NCBI RefSeq assembly: GCF_000003815.2
Contig: NC_049979.1
Coordinates: 24,339,752-24,403,751 of the forward strand
From: Branchiostoma floridae
Taxonomy: Eukaryota; Chordata; Leptocardii; Amphioxiformes; Branchiostomatidae
Length of the DNA stretch: 64,000 nucleotides
Direction: 5' to 3'
Notes under the pieces: generated by a model
What the model was told of the DNA's origin: nothing
The model's database searches: none
The model's input: the letters and a program-made list of their open reading frames with translations, nothing else
In this document: positions 1 through 64,000 of the stretch, piece by piece
Numbering within the stretch: position 1 is the stretch's first letter
Layout: each line of letters begins with the position of its first letter
Translations under genes and position numbers: made by a program

Positions 1-330
1 TCTTTACCACACAGATAGACCAACTGGTAGTTGTCTAACTCTGACTACCTATTGTTTTTTAAATGATGCTTAATTGCCGCACAAGCAGAATGTGTCGTCC
101 ACCTGTAACTACCTATTATTTGTAAAAAAAAACAAGCGATCTCTTTACCACACAGATAGACCAACTGTTTGTTGTCTAACTCTGACTACCTATTGTTTTT
201 TAAATGATGCTAGTTTGCCGCACAAGCAGAATGTGTCGTCCACCTGTAACTACCTATTATTTGTAAAAAAAACAAGCGATCTCTTTACCAATACCACACA
301 GATAGACCAACTGTTAGTTGTCTACCTCTG
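1..330. repeat. Tandem repeat, ~140-bp unit, about 2.4 copies
   Basis: The block beginning TCTTTACCACACAGATAGAC recurs at 1, 142 and 282, so the unit is about 140 bp. It has two full copies and a partial third, and it runs off the left edge of the window. Copies differ by a few substitutions and small A-run length changes. The short open frames across it are repeat translations and not genes. Confidence 0.85.
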
Positions 331-606
331 ACTAAAAAGACACTACTTTGCCACAAGTATAAAATATGTGATTTGTTGACTTAAAATTTTCGTATCAATT
401 GACCAAAAGAAAAGAAACTTGAGTGCCATTAACTGTATACACATTGACAATTAACAATATCACAAGTATCTACTCTAGTCTAAAGCTAGTAAAAGCTAGT
501 GCCACGCAAGATCTGCTTGGAGACAACACGCACAGATATACCTAAGTCTAAAGGAAATAACTCAGACAGCCGTACGGACGCATGCTACTAGTACACGAAT
601 ATTACG
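331..606. other. Unassigned AT-rich spacer
   Basis: I see no gene, inverted repeat or RNA gene between the 140-bp tandem repeat and the palindrome array. Confidence 0.5.
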
Positions 607-1075
607 TTCAGCACTGGAACGTTCCAGTGCTTTATAAACGTCAGCACTGGAAGCCCAGAGCTGAAGTTTTTACAGCACTGTACAGCACTGGTCTTCCAGT
701 GCTGAAAAGTTCCCGAGCACTGGTAAATCCAGTGCTGAACCCGTTACTTTTGTATATCAGCACTCGGTTCCAGTGCTGACGGCGGTTTCAGCACTGGGTA
801 ACCAGTGCTGAATGACCTCTGCCGCGAGTTCAGCACTGGTACCCGAGTGCTGACGGCAGTTCAGCACTGGAAAACCAGTGCTCGGAGAAGTTCAGCACTG
901 GAAATCCAGTGCTCGCATTGGGTTCAGCACTGGAATTCCAGTGCTGAGGGAGCTTCAGCACTCGAACAAGGCCGTTCAGCACTGGAAAACCAGTGCTGAC
1001 GTTTCTTCAGCACTGGAAAACCAGTGCTGAGGCCGATTCGACCCATTGATTCAGCACTGGAACACCAGTGCGGAA
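607..1075. repeat. Array of ~14 short palindromes (hairpin satellite)
   Basis: The unit is CAGCACTGG, then about 4 variable bases, then CCAGTGCTG, followed by 5-8 unrelated bases. Copies begin near 609, 642, 683, 715, 758, 789, 831, 862, 893, 924, 955, 976, 1008 and 1052, with about 31-bp spacing in the more regular right half. The copy at 610-631 is a perfect 22-bp palindrome and the one at 924-945 is also perfect. Others have damaged arms (642, 955, 1052). Each unit could form a hairpin with a 9-bp stem and small loop in either strand. A 19-bp direct repeat (AACCCGTTACTTTTGTATA) occurs at 739-757 and 1074-1092, bracketing the right part of the array. The array lies just beyond the 3' side of the DHRS11 copy A exon. 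Confidence 0.9.
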
Positions 1076-1191
1076 CCCGTTACTTTTGTATACTTGCGGT
1101 TCTGTGTGGCAAGAGGCATGAGCAATTTTGTAGGACAGTTACCGGACTTTGGACTCCCCCGAATCGAGTGATCCCCATGTTACTGGCTTAC

Positions 1192-1323
1192 CCGTATTTT
1201 GTCCACGTCCCGAGCACACCCCACCACCTTCATGCCATGCTGGACCAGTGCACGGGCTGTGGCATTCCCGATCCCCACAGACGCACCGGTCACCAGTGCT
1301 ACACGGCCGACCCAACGCTCCAT
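1192..1323 (-). CDS. DHRS11: DHRS11-like short-chain dehydrogenase, copy A, first exon only
   Basis: This is a 132-bp first exon on the minus strand, from ATG at 1323 to a donor GTAAGC after ATACGG at 1192. Its 44 residues begin MERWVGRVALVTGAS and include the Rossmann cofactor motif TGASVGIG (residues 12-19) and VVGCARDV. This matches the N-terminus of DHRS11, an NADPH-dependent SDR. The exon differs from copy B by a few bases (N-A-T instead of N-D-T after the glycine motif). The next exon would lie to the left. The window holds only about 1.2 kb of intron there and no exon 2, so the rest is off the edge or lost. It is head to head with copy B about 1 kb away. Confidence 0.8.
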
Positions 1324-2327
1324 ATCCCCTAGATCATAGATGAACTTTTACTTTCAGACCGCACTTTCGTGTTTCGTGACCTGCTGACCTCACAACAGCG
1401 ACACCTGGCAGTTTCCAAAAATACGACATCAATGGCGACGTCTGGTTGGCGGAGTGGCGTGCGAACACCTGTCACATGTGTAGTGCGTCGTTTTGACTTT
1501 ACCGGAAAATCGGCAAATAACTCAGAACACAGCACTAAAAACAATTTACGTCCACGATAAATTAACAATCTAGCACTTGTATACAGCTCTTTCTATATTA
1601 TGAATGCATTTATAGTTGCAAATGTTGCAATTGCTGACAAAGTAAACATGTAACGTTAAACGTTATTCCCCATACCAAATACAGATTTCATACGGTAATA
1701 TCTATTCAATGGTATCTAGATTTGTGCGAAAAGTATCTTTTAAATCTTGTGCTTTAAAGGTATATTACGTAGTTTTTTTTTAGTGACCCCCCAGAACTAG
1801 ACCCTCCTAGATCCTGGCTGTAAACAACTTCAGGCCTCCAGTAAGCACCCTAGGGGATCGGGTAATGAGTTCATCACACTCCAGACTGGCTACAGGGGAA
1901 ATCTTCTTCTCTGAAAACACTCATTTTTTCACTTCAGAATAGGATATAATCATGCACTTAGTCTATTTTGTTGGGTATCAATAAGCTGAGGTTACATTCC
2001 CTTCAAAACTGCAAGAAATCTTGCAAAGATTACGTTTTACAAAAACTATAAAGGTGAAACTGTCATCAGACACGTGCACACCCACTGTGCTGTCAGGCAC
2101 ACAAGACAGTGATAAGCCAGATGTTGGCATGTCTTCCGGTAAAGTCAAAGCGACGCACTACACATGTTATACAGCCGTGTTCGCACGCGCACGTCAACCT
2201 GAAGTTCCCACTGTTGCCGTATCTTTTGAAACTGCCAGGTGTCGCTGTTGTGAGGTCAGGAGGTCACGAGTGTGCGTCCCGCCTGAAACTGTTTGTGAAA
2301 GTAAAAGTGCATCAGATGATCTACGGT
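1324..2327. promoter_or_regulatory. Shared spacer between head-to-head DHRS11 copies A and B, with mirrored flanks
   Basis: About 1 kb separates the two divergent start codons. The segment next to A (1370-1510) reappears in inverted form next to B (about 2135-2270), including GCTGACCTCACAACAGCGAC with its complement and the TTTACCGG tract. The two promoters are therefore copies of one sequence in mirror orientation. The middle (about 1560-2100) has no recognisable gene. 1640-1770 matches the upstream region of copy C (13893-14035), so A and C share a longer 5' flank. Promoter activity is inferred only from position. Confidence 0.5.
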
Positions 2328-4147
2328 ATGGAGCGTTGGGTCGGCCGTGTAGCGCTGGTGACCGGCGCGTCTGTGGGGATCGGGAACGACACAGCCCGTG
2401 CACTGGTCCAGCATGGCATGAAGGTGGTGGGGTGTGCTCGGGACGTGGACAAGATACGGGTAAGCTAGTAAACATGGGGATCACTCGATTGAACTGTACC
2501 CACAATATATACACAGTACTCTGGACCAACTTCCTTGAGCCTTTTTTGGTTTATTGAAAGTTAATAGCATACAACAATAAGCAGAATGAGCCGTAACTAC
2601 TGCTAGCATAACGTTAGACAGATTGTAGATGGGCAAAGTAATTTTATGAATTATGGCCTCCGACTCCAAGTCTTACAAACAGTCACCCATGGCCACTACT
2701 GTAATTCTTGAAATTTTCGCGGTGGTTTTCAGTAGGCTGGTTTCGCGTTGTCAGATTGCTTCACACTAACTAAAGTGTTGCTGCAAACACTATTTTCTCC
2801 TTTACACGAAATTAGATCCCTGCAAACTTTTAAAGTTTAAGGCATTTAACGTTATGTAAATACAGCATTTCTAACAAGGATTGCCATGCCCTGCTTTTGA
2901 ACTTTTTAAATTCAATTGTGCTAAAAGTAGTAAAACACAAAGTGAAGGCCCGGGTTCGATTCCCAGTGTGGGAACCACTGAAACACAAGACTGGCTCCTG
3001 GGATTCGAACTTGCATTGAACCCGGGCCGCCAGCTCAAAAACCCACGCCCCCAACCACTACGCCAAAAGGTCAGACCGTTTGGCATGGTCAGTTTGGCGG
3101 CGCTTGAACCCCACTGTTATAGTGCAATTGTAGATCCTGAGCAATTGGACTTTGCTTTTACAATGTTGGAACTTGGAACCATTCACTGAGCATTGTATGC
3201 TGCAAAAGCCATTGAGCATTGTAATTTTTAGCAGTATCTTGCAAAGCTAGAAAGAAGCTTGCTCTTTTTTCTGTCACGGATATGCAAATGAGCACTCACT
3301 GCATCTGTTTTTTTAATGTACCTACAGGAAACTGCAGCCGAGCTGCAGCAGGCAGGTGCTGCAGAATAGCTGTATCATGTCCAGTGTGACCTGACAGTGG
3401 AAGCTGTCACGGATATGCTAATGAGCACTCACTGCATCTATTTTTTTTCAATGTACTGTACCTGCAGGAAACTGCAGCTGAGCTGCAGCAGGCAGGTGCT
3501 GCAGGACAGCTGTACCCTGTCCAGTGTGACCTGACAGTGGAAGCTGAGATCAGAGCCATGTTTGACAACATTGAGGCGGAACATGGCGGCGTGGACGTTT
3601 GTATCAACAACGCTGGTTTGTCCATGAAGGCCCCTCTGCTGTCTGGTAGTTTTGAGGCATTCAGGACGATGACAGATGTGAGTGTTCTGTCCAATACCTG
3701 TATTACATAGTATTGTTTCCGGTTTTTTTGAACCTAAAACCCCAAAAGAACAAGTTTATTTATTTATTCATTTATGATGAGTGGAAAAAGGTTTGATGTC
3801 AGTCGGATTTAAGTAATGACTTATTAATTGTTTCTAATATGTCTGCTTCTGTCTTCAATTGCTTCTTAAAAGCTTCTACCTTGAGCAAGCTATGACATAT
3901 TTAAGCACACAGGGAAAGGAATTAAAGAAACAGTTGTGTACAGACATCCAGGAAATGAGAACACAAGGTAACAGTTACTCAAGCATCTGGATATTAAATA
4001 TTTGGAAACAGTGAAAAGGTGAGTAGCCTGCAGTTCTTCTTCAATTTGCTAGGTGAACATCCTGGCGCCCACCCTCTGTACCCAGCTGGCTGTGCAGCAG
4101 ATGAAGAAGCGAGGAGTGGACGATGGACACATCATCACCTTAAACAG
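2328..4147 (+). CDS. DHRS11: DHRS11-like short-chain dehydrogenase, copy B, exons 1-3 (3' end missing)
   Basis: Exons are 2328-2459 (44 codons, donor GTAAGC), 3468-3677 (70 codons, acceptor CCTGCAG, donor GTGAGT) and 4053-4147 (95 bp, ends in phase 2). All joins keep frame, giving 146 residues. Visible are the TGxxxGxG cofactor motif (TGASVGIG, 12-19), CDL near 64, the NNAG motif (91-94) and VDDGHIITLN at the end of exon 3, all as in DHRS11, a cytosolic NADPH-dependent 17-beta/3-keto reductase of about 260 aa. The exon carrying the catalytic Ser and YxxxK should follow, but an N gap (4223-4322) and then a 5.2-kb retrotransposon come next, and I find no later exon up to 14 kb. The gene is either truncated by insertion or the assembly is broken. 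MERW was chosen over upstream in-frame Met codons because it aligns with the family start. Confidence 0.85.
2696..2740. repeat. Solo end of a TACTGTAATTCTTGA-type inverted-repeat element
   Basis: TACTGTAATTCTTGAAATTTTCGCG here matches the left terminus of the 1.4-kb element at 42780-44197 almost base for base. No matching right terminus is seen nearby. It lies in intron 1 of DHRS11 copy B. Confidence 0.55.
2930..3090 (-). repeat. tRNA-derived SINE-like element
   Basis: On the minus strand an A-box-like stretch (TGGCGTAGTGGTTGGGGGC, about 3065-3047) is followed by a B-box-like stretch (GTTCGAATCCC, near 3010-3000). This is the internal RNA polymerase III promoter layout of a tRNA. A second B-box-like motif (GGTTCGATTCC) lies on the plus strand at 2951-2961. 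I could not fold a complete cloverleaf, so this looks like a tRNA-derived repeat and not a working tRNA. Confidence 0.55.
3272..3406 (+). pseudogene. Partial tandem duplicate of the intron 1 / exon 2 boundary of DHRS11 copy B
   Basis: The stretch starting CTGTCACGGATATGCAAATG, running through a T-rich tract, a CCTACAG acceptor and the first ~78 bp of exon 2 (pseudo-exon 3328-3406), is repeated right away at 3405-3546, where the real exon 2 begins (3468). The upstream pseudo-exon has an in-frame TAG and a broken frame, then jumps into the second copy of the intron. If spliced it would truncate the protein. Confidence 0.8.
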
Positions 4148-4322
4148 GTATTTTATTTATCTATAGAGATTTACAACATTTGTGTAAGGATTGACATAAC
4201 CTTTTACAAGTATTGGCCTATTNNNNNNNNNNNNNNNNNNNNNNNNNNNNNNNNNNNNNNNNNNNNNNNNNNNNNNNNNNNNNNNNNNNNNNNNNNNNNN
4301 NNNNNNNNNNNNNNNNNNNNNN

Positions 4323-4572
4323 GGCAAAGTTCGTAGTAAGCGCAGAACGGCTGAAAAGGGCCTAAATCTTATGTTTTGAGCGAAATTATCGTGTCTAATG
4401 CATTACCAATGGCATTTTTTCAAAACTTTTTTTTTCACGTTCTGACACTTTTATAAGGTGAAATACACTTAGTAGACATGTTTAGAATCAAAAAGAAAAA
4501 TCTTTGATCAAAACTCGATTTTTAATGGCAAAGTTCGTAGTAAGCGCAGAACGGCTGAAACGGGCCTAAATC
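4323..4572. repeat. Direct repeat of 46 bp, 204 bp apart, abutting the retrotransposon
   Basis: GGCAAAGTTCGTAGTAAGCG and the following 26 bases occur at 4323-4368 and again at 4527-4572 with one difference. The left copy directly follows the N gap and the right copy ends exactly where the retrotransposon repeat A1 begins. This may be a satellite into which the element inserted. Confidence 0.7.
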
Positions 4573-4695
4573 GTGGATCTTTGGGTACCCCCCCGGGGAT
4601 CAAAGTTGTTAATTGGATGCAGTCGCTCTCAGGATCTAACCCACACGTGGGATCCCCACTCACTCCCGCCATCAGATCTTAGGGAGCAGGCTGCA
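4573..4695 (+). repeat. Split direct repeat A1 of the 4.6-9.8 kb element
   Basis: Begins GTGGATCTTTGGG and ends GGGAGCAGGCTGCA. It matches A2 at 9526-9646 with a C-run length change and one or two substitutions. Confidence 0.9.
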
Positions 4696-4760
4696 TCAGA
4701 GAGTCTCCGCAATTTCTTATCCGTCACCTCCGTTCTTCCCTTCCTCCTTCCACCTTAATC

Positions 4761-5006
4761 ATGGGGAGGACCCCGAAAAGAGTGAAGAAGTGCTCTGGTT
4801 GTGGCGAGCCGCTGTCTTGTCACAAGGCGGGCCAATACGGCAAGCACTGCCAGGGGGTTGACAAGGATCCGCCGGCAGACAAGCAGCCCATCGAGCTCGA
4901 GGACCCCAACCCTAAGTCTGCGATGGACGTCCTGGAACAGCGCAAGGCTGAGTTGGAGAAGGCCATCGCGGAAGAGGAGCTTCGCAACGAGCGTGGCAGC
5001 TCTTGA
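4761..5006 (+). CDS. ORF1 (Gag-like) N-terminal part, frameshifted
   Basis: ATG at 4761 lies 66 bp after repeat A1. The 81 residues start MGRTPKRVKKCSGCGE and carry a cysteine/histidine cluster (CSGCG...SCHK...KHC) that could bind zinc, then an acidic, coiled-coil-like stretch rich in Glu and Ala. The frame stops at 5006, but coding-like sequence (Glu/Leu-rich, then Pro/Ser-rich) carries on in another frame from about 4990 to the N gap at 5184. This points to a small indel near 4990-5005. The function as a nucleic-acid-binding structural protein is inferred from position and the Cys motif. Confidence 0.55.
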   Translation: MGRTPKRVKKCSGCGEPLSCHKAGQYGKHCQGVDKDPPADKQPIELEDPNPKSAMDVLEQRKAELEKAIAEEELRNERGSS

Positions 5007-5883
5007 GAAGAGACTAGGGGCTCTGAAATCAAGCGGTCCAACCCCCCCGTCAGGCGAGGCGAAGCAGACCGGCCCCAAAGTATCCACGTCGGCGGAGGAG
5101 GCGGCTACGCTCGGCGCGGCTCTCCATCTGGGCCCCGGCGACCTGACACTAGACCACCTACGAATGAACAAGGAGCTCGTCACNNNNNNNNNNNNNNNNN
5201 NNNNNNNNNNNNNNNNNNNNNNNNNNNNNNNNNNNNNNNNNNNNNNNNNNNNNNNNNNNNNNNNNNNNNNNNNNNNNNNNNNNNNNNNNNNNNNNNNNNN
5301 NNNNNNNNNNNNNNNNNNNNNNNNNNNNNNNNNNNNNNNNNNNNNNNNNNNNNNNNNNNNNNNNNNNNNNNNNNNNNNNNNNNNNNNNNNNNNNNNNNNN
5401 NNNNNNNNNNNNNNNNNNNNNNNNNNNNNNNNNNNNNNNNNNNNNNNNNNNNNNNNNNNNNNNNNNNNNNNNNNNNNNNNNNNNNNNNNNNNNNNNNNNN
5501 NNNNNNNNNNNNNNNNNNNNNNNNNNNNNNNNNNNNNNNNNNNNNNNNNNNNNNNNNNNNNNNNNNNNNNNNNNNNNNNNNNNNNNNNNNNNNNNNNNNN
5601 NNNNNNNNNNNNNNNNNNNNNNNNNNNNNNNNNNNNNNNNNNNNNNNNNNNNNNNNNNNNNNNNNNNNNNNNNNNNNNNNNNNNNNNNNNNNNNNNNNNN
5701 NNNNNNNNNNNNNNNNNNNNNNNNNNNNNNNNNNNNNNNNNNNNNNNNNNNNNNNNNNNNNNNNNNNNNNNNNNNNNNNNNNNNNNNNNNNNNNNNNNNN
5801 NNNNNNNNNNNNNNNNNNNNNNNNNNNNNNNNNNNNNNNNNNNNNNNNNNNNNNNNNNNNNNNNNNNNNNNNNNNNNNNNNNN

Positions 5884-6667
5884 AGTCATAGTATTCGTAT
5901 CGATACTAGTACTTTCCCCTGCCAAGAGGGGCCCGACTCTGACATCGGTCCAGGTCTTAATGTTATTGATTTCCCCTGCCAAGAGGGGCCTCATGTTGAT
6001 TTAACTAGTGCTCCTCACCAGGAGGATATCTTATCGCACGTCTCTCATCCTGAGAGAAGTTTGTCACATGCGTACGAGCGCTATGCTCCTGATGATGATG
6101 TTGTTGTTATAATTGACGTTCCCTGCCAAGAGGGATCAGATTTTGATTTCATTGATATCCCTCGCAGAGAGGGCACGATGTCTTGTGTTATTCCGCGTGA
6201 GAGTACTTCAAGTAATTTGCCACATGTGTACGGGCCGGGTAGTGTTGTTTCGGACGTCTGTTTTCACACGTCAAATGTCCCTATGTTGGAGCAACTGGCC
6301 CCCTCCGGTAGTACTGTTGTATATGTCCCCCGACACGAGGGTTTCTCACCGCATGTAACCATATTTGAACGACAGGCCCCTGGCGCCTCTCATACTTTGT
6401 CATGTATTCCTTCACGATCTAGCCATTATGATGTTGATGATATTGATGTACCTTGCCGAGAGTGTAGCTCGACCACCGTAGTTGCGTCTCAGAACTCTTG
6501 CGATTATTATGATGTTAGCTCTAGCATTGCGGGTACGAATCGGTCGGGTGATGTGATCCCCATCTCTCCCTTCTGTTTGGACTTGCCACCAGCGGCTAAA
6601 ACTTCCCAGATGTCGGGTCCGTCACCAGAGTACTCGGCGATCCTGGGCTGTTGTCAGATGATTGCGA
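5884..6667 (+). CDS. Retrotransposon ORF segment with repeated PCQEG peptides
   Basis: An uninterrupted frame of 261 codons lies between two N gaps. It contains recurring short blocks: FPCQEGPDSD, DFPCQEGPHVD, DVPCQEGSDFD, DIPRREG, YVPRHEG and DVPCREC, spaced by 20-90 residues and often preceded by Asp and followed by acidic residues. Ser, Pro, Asp and Val are frequent. I recognise no enzyme motif. In order it lies between ORF1 and the reverse transcriptase, so it may be a Gag C-terminal region or a linker of the polyprotein. Whether it is fused to either neighbour is hidden by the gaps. Confidence 0.55.
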
Positions 6668-6897
6668 NNNNNNNNNNNNNNNNNNNNNNNNNNNNNNNNN
6701 NNNNNNNNNNNNNNNNNNNNNNNNNNNNNNNNNNNNNNNNNNNNNNNNNNNNNNNNNNNNNNNNNNNNNNNNNNNNNNNNNNNNNNNNNNNNNNNNNNNN
6801 NNNNNNNNNNNNNNNNNNNNNNNNNNNNNNNNNNNNNNNNNNNNNNNNNNNNNNNNNNNNNNNNNNNNNNNNNNNNNNNNNNNNNNNNNNNNNNNNN

Positions 6898-8137
6898 ACG
6901 TCCCCGCGTGGCGCGAGATCTCGTGGACTACACAGATAAGGATCTCTGCGACTTGATCGAATTTGGTTTCCCTGTGAACTATTCCGGTCCGCGTCAACCA
7001 GATGTCCCTCTCACAAATCACGCGTCATCTCTGCGCTACCGTGATCATGTTAAAGACTATATAAGCAAGGAACTTCGACTCGGGGCCACCATAGGTCCAT
7101 TACCTACAGACTTCTTCACCCCGCCTTTAATTTGTAGCCCATTACAGACTGTCCCAAAGAAAGATTCCAGTAGCAGGCGGATAGTGGTGGACTTCAGCTT
7201 TCCCGAGTTCACGTCAGTCAACGCTGGAATCTCCACGGACACTTATCTCGGCGAGCGCGTGCGCTTACGTTACCCGTCTGTAGATGACTTGACTGCCTTA
7301 GTTGCGCGGCTCGGCCCCGGCTGTCTACTGTACAAAAGTGACCTTAGCCGGGCATACCGTCAACTTTACGTGGATCCTGCTGACTACCATCTTCTCGGTT
7401 TTCAGTGGGAGGGGAGTCGTTTCGCTGACGTCACCGTACCCTTCGGGATTCGTACGGGCTCCCATCTCTGTCAGCGCGTTACGGACGCGGTACGCTTCAT
7501 CTATGGCACCTACGGCTACACTTGCGTCAACTACCTGGACGATTTGGGCGGTGCGGATACACCGGCGCGCGCTCCTGACGCATTCGCGTGCCTGGGTCGA
7601 CTCTTACTGGAATTGGGTTTGGATGAGGCGGCAGGCAAGGCCGTCCCGCCCACCACGCGTCTCGTCTTCCTCGGGAAGATTATCGACTCCGTGCGCATGA
7701 CGATTGAGGTCACACCTGAGCGTCTGACTGACACTTTGACGGAATTACGCGGTTGGAGCCACAAAGTCGGAGCGCGACGCCGAGACGTTGAGTCCCTGCT
7801 CGGTAAATTACAGTTCATCGCTTCCTGTGTGCGCCCGGGTAGGCTATTCATCTCGCGCATGTTACTGTTTCTGCGCCGTTTTCCGGACAGACACACATGC
7901 ATGCCCCTCGACGAGGAATTTCGCAAAGATCTGGTCTGGTGGGTCACCTTCCTCCCTACGTACAACGGGATCTCTCTCATCCCCCAGTCCGGGTGGACCA
8001 AAGCGGACGCAGTCTTCAGTTCCGATGCTTGCCTGACGGGCTGTGGGGGCTTCTTGGAATCGTCAGGAGAATACTTCCACGCGGTCTTTCCTGCCTTCAT
8101 CCTCGAGCAGGACCCTGTATGGGGATCCTCAGAGTGA
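6898..8137 (+). CDS. Reverse transcriptase-RNase H of the DIRS/Ngaro-like element (5' part missing)
   Basis: An open frame of about 413 codons emerges from the N run. It carries the RT fingers motif VPKKDSSSRRIVVDF, the catalytic DLSRAYRQL block near 7340, VPFGIRTG, and the YLDD active site (7532-7543). After it come the thumb and connection (LVFLGKII) and an RNase H start with FSSDACLTGCGG near 8017-8052. The sequence style (YLDD, PFG-R-G) fits DIRS-order elements better than LTR elements or LINEs. The frame stops at 8135-8137, earlier than a complete RNase H, and the N run follows 14 bp later. A frameshift or a chimeric assembly edge is possible. Confidence 0.85.
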
Positions 8138-9439
8138 CCGAGGAGAAGTGANNNNNNNNNNNNNNNNNNNNNNNNNNNNNNNNNNNNNNNNNNNNNNNNN
8201 NNNNNNNNNNNNNNNNNNNNNNNNNNNNNNNNNNNNNNNNNNNNNNNNNNNNNNNNNNNNNNNNNNNNNNNNNNNNNNNNNNNNNNNNNNNNNNNNNNNN
8301 NNNNNNNNNNNNNNNNNNNNNNNNNNNNNNNNNNNNNNNNNNNNNNNNNNNNNNNNNNNNNNNNNNNNNNNNNNNNNNNNNNNNNNNNNNNNNNNNNNNN
8401 NNNNNNNNNNNNNNNNNNNNNNNNNNNNNNNNNNNNNNNNNNNNNNNNNNNNNNNNNNNNNNNNNNNNNNNNNNNNNNNNNNNNNNNNNNNNNNNNNNNN
8501 NNNNNNNNNNNNNNNNNNNNNNNNNNNNNNNNNNNNNNNNNNNNNNNNNNNNNNNNNNNNNNNNNNNNNNNNNNNNNNNNNNNNNNNNNNNNNNNNNNNN
8601 NNNNNNNNNNNNNNNNNNNNNNNNNNNNNNNNNNNNNNNNNNNNNNNNNNNNNNNNNNNNNNNNNNNNNNNNNNNNNNNNNNNNNNNNNNNNNNNNNNNN
8701 NNNNNNNNNNNNNNNNNNNNNNNNNNNNNNNNNNNNNNNNNNNNNNNNNNNNNNNNNNNNNNNNNNNNNNNNNNNNNNNNNNNNNNNNNNNNNNNNNNNN
8801 NNNNNNNNNNNNNNNNNNNNNNNNNNNNNNNNNNNNNNNNNNNNNNNNNNNNNNNNNNNNNNNNNNNNNNNNNNNNNNNNNNNNNNNNNNNNNNNNNNNN
8901 NNNNNNNNNNNNNNNNNNNNNNNNNNNNNNNNNNNNNNNNNNNNNNNNNNNNNNNNNNNNNNNNNNNNNNNNNNNNNNNNNNNNNNNNNNNNNNNNNNNN
9001 NNNNNNNNNNNNNNNNNNNNNNNNNNNNNNNNNNNNNNNNNNNNNNNNNNNNNNNNNNNNNNNNNNNNNNNNNNNNNNNNNNNNNNNNNNNNNNNNNNNN
9101 NNNNNNNNNNNNNNNNNCGTGCTTTGCCCCTGTGCAAAATTTCAATGTTCATTACATATTATTTAGGAGACTATTTGGTATTATATTGTATATATTCTTC
9201 CTTCGCTTGTTCCGTAGTTCGAATGTTCTGTAGTTTAGTCTTCGCGTTCTCTGTACGAGCTACAGTAGCACTCGCACTTGTTGTGTAAGGTTAGGACTAC
9301 ATTACGTATTATAGTCTAACTTGTATTTATTGCGCGTTTAATAGGCATTACCCCCGGGCTTTACTGGGGTCCGCTCCTCCACTCTCTGCACGCCCCTCCT
9401 TCCTTTTCTTCTCTTTCGGCTCCGCTGGGTCTGGTCCTG

Positions 9440-9525
9440 GTGAATTTGTCGTTTTTATGCTTCGTTATTAAAGTTTACCAGCCCAGCACAGTCTCTAGTC
9501 CGTCATTGGGAGCGTGCAGATAATT
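9440..9525 (+). repeat. Split direct repeat B1 of the 4.6-9.8 kb element
   Basis: Runs from GTGAATTTGTCG to GTGCAGATAATT and contains TTATTAAAG. It is matched by B2 at 9667-9752. It directly abuts A2 on its right. Confidence 0.9.
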
Positions 9526-9646
9526 GTGGATCTTTGGGCCCCCCCGGGGATCAAAGTTGTTAATTGGATGCAGTCGCTCTCAGGGTCTAACCCACACGTG
9601 GGATCCCCACTCACTCCCGCCATCAGATCTTAGGGAGCAGGCTGCA
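9526..9646 (+). repeat. Split direct repeat A2 of the 4.6-9.8 kb element
   Basis: Second copy of A1, with no base between it and B1. This B1/A2 junction is the expected copy of the joined ends of a circular intermediate. Confidence 0.9.
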
Positions 9647-9666
9647 CCCACCCACCCACCCACTCC

Positions 9667-9752
9667 GTGAATTTGTCGTTTTTATGCTTCGTTATTAAAG
9701 TTTACCAGCCCAGCACAGTCTCTAGTCCGTCATTGGGAGCGTGCAGATAATT
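9667..9752 (+). repeat. Split direct repeat B2 (right end) of the 4.6-9.8 kb element
   Basis: Copy of B1 separated from A2 by a 20-bp CCCA-repeat linker (9647-9666). The element ends at GATAATT followed by AGCTGG flank. There is no target-site duplication, as expected for recombinase-mediated integration. Confidence 0.85.
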
Positions 9753-10011
9753 AGCTGGTGTTAGCGGGAGGTTTTGGCCCAAAGGCGTAGATACTTTAGA
9801 GGTCAGACAACGCTACTATGTGAGTTTTCCATGGACTAAACCTCAGGTAGGTGACTTTTGACAGTCTGACAGACATTTGTTTTCTGTATGTTTGGATAGG
9901 ACGGCTTCATCAGAGCTATCAACTGATTAAGAGTAGAGTTCGGTAGGCAGGAGTCTCGCTCCAGTTGAAACCGCTCCTCATTCTATTCGATCAGCATACA
10001 GATATGGTTGG
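9753..10011. other. Unassigned spacer right of the retrotransposon
   Basis: Nothing gene-like or repeated was recognised here. Confidence 0.4.
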
Positions 10012-10372
10012 TTTTTGACGACGCCTCAGGGGAGTCGTCAAGTGGTATATATTGCATTCCGTCTGCAAAAATTCTAGGAATTGCACAGGCATTTTTCCAA
10101 GAATTCTAGTACTCCACAGTATGCTTGGTATGCAAGTCCCCCCTTCCCCTAAATCTGTTCCAGATGTTTCTCTGGTATGCAATGGTGGAATGTAGGTCAC
10201 ACGGGGATAGTACATTTCTGGCTGTAGGTTTATGTTACAGGTGGGCTAGTATATTGTGCCAGGTATAGTGCGACAGGGAAGTTCCAGTCTATTTCTGATT
10301 TGAGCTGTATTGTTGTACCCTCAATCGTCGTCATGGCGAGCCAATAATACATTTTTATTGCCAGTCTTGTTG
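10012..10372 (+). repeat. Left arm of a long inverted-repeat pair
   Basis: It starts TTTTTGACGACGCCTCAGGG and its terminus is itself a small palindrome (GACGAC...GTCGTC). The whole segment is inverted at 12174-12757. It lies on the far side of exon 2 of DHRS11 copy C. Confidence 0.8.
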
Positions 10373-11284
10373 TGGTTTGTCCATATAGTTAAACATGATG
10401 GGATGGAACTAATTCTGTCCGGTCTCCAAACTCACTGTCAGCACGGCCAAAGGCGAGGAAGCAGCCTTGTTTCGACCGTTCATCGCCGGTGATCTCGCGA
10501 AACGTTAACTTGGCGCGCCGTTATTCGGTAACTGAAACTAATAAAACTAAATATCATCAATGATTCTGCTTCTACTACAATGTACTACAAGAACCCAAGT
10601 TACTCTGAATAAGCATCTGGATTTCAATATGGTTTCAATGACGCTAAGCTTCCAAATCGGTTTTGATTACGCAATCTCAAGTACAGTAATTGGCTTTATA
10701 TGAAATGTGTAAGAATGGTATATAGGAAAAGTTAGGGATTTTTCTTAAAGACTTGCAAATATGTAAGACCACTTGTTAGAAACAGTCTATGCCATTGAAC
10801 ACACACAACTCTAGAAACCATGTGGGGGGAACTTTGATGATCAGTTTATTAGTTATGTTGCAAAAACAACTGCACAAAACAAAACAAAACAAACCTACTG
10901 TCCTCTAATCTCCAAGCAGATCTTGCGGNAACCTGCATTGACGTATGCAGGCTTTTTGTGTACATGTATACAACTGTTCACTTTAATTCTTTTCACAGTG
11001 TGCTTGGAGCTTATGTTAAGTTGGCTTCAAGGTAGAAGCCTTTAACTTTAAGAAGTAATGAAGACAGAAGCAGAAGCATTAGAAATAATTAATAAGTCAT
11101 TTCTTAATCAGACTGACATCAAACCTTTATCCGCTTTACGTCATAAATGAATGAATGAATGAGCTTGCTTTTTGGGGTTCTAGGTTCAAACAAACTGGAC
11201 ACAAAACTAAAATTTACGGAGGTGAGGTGAGAGCAATTACCAGTTATGTAATAAAGGGAGAGAGAATACAGACATGAGACTCAC
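10373..11284. other. Degraded downstream part of DHRS11 copy C
   Basis: From about 11220 down to about 10960 the minus strand matches intron 2 of copy B (3713-3945). It then diverges before the place where exon 3 would be expected. A single undetermined base lies at 10929. No exon 3 is seen. Confidence 0.6.
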
Positions 11285-13382
11285 ATCTGTCATCGTCCTG
11301 AATCCCTCAAAACTACCAGACAGCAGAGAGCCCTTCGCTGCCAGTCCGGCGTTGTTGATACAGACGTCCACGCCACCATGTTCCACCTCGATGTTGTCAA
11401 ACATGGCTCTGATCTCAGCTTCCACTGTCAGGTCACACTGGACAGGATACAGCTGTCCTGCAGCACCTGCCTGCTGCAGCTCAGCTGCAGTTTCCTGCAG
11501 GTATTAAAAACAGATGCAGTGAGTGCTGGTAAGGGCAGCAACCCTCTCTCTAGCCTTGCAAGATCATGCTACAATGCTCAATGTCTTATGCAGCATAATG
11601 AAAGAGCTCTGAGTGAAAGGTCACAAGTTCCAAGTGTAATGGCCATGACCTTTGACATAAACACCCCTAAACATTTCACAAGTTGCAAAAGCAAAGTCTA
11701 CTTGCCCAGGATTTATATTTGCATAATTGTATGAACATATGTTTTTTAATCTTTTTACGTGGGCATGCCATGGTGTATGTTTTGGCCACCTAGCAGCTTG
11801 CTCTGCATGGAACTGCAGGGGTGTTTTTGTTAGAATTTCCCTGGGAAAATATTACAGAACAAAGGAAAGATGGATAACCATGATTATTTAGTATGCAGGT
11901 AGCTTAGACATAGATGCACATAATGAATTGCAAGTTATGCAAATCAGCAATTAATGTGCATACTTGATAAAAAAATCCATATTTGCAGTGTTTTCCATTA
12001 TAGGACTCAAATGCATGTAAAATAATATAGTTTGTAACATTATGAATAATACAAATGGGTGTAATTTGCATAATCAATGCAAAAAGTGCCATGATACGAA
12101 GTGGTTTAAGTAATGGTGAAAGGTGTACATAACCAAGCACAGATTATGTAGATTTGGAAGTCATTTGCATAATCAACAAGACTGGCAATAAAAATGTATT
12201 ATTGCCATGACGACGATTGAGGGTACAACAATACAGCTCAAATCAGAAATAGACTGGAACTTCCCTGTCGCACTATCCCTGGCACAATATACTAGCCCAC
12301 CTGTAACATAAACCTACAGCCAGCAGAAATGTACTATCCCCGGTACAGCACAATGGTCTGCCAGTGACCTAAACCAAGGAGGTTGAAAGACCTCCTTGCC
12401 TAAACCTACAGCTGAGCACTACAGAAGTATTTCCTGTCTGCCTGTGGCGTATGGCTTGAACAAGCTCTAGAAAAGAAAATGTATCCTTCATAACATAACA
12501 TAAAAACCAAGACAACGTGATCCATTGTGCAGAGTTCCCTGTCTAGTTTCAAAGGACAAATTCCTCCAGGGAGCAAGTGTGACCTACATTCCACCATTGC
12601 ATACCAGAGATACATCTGGAACAGATTGGGGGGGGGGGGGAGGGCTTGCATACCCAGCATACTGCATTCCTGTGGAAATGCCTGTGCAATTCCTAGAATT
12701 TTTGCAGACTGAATGCAAAATATACCACTTGACGACTCCCCTGAGGCGTCGTCAAAATATTTCATAGCGTTAGAGATATGAGGTCTCCGAACTCTTGTTT
12801 TGCATTAATTTCAAAGTAAATTTGAAATCTTATACTATTATAAAGAAAAAGAGGGGCAAGAAGAAAACTACCAGTAATTGCAACTCATTCTAGATCTACA
12901 TCATGATGCGTATTTAATAAATCAAGGTTAAAACCTTGGTCTTATTAACTTTCAAGAAGTCCCAACAAGGAAGTTACAGTCTGTGTACAGAGCACTGTAT
13001 CATACAGGCACTACAGCTAAATTAAACGCTTAGTAACGTTTCTGTGTGCAAAAGGCACCATGTTTGATAACCGTAATCTGAAGGTAGTTTCCTCCGTGGC
13101 ATTAGACATTTACATAAGCTGGGGAAGGAGTTTAGCCGGCAGAGGAGTAAAATTGGCCACGGAGGAATCTGCTTGGAGATTATGATAACGGCGAACTTTG
13201 GACCCTCGTTACAGTTCATGATCAATCGAGTGATCCCCATGTTAACTGACCCGTATCTTGTCCACGTCCCGAGCACACCCCACCACCTTCATGCCATGCT
13301 GGACCAGTGCACGGGCTGTGGCGTTCCCGATCCCCACAGATGCGCCGGTCACCAGCGCTACACGGCCGACCCAACGCTCCAT
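11285..13382 (-). pseudogene. DHRS11: DHRS11-like short-chain dehydrogenase, copy C, exons 1-2 only
   Basis: Exon 1 is 13382-13251 (132 bp, MERW start, donor GTCAGT) and exon 2 is 11494-11285 (210 bp, acceptor CTGCAG, donor GTGAGT). Both have exactly the copy B lengths and keep frame for 114 residues, with TGASVGIG and the INNAG motif intact. No in-frame stop is seen. Exon 3 is absent where homology to copy B intron 2 fades near 10960, so the copy lacks the catalytic Ser/Tyr/Lys region. Intron 1 (1756 bp) carries one arm of an inverted-repeat pair and the other arm lies beyond exon 2. I call it truncated; a mis-assembly could produce the same picture. Confidence 0.75.
12174..12757 (-). repeat. 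Right arm of the long inverted-repeat pair
   Basis: Reverse complement of 10012-10372 with about 220 extra bases. Matches include CAACAAGACTGGCAATAAAA at the inner edge and CTGAGGCGTCGTCAAAA at the outer edge. It lies in intron 1 of DHRS11 copy C. Confidence 0.8.
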
Positions 13383-13610
13383 ATCCTGATATCCGTAAGA
13401 CCAAGCGCACTCGTGACCTAGGTGCTGACCTCACAACAGCGACATCTGGCAGTTTCGAAAAATACGGCAACAATGGGAACGTCTGGTTGACGTGCGAACA
13501 CCTGTAACATGTGTAGTGTGTCGCTTTGACTTTACCGGGAAAATACCGGCAAACATTATAACTAATTATAAGAACACAACACTTAAATGATTTATGTCCA
13601 CTGGTATATG

Positions 13611-13820
13611 ACGCTGGATCACCTTTATCCGCCGGTAACCTATATTCGGTTTGTTTAAAAGCAGGATATTTTGGGAAATCACTTCGACGGATGGTAGTTT
13701 CAAACTGCAATATTTTGAAGATATTGCAACTTGAAACCACCGTTTGTCGACTTGATGTTCCTAAATATCCTGACTTTTTTTAGACAACAGATAAAGGTTA
13801 CCCAACGAATAAAGGTGAAG
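13611..13820. mobile_element. MITE, TTCACCTTTATCCG family, copy 1
   Basis: The left end TCACCTTTATCCGCCGGTAACC and right end GGTTACCCAACGAATAAAGGTGA are imperfect inverted repeats. Interior arms GGTAGTTTCAAACTGCAATATT and AATATTGCAACTTGAAACCACC (each within a longer imperfect match) make nearly the whole element a foldback. Other copies are at 36421-36640 and 63174-63385. Confidence 0.75.
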
Positions 13821-14030
13821 TATAATTATTTCTATATATATTTATATCATGAATACATTATGCGAATGATTTATATCGTCTACCCCTGGCAAAGTAAACA
13901 TGTAACGTTACTCCCCATACCAAATCTTAGGTCGAATGATTTGTATACGTTAACAGCATATGTTCAATGGTCTCTAGATTTGTACGAAAAGTATCTTTTA
14001 AATCGTGTCCTTTTAAAGATACATGTGTAG

Positions 14031-14284
14031 TAGCTGAAGCAACTAGGCTCTGGAAAACGTATTTACTTGTTGTGTTTGTGGAGTGCTTAGGGGTTTTTGA
14101 AGACAGCTATCCCCGCGGCCCAGTAGGCAAGACTTCAGGGAAGCCAGGGACATGCAGAAAACTGGAGGAAAAGGGTATCTCCATGCGGCAGATACGAAAA
14201 AACCGTTATTGCTAATGGGGATCTCAACTAGGCAGGAAAACACAAAAGTAAATAACGGTTTTCCAGAGCCTGGTGCCTCAGCTA
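14031..14284. mobile_element. MITE with ~38-bp terminal inverted repeats
   Basis: TAGCTGAAGCAACTAGGCTC at 14031 continues into a 38-bp arm. It is answered at 14247-14284 by the inverted copy ending GGTGCCTCAGCTA. Confidence 0.75.
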
Positions 14285-14870
14285 CATCCATGTATAGGGA
14301 CTTTGGGGGCGGAACCCAATTCCCCCACCCAACAAAAGACACCAGGAAACAACCTTAACAGGAACTGATGAGTCCATGGTAGGGCTGTGTCATTGTGACT
14401 CATGGTGAAGGTGTGTGAAATAGGTCTTCGTGATCTATATCACCCCCCCCCCCTCCCCCACACACACACGAGTTATCGTTTTCAGACGGACAGACAGATA
14501 AACACACACACACACACACGAGGAGGGGGCGCAGCTACTTAAAACATAACCTCCGTTTTTCTACGCAGGTAATTACATGTATAAGATGACCCAAAGTTTC
14601 AAAGCCAGCTGGCAAAAGAAGTGCAAAAACCGTGACCAACATTCATTTTTAGGTACTACGGACTGTCATCATTGTCGGTCATTGGCACGGAACGATCAGC
14701 CACGGTGCAGTATTGCACCTGGTACCTGTTGTTTTTACCTGTTGCACAATGCGTGAACATGAATGAGCCCTGACTCGATTATTCGGGTCACTTCCGCATT
14801 TCGCCGAAACGAACATTGAGTGCTAGCAACCGTCACAAATGAGCAGTTGAACGTCTACACTTCAGACGAC
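14285..14870. other. Upstream region of the Cys-loop receptor gene, with CA-rich low complexity
   Basis: C-run and CA microsatellite tracts occupy 14445-14520. No coding feature was recognised. The promoter of the following gene presumably lies here, but no core element could be assigned. Confidence 0.4.
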
Positions 14871-17800
14871 ATGGCCAACTATTTGTCGAGACACGTCTTG
14901 TTGGTGCTGATTGTTCTGTGGTGGACTAGCTGTGGGCGTGTTGAAGGTGCGTTTGCATCATGTGTTGTTATACTATTACATATAGTGTGATTTGACGTTC
15001 AGCTAATTAGAGAAGTCAAGTTTTGGTGCCTTGTAGCTAGTGTGCCCGGGTGTAAGGCACCCATATTGGTGTGTACGCACGTCTGTTTAGCTTCAAATAC
15101 TGGCGTCGAGGGCTGCAACATAGAAGAGGAGAAAGTACACAAATATGCCTATATCTAAATTAAAGACATATGCCAGGAAGTATATGTGTGACACTTTTAT
15201 TAGTCAAGAGTTGAATGTCGCGTTGGAATTTGTCCGAGAACACTTCCTTTATTTGGGAACCATGGGCGTAAACATTCTAAACATATTCGTCATCCACGAA
15301 TAGGTCAACTTTGTTACCGAATTAACCTAGCTGTTGGACTGAAGGGCCAGATCGTAAAATCGACTATATCTACCGGAGAAGACGTTATGATATCATATCT
15401 AAAGTTGGTTCTCCCGCAAAGGTTACAATTCGGATGTACATGTGCTTGGTACTAGCAAAATTGCTCAGTACGTCCTCACTCTAAGCCGGGTTCACTGTGC
15501 GTAACTATATTCAAGTTCGTATGAGTTCCGTATGGAGTTCTTAGACTCTACCAGGCTCCACAGGTCGCTGAAAAAATAGGAGAACGTGGAGAAATATAGA
15601 CACATAACATGCCAGATGAGTTAGCTGACCGAAGAGTATGGTTTGCAACCAGGTAACCTCGTTGAAATGTTATCTGTCTATACATGTGTATTTGTTCGAT
15701 TCCTAATATTTTTCTAGCGCTGAGCTGTGGAGCCTGGTAGAGGCTAAGACTTCCATACAAATCTTACACGGACCTGGATATAACGTTATACATGTAACAT
15801 TACGCACGTGTGAACCCACATTTAGTGAGTGAGCTGAGCTTGTCTCAGTCACTATGTTTCTGAGCCAGGCAGAAGAGAAGCTGTTCCAGTCTGGAGTGTT
15901 AGTTCAGCGGTCAGAAGTGGTCTCTTGGCCTTGCACTGCGCAAACTCGTTCAAAAATAACACAACTTGTTACCTCAAGAAATGACTGGGCTTTTCTTTGT
16001 ATCCAAGCCAACCATCGGTGCTAAAATATATTTCTGAGTAGACGCAAGTGTTTGGAAAGGTAAATGTTAGATATAACGTTACATGTTGATTAGCAGCTGA
16101 AACACCTTACGTACGTTTCGATGGGTTCTTTGTTCCACAACACAGATCGGCATGCGAAGGTAAACACCACCGACGAAAGTTCGTCTGAGCCATGACACCC
16201 CCCCCCCTCCCCTCCGGCTTCCTAGTTTAAGAATGATGAATTTATTGCAATAAATTTTGTGTAAATGCTTACTGCAAGTAACGTGAAAGGGACGGACAAA
16301 GAATGTAGGACAATATTTTGTTTCATGACGCCTTGCTGACTTTAAAAATGTTGGAAGACTTTTGGCGCCTTCTCTTTTAGGGACCATTACGTCATGTACA
16401 TGTTGCCATAGCGTGAAACGGTCATGGCGGAACAAGTCTTTCCCATAGCGCTAAGCTTCAAGCTGCGTACCGCAAGGTATTGTGTAACGCAAAGGGTGTG
16501 ACGCTTCGGTGCACGGGTTCGGTGCGCATTGTTGTAAATAATTGGAATGGACATTTCAATAACTAGTGTTTGTTTGGCTGAGAGAGATCAAATTAGTTTG
16601 CGCTCAGAATGGGATTAAGTATGACAGCAAGAAGTCACGCACTAAAACATTGCTCGCGGTGGGGGTCACAGACAGTAGGTATACATAGGATTGGGTTGGA
16701 CAATGTTTTTTGGCGTTAACGTTCTATCGCAGCCCCCACCCACAACGCAATGCTTACACATGCAAGTCACGTTACAGAAATTATTATATTTATTGCGATT
16801 TCTGTCTTCTTTTGATAATCTACGTGTATATGTTTGTGAATATGTATTTGATGTAACCTGTGTGTTAGCATAATGGGTCAAAATGTATACTAAGGGTTCT
16901 TCTCCCATCTATTCTCAAAACATGTGACCATGTGACTAGCGTGCACGTACATTCGAAGAATAATTACTTGACAATTGTACATGTTACAATATGTGGCAAC
17001 AACTAGTAAACGACGAGGCTAATCCATCCTATCATAGATAATAGCATAAGAGTTATTATTATTCCTTATGCATTAATAATTCAGTCTCACTTTTGGAAAA
17101 GTACAAATATATTGACCTCTGTATGCGGATATATGAGTTGAACATAACAAAAGTATATTGAAAACATCAGTCTATGTACAAGATAGGGTGAGGTGTGTGT
17201 AGTGGCAAAGGGCCTGTATCAATACCTCTCTCTTTACTGTAACGTCACACATGTCATCACATTGACTTGAGAAGACTGTTCGCGGCTACATGCGCTAACG
17301 GTAAACAGTCTTCAAGCGTGTCCCCCGCTGCAACGTCACGGTTAATTTACAGACACAAGGCGCTGTAGACAGATAACAGAAGGTGCCTGGAGCGATGCTG
17401 TTGTGGAATCCACCTGCTGAGGTATAACCCTGAACTGAACATTCATCGTTCCTTTGTTTAGTTATCCTCATTAGAATGTTTTTATACAAAAACGCACCTG
17501 TAGTTCCAGAGCAAGCTGATAGGGGCCCAAACCTACACAACATTTAACTCGCATCAAAAGCTATCTGTCATAAAAATATGAAGATCATAACCCACGACGT
17601 TCTGCTGCAGTACCAATGTCACACACCAGGGAGGGAGGGGACAAAATCGACCTTGACCTTTGTCTTCGCAAACCCTACCCACATACAAAAATGTTATTTC
17701 AATCCATCCAGGGGTTCAGAAGTTATCCGATCACAAATATCCAGAAACACAACAAGCACACACACACACACACACACACCAAAAAATAACTCCATTTTTC

Positions 17801-20800
17801 CAATGAATACACATGTTCCGAAGACAACTTTTGAACGACAAAACAAACAAAAAAAATTGCTTGTCCAAAATTTGACTGTTCAACTGCATATTTCATTCCA
17901 TTAACACTGACATGCCCCGGAGAGGAGATAGGCGCCGCCAGGGGACTAAAATGCCTATTGATACAGCACAACATGTTGTGCTGCCCCTACGGCTAATTAA
18001 TCAGCCTACGGCTGATTAAAAGGCTATGGGACGAACGAACGAACGAACGAACGAACGAACGAACGAACACTGATTAGTTCATATCTACAGAGAAGCAACA
18101 GATACAAGAGGTGTCGTCCATAGACGTAAAAGCTGCAGCTGGATTTGTGGAATTCCAAACACGCTGACCATGTAGTGCAGAAGCATTGAGTGCCAATGGC
18201 ATAGAAACTTGGCAGCTTATTCACAGCCTGAGTCTGAACAATGTGAATGGTTGTACGTGAACTGGAATAGAGAAGGGGGAAGATGGTCCTGTGCAGTGAA
18301 GCGTGTATCTCTCTCGACATGGCTAAATTTCGCCATACATTCGCAAACTGGCTCAAAGCACCAATATGCGTAATTTGCCGTCTGAAATGGTGAAGTTTTG
18401 TAAATCAATGATATACTAAGTATTCAATTGGAGCCGACGACGTGTATTGTAAAATGTGTGTCGGGAGTGATTGACATCGACTTCTAACAACCACAGCAAT
18501 CAGATATCATCACAGAGCCTGTCACCGTTCATTTCTTTCAAAGAAATACCACGTATTTTTACACACTTATGAAAAATGACGTCAATGCTAATGTGACAAG
18601 TATTAATCGGCTTTGGCAGTCGAATACCAACAAGGAAATATGAGAGAATAACTCTATTCAGTGTTAATCCTTTTTATGCCTTGTGCAAGAGTAAACGACC
18701 GATAGAATTACACGTGCTTTCGACACAAAATACTCCGTAAGCAACTAAACGTTGATGTACAGTTTCATTGAAGCTTAAACTTGGGTATGAGTAGACAATT
18801 TGTGAACAAAACATGAAACCCCAGTGGTGCCTGTTGTAGTTACAGGGTTTAAGAGTTGTGATACCTGCTAAGCTTATAAGCCTAGTTAAAATAAAACCTC
18901 AAAGCATTTTTAAACACTGTCCGCAAGAGACGGATGTTTTCAAGCTTACAAAATGAATTCACTGGATTTCTTGACCCCGTGTATGATGGAACTAAAAACT
19001 ATAACTATAACGTTAACGTTACATGTGAATGGGCTTAGTTGCGCGACAATGGAATATGGCAGAACTATCAAACAACAATACAACAACTTCTGCAGGGCTA
19101 AGTCATCTATCCTGCGTTTAACGTTACAATTGCAAAATACTATCGACAACGTGGTAGTCATGCATAACGTTAAATGATTTGGTATCGCTTTTGAAATGAA
19201 CCATGAAGAAATTGTAGGTGGCTAGGAGTTGGCGTTATAACGTTAACAGAATATGGAAAATATCTGCCTGCTTACAAGCACTTCTCTTTCTATCTTTCTT
19301 TATATACATTACAGAGAAGATATAGAGCCACCAGATTAAACAGAGATATCATGATGTTTAGTGATGAATGAGTTTTTGTATGTACGATTTGGCTGTAGCT
19401 GTCAGTGCATCGTGAGCAATGTGTACATGCACGACAAAATGTCGACAATAACAAATCAGCAAAATCACTTGTCATCATGCAGGGCAAGCTAGATCCAGTG
19501 AAAGACCTCACATGCTACGTCTGTATGAGGACCTGTTCCAGACTAGCGGCTATACTCCTGATGTAAGGCCCGTGCGAGACGTCAGGACCCCCACCAACGT
19601 TACTGTCAACCTGGCGCTGGCTCACATCATAGACATGGTGAGGGAAAATAACTACATGGGGCTTTTAAACTAAGGGGTGTTCCTTGAAGTGGATTGCATT
19701 GATGCCACGACCAACATGCTGTTTGGCTTGTTATTTTATTTGTTAGTTGGGTGGGTAGTTTGTTTGTTTGCGTGCTTGGTAAGTTGCACGGTTTGTTTGT
19801 GTTTGTTTGGTAGGTTGGTTGGATGAGTGTTTGCCTGATTGATTTCTTGTATTGTAAGCTGACCGCACGTGCACGTGGACTCGGTCGTGGAATTTACAAG
19901 TGTTCATTTGCATAACGTCTCTGATTGGTTATCCTCCCAAATTGAGTTAATTGGCCACCTGTTTGTAGCGCGCGGGGACAAGTGTAGCCGCTGTGAATAG
20001 CAACTTTCAAAATATTCCAGTTTGAAACCATAGCTAACTCCGACTTTATTGTCTTTCCTGCTAGGACGAGAAGAACCAGATTCTGACTGCAGATGTCTGG
20101 TTGAGACTGGTGAGTTTGAAGTGTGTCTCTTTACTTATAATAATCTATACCATGTAGTGTCATTCACAAAGTTGATGCCAACCTCCATGCCAACATTTCA
20201 GCAACCTTAAACTCAATTGTAAACTTAAATCTTAATGTAGAAAAGTCTTTACAAGCCACTATTGATGGTTTTTCTTTTTCTTTATGATCCTACAATTGAG
20301 AACAGACGTAACTACATATCAAGAGTAACGTTATATGTTTCACAAACGTTTTACTGTTTCAGAAATGGATTGACGAGTTTCTGAGATGGAATGCGACCGA
20401 GTACGGTGGGATAGAATTGATCACGGTCAAAGCTGTCAAGATTTGGCGACCAGACTTCTTTCTCTACCACAAGTAAGCAAAAAAGAAAACAACAACGTTA
20501 TGGAGGCATCATCAAGCAAATATTACTTTTGGAAACAATTGCTATACATCAAAACTGACACAATTACTGGATGAAGAGACTCTTTTTATACAACCATTAC
20601 CTTGCTCACGGCAATTCTGACTGATTCACATTGCACTGCAGCATAGGTGTCGCTGCTTACTGATGTTGTCCCAAACAGTGATCGTTTATGCGGTGTTTAC
20701 AATGTGGCCTCAAACGTAAAGGATTTTAAAACATGCATAACATCTATCAATTAACAGTAGTAGTGATGCAACAATTTTCATCTACTTTTTAAGATTGCGG

Positions 20801-23517
20801 TACCAAATGCAACGGTCTCATACAATGACTTGTACCTTTCCCACAGTGTTAACCACGAGTTTGATGGATGGTTGGAGGATGTCGTGATGATCTCTTCTGA
20901 CGGCCTTGTTGACTGGAAAGCCCCCGCCGTCACCATGTCTGCCTGCCTGGTGGACGTGTCCGACTTCCCGTTCGACCGGCAGGCGTGCCCGCTGAAGTTT
21001 GGCTCGTGGAACCAACATGGTCGCCAGGTCAACTATGTTAATGAGAGTGAAGATGGAGACTTGGAGGACCTCATCCGGTAAGTTTTATCCCACTGGCAAT
21101 CGGAAATATTGTTGTTGTTATTGGGAGGGCCTCAGATACTGTCCATGTATATCATCCTTTACTTGCGGCCTGGGGCTAAATTGCGAAGGGCTTGTTGTTG
21201 GCGGGGCTAAATCACCACTCGGCACTAACTCTTGTGACCTCAATACGATTGTAATTTTGCCAGTTACGGCCATAGATTTTGAACCACTTACCGGAAGGAC
21301 TAGCCTGTGTTTACACAATCTCTCGCTGGCTGGGGTTAATGACCCCCGGCGGCAATACTATAGGGCCGGCCGCTAGGAGCGCGATTTTAGTCAGGCTACC
21401 GGAAGAACTACTATTCTTTTCGAGAAGTGTGTTGGTTCTTAAAAGTGGTACGAGGCGTGGCTCTACCAAAAAAAAACATGGGGCCTTGTGGGTTTTACAT
21501 CCCTTCCGAAAGGACGTCCATACCTAGTCTTTGATACTGCAAATCTTCAAAGTTTTGCTGTGGTTTTATATTCACAATTTTCTCGCTGAAACTTTTAACG
21601 TCCGTTTTGCTATTTCAATAGAAACGTGGAGTGGGAAGTGCCGAAGATGGAGGTACAAAGAGACGTCCATGATTACAACGGAGTTCCGTATCCGGACGTG
21701 ACCTTCACCATCCACATGACCCGGAGGTCAACGTTCTACGTCATCAACATGTTTCTCCCCTGCGCCCTGCTGGCCTTCGTGGTGGCGGCGACCTTCTACC
21801 TGCCGCCCGACTGTGGGGAGAAGATCTCGTTCGGCGTGGCGGTCCTGCTGTCCCTGGCGGTGTTCCAGCTGCTGGTGGCTGAGGCCGTGCCTCGGTCCGA
21901 AAACATCCCAGCCATAGGTACGGATAAACGTGTGTCCTTAAACCATTCCCGCCATACATATATAGGTACAACTATTTCTTAACCCGACTGCAGAAGTGTG
22001 TGTGTGTGCTGTACGAAGAATTTCTGCAATATGAATGAATGAATGAAAGACCTTTATTGTACATTCATGCCTCGACGGGCTAGGTACAGGTCACTGATAA
22101 CAGACATGACTGATAACAGAATAACAAATATATGAAAAAAAACAACAGGATACAATTTAACTAGTTGAAGGTGCTAAGCTAACAGGATGGTCGACATCTT
22201 CTCGCTTCTTTGTACAGGTGTAGATATAAGAACATATAATGTTTGATATACAGGGTTTGTCTAGGCGCATCAAAAATAGAAATTTATCCGTTGCATTAAG
22301 ATGTTCAAAATATGGGAACTCTTTTCTGATATATTCATAACAGAATAACAAATATATGAAAAAAAAAACAGGATACAATTTAACTAGTTGAAGGTGCTAA
22401 GCTAACAGGATGGTCGACATCTTCTCGCTTCTTTGTACAGGTGTAGATATAAGAACATATAATGTTTGATATACAGGGTTTGTCTAGGCGCATCAAAAAT
22501 AGAAATTTATCCGTTGCATTAAGATGTTCAAAATATGGGAACTCTTTTCTGAATATATATATATATATATAAGAAGACAATTACCTGAGTGAAAACGGAG
22601 ATATTGCAATAAGTTGGTGTGCTAGTTTGCTTGTCTGTGAGTCTGCAGCGCGGTATTCTGCCAGGAAGTAAGATGAAGATGAAAATGGTGTATGTAATAG
22701 GATACTTGGAGAAATGGAGGTCTGGTTTGGCTCTGGTTCAATGTTGTAGACAGGCAGGAAGTGATTGAGTTGGCTTAGTAACATACATCCAGTTGGGTCG
22801 ATAAGGATACTCATTAATATATAGTCTGTCTCATATAGCGTTATAGTGTAGCTGGTGTGTTGAGGTTTTTTTGACATGAAAGCATTTTAATGAACTGTTT
22901 CTCAGTACAAACATAACGTTATATTTGCTAATTTGGACTCTTTTGTTGTAAATTTTGGACTGATGATGATAACGGAATTGACTATTTCCACAGGCCGTTA
23001 CATCTTCGTGTCTATGGCCCTGATGTCAGTCTCTCTCATCGCCACTGCGTTCGTCATCACGCTGGGCGACTCCGTTGAGGACAGCAAGCCGGTTCCTGAT
23101 TGGGCGCGAAAAGTGTTCCTCAAGTACATCTCCATGGCACTGCTCATGGGGAACCAATCGCAACGCAGGTGGGGGTCACGTGAGCACAGCTACAGCCCAC
23201 CAACCACCGTGAAGCTTACGGAGATGAATGGCTTTGTAAACGGGAACGGCATGTATTCTGTCAACTATCCGAGTATCCGATCAACAACCTACAAAGACAG
23301 CCACCCCGCATTGGAGAAACAGCTGGAGTACCTGAAGAAAGTACAGCGCGCGGTAGAGGAAATATTGTCCAAAATTAAGCGCATGGACTCATTGCACAGT
23401 GTCCACAACGAGTCGAAGATACTGGCCAAAGTTGTGGATAGGATCTTCTTGGTGCTTTACGTCATTGCTTGCGTCATCACCCTGTTGGAGACCTTTATCA
23501 ACGTCGGAAGACAATAG
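14871..23517 (+). CDS. Nicotinic acetylcholine receptor-like Cys-loop channel subunit (complete, 7 exons)
   Basis: Exons: 14871-14946, 19483-19637, 20065-20109, 20363-20472, 20847-21077, 21622-21917, 22994-23517; all have GT..AG and keep frame, giving 478 aa. Exons 3 (45 bp) and 4 (110 bp) have the lengths conserved in nAChR genes. Residues 1-25 form a signal peptide. The extracellular domain holds loop D (DVWLRL), loop A (WRPD) and the Cys-loop C162-C176 with FPFD between. TM1 is near 244-266, TM2 near 272-296 (GEKISFGVAVLLSLAVF, with Glu rings either side and Leu at 9', hence cation-selective), TM3 near 306-328, then a short cytoplasmic loop with an amphipathic helix, and TM4 near the C-terminus (end VGRQ). 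Loop C (YNGVPYPDVTF) has no adjacent cysteine pair, so it is a non-alpha type subunit. It should assemble into pentamers in the plasma membrane. Intron 1 is 4.5 kb. Confidence 0.92.
15539..15751. mobile_element. MITE in intron 1 of the Cys-loop gene
   Basis: The ends TTAGACTCTACCAGGCTCCA and its inverted partner GAGCCTGGTAGAGGCTAAG lie about 210 bp apart. The arms run inward about 40 bp, through the A-rich stretch. Confidence 0.7.
17575..17980 (+). repeat. Dispersed SINE-like repeat, copy 1, with a CA tract
   Basis: GTTCTGCTGCAGTACCAATG...ACCTTGACCTTTGTCTTCGC here matches the minus strand at 26965-27170 (GTTCTGCTGCAGTACCAAGG...ACCTTGACCTTTGTGTTCAC). Related, more diverged pieces occur near 35985-36130 and 54650-54790. 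Confidence 0.6.
18027..18068. repeat. (GAAC)n microsatellite
   Basis: About ten perfect GAAC units, in intron 1 of the Cys-loop gene. Confidence 0.9.
19900..19993 (+). repeat. Dispersed ~90-bp sequence with octamer and CCAAT-type motifs, copy 1
   Basis: TCATTTGCATAACGTCTCTG followed by ATTGGTTATC...AAATTGAGTTAATTG and GGGGACA.GTGTAGC is repeated at 25363-25456. It lies in intron 2 of the Cys-loop gene. Confidence 0.65.
22030..22580 (-). mobile_element. Non-LTR retrotransposon 3' fragment with an internal 222-bp tandem duplication
   Basis: The minus strand encodes a C-terminal retroelement tail (NATDKFLFLMRLDKPCI) related to the fragment at 45223-45540. It ends with ACAATAAAGGTCTTTCATTC plus an (ATTC)n tail (22030-22055). 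The coding part is present twice, about 222 bp apart (22112-22335 and 22334-22556), nearly identical. It lies in intron 6 of the Cys-loop gene. Confidence 0.7.
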
Positions 23518-25651
23518 ACTGATCCTGTCAATCATAATTAGTAGTTCAACCAATGACAGCATGACCATTAGCGGTTCGAGCAAGAGAGCTGCTGCATGTC
23601 CGTCTATTTACATTTGTATCATGTAAGTTCATATGTATCGACAAATGTCATTATGAAAGAAGACTAGACTTTACATTGCCAACACATGCAAGAAATTTAT
23701 TGGGACTTGCCAAAATTTTCGGCTGACTCGTCTTGTTGCTACTGCCGGGAAGTGACGTCAGAGACCACAGCAACGGGTCCTAAGTGCCAGATAACCTGTG
23801 TCGCCCCCGTCTCTGTTCAATGCCGGACGGTGGGGTCGAATTTAATCTGCGTCCTTCGCTCCTCTTGCAAAGAAATCCGGTTCCGAACCTGATATTTTAA
23901 CTCTATCCAGCGAAACGTGGTGTCCTATCAATTTTTTCAGGGGTAGGTCACGACGTCTATTTGTCGCCAGGTCCCGAGTTGATTTTAACTGGAAGTTGAA
24001 AAAAAATCCAGGGTCCCAGTCGTGGCCCCAAATAGCCCGGTAGCCGCAGGGTTCACACCCAAATGTGCGGAAAACAGCTCGTGAACTACCCGGAGAGGCC
24101 CCTTTCCCAAATGGGACAGTAGTATAAGTCGAGTTGGAACATTTGACATTATACCTACAGAGCGTTGTGAATATGCCAATGGCAGAGATAAGAGAAAAAA
24201 TAGAAATAGACTGTATTTCATTTTTCATTCGTTCTGAACCTATAAACTATATCCATGTCATACATGCATGTTATTCAAGACAACCCGAAAGTTTTTTTTT
24301 TTTTGCAATATCATTTGGACAGCATTGTAAAGATTATTTTCTTCATGACAAAAAAACATGATTGTATATATCTCACTGGAGCTGCGGCACATTGATGGCG
24401 GCACTGCGCCCTTAATTGGATTTGTGTTACCCTTGACTTTAAAACGGAACATCATGCAAAATGTAAAAATATGACTAAAAAACAAAAATCGTAAAGAGAT
24501 TCGATTTTAACGATGAAATTCATCTTTCTTGGCCGCAGCGACACCACCAACGTTACAGCTTCTGAAGTAAGATACTCGTGTAGAATATGCATAACAGTTT
24601 TTCTTTATTTGCATATTCGGACTCATAGTGAATTGCTCCATGTTGCGATATGCTCATGGGAAAAATATCTATTCGTTCGGAAAACATATGTTAAGTAAAA
24701 AAATATCTCCGAGTTTTCCTCGAATCCTCCACCATTTGACCCATTTACCACATTAAAACGTTATGTTCCAGATTATATAACTTCACATCATGAATACATT
24801 ATCATAAATATCACGTCAATAATTCAAAGATGATAAGGGACATTATAGCAGCGGTAAGGAAGAATAAAGCTATAACGTACTTGATACGACATTTAGCCTT
24901 GTTGTTGCTTGGCGGGGTAAACATTGGATTAGGAAGTCGTGGTTGTGAAGCAGTGCGTGTTGTGTCCACAGCACTGGGAATGAAACTTTATCCCTACTTC
25001 AGGTTTGTTTTTACACGTTTCTGTTCCTGTTCTATACCGCTACACAAGGCTACGTGCTCACACGAGGGTTACCAACACAGAAAGCTTTCCTTGTGGACAT
25101 CCAGTCATGCCTTCTCTGACTAAAATGTTGAAGTAAGCATGCGTCTATGTCAGGTTAAACATCAAGGTTATATATGTAAGAAACGCCAAATAATAGTTAC
25201 TCAAACAACTGGATGTGATTTTGAAAACGGACGTTTCAGGTAGCATATCGTATGTCAGTGACATTACATTCTCATCTACATGGTTGTACCTAACGGTACA
25301 TGCTTTCCCTCACCAAAGTGAAATATCTCCCATTTTCATACCTTTGCCCTTATCAGCATACGTGCTCATTTGCATAATGCCTCTGATTGGTTATCTTCCA
25401 AATTGAGTTAATTGACCACGTGTCTGTGGCGAGTGGGGACAGGTGTAGCGCTGTGCCAGGCACTAGCTTACATGAACATGTATCTCAGGACATCCGCGTT
25501 GTTTTTGTCGTCTAGCCAGAAGGTCGCCGAATCTCACATTCGCCCAAGAGTTGGGCGGCGTATTTTTCGCCGAAAAATCTACAATATCACACTGAATGGG
25601 GCATATCTAAAACACAGAAGTCAGAAAAAGGAAATTCTGTTTTTTTCCGTG
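23518..25651. other. Intergenic region between convergent Cys-loop and SPR genes
   Basis: The two genes face each other tail to tail across 2.1 kb. The only recognised content is the second copy of the 90-bp dispersed sequence at 25363-25456. No gene is supported. Confidence 0.5.
25363..25456 (+). repeat. Dispersed ~90-bp sequence with octamer and CCAAT-type motifs, copy 2
   Basis: CTCATTTGCATAATGCCTCT then GATTGGTTATCTTCC and AAATTGAGTTAATTG, about 85% like 19900-19993. Confidence 0.65.
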
Positions 25652-28600
25652 TCACAACGAGAAGCGGTCAAAGACATCAAGGAAGGCGCCAGACTTGAAC
25701 TTGTCTTCTTCTAGCAGGGTGAGCAGGTGCTGGGCGGAGTCGTCCGGGTTCTGGATCAACCCTTGGGACTCCATAATCCTACATCTAGGAAGTAAGGAGA
25801 AGAACGTGTGTAAACACATTTAGCACTTCGAAACCAATTATTTTCTCGGAGAGACACATAACTGTGAGCCTCCGATATCAAAAGACACAAAAACGATGTT
25901 CAGCCTGTGTTAAAACATCTCTTAACTCACTCAAAAACCATCATTCATTCACGACGGGGGCGATACAAGTCAAAATTTACATATCTCTTAACTCATCAAC
26001 CTTCACTCAATCATGACGCGATACAGGCTTCGTTTCACCTTTAAGTTAAACCTCAAGTAGGTAACGCGTCAGAATGAGAAGAAAAGCAGTAGGATCGGTT
26101 AGCCTGTGGGGCACAATTAATGTTGAACAAAAACTTCACCAGGACTGCATTCAAGTCCCGTAGACTCACCCGTCTTCAACTTTTTTGACTCCACAAGACT
26201 TGATTGTGTAATACATGTCTGTGACCATCGGACCCGGGGAGTAGCTGAGCACGCGTACATCCGGCTCCTCCTCCGCCATCACCTGATGGGACAGAGTACA
26301 ACCAAACGCGTAATTGGATACGATGATTTCAATGATGTTGAACAAATAGCCTAAATTCCCCAAGCGGAGGTTAGGCTCAGGCTTGTCTTTTGGACGTCGT
26401 TAGATATATGTTTTTGTCGGGGTTTTTATTTTTGTCGGCGTTTCTTTCTTTCTGTATAATGTATCATTCTTTGAGTTAGATCAGTATACCGACTACCATT
26501 GCACTACCACACAGGTCACGGTTTGGGTCATTTCAACTTGACAAAGGACAAAGAACTGACCGAAAGCTTGTTATCAAGCGGTCGTAATTTGTGTACGGAA
26601 ACAACGTTAAAAAAAACTTTAAATGATTATATGATAAGAAAAGAAATGAAGTTTGTTTTCCTACTTGCAGAGGGGGAATTCAGCAGGATCATCAGTGGAC
26701 TGATAATGACCTGTATAAACTCACTCACCTTGAAGAACATGTTCCTGGCTGCCTTGCTGCTACAGTAGAGGGAATGATATTCCAGGGGCTCAATGGCAGC
26801 TCCAGAGCTGATGTTCACAACAGTTCTTCTGACGCCAGAGCCCGAAAAGACCTTATATCAAAAAGTCAAGATTTGAAATTGTCACCAAATGAATTGCACT
26901 TGTTTTAAACATCACGCTACGACGTCAAATCGAAGCAACCTATTGTTATAGCCATGAAAAATTGTATATTTAAATCAGATTTTTTTCGTTGTGTGTGTGT
27001 TTCCAAAGCAATAACTTAGAAACCTCTGAATGGATAGTGGTGGCATTTAGTACGCGGGTAGGTGTTGTGAACACAAAGGTCAAGGTTGACATTTGGTCCT
27101 CTAGCGCTTGACCTTGGTACTGCAGCAGAACTTCCTTTTTTACATCCTTTGCCCTGGACATGCTATTGTCTTGTTAGTATGATTTTTGAGACTTGAATTT
27201 AATAAGTTAATTGTTGAGCTCCTCTTTCCACTTATTTCGCATGGCATCAGACCCTGCTTAGTATTCTACAAACATAACCTTATGTCCTGAGTTCAATGTC
27301 TTAAGCCCTCCTAGAAATTCACACCTCCATGAACTTGGCCGTCAGAGCGATGGCAGACGTCAGGTTGGTGGCGTAGTACTTGTTGAGAATCTGAGGATCA
27401 GAATGTTCGGCTGCCTTCTTGCTCAAATCGCCCAGAGTTCCCGCGTTGTGGATCATCATGGCGTTCTTAAAAGCGCCTATATATGTATCGAGACATGCAA
27501 ATCGCTACAGTGAAAACGTGTAGAAACAACATACATGTACTAAGGCCACAACAAGTAAATTCTTATGTGGGTGTTCAGCACCAAGGACAGGCATGCTCGC
27601 CTATGGCTGTATGCTGTTCAGCATCGGAGATAAGTTTGTTTACCTGTGTGCTGTGTGTGTGTGGTGTTCAAAACCAAGGACAAGTGTAGTTGCCTTTGAT
27701 GTGTTGTCAATGAATGAATGAATGAATGAATGAATGAATGCATGGATTACTTGATACACTTAGCCGTGGTGTCAACGCGTACTATGTAACGTTAATTGGT
27801 TCGCAAGATTTGATGTTGCCCTCCCCCTAACTAGGGCAACCCTGTTATTGATGTAATTATAGCTCCGCAGTCGGCAGACGAGATCAAATGAGCAAAGCAG
27901 AGCTAGAATAGAATAGATACCACGCTACACACCAACTGTGTCACTTTAACAAGAAACTTCAGGAAGGTTAAACAACAAAATGTCTCAAAGAAGCCATTTT
28001 CACGCCACGGTTTCAGTTCAATTGCTCATGGTCTCACAGTGCCCCCTAGTGACCCAAAACAAAAATGCAGGTGTTTCGTTGACACAGGGAAGAGGATACC
28101 TGAAGTTGATTGGCTAACGCGAACTCTGTCACTAATATGATTGGACAAAGCTGACCAATGGCAAACAGGTACATTTGATAGACGGGGTAAAATGTACCGT
28201 AGGTTTTAATTGATACCTACCATTTGGCAATCTCTACCAACGAGACTGCTTAAAACATTATCAAATTGACCAATCATAAAGAGGTAGTCAAGGTCTTTCG
28301 AATGCCACTTGGAATGGTAATAATAAAGATATCCGCAAGGCGACGCTTCTGTATCAGTAAGCCATTGCGCTGTGCAGCTATTGTTACCTTCGCCAGAAGG
28401 TTATGTTTTGAGCGTGTTTGTCTGTCTGTCTGTCTGTGTGTGCGTGTCTGTCTGTTAGCAGCATAACTCGAGAAGCCTTGGATGGATCCGGATGATATGT
28501 GATATTGCAAGTTAGGGATATCAATGTCGTGTTGATTTAAGAATCATTTAAACAGAAAGGAAAAATCTAATAATTCACTGGAGTAAGATACAGGGGTAAG

Positions 28601-30589
28601 AGCGAGCAGTAGATTACTCTATCCCTACAATCAGTTGTATAGGTTTGAATATATTTTGTGGCACGTCTCTGGACTTTTTCAAGGGAAGTAATAAGGTTAT
28701 GAATGTGGGGTTGGGGAGAGGGACCAGATCATCGAGCAGTATAAATTTCTACAAGACTAAACTTCCTTTCAACAGAAAAGAATACACAGATCGCGCAAGA
28801 GTTGGCATTTATCTATTTATTTGATACATAGTAACATACATATTAGAGTATATACGTAACGGGTTGGTATACAAATAAACCGTGTTAATTTTGAAGTCAC
28901 TACGAACGTAATGGTTGTTTCTTACAATTATGTCAGGAGCCGGACATTAACGTCTCTGGTCCTAAGCCCGACCCATGCATAATACCGATCTAGTTGGAAA
29001 AACAGGCACTGCTGCGATATGCACGAGTGTCCATTCATGATACAGGCCCGTTGGATTCCAGGCTACGCAGTGCCCCCGACATGTAGATATTGTGTAACAG
29101 TTGACTACCATACTCTCTTGATAACCACAGGGTCTCAACATATGTAGAACATAGGTCGGGATTAGGACCACTCACGTTACCAACTAAAGATAACAGGGCA
29201 CATACGAGAGCGACAAATATTCCATTGAGCATATGAAAATTAAAGAGAAATGTTACATAGCAATTGAATCCATACATCTGCCATTACATAAGTAGAAAAA
29301 TCTAGAATGACTTTAGCATCTAGAACTAGGATGTCTACAGAGCGGTGACCTCAACATTCTGACTGTCACGTGAAGAACGCCTCTTCAATAAGTTGGCTAA
29401 ACTCTCGCGAGTCAAGGCGAGAGCGAAGACGACACAGTGACATAATGGCATTGCTACTACAACAGCTAGTACAGCTACAATAGCGGCTAGGACAGGATTC
29501 CCCCCATAGTCAAGGGGGGAGTAGATGTAGGGAAGTTCGTCCTTTCCAATCCCACCTGCGGCCCAGTAGATGACAGTAAAGAGAAGGTAAACAGCCCCAA
29601 AGATCAAAGGGTAAACAAAATGTAGCAGTCGGCATGGCAGACCGCTGACCATTACGTCTATCACTATGGTAACAGCATTCATGATGTGGATAAGGATATC
29701 ACGATCTTGAGCGCTATTATCGGCACCACCAACCAATCCCCAGAACAAAATCGTGATTAAAATCCCTGCGGCGAAGGCTACGTTGTGTAACACCCAACAA
29801 AGTTTGTACTGCCATGGTATTTGCAGGTTTTGGGCAGAGTCCTGGTCGACGCTCGTTTGGATTGTTCCGCCTCCTGTGGTGGTGGGTGAAATGGTAGATC
29901 CCGTCGCCATGACAACATCAGACGACAGGTTCTCGTCTGATGTTGCTTCACGCTGGGAACGAGACTTGTAGTAGTCAATAAAGCAGAGTGTAGCGCTCAG
30001 TAGAATGTGGAGTGTGAGTAAGACGTAGCACCATTCAGTCAGGTGTATCCAGAGTATTTCCTGTGGCAACAGGATCAAGACTCCGTGTATAATGGAGAAA
30101 GCTATCACCTGGTACACGCATACTGCAGCTCGGTACAGCACGAATGGCAACTGGTTTCTGTTGCTCAGCCACTGAAAACAAAATAAATAGAGCGTGAGAA
30201 AGAAATTCAATCCAAGTTGACCTAAAAACGTTTATTGCACAACCGATATCGAATCAGATCATTGACTTCAACACCATGGCTTTATACAGCTTTAATTCAC
30301 GTTTGTTCTAGTAAACAAATCAATGTTGTCCCAGTCGCGTGGACAAGTAATGAATAAGTTTCATGACTGTTTAGTCAGTCGATCCTTTTATTGTACAACT
30401 TCTATGTACCAGTCTGCGAACGGTACAGCAAGAATAGCAACTGGCTATTGTGGCTCAGCCACTGAAACAACAGAGGAATTAGAGAGCGTGAGAAAGTACC
30501 CGTGTTGATTTGATCATCTCATCCCAAGCGAGTAAAATAAGTGTTTATAGCTCATCTGTATACGTGTCTGTGTGTCTATCTCTCCTGTG

Positions 30590-30624
<35 letters not shown>

Positions 30625-30827
30625 GTGCATATATATATATGTATCCCATACAGATGTATCTGGCATGTGGCCTGTTAAATGGTCTCTCATTTTCTCTATA
30701 TACTCATACTTTGGTATGTGGCGAGCTTTATGGTCTCTCTCTCCCTCCCTCCCTCTCTATGTCTCTGTCTCTCTGTCTCTCTCTCACTCTTTCTCTCTCA
30801 CTCTATCTCGCTCTCTCTCTCTCTCTG

Positions 30828-30860
<33 letters not shown>

Positions 30861-33800
30861 TTTATATACACATAATATATACTTCAATGGCACATTTGAC
30901 TTAAACAGCTTACGCTCTTATTGTTCAATCAAACGTACATTGTAGCCCTTACCGTGATAGACAAGCTTCATGACTGTTTGTATCGCACAGCTTCGTTACT
31001 TATCAGAAAGGATAACACATGCTAAAGGCAACAACGCAAATGGCCTTCAGGTATTCTGTATGATCCCAAACCAATGGTATCCCGGCAAACCCAGCAATCT
31101 TACCGGCGTTCTGGTGAACACGTGGCGATCGTTGTGCGTCAGCCCAAACGACTTCAGGCGAAATTCGCTTCTCATTCGCTGTCCGCAAGTCATCTTGGAG
31201 ACTGTAGGGTGCTTGCTTTGTGTTCAACTGCGCTTGTATAATGTTGAGAAAACTTCGTGTCACGTGACACGTGGGAAGCGGAAAGACAACTGTCTGGTAT
31301 GTGACCTGCTTTAATGGGCTCTTTGCTCCGAGCGTATAGTCCAAAAAGAGTCTGGGCCAAAAAATAATTGCGCATTAATCAAAATCGTGTGTCTAGATAG
31401 ATGATAAATTCCCTTTTATCGCTGGTGATATGAAAATGATTTGAGATGGATGCTTGTGCATTACTGTCATTAAGCCCCCTTTACAAATCAAGAATTTAGC
31501 TCGGCCAACTTGTCTGCGAGCTCCAAATGGACATTTTCGGCCGGAGTATGGCCGGCGTTTTGGCGATTATGCGGGCCTCGAGCGATTTTTTATGTGTTAC
31601 TATCAAATACACCGTATGTATCGGCGTCAATTTGAAACACGTCCGAGTTTTCACTACAAAGCCAGGGTATTAAAGTCTGCCCTGGATACCGTAACCTAGA
31701 CAATTATCCGCTGGTCGTCTTTGGGGTGCTTTACCCGACCCAGTGTGCAGATTTACCACTGGCTAAAAGGAGTACAGCTGGCCAAAGGGAGTCAGCCACT
31801 CCGGTACACAACACACTCCTAATTAGCAGCTCGGTCGGTGTTTGCGGGGTACTTGCAGCTCTGCGCTTAATTCCAGCGAGGCCTCGGTGGCGGTGTACGT
31901 TGAGCTCGGAGAGCTCGTCAATGGCTTGCCTGTAGCTCGACCGGAGCTTGTCCGAGCCATGGCCAATACTTGGCCAATACTCGGGCGGCAATCCAACGGT
32001 TTTAGACTCCTTTTTTTCGGTCGGATTTGTCCGAACTCTTCGGCCTCGCGCCAGACTCGTTCGAGGGCTTCCTACAATAACCTATAATTGACACCACGCT
32101 ACTCACCAACTCTGTCACTTTACCAAGAAACTTCAGAAAGGTTAAAACAACAATTGTCTCATAAAAGCCGTATTCACAACACGTTTTCAGTTCAATTGTT
32201 GCTCATGGTCTCACAGTGCCTCCTAGTGACCAAAAACAAAAATGCAGGTGTTTCATTGACACAGGGAAGAGAATACCTGAAGGTGATTGACTAGCGCGAA
32301 GTCTATCGCTAATATGATTGGACNNNNNNNNNNNNNNNNNNNNNNNNNNNNNNNNNNNNNNNNNNNNNNNNNNNNNNNNNNNNNNNNNNNNNNNNNNNNN
32401 NNNNNNNNNNNNNNNNNNNNNNNNNNNNNNNNNNNNNNNNNNNNNNNNNNNNNNNNNNNNNNNNNNNNNNNNNNNNNNNNNNNNNNNNNNNNNNNNNNNN
32501 NNNNNNNNNNNNNNNNNNNNNNNNNNNNNNNNNNNNNGAACTGCGCCGGGGAAGAGATGGAACACACGAGAGCTGAGGACGTACATACGAGAGAAGAAGA
32601 AAGAGCTGAAAAGAGCTAGACTTAAACTATCCCCAACAAAGGCTACAACACAGCCTCGACAGAAGCTAGACTGTGAGTTAAACATACGAGCTGTGGAGAA
32701 CTGAACTGTGTAGAGTCACAAGGAGTTGTAGAGAATGATACGGAAAGGGTCACTGAACCTTGAAAGTGGAACTCTAAAGAACTTAAGAGAACTCTTGAGA
32801 GTTATGTGTACAATGCACATAAATAGAGACGAGAAGAGACAGTTATTATGGTATGATAGATCTGATCGAGTGATTTTTTAATGTCCCAATGGTCATCAGT
32901 AGACTAGACGTTTGGGGCATGGGATACCCCTGGCAGGTTCGTTCACCTGCCCTCCGAGAGATTGTAAATATGAGTACGAAATTACAACAATATAAGGATA
33001 TAATTTATTTTATTTCAACAGGATTGCTATGTACCACATGTTTAATGTCACGGCTTCCCCTTTGTAAATACTTCAGCTATGCAATGCTCTCCCAAGGGAG
33101 GAATAAAGTACAAGAAAGAAAGAAATGAATGAATGACCTTTATTGTACATTTGATAGACGGAGTAACATGTATCGTAAGTGTTAAATTGATACCCACCAT
33201 TGGCCAATCTCTACCAATGAGACTGCGTAAGACATTATCAAATTGACCAATTATAAAGAAGAAGTCAGTGTCTTTCCACCTGGAATGGTAATAATAAAGA
33301 TGTCCGCAAGGCGACGCTTCTGCATCAGTAAGCCATTGCGCCGTGCAGATATGGTCACAGAAGGTAAGTTTTGTTGACGACACTGGAAAGGGCATGATTT
33401 TGACTTTTTGAATTGGGGCAAATATCAGTGCATTGATTTTGAACTTAAAAATCTTTATCATTACCTTCACCAGGAAGTTTATTGTTGTGTTTTTACTGCC
33501 GTTTCTTTTTGACAGCATGTCAGCATTACTGGGGAAGCTTTTAAATAAATGGACCTTATAAGTTATAACTAACTATATGACTTTTGAGTCAGTCAATATC
33601 GGGATTTTTGAGGACAAATCAAGTAAATCATGAGCTCCATGGGTTAAAGTCACTTGTCATACTAGTATGTAACGATTTAAGTATTGTCCTCTTCTATTTT
33701 GCAGTTAACCGAACGAATGTCGCTGTACTGTATAAAATTGTTAGCTTCTGTCAATAAAGCTTATAATTCATCAACAGAATGTTATTATTACCTGGTTGAG

Positions 33801-34080
33801 TGTTTGCGAAGACGTCGGAGAAGAATGCGGGGTAGGTAGTGGGGTCCTCCATGTCTCCCGTCACTAACTTCACCTCCAGATAGTTCGGGCATTTCTCTTC
33901 CACCTGCCGTTTGGTTTCCTGTAGACCCTGTAGCGAGCGGCCTGTCAGCACCAGGCGGGAGCCCTCCCCTAGCCGCCCCGCCAACACCACGGCGATGCTG
34001 CGGCCCAGCCCGCGGCTACCTCCCGTCACGGCACAAAACGTGGCGGGGCCGAACACGGTTGATGAACCGGCGGACGACAT
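25652..34080 (-). CDS. SPR: Sepiapterin reductase (complete, 5 exons)
   Basis: Exons on the minus strand: 34080-33792, 27476-27325, 26851-26729, 26282-26170, 25778-25652; all have GT..AG and keep frame, giving 267 aa (human enzyme 261). SPR is a cytosolic NADPH-dependent short-chain reductase that performs the last step of tetrahydrobiopterin synthesis. Visible are the cofactor motif TGGSRGLG (19-26), the LTGRS NADPH-specificity stretch, HNAG (106-109, where many SDRs have NNAG), VVNISSGAA with the catalytic Ser (162/163), and YCSSK with the catalytic Tyr176 and Lys180. SPGPMVTDM and a C-terminal KFKSGAFLDVFD that aligns with the human FKSGAHVDFYD end follow. The start at 34080 was chosen because it gives the family's usual N-terminal length; an upstream in-frame Met exists near 34221. 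Intron 1 (6.3 kb) contains the rolling-stone-like exon. Confidence 0.93.
26965..27170 (-). repeat. Dispersed SINE-like repeat, copy 2
   Basis: Minus-strand match to 17575-17700, sharing GTTCTGCTGCAGTACCAA and ACCTTGACCTTTG. It lies in SPR intron 2. Confidence 0.6.
27709..27741. repeat. (TGAA)n microsatellite
   Basis: Seven to eight TGAA units, probably the tail of a decayed non-LTR element of the type ending in ATTC repeats. Confidence 0.8.
27880..28560 (+). repeat. Dispersed ~600-bp repeat, copy 1 (intact)
   Basis: From ACCACGCTACACACCAACTG through CTAGTGACCCAAAACAAAAA to GGCGACGCTTCTGTATCAGT, the sequence is repeated at 32088-32323 plus 33147-33350. The right end runs into AGAAGGTTATGTTTTGAGCG, a GTCT microsatellite and AGCAGCATAACTCGAGAAG. 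Confidence 0.75.
29335..30171 (-). CDS. Rolling-stone-like multi-pass membrane protein, large 3' exon
   Basis: One open exon of 278 codons plus TAG (29335-29337) starts after a TTGTTTTCAG acceptor with WLSNRNQLPFVLYR. Five or six hydrophobic segments are visible (approximate exon residues 13-35, 44-66, 118-142, 155-200 as two, 226-255). Family signs are the conserved aromatic/Arg first segment, ITILFWGLV, HIMNAVTIVIDVMVSGLPCR with HFVYPL, and IYSPLDYGGNPVLA, as in Drosophila rolling stone (rost), a myoblast-fusion-associated membrane protein. Rost-family proteins are about 275 aa, so only a short N-terminal exon should be missing. I could not identify it; an in-frame Met at 30210 in the intron could be an alternative start. 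The exon is nested in SPR intron 1 on the same strand. Confidence 0.8.
   Translation of the reverse strand, partial: WLSNRNQLPFVLYRAAVCVYQVIAFSIIHGVLILLPQEILWIHLTEWCYVLLTLHILLSATLCFIDYYKSRSQREATSDENLSSDVVMATGSTISPTTTGGGTIQTSVDQDSAQNLQIPWQYKLCWVLHNVAFAAGILITILFWGLVGGADNSAQDRDILIHIMNAVTIVIDVMVSGLPCRLLHFVYPLIFGAVYLLFTVIYWAAGGIGKDELPYIYSPLDYGGNPVLAAIVAVLAVVVAMPLCHCVVFALALTRESLANLLKRRSSRDSQNVEVTAL
30410..30545 (-). pseudogene. Partial duplicate of the rolling-stone exon start and its intron
   Basis: 30410-30461 repeats the first ~50 bp of the rolling-stone exon (WLS then a changed, short frame). 30462-30545 repeats the preceding intron (ACTGAAA..., GAGCGTGAGAAAG, AGTGTTTAT). The repeat is about 290 bp upstream of the real boundary in gene orientation and carries its own CAG acceptor. 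Confidence 0.7.
30585..30870. repeat. GT, TA and CT microsatellite cluster
   Basis: (GT)n at 30588-30630, TA runs at 30628-30640 and 30846-30862, and (CT)n at 30730-30848. The open frames across it are simple-repeat translations. Confidence 0.9.
31440..32080. other. Unassigned intronic stretch with a dispersed motif
   Basis: TCTGCGAGCTCCAAATGGAC at 31514 with ATTTTCGGCC after it recurs inverted near 46920-46955 and partly at 34270. I see no gene in the stretch. Confidence 0.45.
32088..33360 (+). repeat. Dispersed ~600-bp repeat, copy 2, split by an insertion
   Basis: The left part 32088-32323 and right part 33147-33350 match 27905-28360 in order. Between them lies 32324-33147, including an N run (32324-32537), an A/G-rich stretch and a right end with AATGAATGAATGACCTTTAT. 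That end looks like the 3' tail of a non-LTR element in minus orientation. This is a nested insertion. Confidence 0.7.
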
Positions 34081-34307
34081 GGTTAAAACCCTTGGGATCT
34101 TGTGGTCCTTGAGTTGTAGAGTAGCGTTGTCAAAAATGTATGTATTCCGTGTAAACGGTATGTAAACTTCCGTATGACCTTTGTACAAGCTGACCTTTGC
34201 ACTTTTGACTCCAGGGTACATTAGTCTCAGCCGGCGTCACACAGCAGGAAAATAGCTCACGAAACGGGTCTGCGAGCTCCAAACGGACACAGACATATAC
34301 ATAAACA

Positions 34308-34360
<53 letters not shown>

Positions 34361-35554
34361 GCGCGCGCACGCACGCACACGCACGCACAACACAGACACA
34401 CTGCGGGTTTTGAGAGAGCAAAAACCTGCCTCTAGTTTCGGTCCCATCCATAGGCGCCGCCATAAGTCAGGATATATCAGCCGATATCTTCTCATCTTTT
34501 ACCCGAGCGTCATGGTGGTATAGTCGATAGTCATATGATACTCGAGGTAAAACATACAGAAGGAGGGAGGTGCTTTTGACTTTGAGGCATGGACAACTTT
34601 CACGTCGCATAAAGCCTGAACGGCTTACGCAAAAGCCACCAAATTTGGTGTCCTTTCTTTAAACCAAGGGAAATCGTTACTTAATGATTCTAAAAGTATA
34701 CAGACAAGCACCTTGTAATTTGTACACACAGAGTAAATATTGTGACACTTTTGCATTTTAACATTATGCAAACCTGAGACTTGAGACATAAAGATAGGAC
34801 ACTGCTTCAATTATTCATTTATTTATGTTTATTTCAGGCACATGACCCATAGCACAACATTAAAAAAAGTATAAGTATCATCAATTGATAGGAAACTTCT
34901 ACATACATAGTGGTAAATGATACGGTTTTTCATGTCCATGTCGTATGTAAACTTAAAAGCAAAGGAATGATACTGGTTACAAATTAGGTCATAACTTGCA
35001 TAGATTATGAGAATGCATCATTAGTACATGATAATAGTACATTAATTTATGGGAAAGAACTGTAATTGATACAGAGTAACAATATTTGCAAAACATTTCT
35101 AGGGTACTCTGAATCTTCTTGTAAACCGAATCGCAACTGCAAACACCCTGCCATTGCAAATGTGTTCTGCAGATTCCTGTCTATAACGTTAGTACTCATT
35201 GATTTAAGACATAGAAAATGCGTGCGCATAACGGTAAGACAAATCCCTTGTCACAAATGATTATTCGTAATACATACATGTATATTATTCGGGCTTTACG
35301 TCTTCGCTTATTGTCGTTACAAATTGTGTTTCCCCCTTCGAGCGTTATGTGCCTCAGCAGGGCCTACTCTATGAAAACGGTCCTAAACTCAACATTCAAG
35401 ATTCTTTTAAGCCTCATTTAATGCAAATCTAGAATACATTTTCTCATGTCCAAAGTATAACTACATGATCAGATATACGATGGTTGCCTGGTTGCTACAA
35501 TGGTTGGAATAGGTTGCCTGTCCTTCGTGTTGAAGAGATTTCTTTCGTGGAGTG
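34081..35554. other. Spacer between NRF-6-like and SPR genes (same strand)
   Basis: A (CA)n tract with CG-rich flank lies at 34308-34388. Nothing else was recognised in about 1.5 kb. It must hold the SPR promoter and the 3' end of the upstream NRF-6-like transcript. Confidence 0.5.
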
Positions 35555-38500
35555 TTATTTGTTGAAGATGATTTTCTCCAATCCCACGAATGGTGTCTCC
35601 ACTGCCACACACGTCAGGAAGGCCAGACCGAAGGATAGAGTCAAGTGTCCCAAGAAGAAATAGACCTGGAAAAGTCAAACGAACATTAATATTGAAAGTC
35701 AGCCAACCGATGTGTCTGCGCGTGTGTGTCTGTCTGTCTGTGTGTGTGTTGTAGAGTAGCGTGTGTGTCTGTGTGTGTGTGCATGTGTCTGTGTCTATGT
35801 GTGTCTATATGTGTGTGTGTCTGTGTGAGTGTGTGTTTGTGAGAGTCTGTGTGTTTGTGTGTGTGTGTGTGTGTCGGAGTGTGCGTGTGTGTGTGAGCAG
35901 CTGCAAATGGATCTTTATAATATTTGAAAGTGACTGGGGATCGGGAAAATGAAGGACATGTTGGATTATGGGTCTTAATGGCTTTCTAAGATACTGCAGC
36001 GGAGATTCCTGTTTTGAATCTCGTGTTCTGGACATGCTATAATCGTGACTTTATGGCGGTATTAGCTCTTGTGGAAAGAGCAAGTGGTGTAGGTTCGGGC
36101 CTCCCAGCGGCTTGAAACTGCAGCTGCAGGGGCCATTTGACTCTCAATCTTTGAAGGAGAAGGACCCAAGAAGGGGTTCCCTGATCGTCATGATCTTTCT
36201 TATGTAGTTAGAATACTGATGGCGTACACAATCGAATGCTAAGGAAAGTAAAAATATGAAACCCTAGATCTAGTTTGTATTTTATCAATTTAGTATTCCC
36301 TCATCCTATTCACTAGTATGGAGTTTTCGCTCAGATTAGCGCAAAGGCATGCACTGATAGATAGATTGAATAAAGTACACAGTGTATGTACTTTCAAGTC
36401 ATTTTGTCTTACAGAATTGTAACGCTAGTTCACCTTTATCCGCAGGGTAACCTACATCCGTTGCTATCAAAACAGGGTATTTAAGGATTACAAGTCGACA
36501 GACGCTGCAATAGTTTGAAAATATTTTGAGAATATTGTAATTTGAAGCTACAGTTCGTCGACTTGATATCCCCAAATACAGTTTTTAAAACTAAACGGAT
36601 TTAGGTTACCCGGCGGATAAAGGTGAAGCAGCGCTACATTAACGCACCATAGTGAAATTGGAGAAGTGGATGGGCCCCTCCATGGAGAGGTATACCACTA
36701 ACACCAGCTGTTGATGTAACATGTAGGCACAGTAGTTCAGTCGGCTCAGGGGCACCCAGCCGTGCCAGGACAGAATGGTGTCCACCACTCCTGTAGGGAA
36801 CAAAGTACATTAGGCCACATCGACTCAATTTTATGGATGACATCCTCGAAAAAAAAGAATAATTCAGAAAAAAACTTAAGGCTGTTGACTTGTAACGACA
36901 TAAGCCAAGTTTTAATTAAAATATCATTGTGTTTCGTGGAATGGAACAACAGTTGTTACATGACTAACGTAAGTAGGACTATGAATCTAAATAATATCTA
37001 TGTAACGTTACCTCCGTATCCATGATGACATGCTACAACCACCCAGCCAAGCGCCATGGCCCAGACGGTACGGTGGACAGTCAGGTACAGCACGTTCTCG
37101 GCTTCCGTCTGGAGGGTAGTGCCGATGTATATGCCGTACGTTGCATACAACACAGCCACGGCAGAGGCGGCAGCAACAAGCCAACCAATAGTCATCAGCA
37201 GGCTCATGGTCTGGTGCAGAAAGATGTGAACAGAAATAAATACAATCGTTGGTGTCCTAATTATGTTACAATTTTAAACTTTATATCCGTACACAAAACA
37301 AAGCGCTTACCAGCAAGCTTTCGATCAGTCATCTGATCCTTTTCAAGTTGAAATTACAAAAAGCCTATTTCACACATCCAGACCGGAAGTATGACGTCAG
37401 CAATGGGTCAAAGGTGTTTGGAAGTCGGTATCGGCCCCCGTCTCGGTTGACGGAAGATTGATGGGCTCTGATGTAAATGACCTCTTTCACTCCCCTGAGA
37501 AAGCAACCCTGTCTTGGTTGTTTACATCAAGTTTATATTGCTGTTATAATTTATCTAGTTGATATCATTTTCTTCCCATTACAGTATTGTTATTTATCTT
37601 CGGATCCGTGGTTTACGTTACTTTGTATCTGTTTAAGCTTGTTTCAGTTACTGCTTTATGAGTTTATTTATGTTTATTTGAAATGCGGATCCTGCGAAAA
37701 GAGCTCTGCAACAGACCTGAGTCAGCCTACAGATGTGCCCTATGTGGCAGAGACTGCCATTTTCGTATAGGACTGTTTAGCCACAGTCGACGCTGTAGGG
37801 CTGATATCAATTAGGATTTTACCATGGTCAATATTGACCGAAGAAGGCCATATATTTGAAATGCAACAAAAAAGGAAAGAAATCCCACTGCACCTAACGT
37901 TATCTATTCAGAATGTATGGTTATGTGCTCGTTCAGACAACGCGCTGTCAGTCTCGGAGGCCGGGCAATTGAACCTAACTTCAATTGTCCAATTGATGTT
38001 TCTACATTACGTTTATCTTAGATTTGAGCCAAGTCCAGCTGTATAGTACGCGGAAGTTTTAAAGCGTATTGTCATATCGATGTTTTTATGATATATGCCC
38101 AGTTGTAATATGTGGTTTTCCATGCTTGTATTGTAACGTTACATTGTTCGTAATTTAGCTTTTAGTTGCGATGTATCACGTTTCAATAAATCTTTCAGTC
38201 ATTCATTCATCCATTCATTCATTCATCCATTCATTCATTCGAACATGTGTTTGACTCACGATGCTCCTTGTCTGTTTCCTTTTCATCTTAACCAACAGCC
38301 AGCCAACAGCAACTCCCACCAAGTACGGCCCGATACGACAGTATGGCTTGCCATAGTACGTAACAAAGTCCCTGCAGACGAAATACAGTTAAAAGATGGT
38401 TGGATGCTAGCAATGGATAGTTATGTTTGTGAAATCCTCTACAGCAATGTAAAAAATGAATACAAAAGATTCACATGACAGCAATTATCTTATCAATCGA

Positions 38501-41500
38501 AACATTCTGGCAATTTTGAGGCAAATCGATCTTGGACGGCCGAGCAAGGCGGGGTTAGAGGCTCATGCTGCTTAATATTCATGAGCATCCTTTGTTTACT
38601 CGTGATCCTCGGCCCTAATTGTCCTACGATGTCATTGGTCAGAAGGTCAGGTGATCTCTCATATCACCATATAAGGATGACCGTGGAGTGATCTATGTGC
38701 AGACAATTTGGTTCTCCGTCAGCCTAGGCCACGCTTTTCTTCGTTCCCGACCACAGCGGCTTCCCCGAGGAAATTGTCTACAAGCTTCGATTTGAGGACA
38801 GCCACGTTTGCCTAGAAATGCTTTATCCGTGGTCCCTTTTCTTCAGAAGGGAAAATGAAGGTTTGGTGAAATGTTGACATTTGTTTTACGTGCTTTATTC
38901 GTTGAGGGGAAATTTCCGTGCCCACGTGTTATGCGCTGACATTCTTTGTTGCCTTTTCGTGTGCTTGTCTTCGCCCAGCGTCGACATTTGACTCCGTTTT
39001 GTTTCAGTTTTCTTCTCTTGTAGTTCCCCAAGAATTTAGCTTGACGAGATACTTTTGGGGGCATGTTGTCAAGATGAACGATTTTCCTTTGTTCTCAGCT
39101 ACGTATACGATGGCCAGCCGCCAGGTGCAGAATGTGTTTCCACTAATTAACTTGGAGCGTTTCTTTCCTAGGGAAGCCGCACTGGTCATTAAGATTTGTG
39201 GAAGATTTGAGGTGTGCGATATGTTTTATGTGTGTCTTTTACTGTTTTATCTGCCAGAAGTTTAGAAAGTCAAATGTGGTGCAGACTGCAGGGGTTACCA
39301 CGAGGCCAGGACACACGTTGACTTAATTAATTTCCCATCACCTGCATTCCTTGTTGGTTTGCCTTGTTTTCATTATTACCGGGTTAGGGAGCGTTTGGAT
39401 GATTAGGTGTTAATTATTTGTTGGGATTTTCGTTTTCTTTCTGACGTTTGTTCATCGGCTCGAGCAAGGAGGATTGGCGAGTGGGAGACGCAGGTTTTCA
39501 CATGTTTGTTCTGAGTTATTTTTCACAGATCTCCTGGCCGACGACAGAATTGACGTTATCACGAGGCCAGACTTCATATGCAGATTTTGCCGGCTCTGCT
39601 GTCAGGAATTAGCGACACCGTGCTGCACGTGGACAAGTTCTTCAGATTCCTGATTTTTTTTTCGGTGGTTGGTGGAAAACGTTTACGGTTACGTAAGCTT
39701 TGCTTTCGATTGAATTTGTTTCAGAGGATACGTTGAATTATTAGATTGTGTATGGGGGTTTGATGTTGTTTTATTTTCGCTGGGGAAACTGTTGTATTCC
39801 GCATTTCGAGTTCCTCTCTTTGGCATGGTTGGGTTTACGTGTGTGCCAGTTGTGGTTTGGAAGTTGTTTGGGAGCTGTATAAAAGGCTGCCTGGGAGGCA
39901 TGTTATCGGCACGTTGTGGCCCTTTGTAACCAGGATAGCGCAGTGTGGTTGGTTTGTTTGGGAACTTGAGAGAATGTTACAACGTTGTTTTGCCACATTG
40001 CGCTAGTTAACTATGTACGTCTTTGGTTTACCAGTCCCTACGGTAGCCGGTACGAGCCAGTCCTTTCCTGGTTACCTGATTGAGAGAGGAGACGGCGGCG
40101 CCGGCCGGCTTCGGTTCATCAGGCGGCTCCAGTCCTGGTTCGCGCGGCGGCGGCACCGAGTCAGCAGGCTGCTCCAGTCCCGGTTCGCGCAGTCAGCAAG
40201 CGATTCCAGCCCTCGGGCCTTGAGCTGTGGTGGCACTAGCGGTTTTTGGTTTTTTGTTTCGTTACCACGGGTTTCTGGGTTTGTTTGCTATTGTCTGCAT
40301 TGTTTTCTCCAGTAGATTTTCTATGCTAAGTTTTTTGTTAGTTTGTTGTTTTGTTTGTTGTTGTTTTTTTTTTTAGGCTTTGTAACCAGGCAGCAGTGTG
40401 GTAGGTTTGGTATGGAAGAGAGAATATTAATGTTGCAACGTTTGTTTTTGCCATCTGTGTTTAGGCTTTAATAACTACGTATGTCTTTGTTAATAGCTCC
40501 CGCAACGACTTTAGGAGACGGATTGACGGCGTCGGCTTAGCAGGCGGCTCCAGTCCCGGAGTTGGTGGCTCCGAGTCAGCAGTCGGCTCCAGTCCTGGTT
40601 CACGTGGCGGTGCCAAGGCAGCAAGCACCAGTCCTGGTCCTAGCAGTGGTGGCTCCGAGTCAGCTGGCGATTCTTTGATTTCTTCCGTTGTTGTCTTTGT
40701 TCGTAGTCGTTACTAAGCAGTTCCCCGGTTTCGACGCTAGGTCGTTGGGGTGTAAAGTCGTTCCCCGGGTTCGACACTAAGTCGTTGGGGGTGTAAACTA
40801 TTGCTCCCCGGTTTCGACACTAAGTCGTTGGGGGTGTAAACTATTGTTCCCCGGTTTCGACACTAAGTCGTTGGGGGTGTAAAGTATTGTCCCCCGGTTT
40901 CGACACTAAGTCGTTGGGGGTGTAAAGTATTGTTCCCCGGTTTCGACACTAAGTCGTTGGGGTGTAAAGTATCGTTCCCCGGTTTCGACACTAAGTCGTT
41001 GGGGGTGTAAACTATTGCTCCCCGGTTTCGACACTAAGTCGTTGGGGTGTAAACTATTGTTCCCCGGTTTCGACACTAAGTCGTTGGGGGTGTAAAGTAT
41101 TGTCCCCCGGTTTCGACACTAAGTCGTTGGGGGTGTAAACTATTGTTCCCCGGTTTCGACACTAAGTCGTTGGGGTGTAAAGTATCGTTCCCCGGTTTCG
41201 ACACTAAGTCGTTGGGGGTGTAAACTATTGCTCCCCGGTTTCGACACTAAGTCGTTGGGGTATAAACTTTAGTTCCCTGGTTCGGCACTAAGTCGTTACG
41301 GGTTATTTTTGTGTAGAATTTGTTAAGTATCGATGTTTGTTTCGATGCTAGACCTATTGGTTGATGTGAAGAGGCGAGATAACGTGTAAGTAAAAGAAGT
41401 GTTTGTGCGTGGCATGTTACTGACAGGAATTGCAAGCTCTGATTCAGCGCACAGATATTGAAGAGACAGACCAGGCTACGGAGCTTCTGTTTAATCGAAG

Positions 41501-44500
41501 CACGGACGTAAGCAACAAGATGAAGCCCGGAATTCCGACCCCTGTTACATCATCTACTCTCTGACTGCAGGAGCTCCCGTGGAGGGGCCAGCGAGGCATC
41601 GTCTGAGTTTGGATATTGTTGTAAAGAAGATGTTGTTTGGTTTGATATGACTATATCTAGGTTATAAAATAGAAAATTGAAGATTGTATAGACTTTAATA
41701 AACTTGGATAGGCAAATGGCATATATGTATTTATATGTTTTGTATATACGTGAATTCACCTGATGTTTTCAGGTTATTAATAAAGAACTTTGTTGTGTGG
41801 TGCGTCTCTTTTCTGTAGCATGTTCTTTCTTAGTTTGCTGATGGTTAAAAAGTTTTCAGTTTTGAGAGGCTTTTGTCGTGCTCATAGTCTTAGTTTATTT
41901 ATTCTTAAACGAGGCGGTGTAAAGTGCTGGGGTAAATGGTGATCTATATTACGAGCTTGATAGTTGATTTACATATTGCGAACGGCACCAGATAATGGTT
42001 TGTGTAAATTGAGTTGAGAGTGGGAATAGTTGATGATTTATATAACTTGACATGAGAGTGAGAACAGAGGTTGGTTTGTTAGTATGAAAGAAGATTGGGG
42101 ATTGTATAGCGTGAAATGAGAGTGGGGATAAATGATAGATTGAATAAAATGAAATGAGAGTTGGGGTAAGTTATGGTTTAAGAAGAAGACTCTGCTCTAC
42201 TTAGACACACTGGGCGTGTTTTAGGGAAGGTAAGGGCAGAAGTAACAAGTGCAACTAGTGCGGAAGACGGCAATCTCCGCATCATCTATTCACCTACACC
42301 GGAGGACCAATGATTACGCAGGATAATTAGGAAACTAATTGTCCTACGATGTCATTGGTCAGAAGGTCAGGTGATCTCTCATATCACCATATAAGGATGA
42401 CCGTGGAGTGATCTATGTGCAGACAATTTGGTTCTCCGGCTGCCGCTAGGCCTAAAGCGACCCACCCAGCCCGCCCTAACACATTTTCCTCGGGGAAGCA
42501 CGCGACCGCTCAGGAGCGGTCGCATTAGAAACCATGAAACTTTAGGCTTCAGACGGCAATCTCCGCATCATCTATTCACCTACACCGGAGGACCAATGAT
42601 TACGCAGGATAATTAGGAAACGAATAGTCATGATCATGCTCCGGGCACGTGTTGCAGGGCGGACGGAGCAGTTAATTAATATTCATGAGTCCAAACACCC
42701 CGTGGCAGTCCAACTCAGCCAACGTGTTGACTGGTCCTCCCAGAGGAACTAAACAATACCACAGCATGTCAGCATTGACTACTGTAATTCTTGAAATTCT
42801 CGCGTCTGGAAATTATAGCGTTTTGGGGAAAATGGAGTAACTCGCGTCACTTAATTTTAGCGTTGTGAAGGAGCCGCTAAATTTTCAGTCGGATGTGTGA
42901 AAAAATAGCATGAATATCACCAAAACCCTCGATAGTTTACATGCCTAAAGTCCGAAAAATACATGACTAGAAATAACATACACGCCAGCGCTGCGTGTGG
43001 TTCTGAATAATAAACAACTTCCGTACCGACGCGGTGATTTCAAAACGCGCTTGACGGCCGCCGACTCTGGCCGGCCGGCGGCCCGCTAAATTTTGACGGA
43101 CATAGCCGACCTAACGATGACAACAGCCCACTTGATACTGCTGTCGTGAATAAGGAAGCTGAGAAAGCCATACAGGCGGCGAACAGCGAGAAAAAACGTA
43201 GCGGGAACCACCACCATACTCCGGAAGCAGGACCAAGATTGCGAAATTTGGTAGCGAAAACTTGTGAGGGACGTCAGCGAATCTCGAATCGGCCACGCAT
43301 TCGATCAAAAAGACGTTTCTGGAAGAAGTCGCCCGCCATGGAACGAACAAGATCGCAAACTTTTCACACAAAAAACATCGCCAGACTTGAAGGTTGCCGA
43401 CCTCGATGCGGCACCGCAGAAATAATTTTTGTGAGAACATGCGGCGCAGGGTCGGCGCCATTTTGAAAGTTGATTGTTGTTGTTTGTACGCTTGGGTGGC
43501 GGCGGATTCTTGTAATGAGGGTTTGATTCCGAATTGTTCGTAGCTCACAAAAAAACACGCCTTACATATTGCGCTTTGACGCTATGAATTTGACTGTATT
43601 TCTGCCTAGAAATTCGTAGATTTACACCAAATATTCCGTAGTGGCTTTGTATTTTTTTCTGCGACGCCATTTTTGCTGTTGTTGTCTGCACGCTAAGATG
43701 ACGCGGACATTTTCTAAGTCTTGTGTAACATCGTAGCACAACGTGAACTTCGTAACTGTTTTGTATATTTTATGGACAAACTTCTAAATCGTAGCGTAGA
43801 ATAATATTGATAAATACGATTGTGTAAATATGCAGCTCAGTTCGTAACGAATTTGTGTTGTTTGCGTCAGCAATGACTCAGCATGCTTTCACTGCATTTT
43901 GTAAAAGAAATGACGACAAACTTTCCATTTAAATATATGTTTTATTTCTTGAAGAACGACGAACTTCTTGTTCCTGTGTGAATTACTAGTGTAATGTGTG
44001 CACGTTTTTGTAAAGGATAAGAGTTATATCGTGACCGTATATAACAAAACCAGAAATCGGTGCCGCGACATTAGAGGGAGGGGGGCGGTGGTGAATTCGC
44101 GTAATGAAAAAGTCGCGTAATGAAAATTTAGCGCTCGACTAGTGGGCGCTAAAAACGCTAAAATTAAGTTACCGCAATAAAATCAAGAATTACAGTATAT
44201 ATCAAGAACGCTAAAGTCAGGATTAATACATAGTGAATCAGTCATGTACGTCACCGCCTTTGCTATGACGCGTTGTGCTCTGTCATTTCAGGAATACTAA
44301 ACGGTATCCTTACCCGTCAGGTGCTTTCATATCATAGTGCCAAGTGAGCACTGCAGTGGTGATGAAGCTAGCCAACAGGACAGCCAGCTGCACAGCAATC
44401 CCCAATATCTGCCATCTGGGAGTAAGCAAGTTTTATCATGTGCAAAACGTAGCCACGGGTCTCATATGTCTTTCTGAGGGAAGGAATCTAAGTAGGTATT

Positions 44501-47500
44501 AATCAAATGTATCTTGGTTATACATATATTTGCAATTCATCCCAATGGCTGCAAACAAGCTTCAATCGTGTTGCTTTTTGATGATATCATCAGTTAAAAG
44601 ATTATAGATTGGCAGCATGTCGATTGGAAGACAACATTTCGTTATCGCTTTTTATAACTTGCACCATGAGTTTAAACATGTTACACACCTGTACAGTATG
44701 TAGACGAGAGGAACTCCGATGACGAAGAACTGCATATCATTGGCCACGTACCAGGTCCAGCCCATGCACTAAGGAGTGGCAGAGAAAAAACAATTTAGAT
44801 GGAGATGCTTTAATCCTAGAATATAAATCGAGAATATTTAAATACAATTCAATATGCTGTTGTATATGTGGTTCAAGCACCTCCCTTCGCTTGTACATCA
44901 TATTCAGTTTAAAACAGAACTACGTACATTCCTATCGCCGTTGATTCCGACAAAGTTGTTAATATACAGTAAGTTTGTCCACCAGTTGTCCGCACAGTTT
45001 TCCAGGGGGTCTAACCCGTCAGGAGCTGGCGGCCAGAATGGACCAGAGAACATGTAGGGAAGCACCCAAATGTACAGCATCATGGAGAACAAGTACACAG
45101 GGGTCAACCTGAGGATGGCAGAATGAAAGCAATTGAGTTCCAGGACGATTCCCTATGTAGCGTGTTTATTCGTTGATCACTACCATATTGTTCAGTCCCC
45201 TGGTTTGTTTGATGTAGTATAGTTGGTCAAATCGTGCTGTCCGTTTGACTTTACTAACAAAGATAAACAAAAGCAGTTCATTGAAAAGGGCAGACATAAC
45301 CACATTCCTTTGGAGCAAAGAATCTGTCAATATTGCAACCTAAATAAGATAGAGGATGAGTGTCACTTTATTGTGGACTGTACTTTATACACCAACGAAA
45401 GAAACGTCCACTTTAATTGCATGCAAGATATGTTACCTAATTTCCGTTATGTAAATAGTAAGGAAAAATTCATATTCCTTATGCACCTAGATAAATCCTG
45501 TATTATAGATTACATCTGCCCATCATGCCAACTGTCTTAAGAAGTTGAACCTGTACATACTAGCATATAGTAGTCTCTGTAGATGTAGAAAGATAACACT
45601 TTTCTTATATCAAATTGCACTTTGCTTGTTTGAGCATAAATGTACAATAAAGGTCTTTCATTCGTTCATTCATTCATTGAAAGATAATTGTGATACTTGT
45701 GATTAAAGCAGAAAACATCGAAAGTGTCGACTTGAAATTTCTGCAATGTGTTTTTAGGGATGGTCTTGGGGCAGTTTTCCTAATAGCGTGTCTTGGCTGG
45801 TGTGATGGCTTAGGTTTGGAATGTCCTCACCTCCAATATCTGTGAAAATACACCATTCCAAACGAAACTGATTTTCCAGTTTCTTTGCTTTTCTCCATCT
45901 GCTTGATTAGAAGGTATGACATCAGGAGTCCACTGGGAGGGAAGATGTGAAAACATGGTGAGCTGTTGATTTTAGAACTTGACATTAGTTGGAATGCCTG
46001 ATTGCAACGTACTATTAATGGGATTTCGATAGAAACTGCTTTTGAAACATGTAACTGAATCAGGTTCCACCAGTGTAACATTATGTTACCTGAGGAAGAA
46101 GAAGGAGTCCACGGCGACGAAGGAATTGCTGATGGCTTGAAATGTAAATGTTTGCATGACCTCCGAGACTTGCAGCGGGTTGTCTGAAAGAGCAAATAAC
46201 CTTAGCTTAGGGGCAAATTTCGGTATTTAGGCTGCATATACTTAACAATGGGAATCATGGCAGAAAGAGGCTGTCAAAAATCACCTGCCTGAGTTTTAGC
46301 TATAGAACATGAAAAACTCACATTGGCATGGTTGTGCGGTCTCTAAAGTGTCATTTAAGCACAAAAAAGGACAAAATTGACGGCAGAATCACGTTAAAAC
46401 TTTATCATAACATATGGGGTGACCTTTTAACCCCTTTTCGTTGCCTGTACAGAACATCAAAACAATAACTTTTAGAACCTACTGCAACCACAAACATTGC
46501 TAAAAATCTGTTTTTTCAACACAATATAGAGGCAAAAACCCTTACCTGTAATATGCACCTCCAAAATCCAAACATATCCCAAGAAAAACATTTCCACAGG
46601 CAATTTTGCCGAGGGTACCTAATCATTTTGTATGGCCTACTTTTAGTCCATCTGCGCGTGTCCGGAAATACCGAAATATGCCTTTAGCGGATTCCAAAAT
46701 TTTGCCCACGTTTTTACACGTAGACAACACGCAGTTGCACGTACGTACGGCGGGTTGTGACCAAGGCGGTGACAACACAAAACAGAAAGTCTAGCATATT
46801 ACAAGTCGGGGCTGTTTGTAAGATAGTTTGGAGGTATTTTCCACTATAGGTTTAAAAAATGTTGTGACAGTAAAAAAAAAAGCAACATGGCTCAGAAAGT
46901 TATAGTAAGATGATCGGCCGAAAATGCCCATTTGGAGCTCGCAAACAAGTAGACCAAGCTATTGATTTGTAATGGGGGCTTTACCAGTAGTTATCATCAC
47001 CATACTAGTACATCGCGGGACTTCTGGGTACTTTATCGTATAATGTGAAGTACTGTGCATTTTGTACGTTCTAAAATTAATATCTGTCAGCATAAATACT
47101 CTCTTCTGGGTTTTAGGACTCCTTTAAATATGCAAAATCCACATACCAAATTCAGGCGATAGTTTAGCAAACATATAGGTGTGCGCCAGGATGATCCAGC
47201 TCAAGCTGAAAAAGCGGATGCCGTGCAGGCTCTTGATACTGCCGGGCGCCTGTTTGGTACTGAGGACCTTCCCGGTGTTGGTGGAGAGGGAGAAGCACAG
47301 GAGGATGCGGGAGGCGACGCCTGTGGAAGATGAAACAGTTCAAGATATAAGAAATCACCACAACTGACATGTTTTATGACAGAATTACAAAAAAAATAAA
47401 CAAAAACTGTTACACCGTTATAACAGTTTTGTATATATTATCCTCCTTCGGACCACATTGTAAAGATTCGCATTTGCAGTCACTGTACATATGTAAATGC

Positions 47501-50500
47501 TTTACGTATACGTTTGTGACCGCATCTGTAACTGTAAGCAGCGACACCTAGTGCTGCAATACAATGTAAACTGATCAGAATTGTTAGGTGACAGGCGGTC
47601 ACCGAGACGTCGGTGGAAATAAACCAATGGATGTGCAAAAAGAGTCTCTTTTTTTAGAATTACGATCTGTTTGACATTTAGCCATGTGAAATTGTTGGAC
47701 ATGATGCCGACTTGTTATTGCTTTCACGTCGACGATCGTAACATGGTTGAAATGATAGAGTAACTTTATCCGGACCTTCTTTGGATGCTGAGATTTCCTT
47801 GCTTGGGGGTCGGTCCAGCGGCAGCGTCCTTTCGTCCGGTGAAGTCAGGGTGACGCCAGGTTCTTGTAATTCAATCTCCTGTAAAGTCAAGTCAACATAC
47901 ATCACTGTCAGTGCAGCCTTACGATCGTTGTTTGATAATGCCGAGTCTTCTAATACCGAAACGATTCACTCGGATCATCACAGAGGACAACCTTCAAAAC
48001 GATAACGAGGCCTGTGACTCGTCCTGAAATAGTTCAACTTAGCATTGGTATGGTTCGCATCACAAAGCAATGGTTTGTACCAGTTTTGTACCACAGAAAT
48101 GTAAACTATGTACACACGATCATGTGCTGTTTCTCGTATGAAGGGTCGCATTTCTAAAGGTTTGAATATGATGCTTCTGCTTACCTTCTGCTTTTTCGTG
48201 GGTATCTGTCGGGGTTGGTGGATGATGACGTCATAGACGGTACCGATCGCCAGGAGGAGTAGGAGGACACCGCAGATACAGCTGTACAAAGAACAAAGGG
48301 AGCAAACATATCGTTCTTTTAAAATAAGTAGGGAAACAGGTAAAGTTCAATGTCATCAGCACTCACCCTTATGCTGATAGAAACAGAAGATTGCTCACAT
48401 CGCAGCAATAGTGACATTCTGGATTGGTAGGGACTCCTGTGAATAGGCTGACGTCACTTGTAGCATCCCCTGTTGAACAAGGAAATGCCAGTACATACCT
48501 GAAAAAAATAAGGTAAATTAGTCTTCGTTCACAGAGAGACTGGTTGAGAATACATATCGTCTAAATTTTCATCTCAATTCAGTTTAACACATACTTGAAT
48601 CTTTTATGTTAATTTTCAGAACTAACTGCATAATTGCAATATTGATAAGAATAACAACTCAAGGTGCAGTGTATTGTATGTATGTATGTATGTATGTATG
48701 TATGTATAGTTACGAATCAGCATGTTTTAAGTAAGGCCGCAGCAAGTAAATTTTATGGATAACATCCGCGCGCTCATTAATTTTCGCCTGATTTCAGAAA
48801 AAAAACAAGAATTTGTTTCTTCTTCAGGGATGGTCAGATAGACCACAATGGGTAAATATGTTGCAATGTGTTGTTAACTAATAATTGTATGTAGAATTGA
48901 CACTTGAGGGGTAACCTTGACTATAGTTGCAGATGTGAAACTTTCTGGATAGTTGTAAAAGTGGCACCAATATGGAAGCCATGGGTGTAGTTGCCAACAT
49001 ATGGTTAGTGATACCAGTCTACCACACTAGTGTCACTTTTACTACACTAGTTCACTTCTTGAATACATGAATGAATGCCTTGTTGCTTGTGATGTCATAT
49101 TTTGTCACTCCAATTCTTGTTACTACGTTTATTGTGTCTATTTTGAAAATTTGCCATCTTGTTTTTTTTACCCATCTTGTTTTTTTTCGCCCTATCTCAT
49201 TATTTTTGCAGTCTGCAGAGGATGTCATCCATAAAATTTACTTGCTGTGGCCTTAGCTTGAGTTTGATGGGCATTTTAATTCACGAGCGAGATTCGATGC
49301 CTGACTTACCACCGTCCAATGTTCGAATGACGTCATGTTGACTACAGCAGCTGGGCACACAAACGCCGATCTTTAACTCAGTCACACCGGCGTTTCCGCT
49401 TCCGCTCTGTAGAAACAACGGCATGAGTTAGCATCGTAGTAATCTATAGGAAAAGGCGATCTCTCTGCTTTAGCAGTTTATTTTTGTATTTGCCCACATG
49501 TAACTTCTGTGACTTCTAATCACCTCGCATGTGTCAGCTGTTCAGATTGTTTCCAATACACCTGCGCACTTCTTGCTCGGTTTCGCTTTGGTATCTACGG
49601 TCTTCATTGTTGTCCTTTTAAACGGAGTTGTATTTCAGGTTCATCATGTACCTGTAGGTACCAATCCGAAGCCATTTTTCACTTCATATTTAGGTGTTCC
49701 TTGTTTTTTAACCACAGAGCGAGCTTCCTCGACACGCTAGCAAATTTAATCTGGCCTTTGACTCCCACAACCCAATGGAACACAAACTTGTAGTGATAAA
49801 ACCCCTTTCCACTGGGCAGACAACATCATTTCCTCAAACAAAGCCAAAACAGACAACAAAACACCTCCTAGGTGCCTTAGCCAAATGTGTGTGCTTAGGC
49901 TAACGTCACATTTCCACAAAAGGGCCTGGCCGGGCAGAGTTGGGGAACGAAAAATACGATATAACAGACAAGTAGGCACTGTTAGAATAAGTTCCATAAA
50001 TTGAGTGCAGTGTCCGTCTTATTTTAAGTTGAATAATAAAAAGTTGACCACTGGTATCTACCAATGTCGCCATGTAGAACTTCCCATCGAAGGTGATGTT
50101 GAATCCTTCCCTCGTGATGTTCACGCACTGGGAGTAGCTACCGGCCCAGATCAGGTTTCCGCTCAGGATTCCACTTGGGGGTTTGCCACCTGCATCCAGC
50201 ACTGTTAGAGAGAGGAGGTGTTGTCATTTCGGCGCTGTGCAAACTAATGTATGTCTCCTGTTTATTAGGGCAGAAAAAAACAAGTGCTTTTGAAAAATGC
50301 TGTACTTCGGCGGTCACAGATCTATACCATTCTACACGACCAAATGATCAATTTTTTCAAAGTCAAATTTTATTAATTTTGTAAAATTCAGACTTTATTT
50401 ACTCAAGCTTTTGACTTTGCTGTTTAGCACACACAGCCAGGGCTGCTCAACTATCTGGCCGTTTAAAAAATTGTTGCCACATGTACATGATAACAATAAT

Positions 50501-53133
50501 GACAATATTCTAAGCTTACCGGTAACTAATGTACCGATACAAGAATGTGCATTTTCAACCCGCGTAAGCCGATCGATGGGAGAAACGTTTCTATGGCCTG
50601 GATTGAAAAAAGGGACAGTGACTGGGGATCGAACATCTTGTACATCTGAACCGCGGCCCTGCAATCACACATATCGAAAATTGGAGGGGACCGTCCCATT
50701 GTGGGAGGATCAATTAAATCTGTCCGGATATGCAGCTTGTACTTTTCAGTAACAAACTTGGTGTCTTGCACTTTAAAGGGGCATTTCACTCCAGACAGGA
50801 CTGTTATTTTCCGATAGACATTAATTGCAGGAAGTGACAAATGTATGCTACTTAACATTATACGATAAAGTACCCGTTTAATAGCCCCAAGCGCATCAAA
50901 AAGCATTCAGTCTTCTACAAAACTTCCCAAGTACCCTCTAATTAAATTAATCAATCTCGGCCTATGGCTGACGACAATGTGCCTGACAACGCCTGACTTA
51001 AGTTAGGTTACAAAGCTGATTCATGGGCGCTAAGACGTCTTGTTATGTGTTCTTTGATATCTTGTGAACAATTGACCTTCTTGGTGTGCTTAGCGCCCCT
51101 CATTTATGCCGAAAATATTGACGATAGAGGACGTGTAGGGAATGCATGGGTGGGGGCTGCATGGGTGTAGTGAGTGTCATGTTGTTTTACAAACACACGT
51201 TGCGTAATTCGCCACAAGTGGAATTCCATAAAAGGTCGACTGATCATGTATTTATAGATACATTATCTATTGAAAGATAACGCTTCCTTCTTCAGTGGAA
51301 TGTCCCTTTAAGGCGGTTTACAGGGCATGCAATACAAACAAACAAAAAAGATCAAAGACCATATAGTATGTTTGTCTTACACATGTTCCATTTACTTGAA
51401 GGCGCGTGCAGATAAAAATAATGACTCACACTTATGTAACCTACTGACTTGAATAAAGCAACTACCATATGTATGTGAAAAAAACACCAAAAAAAACAAC
51501 AACTGCCATATGTATTGTATGAAGCTGAATGGATGAAGCCAATCGTAGGTATAATTGCACCTGAACGTATATCTAACAATTTGTTTGTTTGAACTTTGTT
51601 TATTCATGAAAGCTCAAATCGGCCTGCAGGCCGCTTTTCATTGAGACAATGAGGGAAGGGGCAATGGTCAGACAGAGTATATAACAGAGATATTTCCTTT
51701 AAGTCCTAATGAGTCTTATAAGTCCATAAGTCTATATACCCAATTTTGCATACATGGTACAATATACATAATAGTGCGAGCTTCTACTTGATTCGAGTCC
51801 ATTCATTTCGGTCGTTCCCGTTACTTTAAGAGTCGCTTAAAGGAAGTCAGGGTTGGGGCTGTGAGTATGTCTGGTGGTAGGCTGAATTTATAACATTCCA
51901 TATCAAAGCAATCCCACAGGTTATAGGACAAATTGGCGATTTCCATTCCAACGACACATATGGTCACGCAACAGTGGGATGTTTTTTAAAATCCTCTCCG
52001 TTTCGTCATACCACTGTTAAACAATTAGTACATGCCTGAATGGCTTCCTTGCGCGTTAGCCATGTCCAACTCGATGCTATGAGGGCTAACCAGGAAGCCG
52101 TCAGTACCTGACCTCTTTAAATAGGAATTATCGTCATTACCGTTCACGTATTAGTAGACGGTAGCTTGTGCAAAGTGATGATAAGTACAAGTAGTAGTGC
52201 ATGTTTTAAAAACCTGGTGTATACGTATGTAGCTAGACGTGTTCCCAGGACGATCGAACACTTCACACTAGGGGTGGGTACCGGAACAGAAAATTCAGGT
52301 CCAGGTACGGTCCAGGTCCAAAGGATCAGGTCCAGGTCCGGATCTGAACCTGGGCCTGATTCATTATGTGAGAACTTGTGAATGGACGATACTCAAAACA
52401 ATGGTAAATTTCGAGTATTCGACTCCCACTGGCGTTTTAAAATCCTACAAGGCTAACTGCCCCTGTACGATTGGCTGTAAAACTTGGTAGAAATGACAAT
52501 AGACTCTACTCTACTTCGCTCTTGTTATTTTCCTTGACCGGTAAGCCCCAAAACGTGTGAATGCCTGATGATCATATAATCTATTCATTTTCCAAGAGGT
52601 ACAACATCCGGGCCACCGAATTTTTTCAGGTCCGGTTTTTCTGGACCGGTCCAATAAGAAAAACCGGTCTTGTACCGGTACACCGTACCGGTACCCATCC
52701 CTACTTCACACCAAGTCTTGTATCCAATAAACTAGCAACGTCACAGTCTGTGTTACATTCCATGTAGACCTAAGCCTCCGAGAAGCAAATATGAACTGGA
52801 CAAAGTAGTCGAAAGAGTTCACTTACTTTTCAGGGCATACATCTTTCCTTGGGACAGGTCTGTGTTGTACTGTGCAACATCCTTCTGACACTGCTGGCTG
52901 ATGTTGGCGGTGGGTTGGGCGGGGATGAAGACATCAGTCCAGTTCACGGTGCTAACATCCCGGATGGTGTCGGCAAGTTTCTGCTGAAAATGTACTTTCG
53001 ACCCGAATGTTAAGAAGGATTGCAACAGGTTTAACTTGGCTGTGGCGTCGGGAACACCTTGGTTCCATACTGCCTGTGACCTAGTTAAGATAACTACAGT
53101 CGAACAAAGAAAAATGTACAGCAAGAGCCTCAT
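35555..53133 (-). CDS. NRF-6-like membrane acyltransferase (nose resistant to fluoxetine type), complete, 16 exons
   Basis: Exons (minus): 53133-52827, 50201-50062, 49406-49310, 48498-48399, 48281-48185, 47878-47776 (or 47728), 47320-47147, 46183-46090, 45932-45831, 45108-44928, 44768-44689, 44415-44314, 38371-38260, 37210-37012, 36790-36648, 35665-35555. All phases join, giving 713 aa (729 with the alternative exon 6 donor). Order: signal peptide (1-20); extracellular NRF domain with [33 protein letters not shown] and VCVPSCC; first membrane helix ([19 protein letters not shown]); cytosolic linker; then the acyltransferase-3 domain from about residue 300 with [55 protein letters not shown] and a final [10 protein letters not shown]. 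Worm nrf-6 and ndg-4 relatives act in lipid or xenobiotic transport; the acyl substrate is unknown. Intron 12 (5.9 kb) holds two large transposable elements. Confidence 0.92.
35715..35895. repeat. (GT)n-rich microsatellite
   Basis: Interrupted GT/GTCT repeats, in the last intron of the NRF-6-like gene. Confidence 0.85.
36421..36640. mobile_element. MITE, TTCACCTTTATCCG family, copy 2
   Basis: AACGCTAGTTCACCTTTATC at the left and GGCGGATAAAGGTGAAGC at the right are inverted repeats. The interior foldback has CGTCGACTTGAT as in copy 1. Its right edge is 8 bp from the donor of exon 15 of the NRF-6-like gene. Confidence 0.8.
38616..38718 (+). repeat. Split direct repeat A1 of the 38.6-42.6 kb element
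   Basis: TAATTGTCCTACGATGTCAT ... TTGGTTCTCCG, the same at 42336-42438. Confidence 0.9.
39921..40700 (+). repeat. ~455-bp duplication with Ser/Gly-rich coding-like tracts
   Basis: CTTTGTAACCAGG..AGCAGTGTGGTTGG at 39921 recurs at 40377. Each copy goes on to a GC-rich stretch with repeated GGCTCCAGTCCTGGTTC motifs (40120-40200 and 40540-40650). In the second copy a frame reads [13 protein letters not shown] and [12 protein letters not shown] before a stop at about 40715. No protein family was recognised. Confidence 0.6.
40718..41300 (+). repeat. Minisatellite, 41-43-bp unit, ~14 copies
   Basis: The unit core is CCCCGGTTTCGACACTAAGT then CGTTGGGGGTGTAAA and a variable ACTATTG/AGTATTG/AGTATCG tail. 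The edge copies are the most diverged. The order of tail variants repeats (ACTATTGCTCC, ACTATTGTTCC, AGTATTGTCCC, ..., AGTATCGTTCC, then ACTATTGCTCC again), which suggests higher-order duplication of blocks of about five units. Confidence 0.9.
42265..42335 (+). repeat. Split direct repeat B1 of the 38.6-42.6 kb element
   Basis: AGACGGCAATCTCCGCATCA ... TAATTAGGAAAC, the same at 42551-42621. Confidence 0.9.
42336..42438 (+). repeat. Split direct repeat A2 of the 38.6-42.6 kb element
   Basis: Second copy of A1, abutting B1 with no gap. The linker to B2 holds a perfect hairpin (42502-42510 with 42515-42523). Confidence 0.9.
42551..42621 (+). repeat. Split direct repeat B2 (right end) of the 38.6-42.6 kb element
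   Basis: Copy of B1. The element ends at AGGAAAC and GAATAG flank follows. No target-site duplication is seen. Confidence 0.85.
42780..44197. mobile_element. 1.4-kb element with TACTGTAATTCTTGA terminal inverted repeats
   Basis: The left end TACTGTAATTCTTGAAATTC and right end ATCAAGAATTACAGTA are inverted. Subterminal parts also pair loosely (TAACTCGCGTCACTTAATTTTAGCG left, CGCTAAAATTAAGTTACCGC right). The interior is GC-rich near 43050 and has no transposase-like frame, so it is probably non-autonomous. A solo end is at 2696. Confidence 0.75.
45190..45680 (+). mobile_element. Non-LTR retrotransposon C-terminal and 3' tail fragment
   Basis: A frame at 45223-45540 reads [20 protein letters not shown] then VDC, a C-x2-C...H...C arrangement typical of the C-terminal end of LINE polyproteins. 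[15 protein letters not shown] follows. After the stop come ACAATAAAGGTCTTTCATTC and an (ATTC)n tail at 45645-45680. It lies in intron 9 of the NRF-6-like gene. Confidence 0.75.
48678..48709. repeat. (GTAT)n microsatellite
   Basis: Eight GTAT units. Confidence 0.9.
50773..51311. mobile_element. Inverted-repeat element with TTAAAGGG(G/A)CATT ends
   Basis: The left end TTAAAGGGGCATTTCACTCC and right end GGAATGTCCCTTTAA are inverted repeats about 540 bp apart. The ends are compatible with a TTAA target preference. No coding content. It lies in intron 1 of the NRF-6-like gene. Confidence 0.65.
52269..52703. mobile_element. MITE with TAGGGGTGGGTACCGG ends
   Basis: The left end TAGGGGTGGGTACCGG and right end CCGGTACCCATCCCTA are inverted. 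Many inner CCGGT and GGTCCAGG repeats could fold back. It lies in intron 1 of the NRF-6-like gene. Confidence 0.8.
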
Positions 53134-54301
53134 GTTCCTGTTCGTGTAAGCAGAGTACCCGTGAACGGTACTTCTTCACCACAGCTAGACGAATCTGATA
53201 TGCAAATACGATTTAGAAGGGCTTTTGATACCAGTCTGAAGACAGGGCTAATGACGTAGTTACGCAAACAGGAGACACGCGCTGAATACCAGGTGACCGT
53301 AGTGACCGTAGGTAATATACTCTGTGACCTAATTATGTTTTATGTCGGTTGTGATGTTTTCTGTGGTGTAAGACTCGGTGTTTATATCGCATACAGAACA
53401 CATCAGATCAACTTATACCAAAAACTTACTTAAAAGCTAACATACCAAACACTGCCAAAGTTTAAGCACAGTCCTGTACGCATCAACAGCAAAATCAGCG
53501 TCTTAATCGAACTACACCAAATGAAAACAACCACGCACACCATTTTAAAAAGTGTATCAGTGACAGCTGTGGACATAACTCCATATATCTGCTTTGAGAT
53601 AAGTAAATTGCAAACCCCATCGCCTATAGGCCAGCTGTTCCACAATACCAGGGAAATAGGGATGATTTCTCAAATTATTACATCGATAATGAAAAGAGCT
53701 ACCGCGAAAAAAAAAGATCCCAAGGATCAAACACGTTCTAACCATAAAATGCATATGACCGCGCAAAATGTTAACAGTATGCTATATAAAATCAACCTCA
53801 GTACTGGAAACGCAAAGCCCGAACGAGATGGCATATTCCGACGAGGACAACATCTGCTTGACGATATTCAATTACCTCAAGGCTTAATGCGCGATGATAA
53901 CGAAGACCTGAACCACTTTACCGGACGGCGTAGGGGTGAGAACTGAAATTATTACATCCATGATAAAAGCAGCTACCGCGAAAAAAAAAACAGAACGTGC
54001 ATCATTTCGCAACGGAGTACAGACGACATGCCAAACCACATACGATTGCGGCAAACGGAACATAGAGTTATAGGTGCGAACACTCAACGCATCAAGTGAT
54101 CACAAGACTCTGTCGCTGAAGGTTACCCTCCAGTCACAGAGTAATGAGCTGTAAGTTGGGAACACTGAGAAGTTTACGGTGGGAGATAAAGAGAGACATT
54201 TCGCGACCACTTGCCTTTTCTGCTCAAGAAAAGGACTTTCCACTTGTCATAAAAGTTACTAAGTTTTTATAAAGATATTCTGTAAGAAACGGCACACAAT
54301 T
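53134..54301. other. Upstream region of the NRF-6-like gene
   Basis: Divergent from whatever lies right. A ~45-bp direct repeat (AAATTATTACATC ... GCTACCGCGAAAAAAAAA) occurs at 53671-53712 and 53945-53988. No gene is supported. Confidence 0.45.
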
Positions 54302-54643
54302 CAAGTAAAAACCAGGTATGCGTTTTGTTTATTTGATACCTATAAACCCCCGTGCGATTGATCTGAATGGGTAAAGCTACCCAAACTGCTGACCATACAT
54401 ATGTTGGTTGTTGGGACATGTGTATCTGCCTGTGGACAGTATTTGCTGTGTCAGCCGTTGGGATCGGTCAATGTTGAACAATTAACTCCTACTACTAGCT
54501 TTTATATCTAAGTTGGCCACGCGGGAGTCTGGTAGAGACTACATACCAACGACCAATAGGATTCACGGGTCAGAAGTTTGGGTAGTTCTACCCATTCAGA
54601 TCATCGCACCGGGGTTTATAGGCACATGCCTGGGTTTTACTTG
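54302..54643. mobile_element. MITE with ~85-bp terminal inverted repeats
   Basis: CAAGTAAAAACCAGGTATG at the left is answered by CATGCCTGGGTTTTACTTG at the right. The arms continue inward through ATAAACCCC.GTGCGAT..ATCTGAATGGGTA to the GGTCAG/CTGACC position, about 85 bp. Confidence 0.85.
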
Positions 54644-55262
54644 TACTGCAGAGGAACTTCCGTTCTGGAAATGCTGTGGTTGTGATTTTTGAGTGTTAGG
54701 TAGCCCTTGAAAAAGTGCTGTGAGTTTGGGCCCCCTAGCGGCATTTTCGGAACTGCAGGCGCCGATTTCCTTTCAAACATTGGACAAAAATAACTCGAGA
54801 ACGTGTTTACGGATAGTCAAGATTTTTAGTTTGTAGATAACGATGACTTACATAATAAGATACTAGCTATGCAAATCAACAGCTTATCTGCAATGAGGAA
54901 AGTTTAAAAAGCCACTACATTCCATGATAGGACTTTCAAACTTGTCACATATGTAACTGAGAAAGAGAGAAATGCCGATAGATATCAATTATGCAAACGG
55001 CGACGTATTTGCATAATGAGAAATTATTATAATTCCACAGTGTCAATTGATGGGAATTTCATACTTACAATTATGGACTTTAGTGAAGGGGAACATTATT
55101 AGACATATATTATTCAGATTAGTTTGATATTTACATAATTTATGAGGAAACTCTAATTTCGTAAATCGCTACCAGGGACACTCTATTTTCCCGCTGCCGC
55201 GATATCATTTCTTCAATGCGTGTAGGACAGCTTGTGAACTGTGCTATATGGGATAGGGATAT

Positions 55263-55670
55263 GCTGGATTTAAGACTGTATGATTTAAGACTGAAAATAC
55301 CTAACCATGGACATGGGCATGGTTCTGCAACTGATTGCATATCTGCAGTTCTGTAGTATTCCGCTAGTCTGTGCACGACAAGTATAGTAGTCCCCCTGGT
55401 CTTTTGGACATCTGGTTTATATTTCACGGCTTGTTGGCGGTAATCATTCAGTGCCACTGGCTTTACGCAAAGACCACTGAGTACAGAGATGTGAGGAACG
55501 CCTTTTCGGTACACATAAGGATGTACTAGTAATAGGTTTGGATACAGGCTAGTCTTTTTCACACTCATACCTGTACCTGGGTGCCTCGCAATAAGATTAT
55601 ATTCCGTCATTACATTGTTATTTAGACAGCGGTGTGATTAAATGTCTACCTAATGTCCCCCAATGACCTA
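55263..55670 (+). pseudogene. Degenerate copy of the 57.8-kb membrane-protein-like segment
   Basis: GTATTCCGCTAGTCTGTGCA, GGACATCTGGTTTATATTT, GGTTTGGATACAGGCTAG and GTGCCTCGCAATAA match 57840-58115 in order, with several indels and stops. Homology runs on to AATGACCTAG (55670) against AATGACCTGG (58200). Confidence 0.7.
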
Positions 55671-56333
55671 GCCTGGGTACCATCCGGAAAGTAGTTCGCT
55701 CCGGCGTTCATTATATACTATATACAGTCGCTTCTAGCTCTGGCATTCATTATACACTATATACAGTCGCTTCTCTGTGTTTGGATAGCAGAAGTGAACA
55801 TAGGAGCGAACTACTATCCGTACGCATCTTGGCTAGGACATTACAATGTTTATTATACAAACTAACGGAACAAAGTATACTTCTTATTGTTCTAAATATA
55901 CAATACAGGTAACGACCAAGGTGTTCTAAAGTAAACAACACAGGTAACTACCGAAGTGTTCTTAGCAGTGTTCTAAATAAACATAAAGGCAACTTACAAA
56001 GGGTCATTGTCATTGTTATTGCATTGTCATCGTCATTCCATTGTCATTTCATTGTCACTGTCATTGTCTTTGTAATAAAGTCTTGTAGAGAGCATTGTTT
56101 TGGGCTCCAAACACGCACTGTTTTTTATCGTGCTAAACGTCCCCGCTGTGAAGGGCGACGCTTGAGAATAACCAACTTGTTGGACTCCTCCGGACCGGGG
56201 AGACAACCTCTGCGAGACACGTGCATCTCGTCATCGGGACTTGGAGACACAAGCGGCCGCAGCTCGGCTCAGATCCGCCCGGTGTTTTGAGCCGGTTGAC
56301 GACGCACAAATCATTGAAACGGTGTACATCAAG

Positions 56334-56558
56334 ATGAATGTCGAAATTCCAACGGGACTTAGAGACCTCGTACAGGACTTCACTGTCGCTGTTCTGAAGG
56401 AAAGACCGGACGATTTGGTGAGTTTTGCCGCCGATTACTTCACCAGCCTGCGGGAAAGGGCGGGCGGACAGAAGGGAGGAGATGGCGATGTCGAGCCCAT
56501 GGGAAACGGTTCAGACGACGCTCTTGGCGGTGGTGTTATGAGCGAGAGAGAGGGATGA
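56334..56558 (+). CDS. RIIa docking/dimerisation domain exon, PKA type II regulatory subunit-like
   Basis: ATG at 56334 opens 74 codons. Residues 4-45 ([16 protein letters not shown], then [20 protein letters not shown]) match the RIIa domain that dimerises PKA RII subunits and binds AKAP helices. Pro and Leu spacing is like PRKAR2A/B. A Gly/Asp-rich tail follows to TGA at 56556-56558. RII proteins are about 400 aa, so either this exon splices on (possible donors in the GGCGGTGGTG stretch near 56527-56535) or it is an orphan. I find no linker or cAMP-binding exon before CCDC170 begins at 59190. SPA17- or ropporin-like proteins share the domain and are alternatives. Confidence 0.65.
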
Positions 56559-56950
56559 ATGATGTCCACACTGTGCTGTGTTTCTGACAAGACTGATTGG
56601 GGACCTGGGATCTCCGGAGGTCCTGCATTTACTGTTCTTAATCAACTCCAGATGCACTCAGCATCAAGCAGATGCACATTGCTACATTGGGCTTGACTAG
56701 AAACATCCTAACTATACAACATCTAATAGAAGCTTCAGCATGTCTCAAATTCACTGTCTTCTCTGAAATCGTCACCCATAACTTTCGCTGACACACGCTG
56801 TAACACCCCGGTTGTTTGAAGGTCATTGCCATATTGAATTCCATATGTATTTATCAGGGAAAATACACAATTATTTGAAGACCATTCTTTAGTCCACTGA
56901 TTTAATGGGTAGTTCAGAGTTGGTACATGGTTTATTTTATTCATGTCAAG

Positions 56951-57354
56951 CCATGTTGATTTGATCATGGATGACATCCTCTGGGAGCCTTAAAGTTGAT
57001 GCGATATAGTGCAACACACGTATAAAAAGTTTAGCTCAAACAAAGTTCCCTTCATTATGAAATCTAATTGGTTAGGAAGGTTAAACAAATGGCCAAACAC
57101 ACAGAGCATGGTGTACCAAACAATAAATTCTTCATTTTTGTTCTTGCATATCTTCTTTGACCTAAGAATTGGCGTTGGCATTCCATGTCATTAGTACATT
57201 TGTATTTGTTTTGCGATATGATTTTGTTCAATCCATGGCATATATTTGTTCATTTTGCAGCTGCTTTGTACAATTCATTCCATTGTTGAATTTTTCTAAA
57301 CGGCCGAAAATTTATGTGCGCGCTTATGTCATTCGTATGATCAAATCAACATGG
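56951..57354. repeat. Inverted-repeat element, GGCCATGTTGATTTGATCAT ends
   Basis: CCATGTTGATTTGATCAT at 56951 and ATGATCAAATCAACATGG at 57337 are perfect inverses about 400 bp apart. The left end is followed by GGATGACATCCTC, a motif seen dispersed through the window. Confidence 0.7.
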
Positions 57355-57777
57355 CCTCAAATCTAAGAAAAAAAGATAACAGTAATAGCAAATAGAAATA
57401 GATAGCTGGACACTTGTTTCTTTATACCTGCACAAACAAAATAACTGTCAACTGTACTTGCTCTAGGTTGTATACGTAATCTTTGCCATGGTGCATGCCC
57501 AAATTGCTGTAGTAGACAACAATCAACAGTTCACTCAGTGGTAATGCGCACTACACGGTACTTTCCATGGTGCATAAACTGTCTCAGTTAATCGTCTTCT
57601 CTATACCCAAATAGCACAAATTGTTTAGAGTATGAAAATGGTATCTTAGCCAAGAAGAGATTACACGGACAGCAAAAATAAACACGTCAGAATGCTTCTG
57701 ATTCCTGAACTCAATTACCCTTTAAACGTGCGATAATGACCGGATAGTCTTACAAATGAAACAATATACACATCTAC

Positions 57778-58155
57778 ATGCATAACAATAATCATGACAT
57801 GAGTTATTCTCCGGTAAATTTTGCTGTGTTCTGCAGCTTCTGCTTCACCTCAAAACTGATCGCATACCTGCAGTTTTACAGTATTCCGCTAGTCTGTGCA
57901 CGACAAGTCGTCCCGCTTGGCCAGTCTGGCCCGTTGGACATCTGGTTTATATTTTACGGCTTGTTAGCTGGAATTATCCTGGTTGCCACTGGCATTACGC
58001 AAAGACAGAGATGCCAGGAACGCCCTTTCGGCAGCTATTATAGGTTTGGATACAGGCTAGCCTTTTCCACACACACACCTGCACCAGTACCGGTACAAGT
58101 GCCTCGCAATAAAATAGAGGTGCTCTGGCACATATTTAACTCCTTAATTAAATAG
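57778..58155 (+). CDS. Unknown open frame, possible membrane-protein exon, duplicated locally
   Basis: The open stretch encodes up to 125 residues with two hydrophobic segments (about 12-40 and 50-70, the second WFIFYGLLAGIILVATGI), then a basic and Pro-rich tail (RYRFGYRL-like, PAPVPVQVP). A TTCTGCAG at 57831-57838 could be an acceptor. A degenerate copy sits at 55263-55670 in the same orientation, so this may be a duplicated exon or a piece of a repeat. I recognise no family. Confidence 0.3.
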   Translation: MHNNNHDMSYSPVNFAVFCSFCFTSKLIAYLQFYSIPLVCARQVVPLGQSGPLDIWFIFYGLLAGIILVATGITQRQRCQERPFGSYYRFGYRLAFSTHTPAPVPVQVPRNKIEVLWHIFNSLIK

Positions 58156-58199
58156 GTAGGGCATTGCCATTGAATGTCTACATTGTCCCGCAATGACCT

Positions 58200-59189
58200 G
58201 GAGGTCAAGGGACTACATATGTTAGGTATGAAGTTAGGTATTCTTAGGTGTTGATATTACATGTGCAATGTATTTAATCTGTCTTCGTTGTCAAATGTAG
58301 ACCATCCATAGTTAAAACTGCGCGAACTTTTACTACCAAATGGCAAAATGAGGGTGGTGGGGTGGGTGATACCATACAAGACTCCACCAGTTTACTTTGA
58401 CTTATAGATAACTGAACTATTGCCAGAAATTGCTTTGGGTCCAGTGCAAAGGAAGTTCCCCCTTGCTACATTTCCAGTGTGTATTGGAAGCCATACAGCT
58501 GCGTGTGTTTTGTCGCCATTGGACAAATAATTAGGGGTAATAAATTACGTATACATGATGAAAACGATGCCAGACTTAATGTAATTACCCCAAGGTACAC
58601 ACGATCAACGAGTGATCAGACCATTTTAATGATATAGGCCCATGCGAGGCCCGGAATTTGCCAATTGTGACACCTACTTTTTTGGCTAAGCCTTTAGCGA
58701 GGTTCATAAAACCCTACCGTTCTGCCACCTATCAAATATGTATATTTGTATTTCTTAAATTGAATGCAATAAAGCTCAGACAGTCGATAAGGTCTAAATC
58801 CGACGACAGAAGCGGAATTAGATCGATACAAATTACATAAATGTAACTATGATACACCCAAACACAACAGTGACGTCACTGACCCCGCCCACCTGCGCAG
58901 ACGCGCTGCGCGGTGGTCCCTCCCCAGTGTGTTTATCATGTTGCCAGGCGAGCGCACAACAATAACACTCGACTCACGTTGCTGTTTTATTCAGTTTTCA
59001 TAGCGTCAAGAGAAAGTTCAGGTCATTTCTTGTACGTGGGAACGTATATCAGAGTCCCATTAACATTGTGGGACATCAAGATCAAGGTTTGTGATCATTC
59101 GTGAGGATTTTAGGCGGGAAAAGCATCAGTGAATAGTAGTAGCACTGTGAGTTTAGTCAATTATTCCCGTGTGTCCACGAGTGTCCAAG
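58200..59189. promoter_or_regulatory. Upstream region of CCDC170
   Basis: A GC-richer patch at 58870-58960 (GCGCAGACGCGCTGCGCGGTGG) lies about 230-310 bp before the start codon. GTTGCCAGGCGAGC (58940-58953) resembles half of an RFX X-box. No TATA box could be assigned. The rest is featureless. Confidence 0.35.
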
Positions 59190-62100
59190 ATGACCAGCTA
59201 CAGACTCACGGACAAGGATACCCTCCCGAGACTTCCTCGTGGCGGCCTGAGCAGTGCCCCACCTCGTGCCGGACTACAGACCCTGGACGACTCGGGGCTG
59301 GTGTACGATATCGGGAATGAGCGGCCGTTCCTGGCACGCTCCACCCCGCCGGCTTCCCTCTACAGGACCGCCGCCGACCGCCCAGCTTCTCCCGGCGCCT
59401 CCGGACAGACATGGAGACTCATGCAGGAGGTGAGACCACTTCTACACGTCTGTAGTGCGATGTAACGCTAAATCTTAGATGTATGACACTTTATAACACA
59501 AAGGAAGGGGGACAATTTTATACAAAATTCCCATTTGAAACAGAAAGCGACACAGGGGTCTAACACCTTATTATTCAGTAGATTAGGCAGATCAAAGTAG
59601 ATTTTATGGAAACCATCTGTGCAGATAAATATAATGCAACTTATGCAAGGGTGTAAAAAAATTAAGTAGTTACATAATGGCATGGCTTTAGAAATGAAGA
59701 AAATTACGAAATAAATGTTGTGTTAACCGTTTATTCCGCCATGACTACAAACACTAAAAAATGAAAATGCTGTCTAAAATTAGTAAAAAGCAGAATACCA
59801 CTTGTTATCTTCATTCTCTTTATTATGTCATCCTCAGATATCTAGATATGACATAAAAATAGATAAACGTCACATCTAGAAGAAACCCCTGCATATTACG
59901 CTAAAATCAAGGACCGAAGCTTTTCACCTAAAATTTGGTCGCCTTGCTGGCAGAATTATGAAAAATCAAATTAGGCATGCAGGCCCTCATAAAACATTTC
60001 TGACCTTAGTAACTAGTGTGAAACCGATACTAAAAGACTCAACTCTTGCACTTCATTATATTTATTACTAAGTACCATGTAACAGTCATTAACTTCTCCC
60101 TACTGGCCTATTTGCATCACATTTCGTGCTGATAAGGAGGTTAAATTGCAGGTTAACCTTTTCCTGCCAGGTGACCTTAAATCTTTAAATATTTGTGTTA
60201 TCTCTGTGTTAGGTTTTTCTCTGGTTGCTTCTTCAACTGCATACTCATTATGTATTTCTTTTTGTGTTGCTCATACGTTATTTCAACCACGGACTCTTTT
60301 TCACCATTCCACAAAATTTTGGTGCTACAAATCTTAAAACAGTATTCAAATCCCTCCTGGTATGTTATCCCAGGGTATGGGGGTTTGAAGAAAGCGTTGT
60401 GCAAACAATTGTTCAGACTTTTCGAAATACTGTAGATCGGAAAACTTACGCGGCAGTTTTACTTTCACAGTTTCGCAATGAGCTCTCCACCGATAATTTG
60501 TAACACCTCTTCCTTCTATGACTCCAATACTACAAAATTGTTCCAACTGCGATTCTAGAACACCATGAAAACCTTACTATAAAATAGAACCAGTCTGTGA
60601 ATGTAAAATGTATAACAATGGTATGTTAACAGTGTTACATTTTGGAAATGATGTGGAAAGGTGACTTGACATCATTAGCTAGTCATTGTAACTATATTCT
60701 TCTTTGTTGACTAGGTCAATACTTCCCTTTGTGTGTGTTCGTGTATGCTGTTGTTAATCATTACGTGATAGACCTCAGCGTCCATTGAAGTGCAGGGACA
60801 ATGGTGAAAGCCTCATGTTTACGTTGTACATAGTTACATCATACAAACATGTTTTTATCTATCACAGATGCAAGAACAGCTGAAACTCTACAAGAAAGAA
60901 CTGGAGAAAAAGGATGACTTGATCACATCTTTGGCAACTGGAAGGTAAGGAACATGAATTCTGATCATTGGTCAAAGATCAATAATTGTCGTGAAGTAAA
61001 GATCAAAGGGCCATTGATAATACGTACATATCTAGATAAGAGCCCCAATTTCATGTGAAAGATGTCTGTATTTTCACAGTAAAAAAACATACATTGTGTA
61101 GGTTCTGCATTTCTACATTTTTGAATGTTTTGTACCCACCTGTCCAAAATACTTTATTACTCAATACTGATTAATAGACAAAAGACTTTGAATCTAATGC
61201 TTAGAGTACACTGATCTTCTGACTACGTGTTACCAAAAAGACAACTACTTGTAGTAGCATTTCCTGATATCATTCCCTTGTAGCTTCAGTAATACCATTG
61301 CAGCGTCAGTCTCTAGAAAAAAAGTTATGTTGAAATTGTCCTGCATGTTTGCATTGTAAGATCTGGACAAAGGATTAAGCTGGGCAGGTCATGCAAACCT
61401 TTTTTCTGTCACGAGCAATTTACAAGGATCTTCAGAAATTGCAACACACCCAGAAATGTGACCTATCAATTATTCATAACTGCATCAATTTAAGCCTTGC
61501 ATAATTTTTTGTCTGCCAAACTGCAGGACTTACTAAATTTTTACCTACTTCATTTTGAAACCTTTTGTCTAAAAATGGCAGGTTGCGGGTACATATTTTG
61601 TGTCCCGCTGGGATTAGGGCTTACCTGTTGGACAGGTTGTGACAACTGTACAGTTCAGTCATCCATGGCATGTGTACATTATATCCGGCACTTTCTTCTA
61701 TTTTTGTCCAAATAGAACCCGCCTTTTCCTTTTTGTTTGCAACACCACAGCAAGTAAATTCTATGGATGATAGAATTCCACTATCGACTTCAAACCTGCT
61801 ACGAGAGCACAGGAAAGGATCAAAGACTGGCAAAAAACAAAAAGGCCCAAGAAAATAGTAAATTTTCAAAATGGAGGATTTTTAATGAGACGAAACACTG
61901 TATCACAACCAACAAGTTTTAAATTCAAGAAGAAGAAAGAGACATTAGTGTGATAGCCAAGTATCACTACTGTCTACAAGTTCGGAATTCAGGCAAAAAT
62001 AAAAATGGTGCTGTGGATGTCATTCATAGACATACTTGCTTCAGGCTAAAGCAGAAATACTGTGTCTATAGAGCTATGATACACGGCTGTGAATTGTCAT

Positions 62101-63746
62101 CATTGACTACGACTGACGAACAATTTTTGGGTACAAACGGTCTCTCCTTGTAATGTCTCATGTAGGTAATGTTATTGCTACAGTTGTTATTGTTTTCAAC
62201 AATTGACATATTTTCTTATTTTCTTGTTCCCCTGCAGTAAAGGACCAGAGACACCAAAGGTGAGACACTTCTCTAAAGTATCTTTTTCTTTCAACATCAT
62301 TATAAGATGATTGTTGTCCTTAATTTGATGGTAGTTGTTAAACTGAAAATTGTGAAATCAACATTGTTCTTATCTGCATTAGCTCATTCATTCATTCATT
62401 TATCCATCCATCCATACAATAAATTCATAAAGTTCAATTTATTTATACTCTACAATTGGTTATGTTATGTTTCACAACCTACATGTATTTGTATCCTCTA
62501 AATGGTTTTCCATTGTTGCCCATTTGTAGATCAATGGCTACTTCTCTTCGGGAGACCCTGCCTATCCCCCCCAGCCCCCAGCCCAACCCCCACCCACAGG
62601 GGCGCGCACCCTGCACTACCGAATGGCCGCAGAAAGTGCCACTGGTGAGCTGGCTGCCATGCAGGTGAAGGCAGAACGACTTCAGGCAGAGGTAAAAACC
62701 CTTCCCTTTGTTACTTTCCGCTTGTATCTTAAAAGTTCAAAATGATTATTGTTGTCTTTTTCTAATCTATTACTTTTGAATCAGTTACTGTAAATGCATT
62801 TAATTTGCAGGGATTTAATTTCGTGGTAGCGTGAAGAAGGACTGTGGTGATTTTAAGTTCGCGGTAGCACCATGCACTGTAGTCTCTTACTGCCATGGAA
62901 AAATGTTCGCGATGGTTTTCAATTCGGGGTGAAGTGGCCATCGCGAAAAACTGCGAACATAAAACCACCGCAAACATTTCTGCATTTACAGTACTTTGAA
63001 CAAGTTGCATTTTGAATAGCAGCTGTTTGCTTCAATTCAGTCCGTTAATTAAGAGCTACCCATAAATGTTATGACATTTGAAGATGGCTTTGAAATTCCT
63101 TTTCCTGACGATGCAGTAAAGGTTTCATTATTTTTCTGACACTTAAATGTAAAAAATTTGCTTTAACGCTAGTTCTACTTTATCTGTGGGGTACCTACAT
63201 TCCGTTATATCTAAAAAAGGGAATTTGAATTGGAGGGTGGTTTCAAACTGCACTATTGTGAAGAAGAAAAATTGTAATTTGAAACCACCATCCGTCGACT
63301 TTATAATCCTAAACACCCTCAGGCTGTTTTTAGATACAACAAATACTTTTTTGTATAGTTTACCCTGAAGATAAACCTTTACCAGTATGTAACCCTACAC
63401 AAATATCTCAGTTCACTCACAGTAAAAGATTATGCAGCCAGTGTTTCCCACAAATTTGGTTAAACTAAAAATGTTTCCTCTGACTACAGCTGGGAGAGAC
63501 CAAGAACAGATGCGCAATCAAAGACGTGCAAATCCGAGACATGGAGACGGAGATCCAGAGCTACAAGGAGGACAACGCCCGCCAGGTGGCGCTGGTGCAG
63601 ACCCTGCGGAACCGTATCCGGGAGATGGAGGACGAGACCGGGACGCTGTCCGTGGTGAAAGGGCGCGGGGAAATCACGATCCAGGCCCTGCAGAAGGAGA
63701 TGCGAGAGTACCAGGACAGGGTAGCCGAGCTGGAGGGAAGACTTAG
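59190..63746 (+). CDS. CCDC170: Coiled-coil domain-containing protein 170, first five exons (3' end outside window)
   Basis: Exons: 59190-59429 (80 codons), 60868-60944, 62238-62259 (only 22 bp), 62530-62691, 63490-63746; phases join, giving 252 complete codons plus two bases, then a GTAAAT donor. The N-terminus (MTSYRLTDKDTLPRLPRG) is Pro/Arg-rich and unstructured. A short helix (MQEQLKLYKKELEKKDD) and a Pro-rich linker (YPPQPPAQPPP) follow. Then a coiled coil begins, ARTLHYRMAAESATGELAAM, and DMETEIQSYKEDNARQVAL and VQTLRNRIREMEDETGTLS follow. These align with the vertebrate CCDC170 start (LNHYREVAQNARSELAAT, AEMESYKENNARKSSL). The family is microtubule- or cilium-associated. ATG 59190 was chosen as the first in-frame ATG. 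Confidence 0.88.
62786..62993. mobile_element. MITE with TACTGTAAATGCA ends
   Basis: TACTGTAAATGCATTTAATT at the left and TGCATTTACAGTA at the right are inverse. Inner arms with TTCGCGGTAG and CACCGCAAAC also pair loosely. It lies in CCDC170 intron 4. The ends recall the TACTGTAATTCTTGA element. Confidence 0.8.
63174..63385. mobile_element. MITE, TTCACCTTTATCCG family, copy 3 (diverged)
   Basis: AACGCTAGTTCTACTTTATC at the left and GATAAACCTTTACCAG at the right, with the inner GGTGGTTTCAAACTGCA and TTTGAAACCACCATCCGTCG arms as in copies 1 and 2. It lies in CCDC170 intron 4. Confidence 0.75.
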
Positions 63747-64000
63747 GTAAATACTAAGACTCTAACCTTTGTTTTTTTTTTAAATCTGAATATAATGTAC
63801 ATACAGAACAGTAACTAAATACAATATAATAATCATGAAACATGCAGGGGAGCACCCATTGCCTTCCCTCATTCGATACTTTTAGAATACAGTCATTACC
63901 CAACCATGAAACAAAATGAATTTACCTTACTATCAAAAAGTACAAAAACAAACAATAATTTAATCGGTATTTATTGGCTGCTATCTCAAGTTCTAAGCCT
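63747..64000. other. Start of CCDC170 intron 5
   Basis: Non-coding, A/T-rich, nothing further seen before the window edge. Confidence 0.6.

Follow-up and report, generated by a model that had tools for sequence, protein, structure and literature searches.

Non-autonomous LTR retrotransposons of the LARD and TRIM types possess a non-coding body between intact cis-acting ends and are moved in trans, while TOC1 of Chlamydomonas, a member of the PAT/Toc group, carries split repeats and internal tandem repeats but lacks a reverse transcriptase (RT). Among tyrosine-recombinase (YR) retrotransposons, Ngaro is set apart from DIRS/PAT by the absence of a methyltransferase domain. Ngaro-like retrotransposons encoding gag, RT/RNase H and YR, with repeats in the order A1...B1-A2-B2, have been reported from amphioxus, close to the VCBP2/5 cluster (PMC2632668). 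SIRE of Trypanosoma cruzi is described as the non-autonomous short form of VIPER, spanning A2 to B2, and VIPER as inserting without target-site duplication (PMC6681497, PMC12278014). SIRE provides a precedent for a non-autonomous YR retrotransposon, and it was the one case found in the publications covered on non-autonomous DIRS/Ngaro elements.

The element described here lies in a stretch of 64,000 nucleotides of the Branchiostoma floridae genome (the window), and is very probably, judging from its sequence and that of its relatives, a 4006-bp non-autonomous Ngaro-type (tyrosine-recombinase) retrotransposon moved in trans. It shares with Ngaro-like elements the order of its split direct repeats, but differs from them in lacking detectable RT/RNase H or YR and in possessing a body, read as non-coding, with a minisatellite. 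Split repeats, tandem repeats and the lack of RT are also features of TOC1, likened here by description only, although that element belongs to an alga and to the PAT/Toc group. With LARD and TRIM it has in common a non-coding body between cis-acting ends, these having LTRs and a DDE integrase in contrast to the split repeats and YR of the window family.

Layout and coding content of the element

The element was found to occupy positions 38616..42621, in the order A1-body-B1-A2-x-B2, with the following features:

38616..38718, + strand: A1, left split repeat, starting TAATTG at 38616; equal to A2
38670..38676, + strand: TATA box TATAAGG in A1, at nt 55 of A; putative promoter
38719..42264, no strand: body, read as non-coding; RT/RNase H and YR searches negative, ORFs not kept
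39922..40193, + strand: diverged internal duplication, copy 1; 73-76% to blocks within 40378-40668
40378..40668, + strand: diverged internal duplication, copy 2; 73-76% identity to the blocks of copy 1
40720..41297, + strand: minisatellite, 43-bp unit, 13.6 copies
42265..42335, + strand: B1, internal split repeat; equal to B2
42305..42360, no strand: palindromic B1/A2 junction, spacer GAAA at 42331-42334; putative tyrosine-recombinase site
42336..42438, + strand: A2, internal split repeat; equal to A1, with the same TATA box inside
42439..42550, + strand: x, unique 112-bp segment between A2 and B2; also in three other families and in the RT-bearing locus L034
42502..42523, + strand: 9-bp hairpin within x, GCGACCGCT-CAGG-AGCGGTCGC; pairing across 11 sequences
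42551..42621, + strand: B2, right split repeat; equal to B1, the element ending ...GGAAAC

The left boundary (38616) was set by six copies in unrelated flanks and by an empty site for one of them (L014), and the right boundary by the flanks of the six copies. The original prediction of a layout A1-body-B1-A2-B2, with A copies identical over 103 bp, B copies identical over 71 bp and B1 abutting A2, held on comparison within the window. The A repeats are identical over 104 bp (38615-38718 and 42335-42438), a figure that includes the C at 42335 common to the adjoining B1 and A2, and the B repeats over 71 bp (42265-42335 and 42551-42621), with x separating A2 from B2. The minisatellite that had been placed in the body was likewise recovered, while the 455-bp duplication proved real but old and patchy, consisting of blocks about 420-460 bp apart. 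Further observations beyond that prediction were the x segment itself, an inverted repeat between the start of A and the end of B, and the repetition of the unit elsewhere in the genome. The hairpin in x showed 93.9% of 99 cells paired, with one pair altered on both sides in 4 of the 11 sequences.

The longest stop-to-stop ORF within the element is 119 aa. ORFs of at least 80 aa vary in length and frame across the six copies, none being retained in all six as judged by eye, and since they shift with indels between copies they were not read as genes. Searches using tblastn gave no match to RT/RNase H (E <= 0.01; probes L041 and L034) and none to YR (probes being the YR frames of L051, L054 and L055) in the window element or in 16 relatives, in agreement with the expectation of a body without an RT frame; in these searches the control loci were recovered, some by self-match and some at 44-53%. 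A gag-like probe (L056) had zero tblastn matches in the window family and also missed every other autonomous locus. Pfam assigned no family to two ORFs of the body, and scanning the window against Rfam at gathering scores returned no match. The window family appears to encode no protein of its own.

Copies of the element in the genome

Six copies reaching both ends were identified on six contigs in unrelated flanks, all in the order A1-body-B1-A2-x-B2. The outcome named beforehand as fatal, that A and B occur only at this locus or in a different order, was therefore not encountered, and the window element is a member of a mobile family. The A-x-B2 portion was found alone at five further loci, the solo copies L018 and L019 sharing flanks and representing one insertion, duplicated. 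Other matches were partial: two loci hold pieces of the body only (L015, L028), two hold only pieces of A2-x-B2 (L037, L038) and two hold x-B2 but neither B1 nor A2 within the 2 kb examined per locus (L033, L036). Three other families with different bodies carry the same right-end module, the four repeats being maintained in all four families.

Bodies of the six copies diverge from each other by 1.2-11.8%. Within copies, A1 and A2 show 0/100 differences in five and 1/100 in the sixth, and B1 and B2 show 0/64 in all six. Variable columns between copies were found to change in concert, the two repeats agreeing within every copy at 10 of 12 columns of A and 5 of 6 of B; of the three exceptions, two fall at the edges of repeats and the third is a genuine difference in L014.

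Autonomous relatives and the B1/A2 junction

The same genome contains Ngaro-like elements that combine split repeats with RT/RNase H and recombinase regions; of the 17 best matches, self-match aside, 14 have open RT/RNase H frames of 705-780 aa. An element on contig C19 possesses RT/RNase H (L041), ALOG and YR-like regions, an A1 (L056:846-953) 97.2% identical to its own A2, and a B1 (L052:1947-2016) 95.7% identical to B2 (L052:2281-2350). Its B1/A2 site has 39 of 52 bases in common with that of the window element (75%; 0/5000 shuffles as good; BLAST E 0.003), and it was the one match (L052) when 13 right-end stretches of Ngaro-like loci were compared by BLAST to the window element. The broken locus L034 (C11) has RT/RNase H frames at 817-1383 and 1373-1693, followed by an x-B2 module at 1710-1882 that shares 69% with x-B2 of the window element; YR, B1 and A2 are missing from it. 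Self aside, no match to the L034 RT over most of its length exceeds 53% identity, and short matches on C6 reaching 58-63% derive from stretches containing stop codons.

The putative recombination site is held in common with an autonomous element of the same genome (C19) and x-B2 with the RT-bearing L034, though in neither case do A, x and B all match exactly. The original prediction had called for a full-length relative with the same A/B ends; RT- and recombinase-bearing elements with split repeats were indeed found, but the genome yielded no intact autonomous element sharing A, x and B with the window element. Its suggestion of a passenger of DIRS-type machinery gains support from the copies and relatives, with the amendment that the relatives are Ngaro-like rather than DIRS-1-like, a call made by layout and literature. 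A Pfam scan of eight frames of the autonomous relatives, these being parts of elements only, identified no methyltransferase domain.

The junction sequence ..TAGGAAAC|TAATTG.. occurs internally at B1/A2, and the same junction would be expected at B2|A1 of a circle. Its arms are complementary at 21 of 30 positions, and the single-strand fold of 42300-42365 has a z-score of -7.8. As palindromes with 15-20 of 30 arm positions occur elsewhere in the scanned stretches, 21/30 is not decisive by itself; the junction probably constitutes a tyrosine-recombinase site. The site of L054 (C17) is of similar design, but was not counted as sequence evidence because its match is at chance level (620/5000 shuffles as good). 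No recognisable B1/A2 junction was identified within the 4.2 kb examined at L051 and L053, which have open RT frames nearby, and no site of the window's class at L055, L058, L059, L060, L061 and L063. A TATA box, a putative promoter, was found at nt 54-60 of A in 8/8 non-autonomous rows and 2/8 autonomous rows compared, with that of the C19 element at nt 58; the window family therefore resembles this element in both B/A recombination site and TATA position.

A palindromic junction, together with insertion without target duplication (see below), needs a YR only, and would equally suit a non-autonomous Crypton, that is, a DNA-only element that the YR of a Crypton excises and inserts in the form of a DNA circle, without passing through RNA. 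Cryptons have a YR as their only enzyme and no RT, whereas those YR elements with a site of this design that were identified among the Ngaro-like loci carry RT/RNase H. Furthermore, all four families keep the four repeats, which in the window family are renewed together, and Cryptons are not known to require or regenerate a split B1-A2 bridge, making this origin improbable.

Insertion sites and the proposed route of movement

Copy L014 was found to be inserted in a repeat, two other copies of which (on C8 and C11) show an uninterrupted CTCAG^TATCC at the insertion point. Comparison of the filled and empty sites indicated that nothing was lost and nothing duplicated beyond a T in this one of the six copies, as in Ngaro-like elements and as described for VIPER. 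T is the right-flank base at 14 of the 16 right ends counted, a count that leaves out L018 and L019 as their ends have diverged, while left-flank bases vary (C, A, G, T). In each of the six long copies GAAA occurs at the right end regardless of target, and it is accordingly regarded as part of the element; their left ends have no matching duplication.

These flanks bear on the reading of the locus as two tandem TIR DNA transposons, namely a long A1-body-B1 and an adjoining MITE, A2-x-B2, with a 4-bp GAAA duplication. Such a reading was attractive because the start of A is an inverted repeat of the end of B over about 24-30 bp, and it would also account for GAAA following both B1 and B2 and for A-x-B2 standing alone at five loci. 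It was dropped on the flank comparison and the L014 empty site: GAAA has no left-end counterpart, the empty site lacks it at the insertion point, and no target-site duplication of the TIR transposon or MITE kind was found flanking inverted repeats. Moreover, six unrelated sites and three further families whose bodies differ all have the double unit, with no A-body-B lacking A-x-B among the genome matches examined, so that this explanation is very unlikely. Less credible again is a head-to-tail junction of Helitron-type rolling-circle elements that share their ends, for which the absence of target duplication, the minisatellite body and end-to-end joining could be cited. Helitrons have TC...CTRR ends and insert at A|T, but such ends are absent here, the insertions with their varied left bases are not at A|T, and the palindromic junction resembles YR sites in a design shared by RT/YR elements. 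A local rearrangement or segmental duplication without a mobile family, for which only the shared flanks of L018 and L019 (one duplicated insertion) could speak, is already contradicted by six complete copies in unrelated flanks and the filled/empty pair of L014, and its probability is negligible.

As a Ngaro-type passenger that appears to lack proteins of its own but has retained both the split repeats of the ends and the recombination site, the window family most likely spreads with Ngaro enzymes. Transcription would start near the end of A1 from its TATA box and proceed through the body, B1, A2, x and B2. Counting against such a transcript, AATAAA signals in the body at 41697, 41779 and 42143, all upstream of B1, would end it too early unless read through. 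The RNA would then be copied in trans by the RT/RNase H of an autonomous Ngaro element, with the internal B1-A2 junction serving as the bridge by which missing ends are restored and a DNA circle closed. A replication scheme with a B1-A2 bridge restoring the ends and closing the circle was reportedly set out by Goodwin and Poulter. This restoration is the proposed reason for the identity of A1 with A2 and of B1 with B2 within each copy. Finally, a helper YR would recognise the B|A palindrome in the circle, with its arms around GAAA, and recombine the circle with a target T to give N|TAATTG...GGAAAC|T. The A-x-B2 solo copies may be products of A1 x A2 recombination or a shorter mobile form, comparable to SIRE of VIPER, of which they are the structural counterpart; unlike SIRE, the window family additionally retains complete A1-body-B1-A2-x-B2 elements, whose long body is unrelated.

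It is possible, though this is put forward tentatively, that Ngaro machinery in this genome supports a class of protein-less passengers, comprising at least four families whose bodies are unrelated, whose complete elements measure 1.4-7 kb and which have a single cis-acting right-end module, B1-A2-x-B2, in common. In these, the x hairpin may act as an RNA signal for helper recognition, and new passengers may arise by the capture of foreign sequence between A1 and the B1 of that module. Descriptions of non-autonomous partners for YR retrotransposons seem to be few. In the families reported here the recombination site, TATA box, B1-A2 bridge and x hairpin, all acting in cis, stand apart from the enzymes, so that such elements would offer a small substrate for a direct test of the Ngaro replication model.

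Layout of the element and its mobile family

The split repeats were found at the positions given in the original prediction, and the identity of the paired copies was verified.

Split direct repeats of the window element
38615-38718: A1, identical to A2 over 104 bp
42265-42335: B1, identical to B2 over 71 bp
42335-42438: A2, identical to A1 over 104 bp
42551-42621: B2, identical to B1 over 71 bp

B1 and A2 have one C in common, while A2 and B2 are separated by a segment of 112 bp (x). Within the body are a 43-bp minisatellite (40720-41297) and an internal duplication that has diverged to 73-76% identity in blocks. As A begins with the inverted repeat of the B end, the B1/A2 junction is palindromic around GAAA; its arms are complementary at 21 of 30 positions in a palindrome scan (other stretches reached 15-20 by chance or low complexity), and its fold z-score is -7.8. 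Read in reverse complement, the sequence GCTTCCCCGAGGAAA, shortly 3' of A1 (38759-38773), equals a 15-mer in x (42485-42499), and the beginning of the RNA could pair with its end through it. Additionally, TTAATATTCATGAG flanks the element on both sides in direct orientation (38572-38585 and 42676-42689; 30 and 54 bp from the ends); the element perhaps lies inside another repeat. Elsewhere in the window, a 223-bp unit stands in two tandem copies with 99% identity (22113-22558), located between exons of a ligand-gated channel gene, which is a recent duplication of local origin.

Searching the assembly (513 Mb, 431 contigs) for further copies with the same order identified six that reach both ends, the window element included (contigs C1, C11, C18, C2, C19 and C5). 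They are all arranged as A1-body-B1-A2-x-B2, with lengths of 3503-4307 bp, pairwise divergence of 1.2-11.8% and flanks unrelated to one another, which indicates that the window element belongs to a mobile family. A locus on C4 (L012) carries left ends only, with two A1 starts (2199 and 2553, approximately 354 bp apart), nearly alike left flanks and no right end found; here a family copy's left end and flank were duplicated locally. Solo copies (A-x-B2) were found at five loci with 79-89% identity, of which L018 and L019 share flanks and are a single insertion duplicated afterwards. The A-x-B2 search gave at least 47 matches altogether.

The right-end module was also identified behind other bodies, at loci matched at 66-70% via the right end.

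Other families with the module B1-A2-x-B2
L022/L023/L026 family: L022, 6.7 kb; L023, 7.1 kb
L021/L024 family: L021, 4.9 kb
L027 family: 1.36 kb

These families have their own A1/A2 and B1/B2 pairs wherever A1 was located; a complete A1 was not found for L024, L025 and L026 within the stretch fetched. L029-L032 are more L027-like right ends, each with its own B1/B2 and A2, and for the L022-type right end, ten matches (query counted) cover all 318 bases at 92-100%. Locus L035 (C10:1899400-1901380), with two B-like matches at its right end and a minisatellite body resembling L021-L026, is another member of this wider passenger set.

Element boundaries, insertion target and concerted renewal of the repeats

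Every long copy has the left end N|TAATTG and the right end GGAAAC|. A T directly follows 14 of 16 right ends; L018 and L019 are outside this count because their ends have diverged, and the exceptions are the window element (G) and L016 (A). The long copy L014 is inserted within another repeat; translated and judged by eye, the reading frame of that repeat resembles a LINE endonuclease. Two other copies of this host repeat, on C8 and C11, are uninterrupted at the insertion point (CTCAG^TATCC), and comparison of filled and empty sites showed, for this one of six copies, zero bases lost and no duplication except the T. This pattern fits conservative recombination at a short core and argues against a TIR transposon.

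A TATA box was present at nucleotides 54-60 of A in all eight non-autonomous rows (four families; two rows being solo copies) and in two of eight autonomous rows, namely those with a junction of the window's design (L052 and L054), the start of A in L055, L059 and L061 being only estimated from the B repeat end. A 9-bp hairpin in x has 93.9% of cells paired and one pair whose two bases are both altered in 4 of 11 sequences. Its covariation score was reached by 1 of 500 shuffles, and the number of pairs changed on both sides by 455 of 500; given this and the kinship of the rows, covariation supports the hairpin weakly.

Within long copies, A1 and A2 differ at 0 of 100 positions in five copies and at 1 of 100 in L014, and B1 and B2 at 0 of 64 in all six. 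Of the variable columns, 10 of 12 in A and 5 of 6 in B agree between the paired repeats in every copy; at A column 11, the letter A is unique to the window element among copies and present in both its A1 and A2. Of the three exceptions, two are at the edges of repeats and the other is the true difference in L014. As the repeats vary in concert, they are most simply explained as copied from a single template each round, in line with the reverse-transcription models of split-repeat elements outlined in PMC6681497, with gene conversion between the paired repeats being a process that would leave the same mark. For the recent movement originally proposed, the identical repeats of five copies set only an upper bound, since zero differences over approximately 164 sites are compatible with roughly 2% divergence.

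Absence of RT/RNase H and YR, and Ngaro-like relatives

The whole window and 16 relatives (L009, L010, L011, L013, L014, L021-L024, L026, L027, L029-L032 and L035; L025, L012 and solo loci being outside the search) were probed with RT/RNase H, tyrosine recombinase (YR) and gag-like frames at E <= 0.01. Neither RT/RNase H nor YR matched the window element or these relatives, and controls were recovered (part by self-match, part at 40-55% identity), in agreement with the earlier view that no enzyme is visible. The gag-like probe also matched none, a weak test as it found only its own autonomous locus. The window's only match lies outside the element (7016-7969; a weak match to the C19 Ngaro-like element's RT/RNase H, 21% identity, E 3e-7) and may represent a further RT-bearing repeat that has diverged.

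In amphioxus, Ngaro-like elements carrying split direct repeats have been reported (PMC2632668). In the nearest RT-bearing relative by x-B2, L034 on C11, the RT/RNase H frames (817-1383 and 1373-1693, taken unmended) lead directly into an x-B2 module (1710-1882; 69% identical to that of the window element) and a GGAAAC|T end. L034 has no YR, B1 or A2 and is therefore a broken copy. Its RT has 69 matches genome-wide, the best 17 after itself having 36-53% identity (open frames of 705-780 aa in 14), with no close intact kin among these matches. An autonomous element was located on C19.

Pieces of the C19 element
L056:846-953: A1, 97.2% to its A2
L041:628-2850: RT/RNase H frame
L052:220-1514: YR-like regions, matched in two pieces
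L052:1947-2016: B1, 95.7% to B2
L052:2281-2350: B2

The B1/A2 junctions of this element and the window element are alike at 39 of 52 bases, gap-free (0 of 5000 shuffles as high), and it was the window element's only match among 13 Ngaro-like right-end stretches (BLAST, E 0.003). The enzyme-bearing relative that had been sought was found in part: the C19 element shares the B1/A2 site, but no intact element with the exact A/B ends was found. The C17 junction (L054) has the window's design (CCAAT, GCGCA, ATAG-GTTA-CTAT), yet its score was equalled or exceeded by 620 of 5000 shuffles; in L062, L064 and L065 the palindromes (20, 19 and 16 of 30) are of a different class, built around GGTAC|TAT or AGTAC|TAT.

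A Pfam scan of eight frames identified ALOG domains, which derive from YR proteins of DIRS-type elements, in four (three elements). One of these also matched Phage_integrase just below the curated cut-off (26.9 versus 27.1 bits), and in one frame DNA_pol_viral_C was a weak, sub-threshold match of RNase H-like type (E 0.005). Nothing in Pfam matched the gag-like frame or either frame of L034, and no Pfam family was reached by the Ngaro-like RT in these frames, the name RT being our own reading of mutual alignments, the 'YIDD' motif and literature.

Putative mechanism and relation to known systems

Transcription would start in A1, a Ngaro RT would reverse-transcribe the RNA in trans, a circle would form across the B1-A2 bridge and YR would integrate it at a T. 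Circular intermediates of DIRS-1 are described as verified in Dictyostelium (PMC5633606). In the literature portions searched, Repbase aside, no description was found of a long form whose body is foreign and includes a minisatellite, occurring in four or more families with one cis module. SIRE, described as the A2-B2 part of VIPER (PMC6681497, PMC12278014), is a precedent for the solo form, whereas the long form with a foreign body belongs to the window family. Having no RT and no YR, the window element is not Ngaro proper by membership and is best regarded as a Ngaro derivative; by function, it appears to work like a Ngaro retrotransposon without enzymes.
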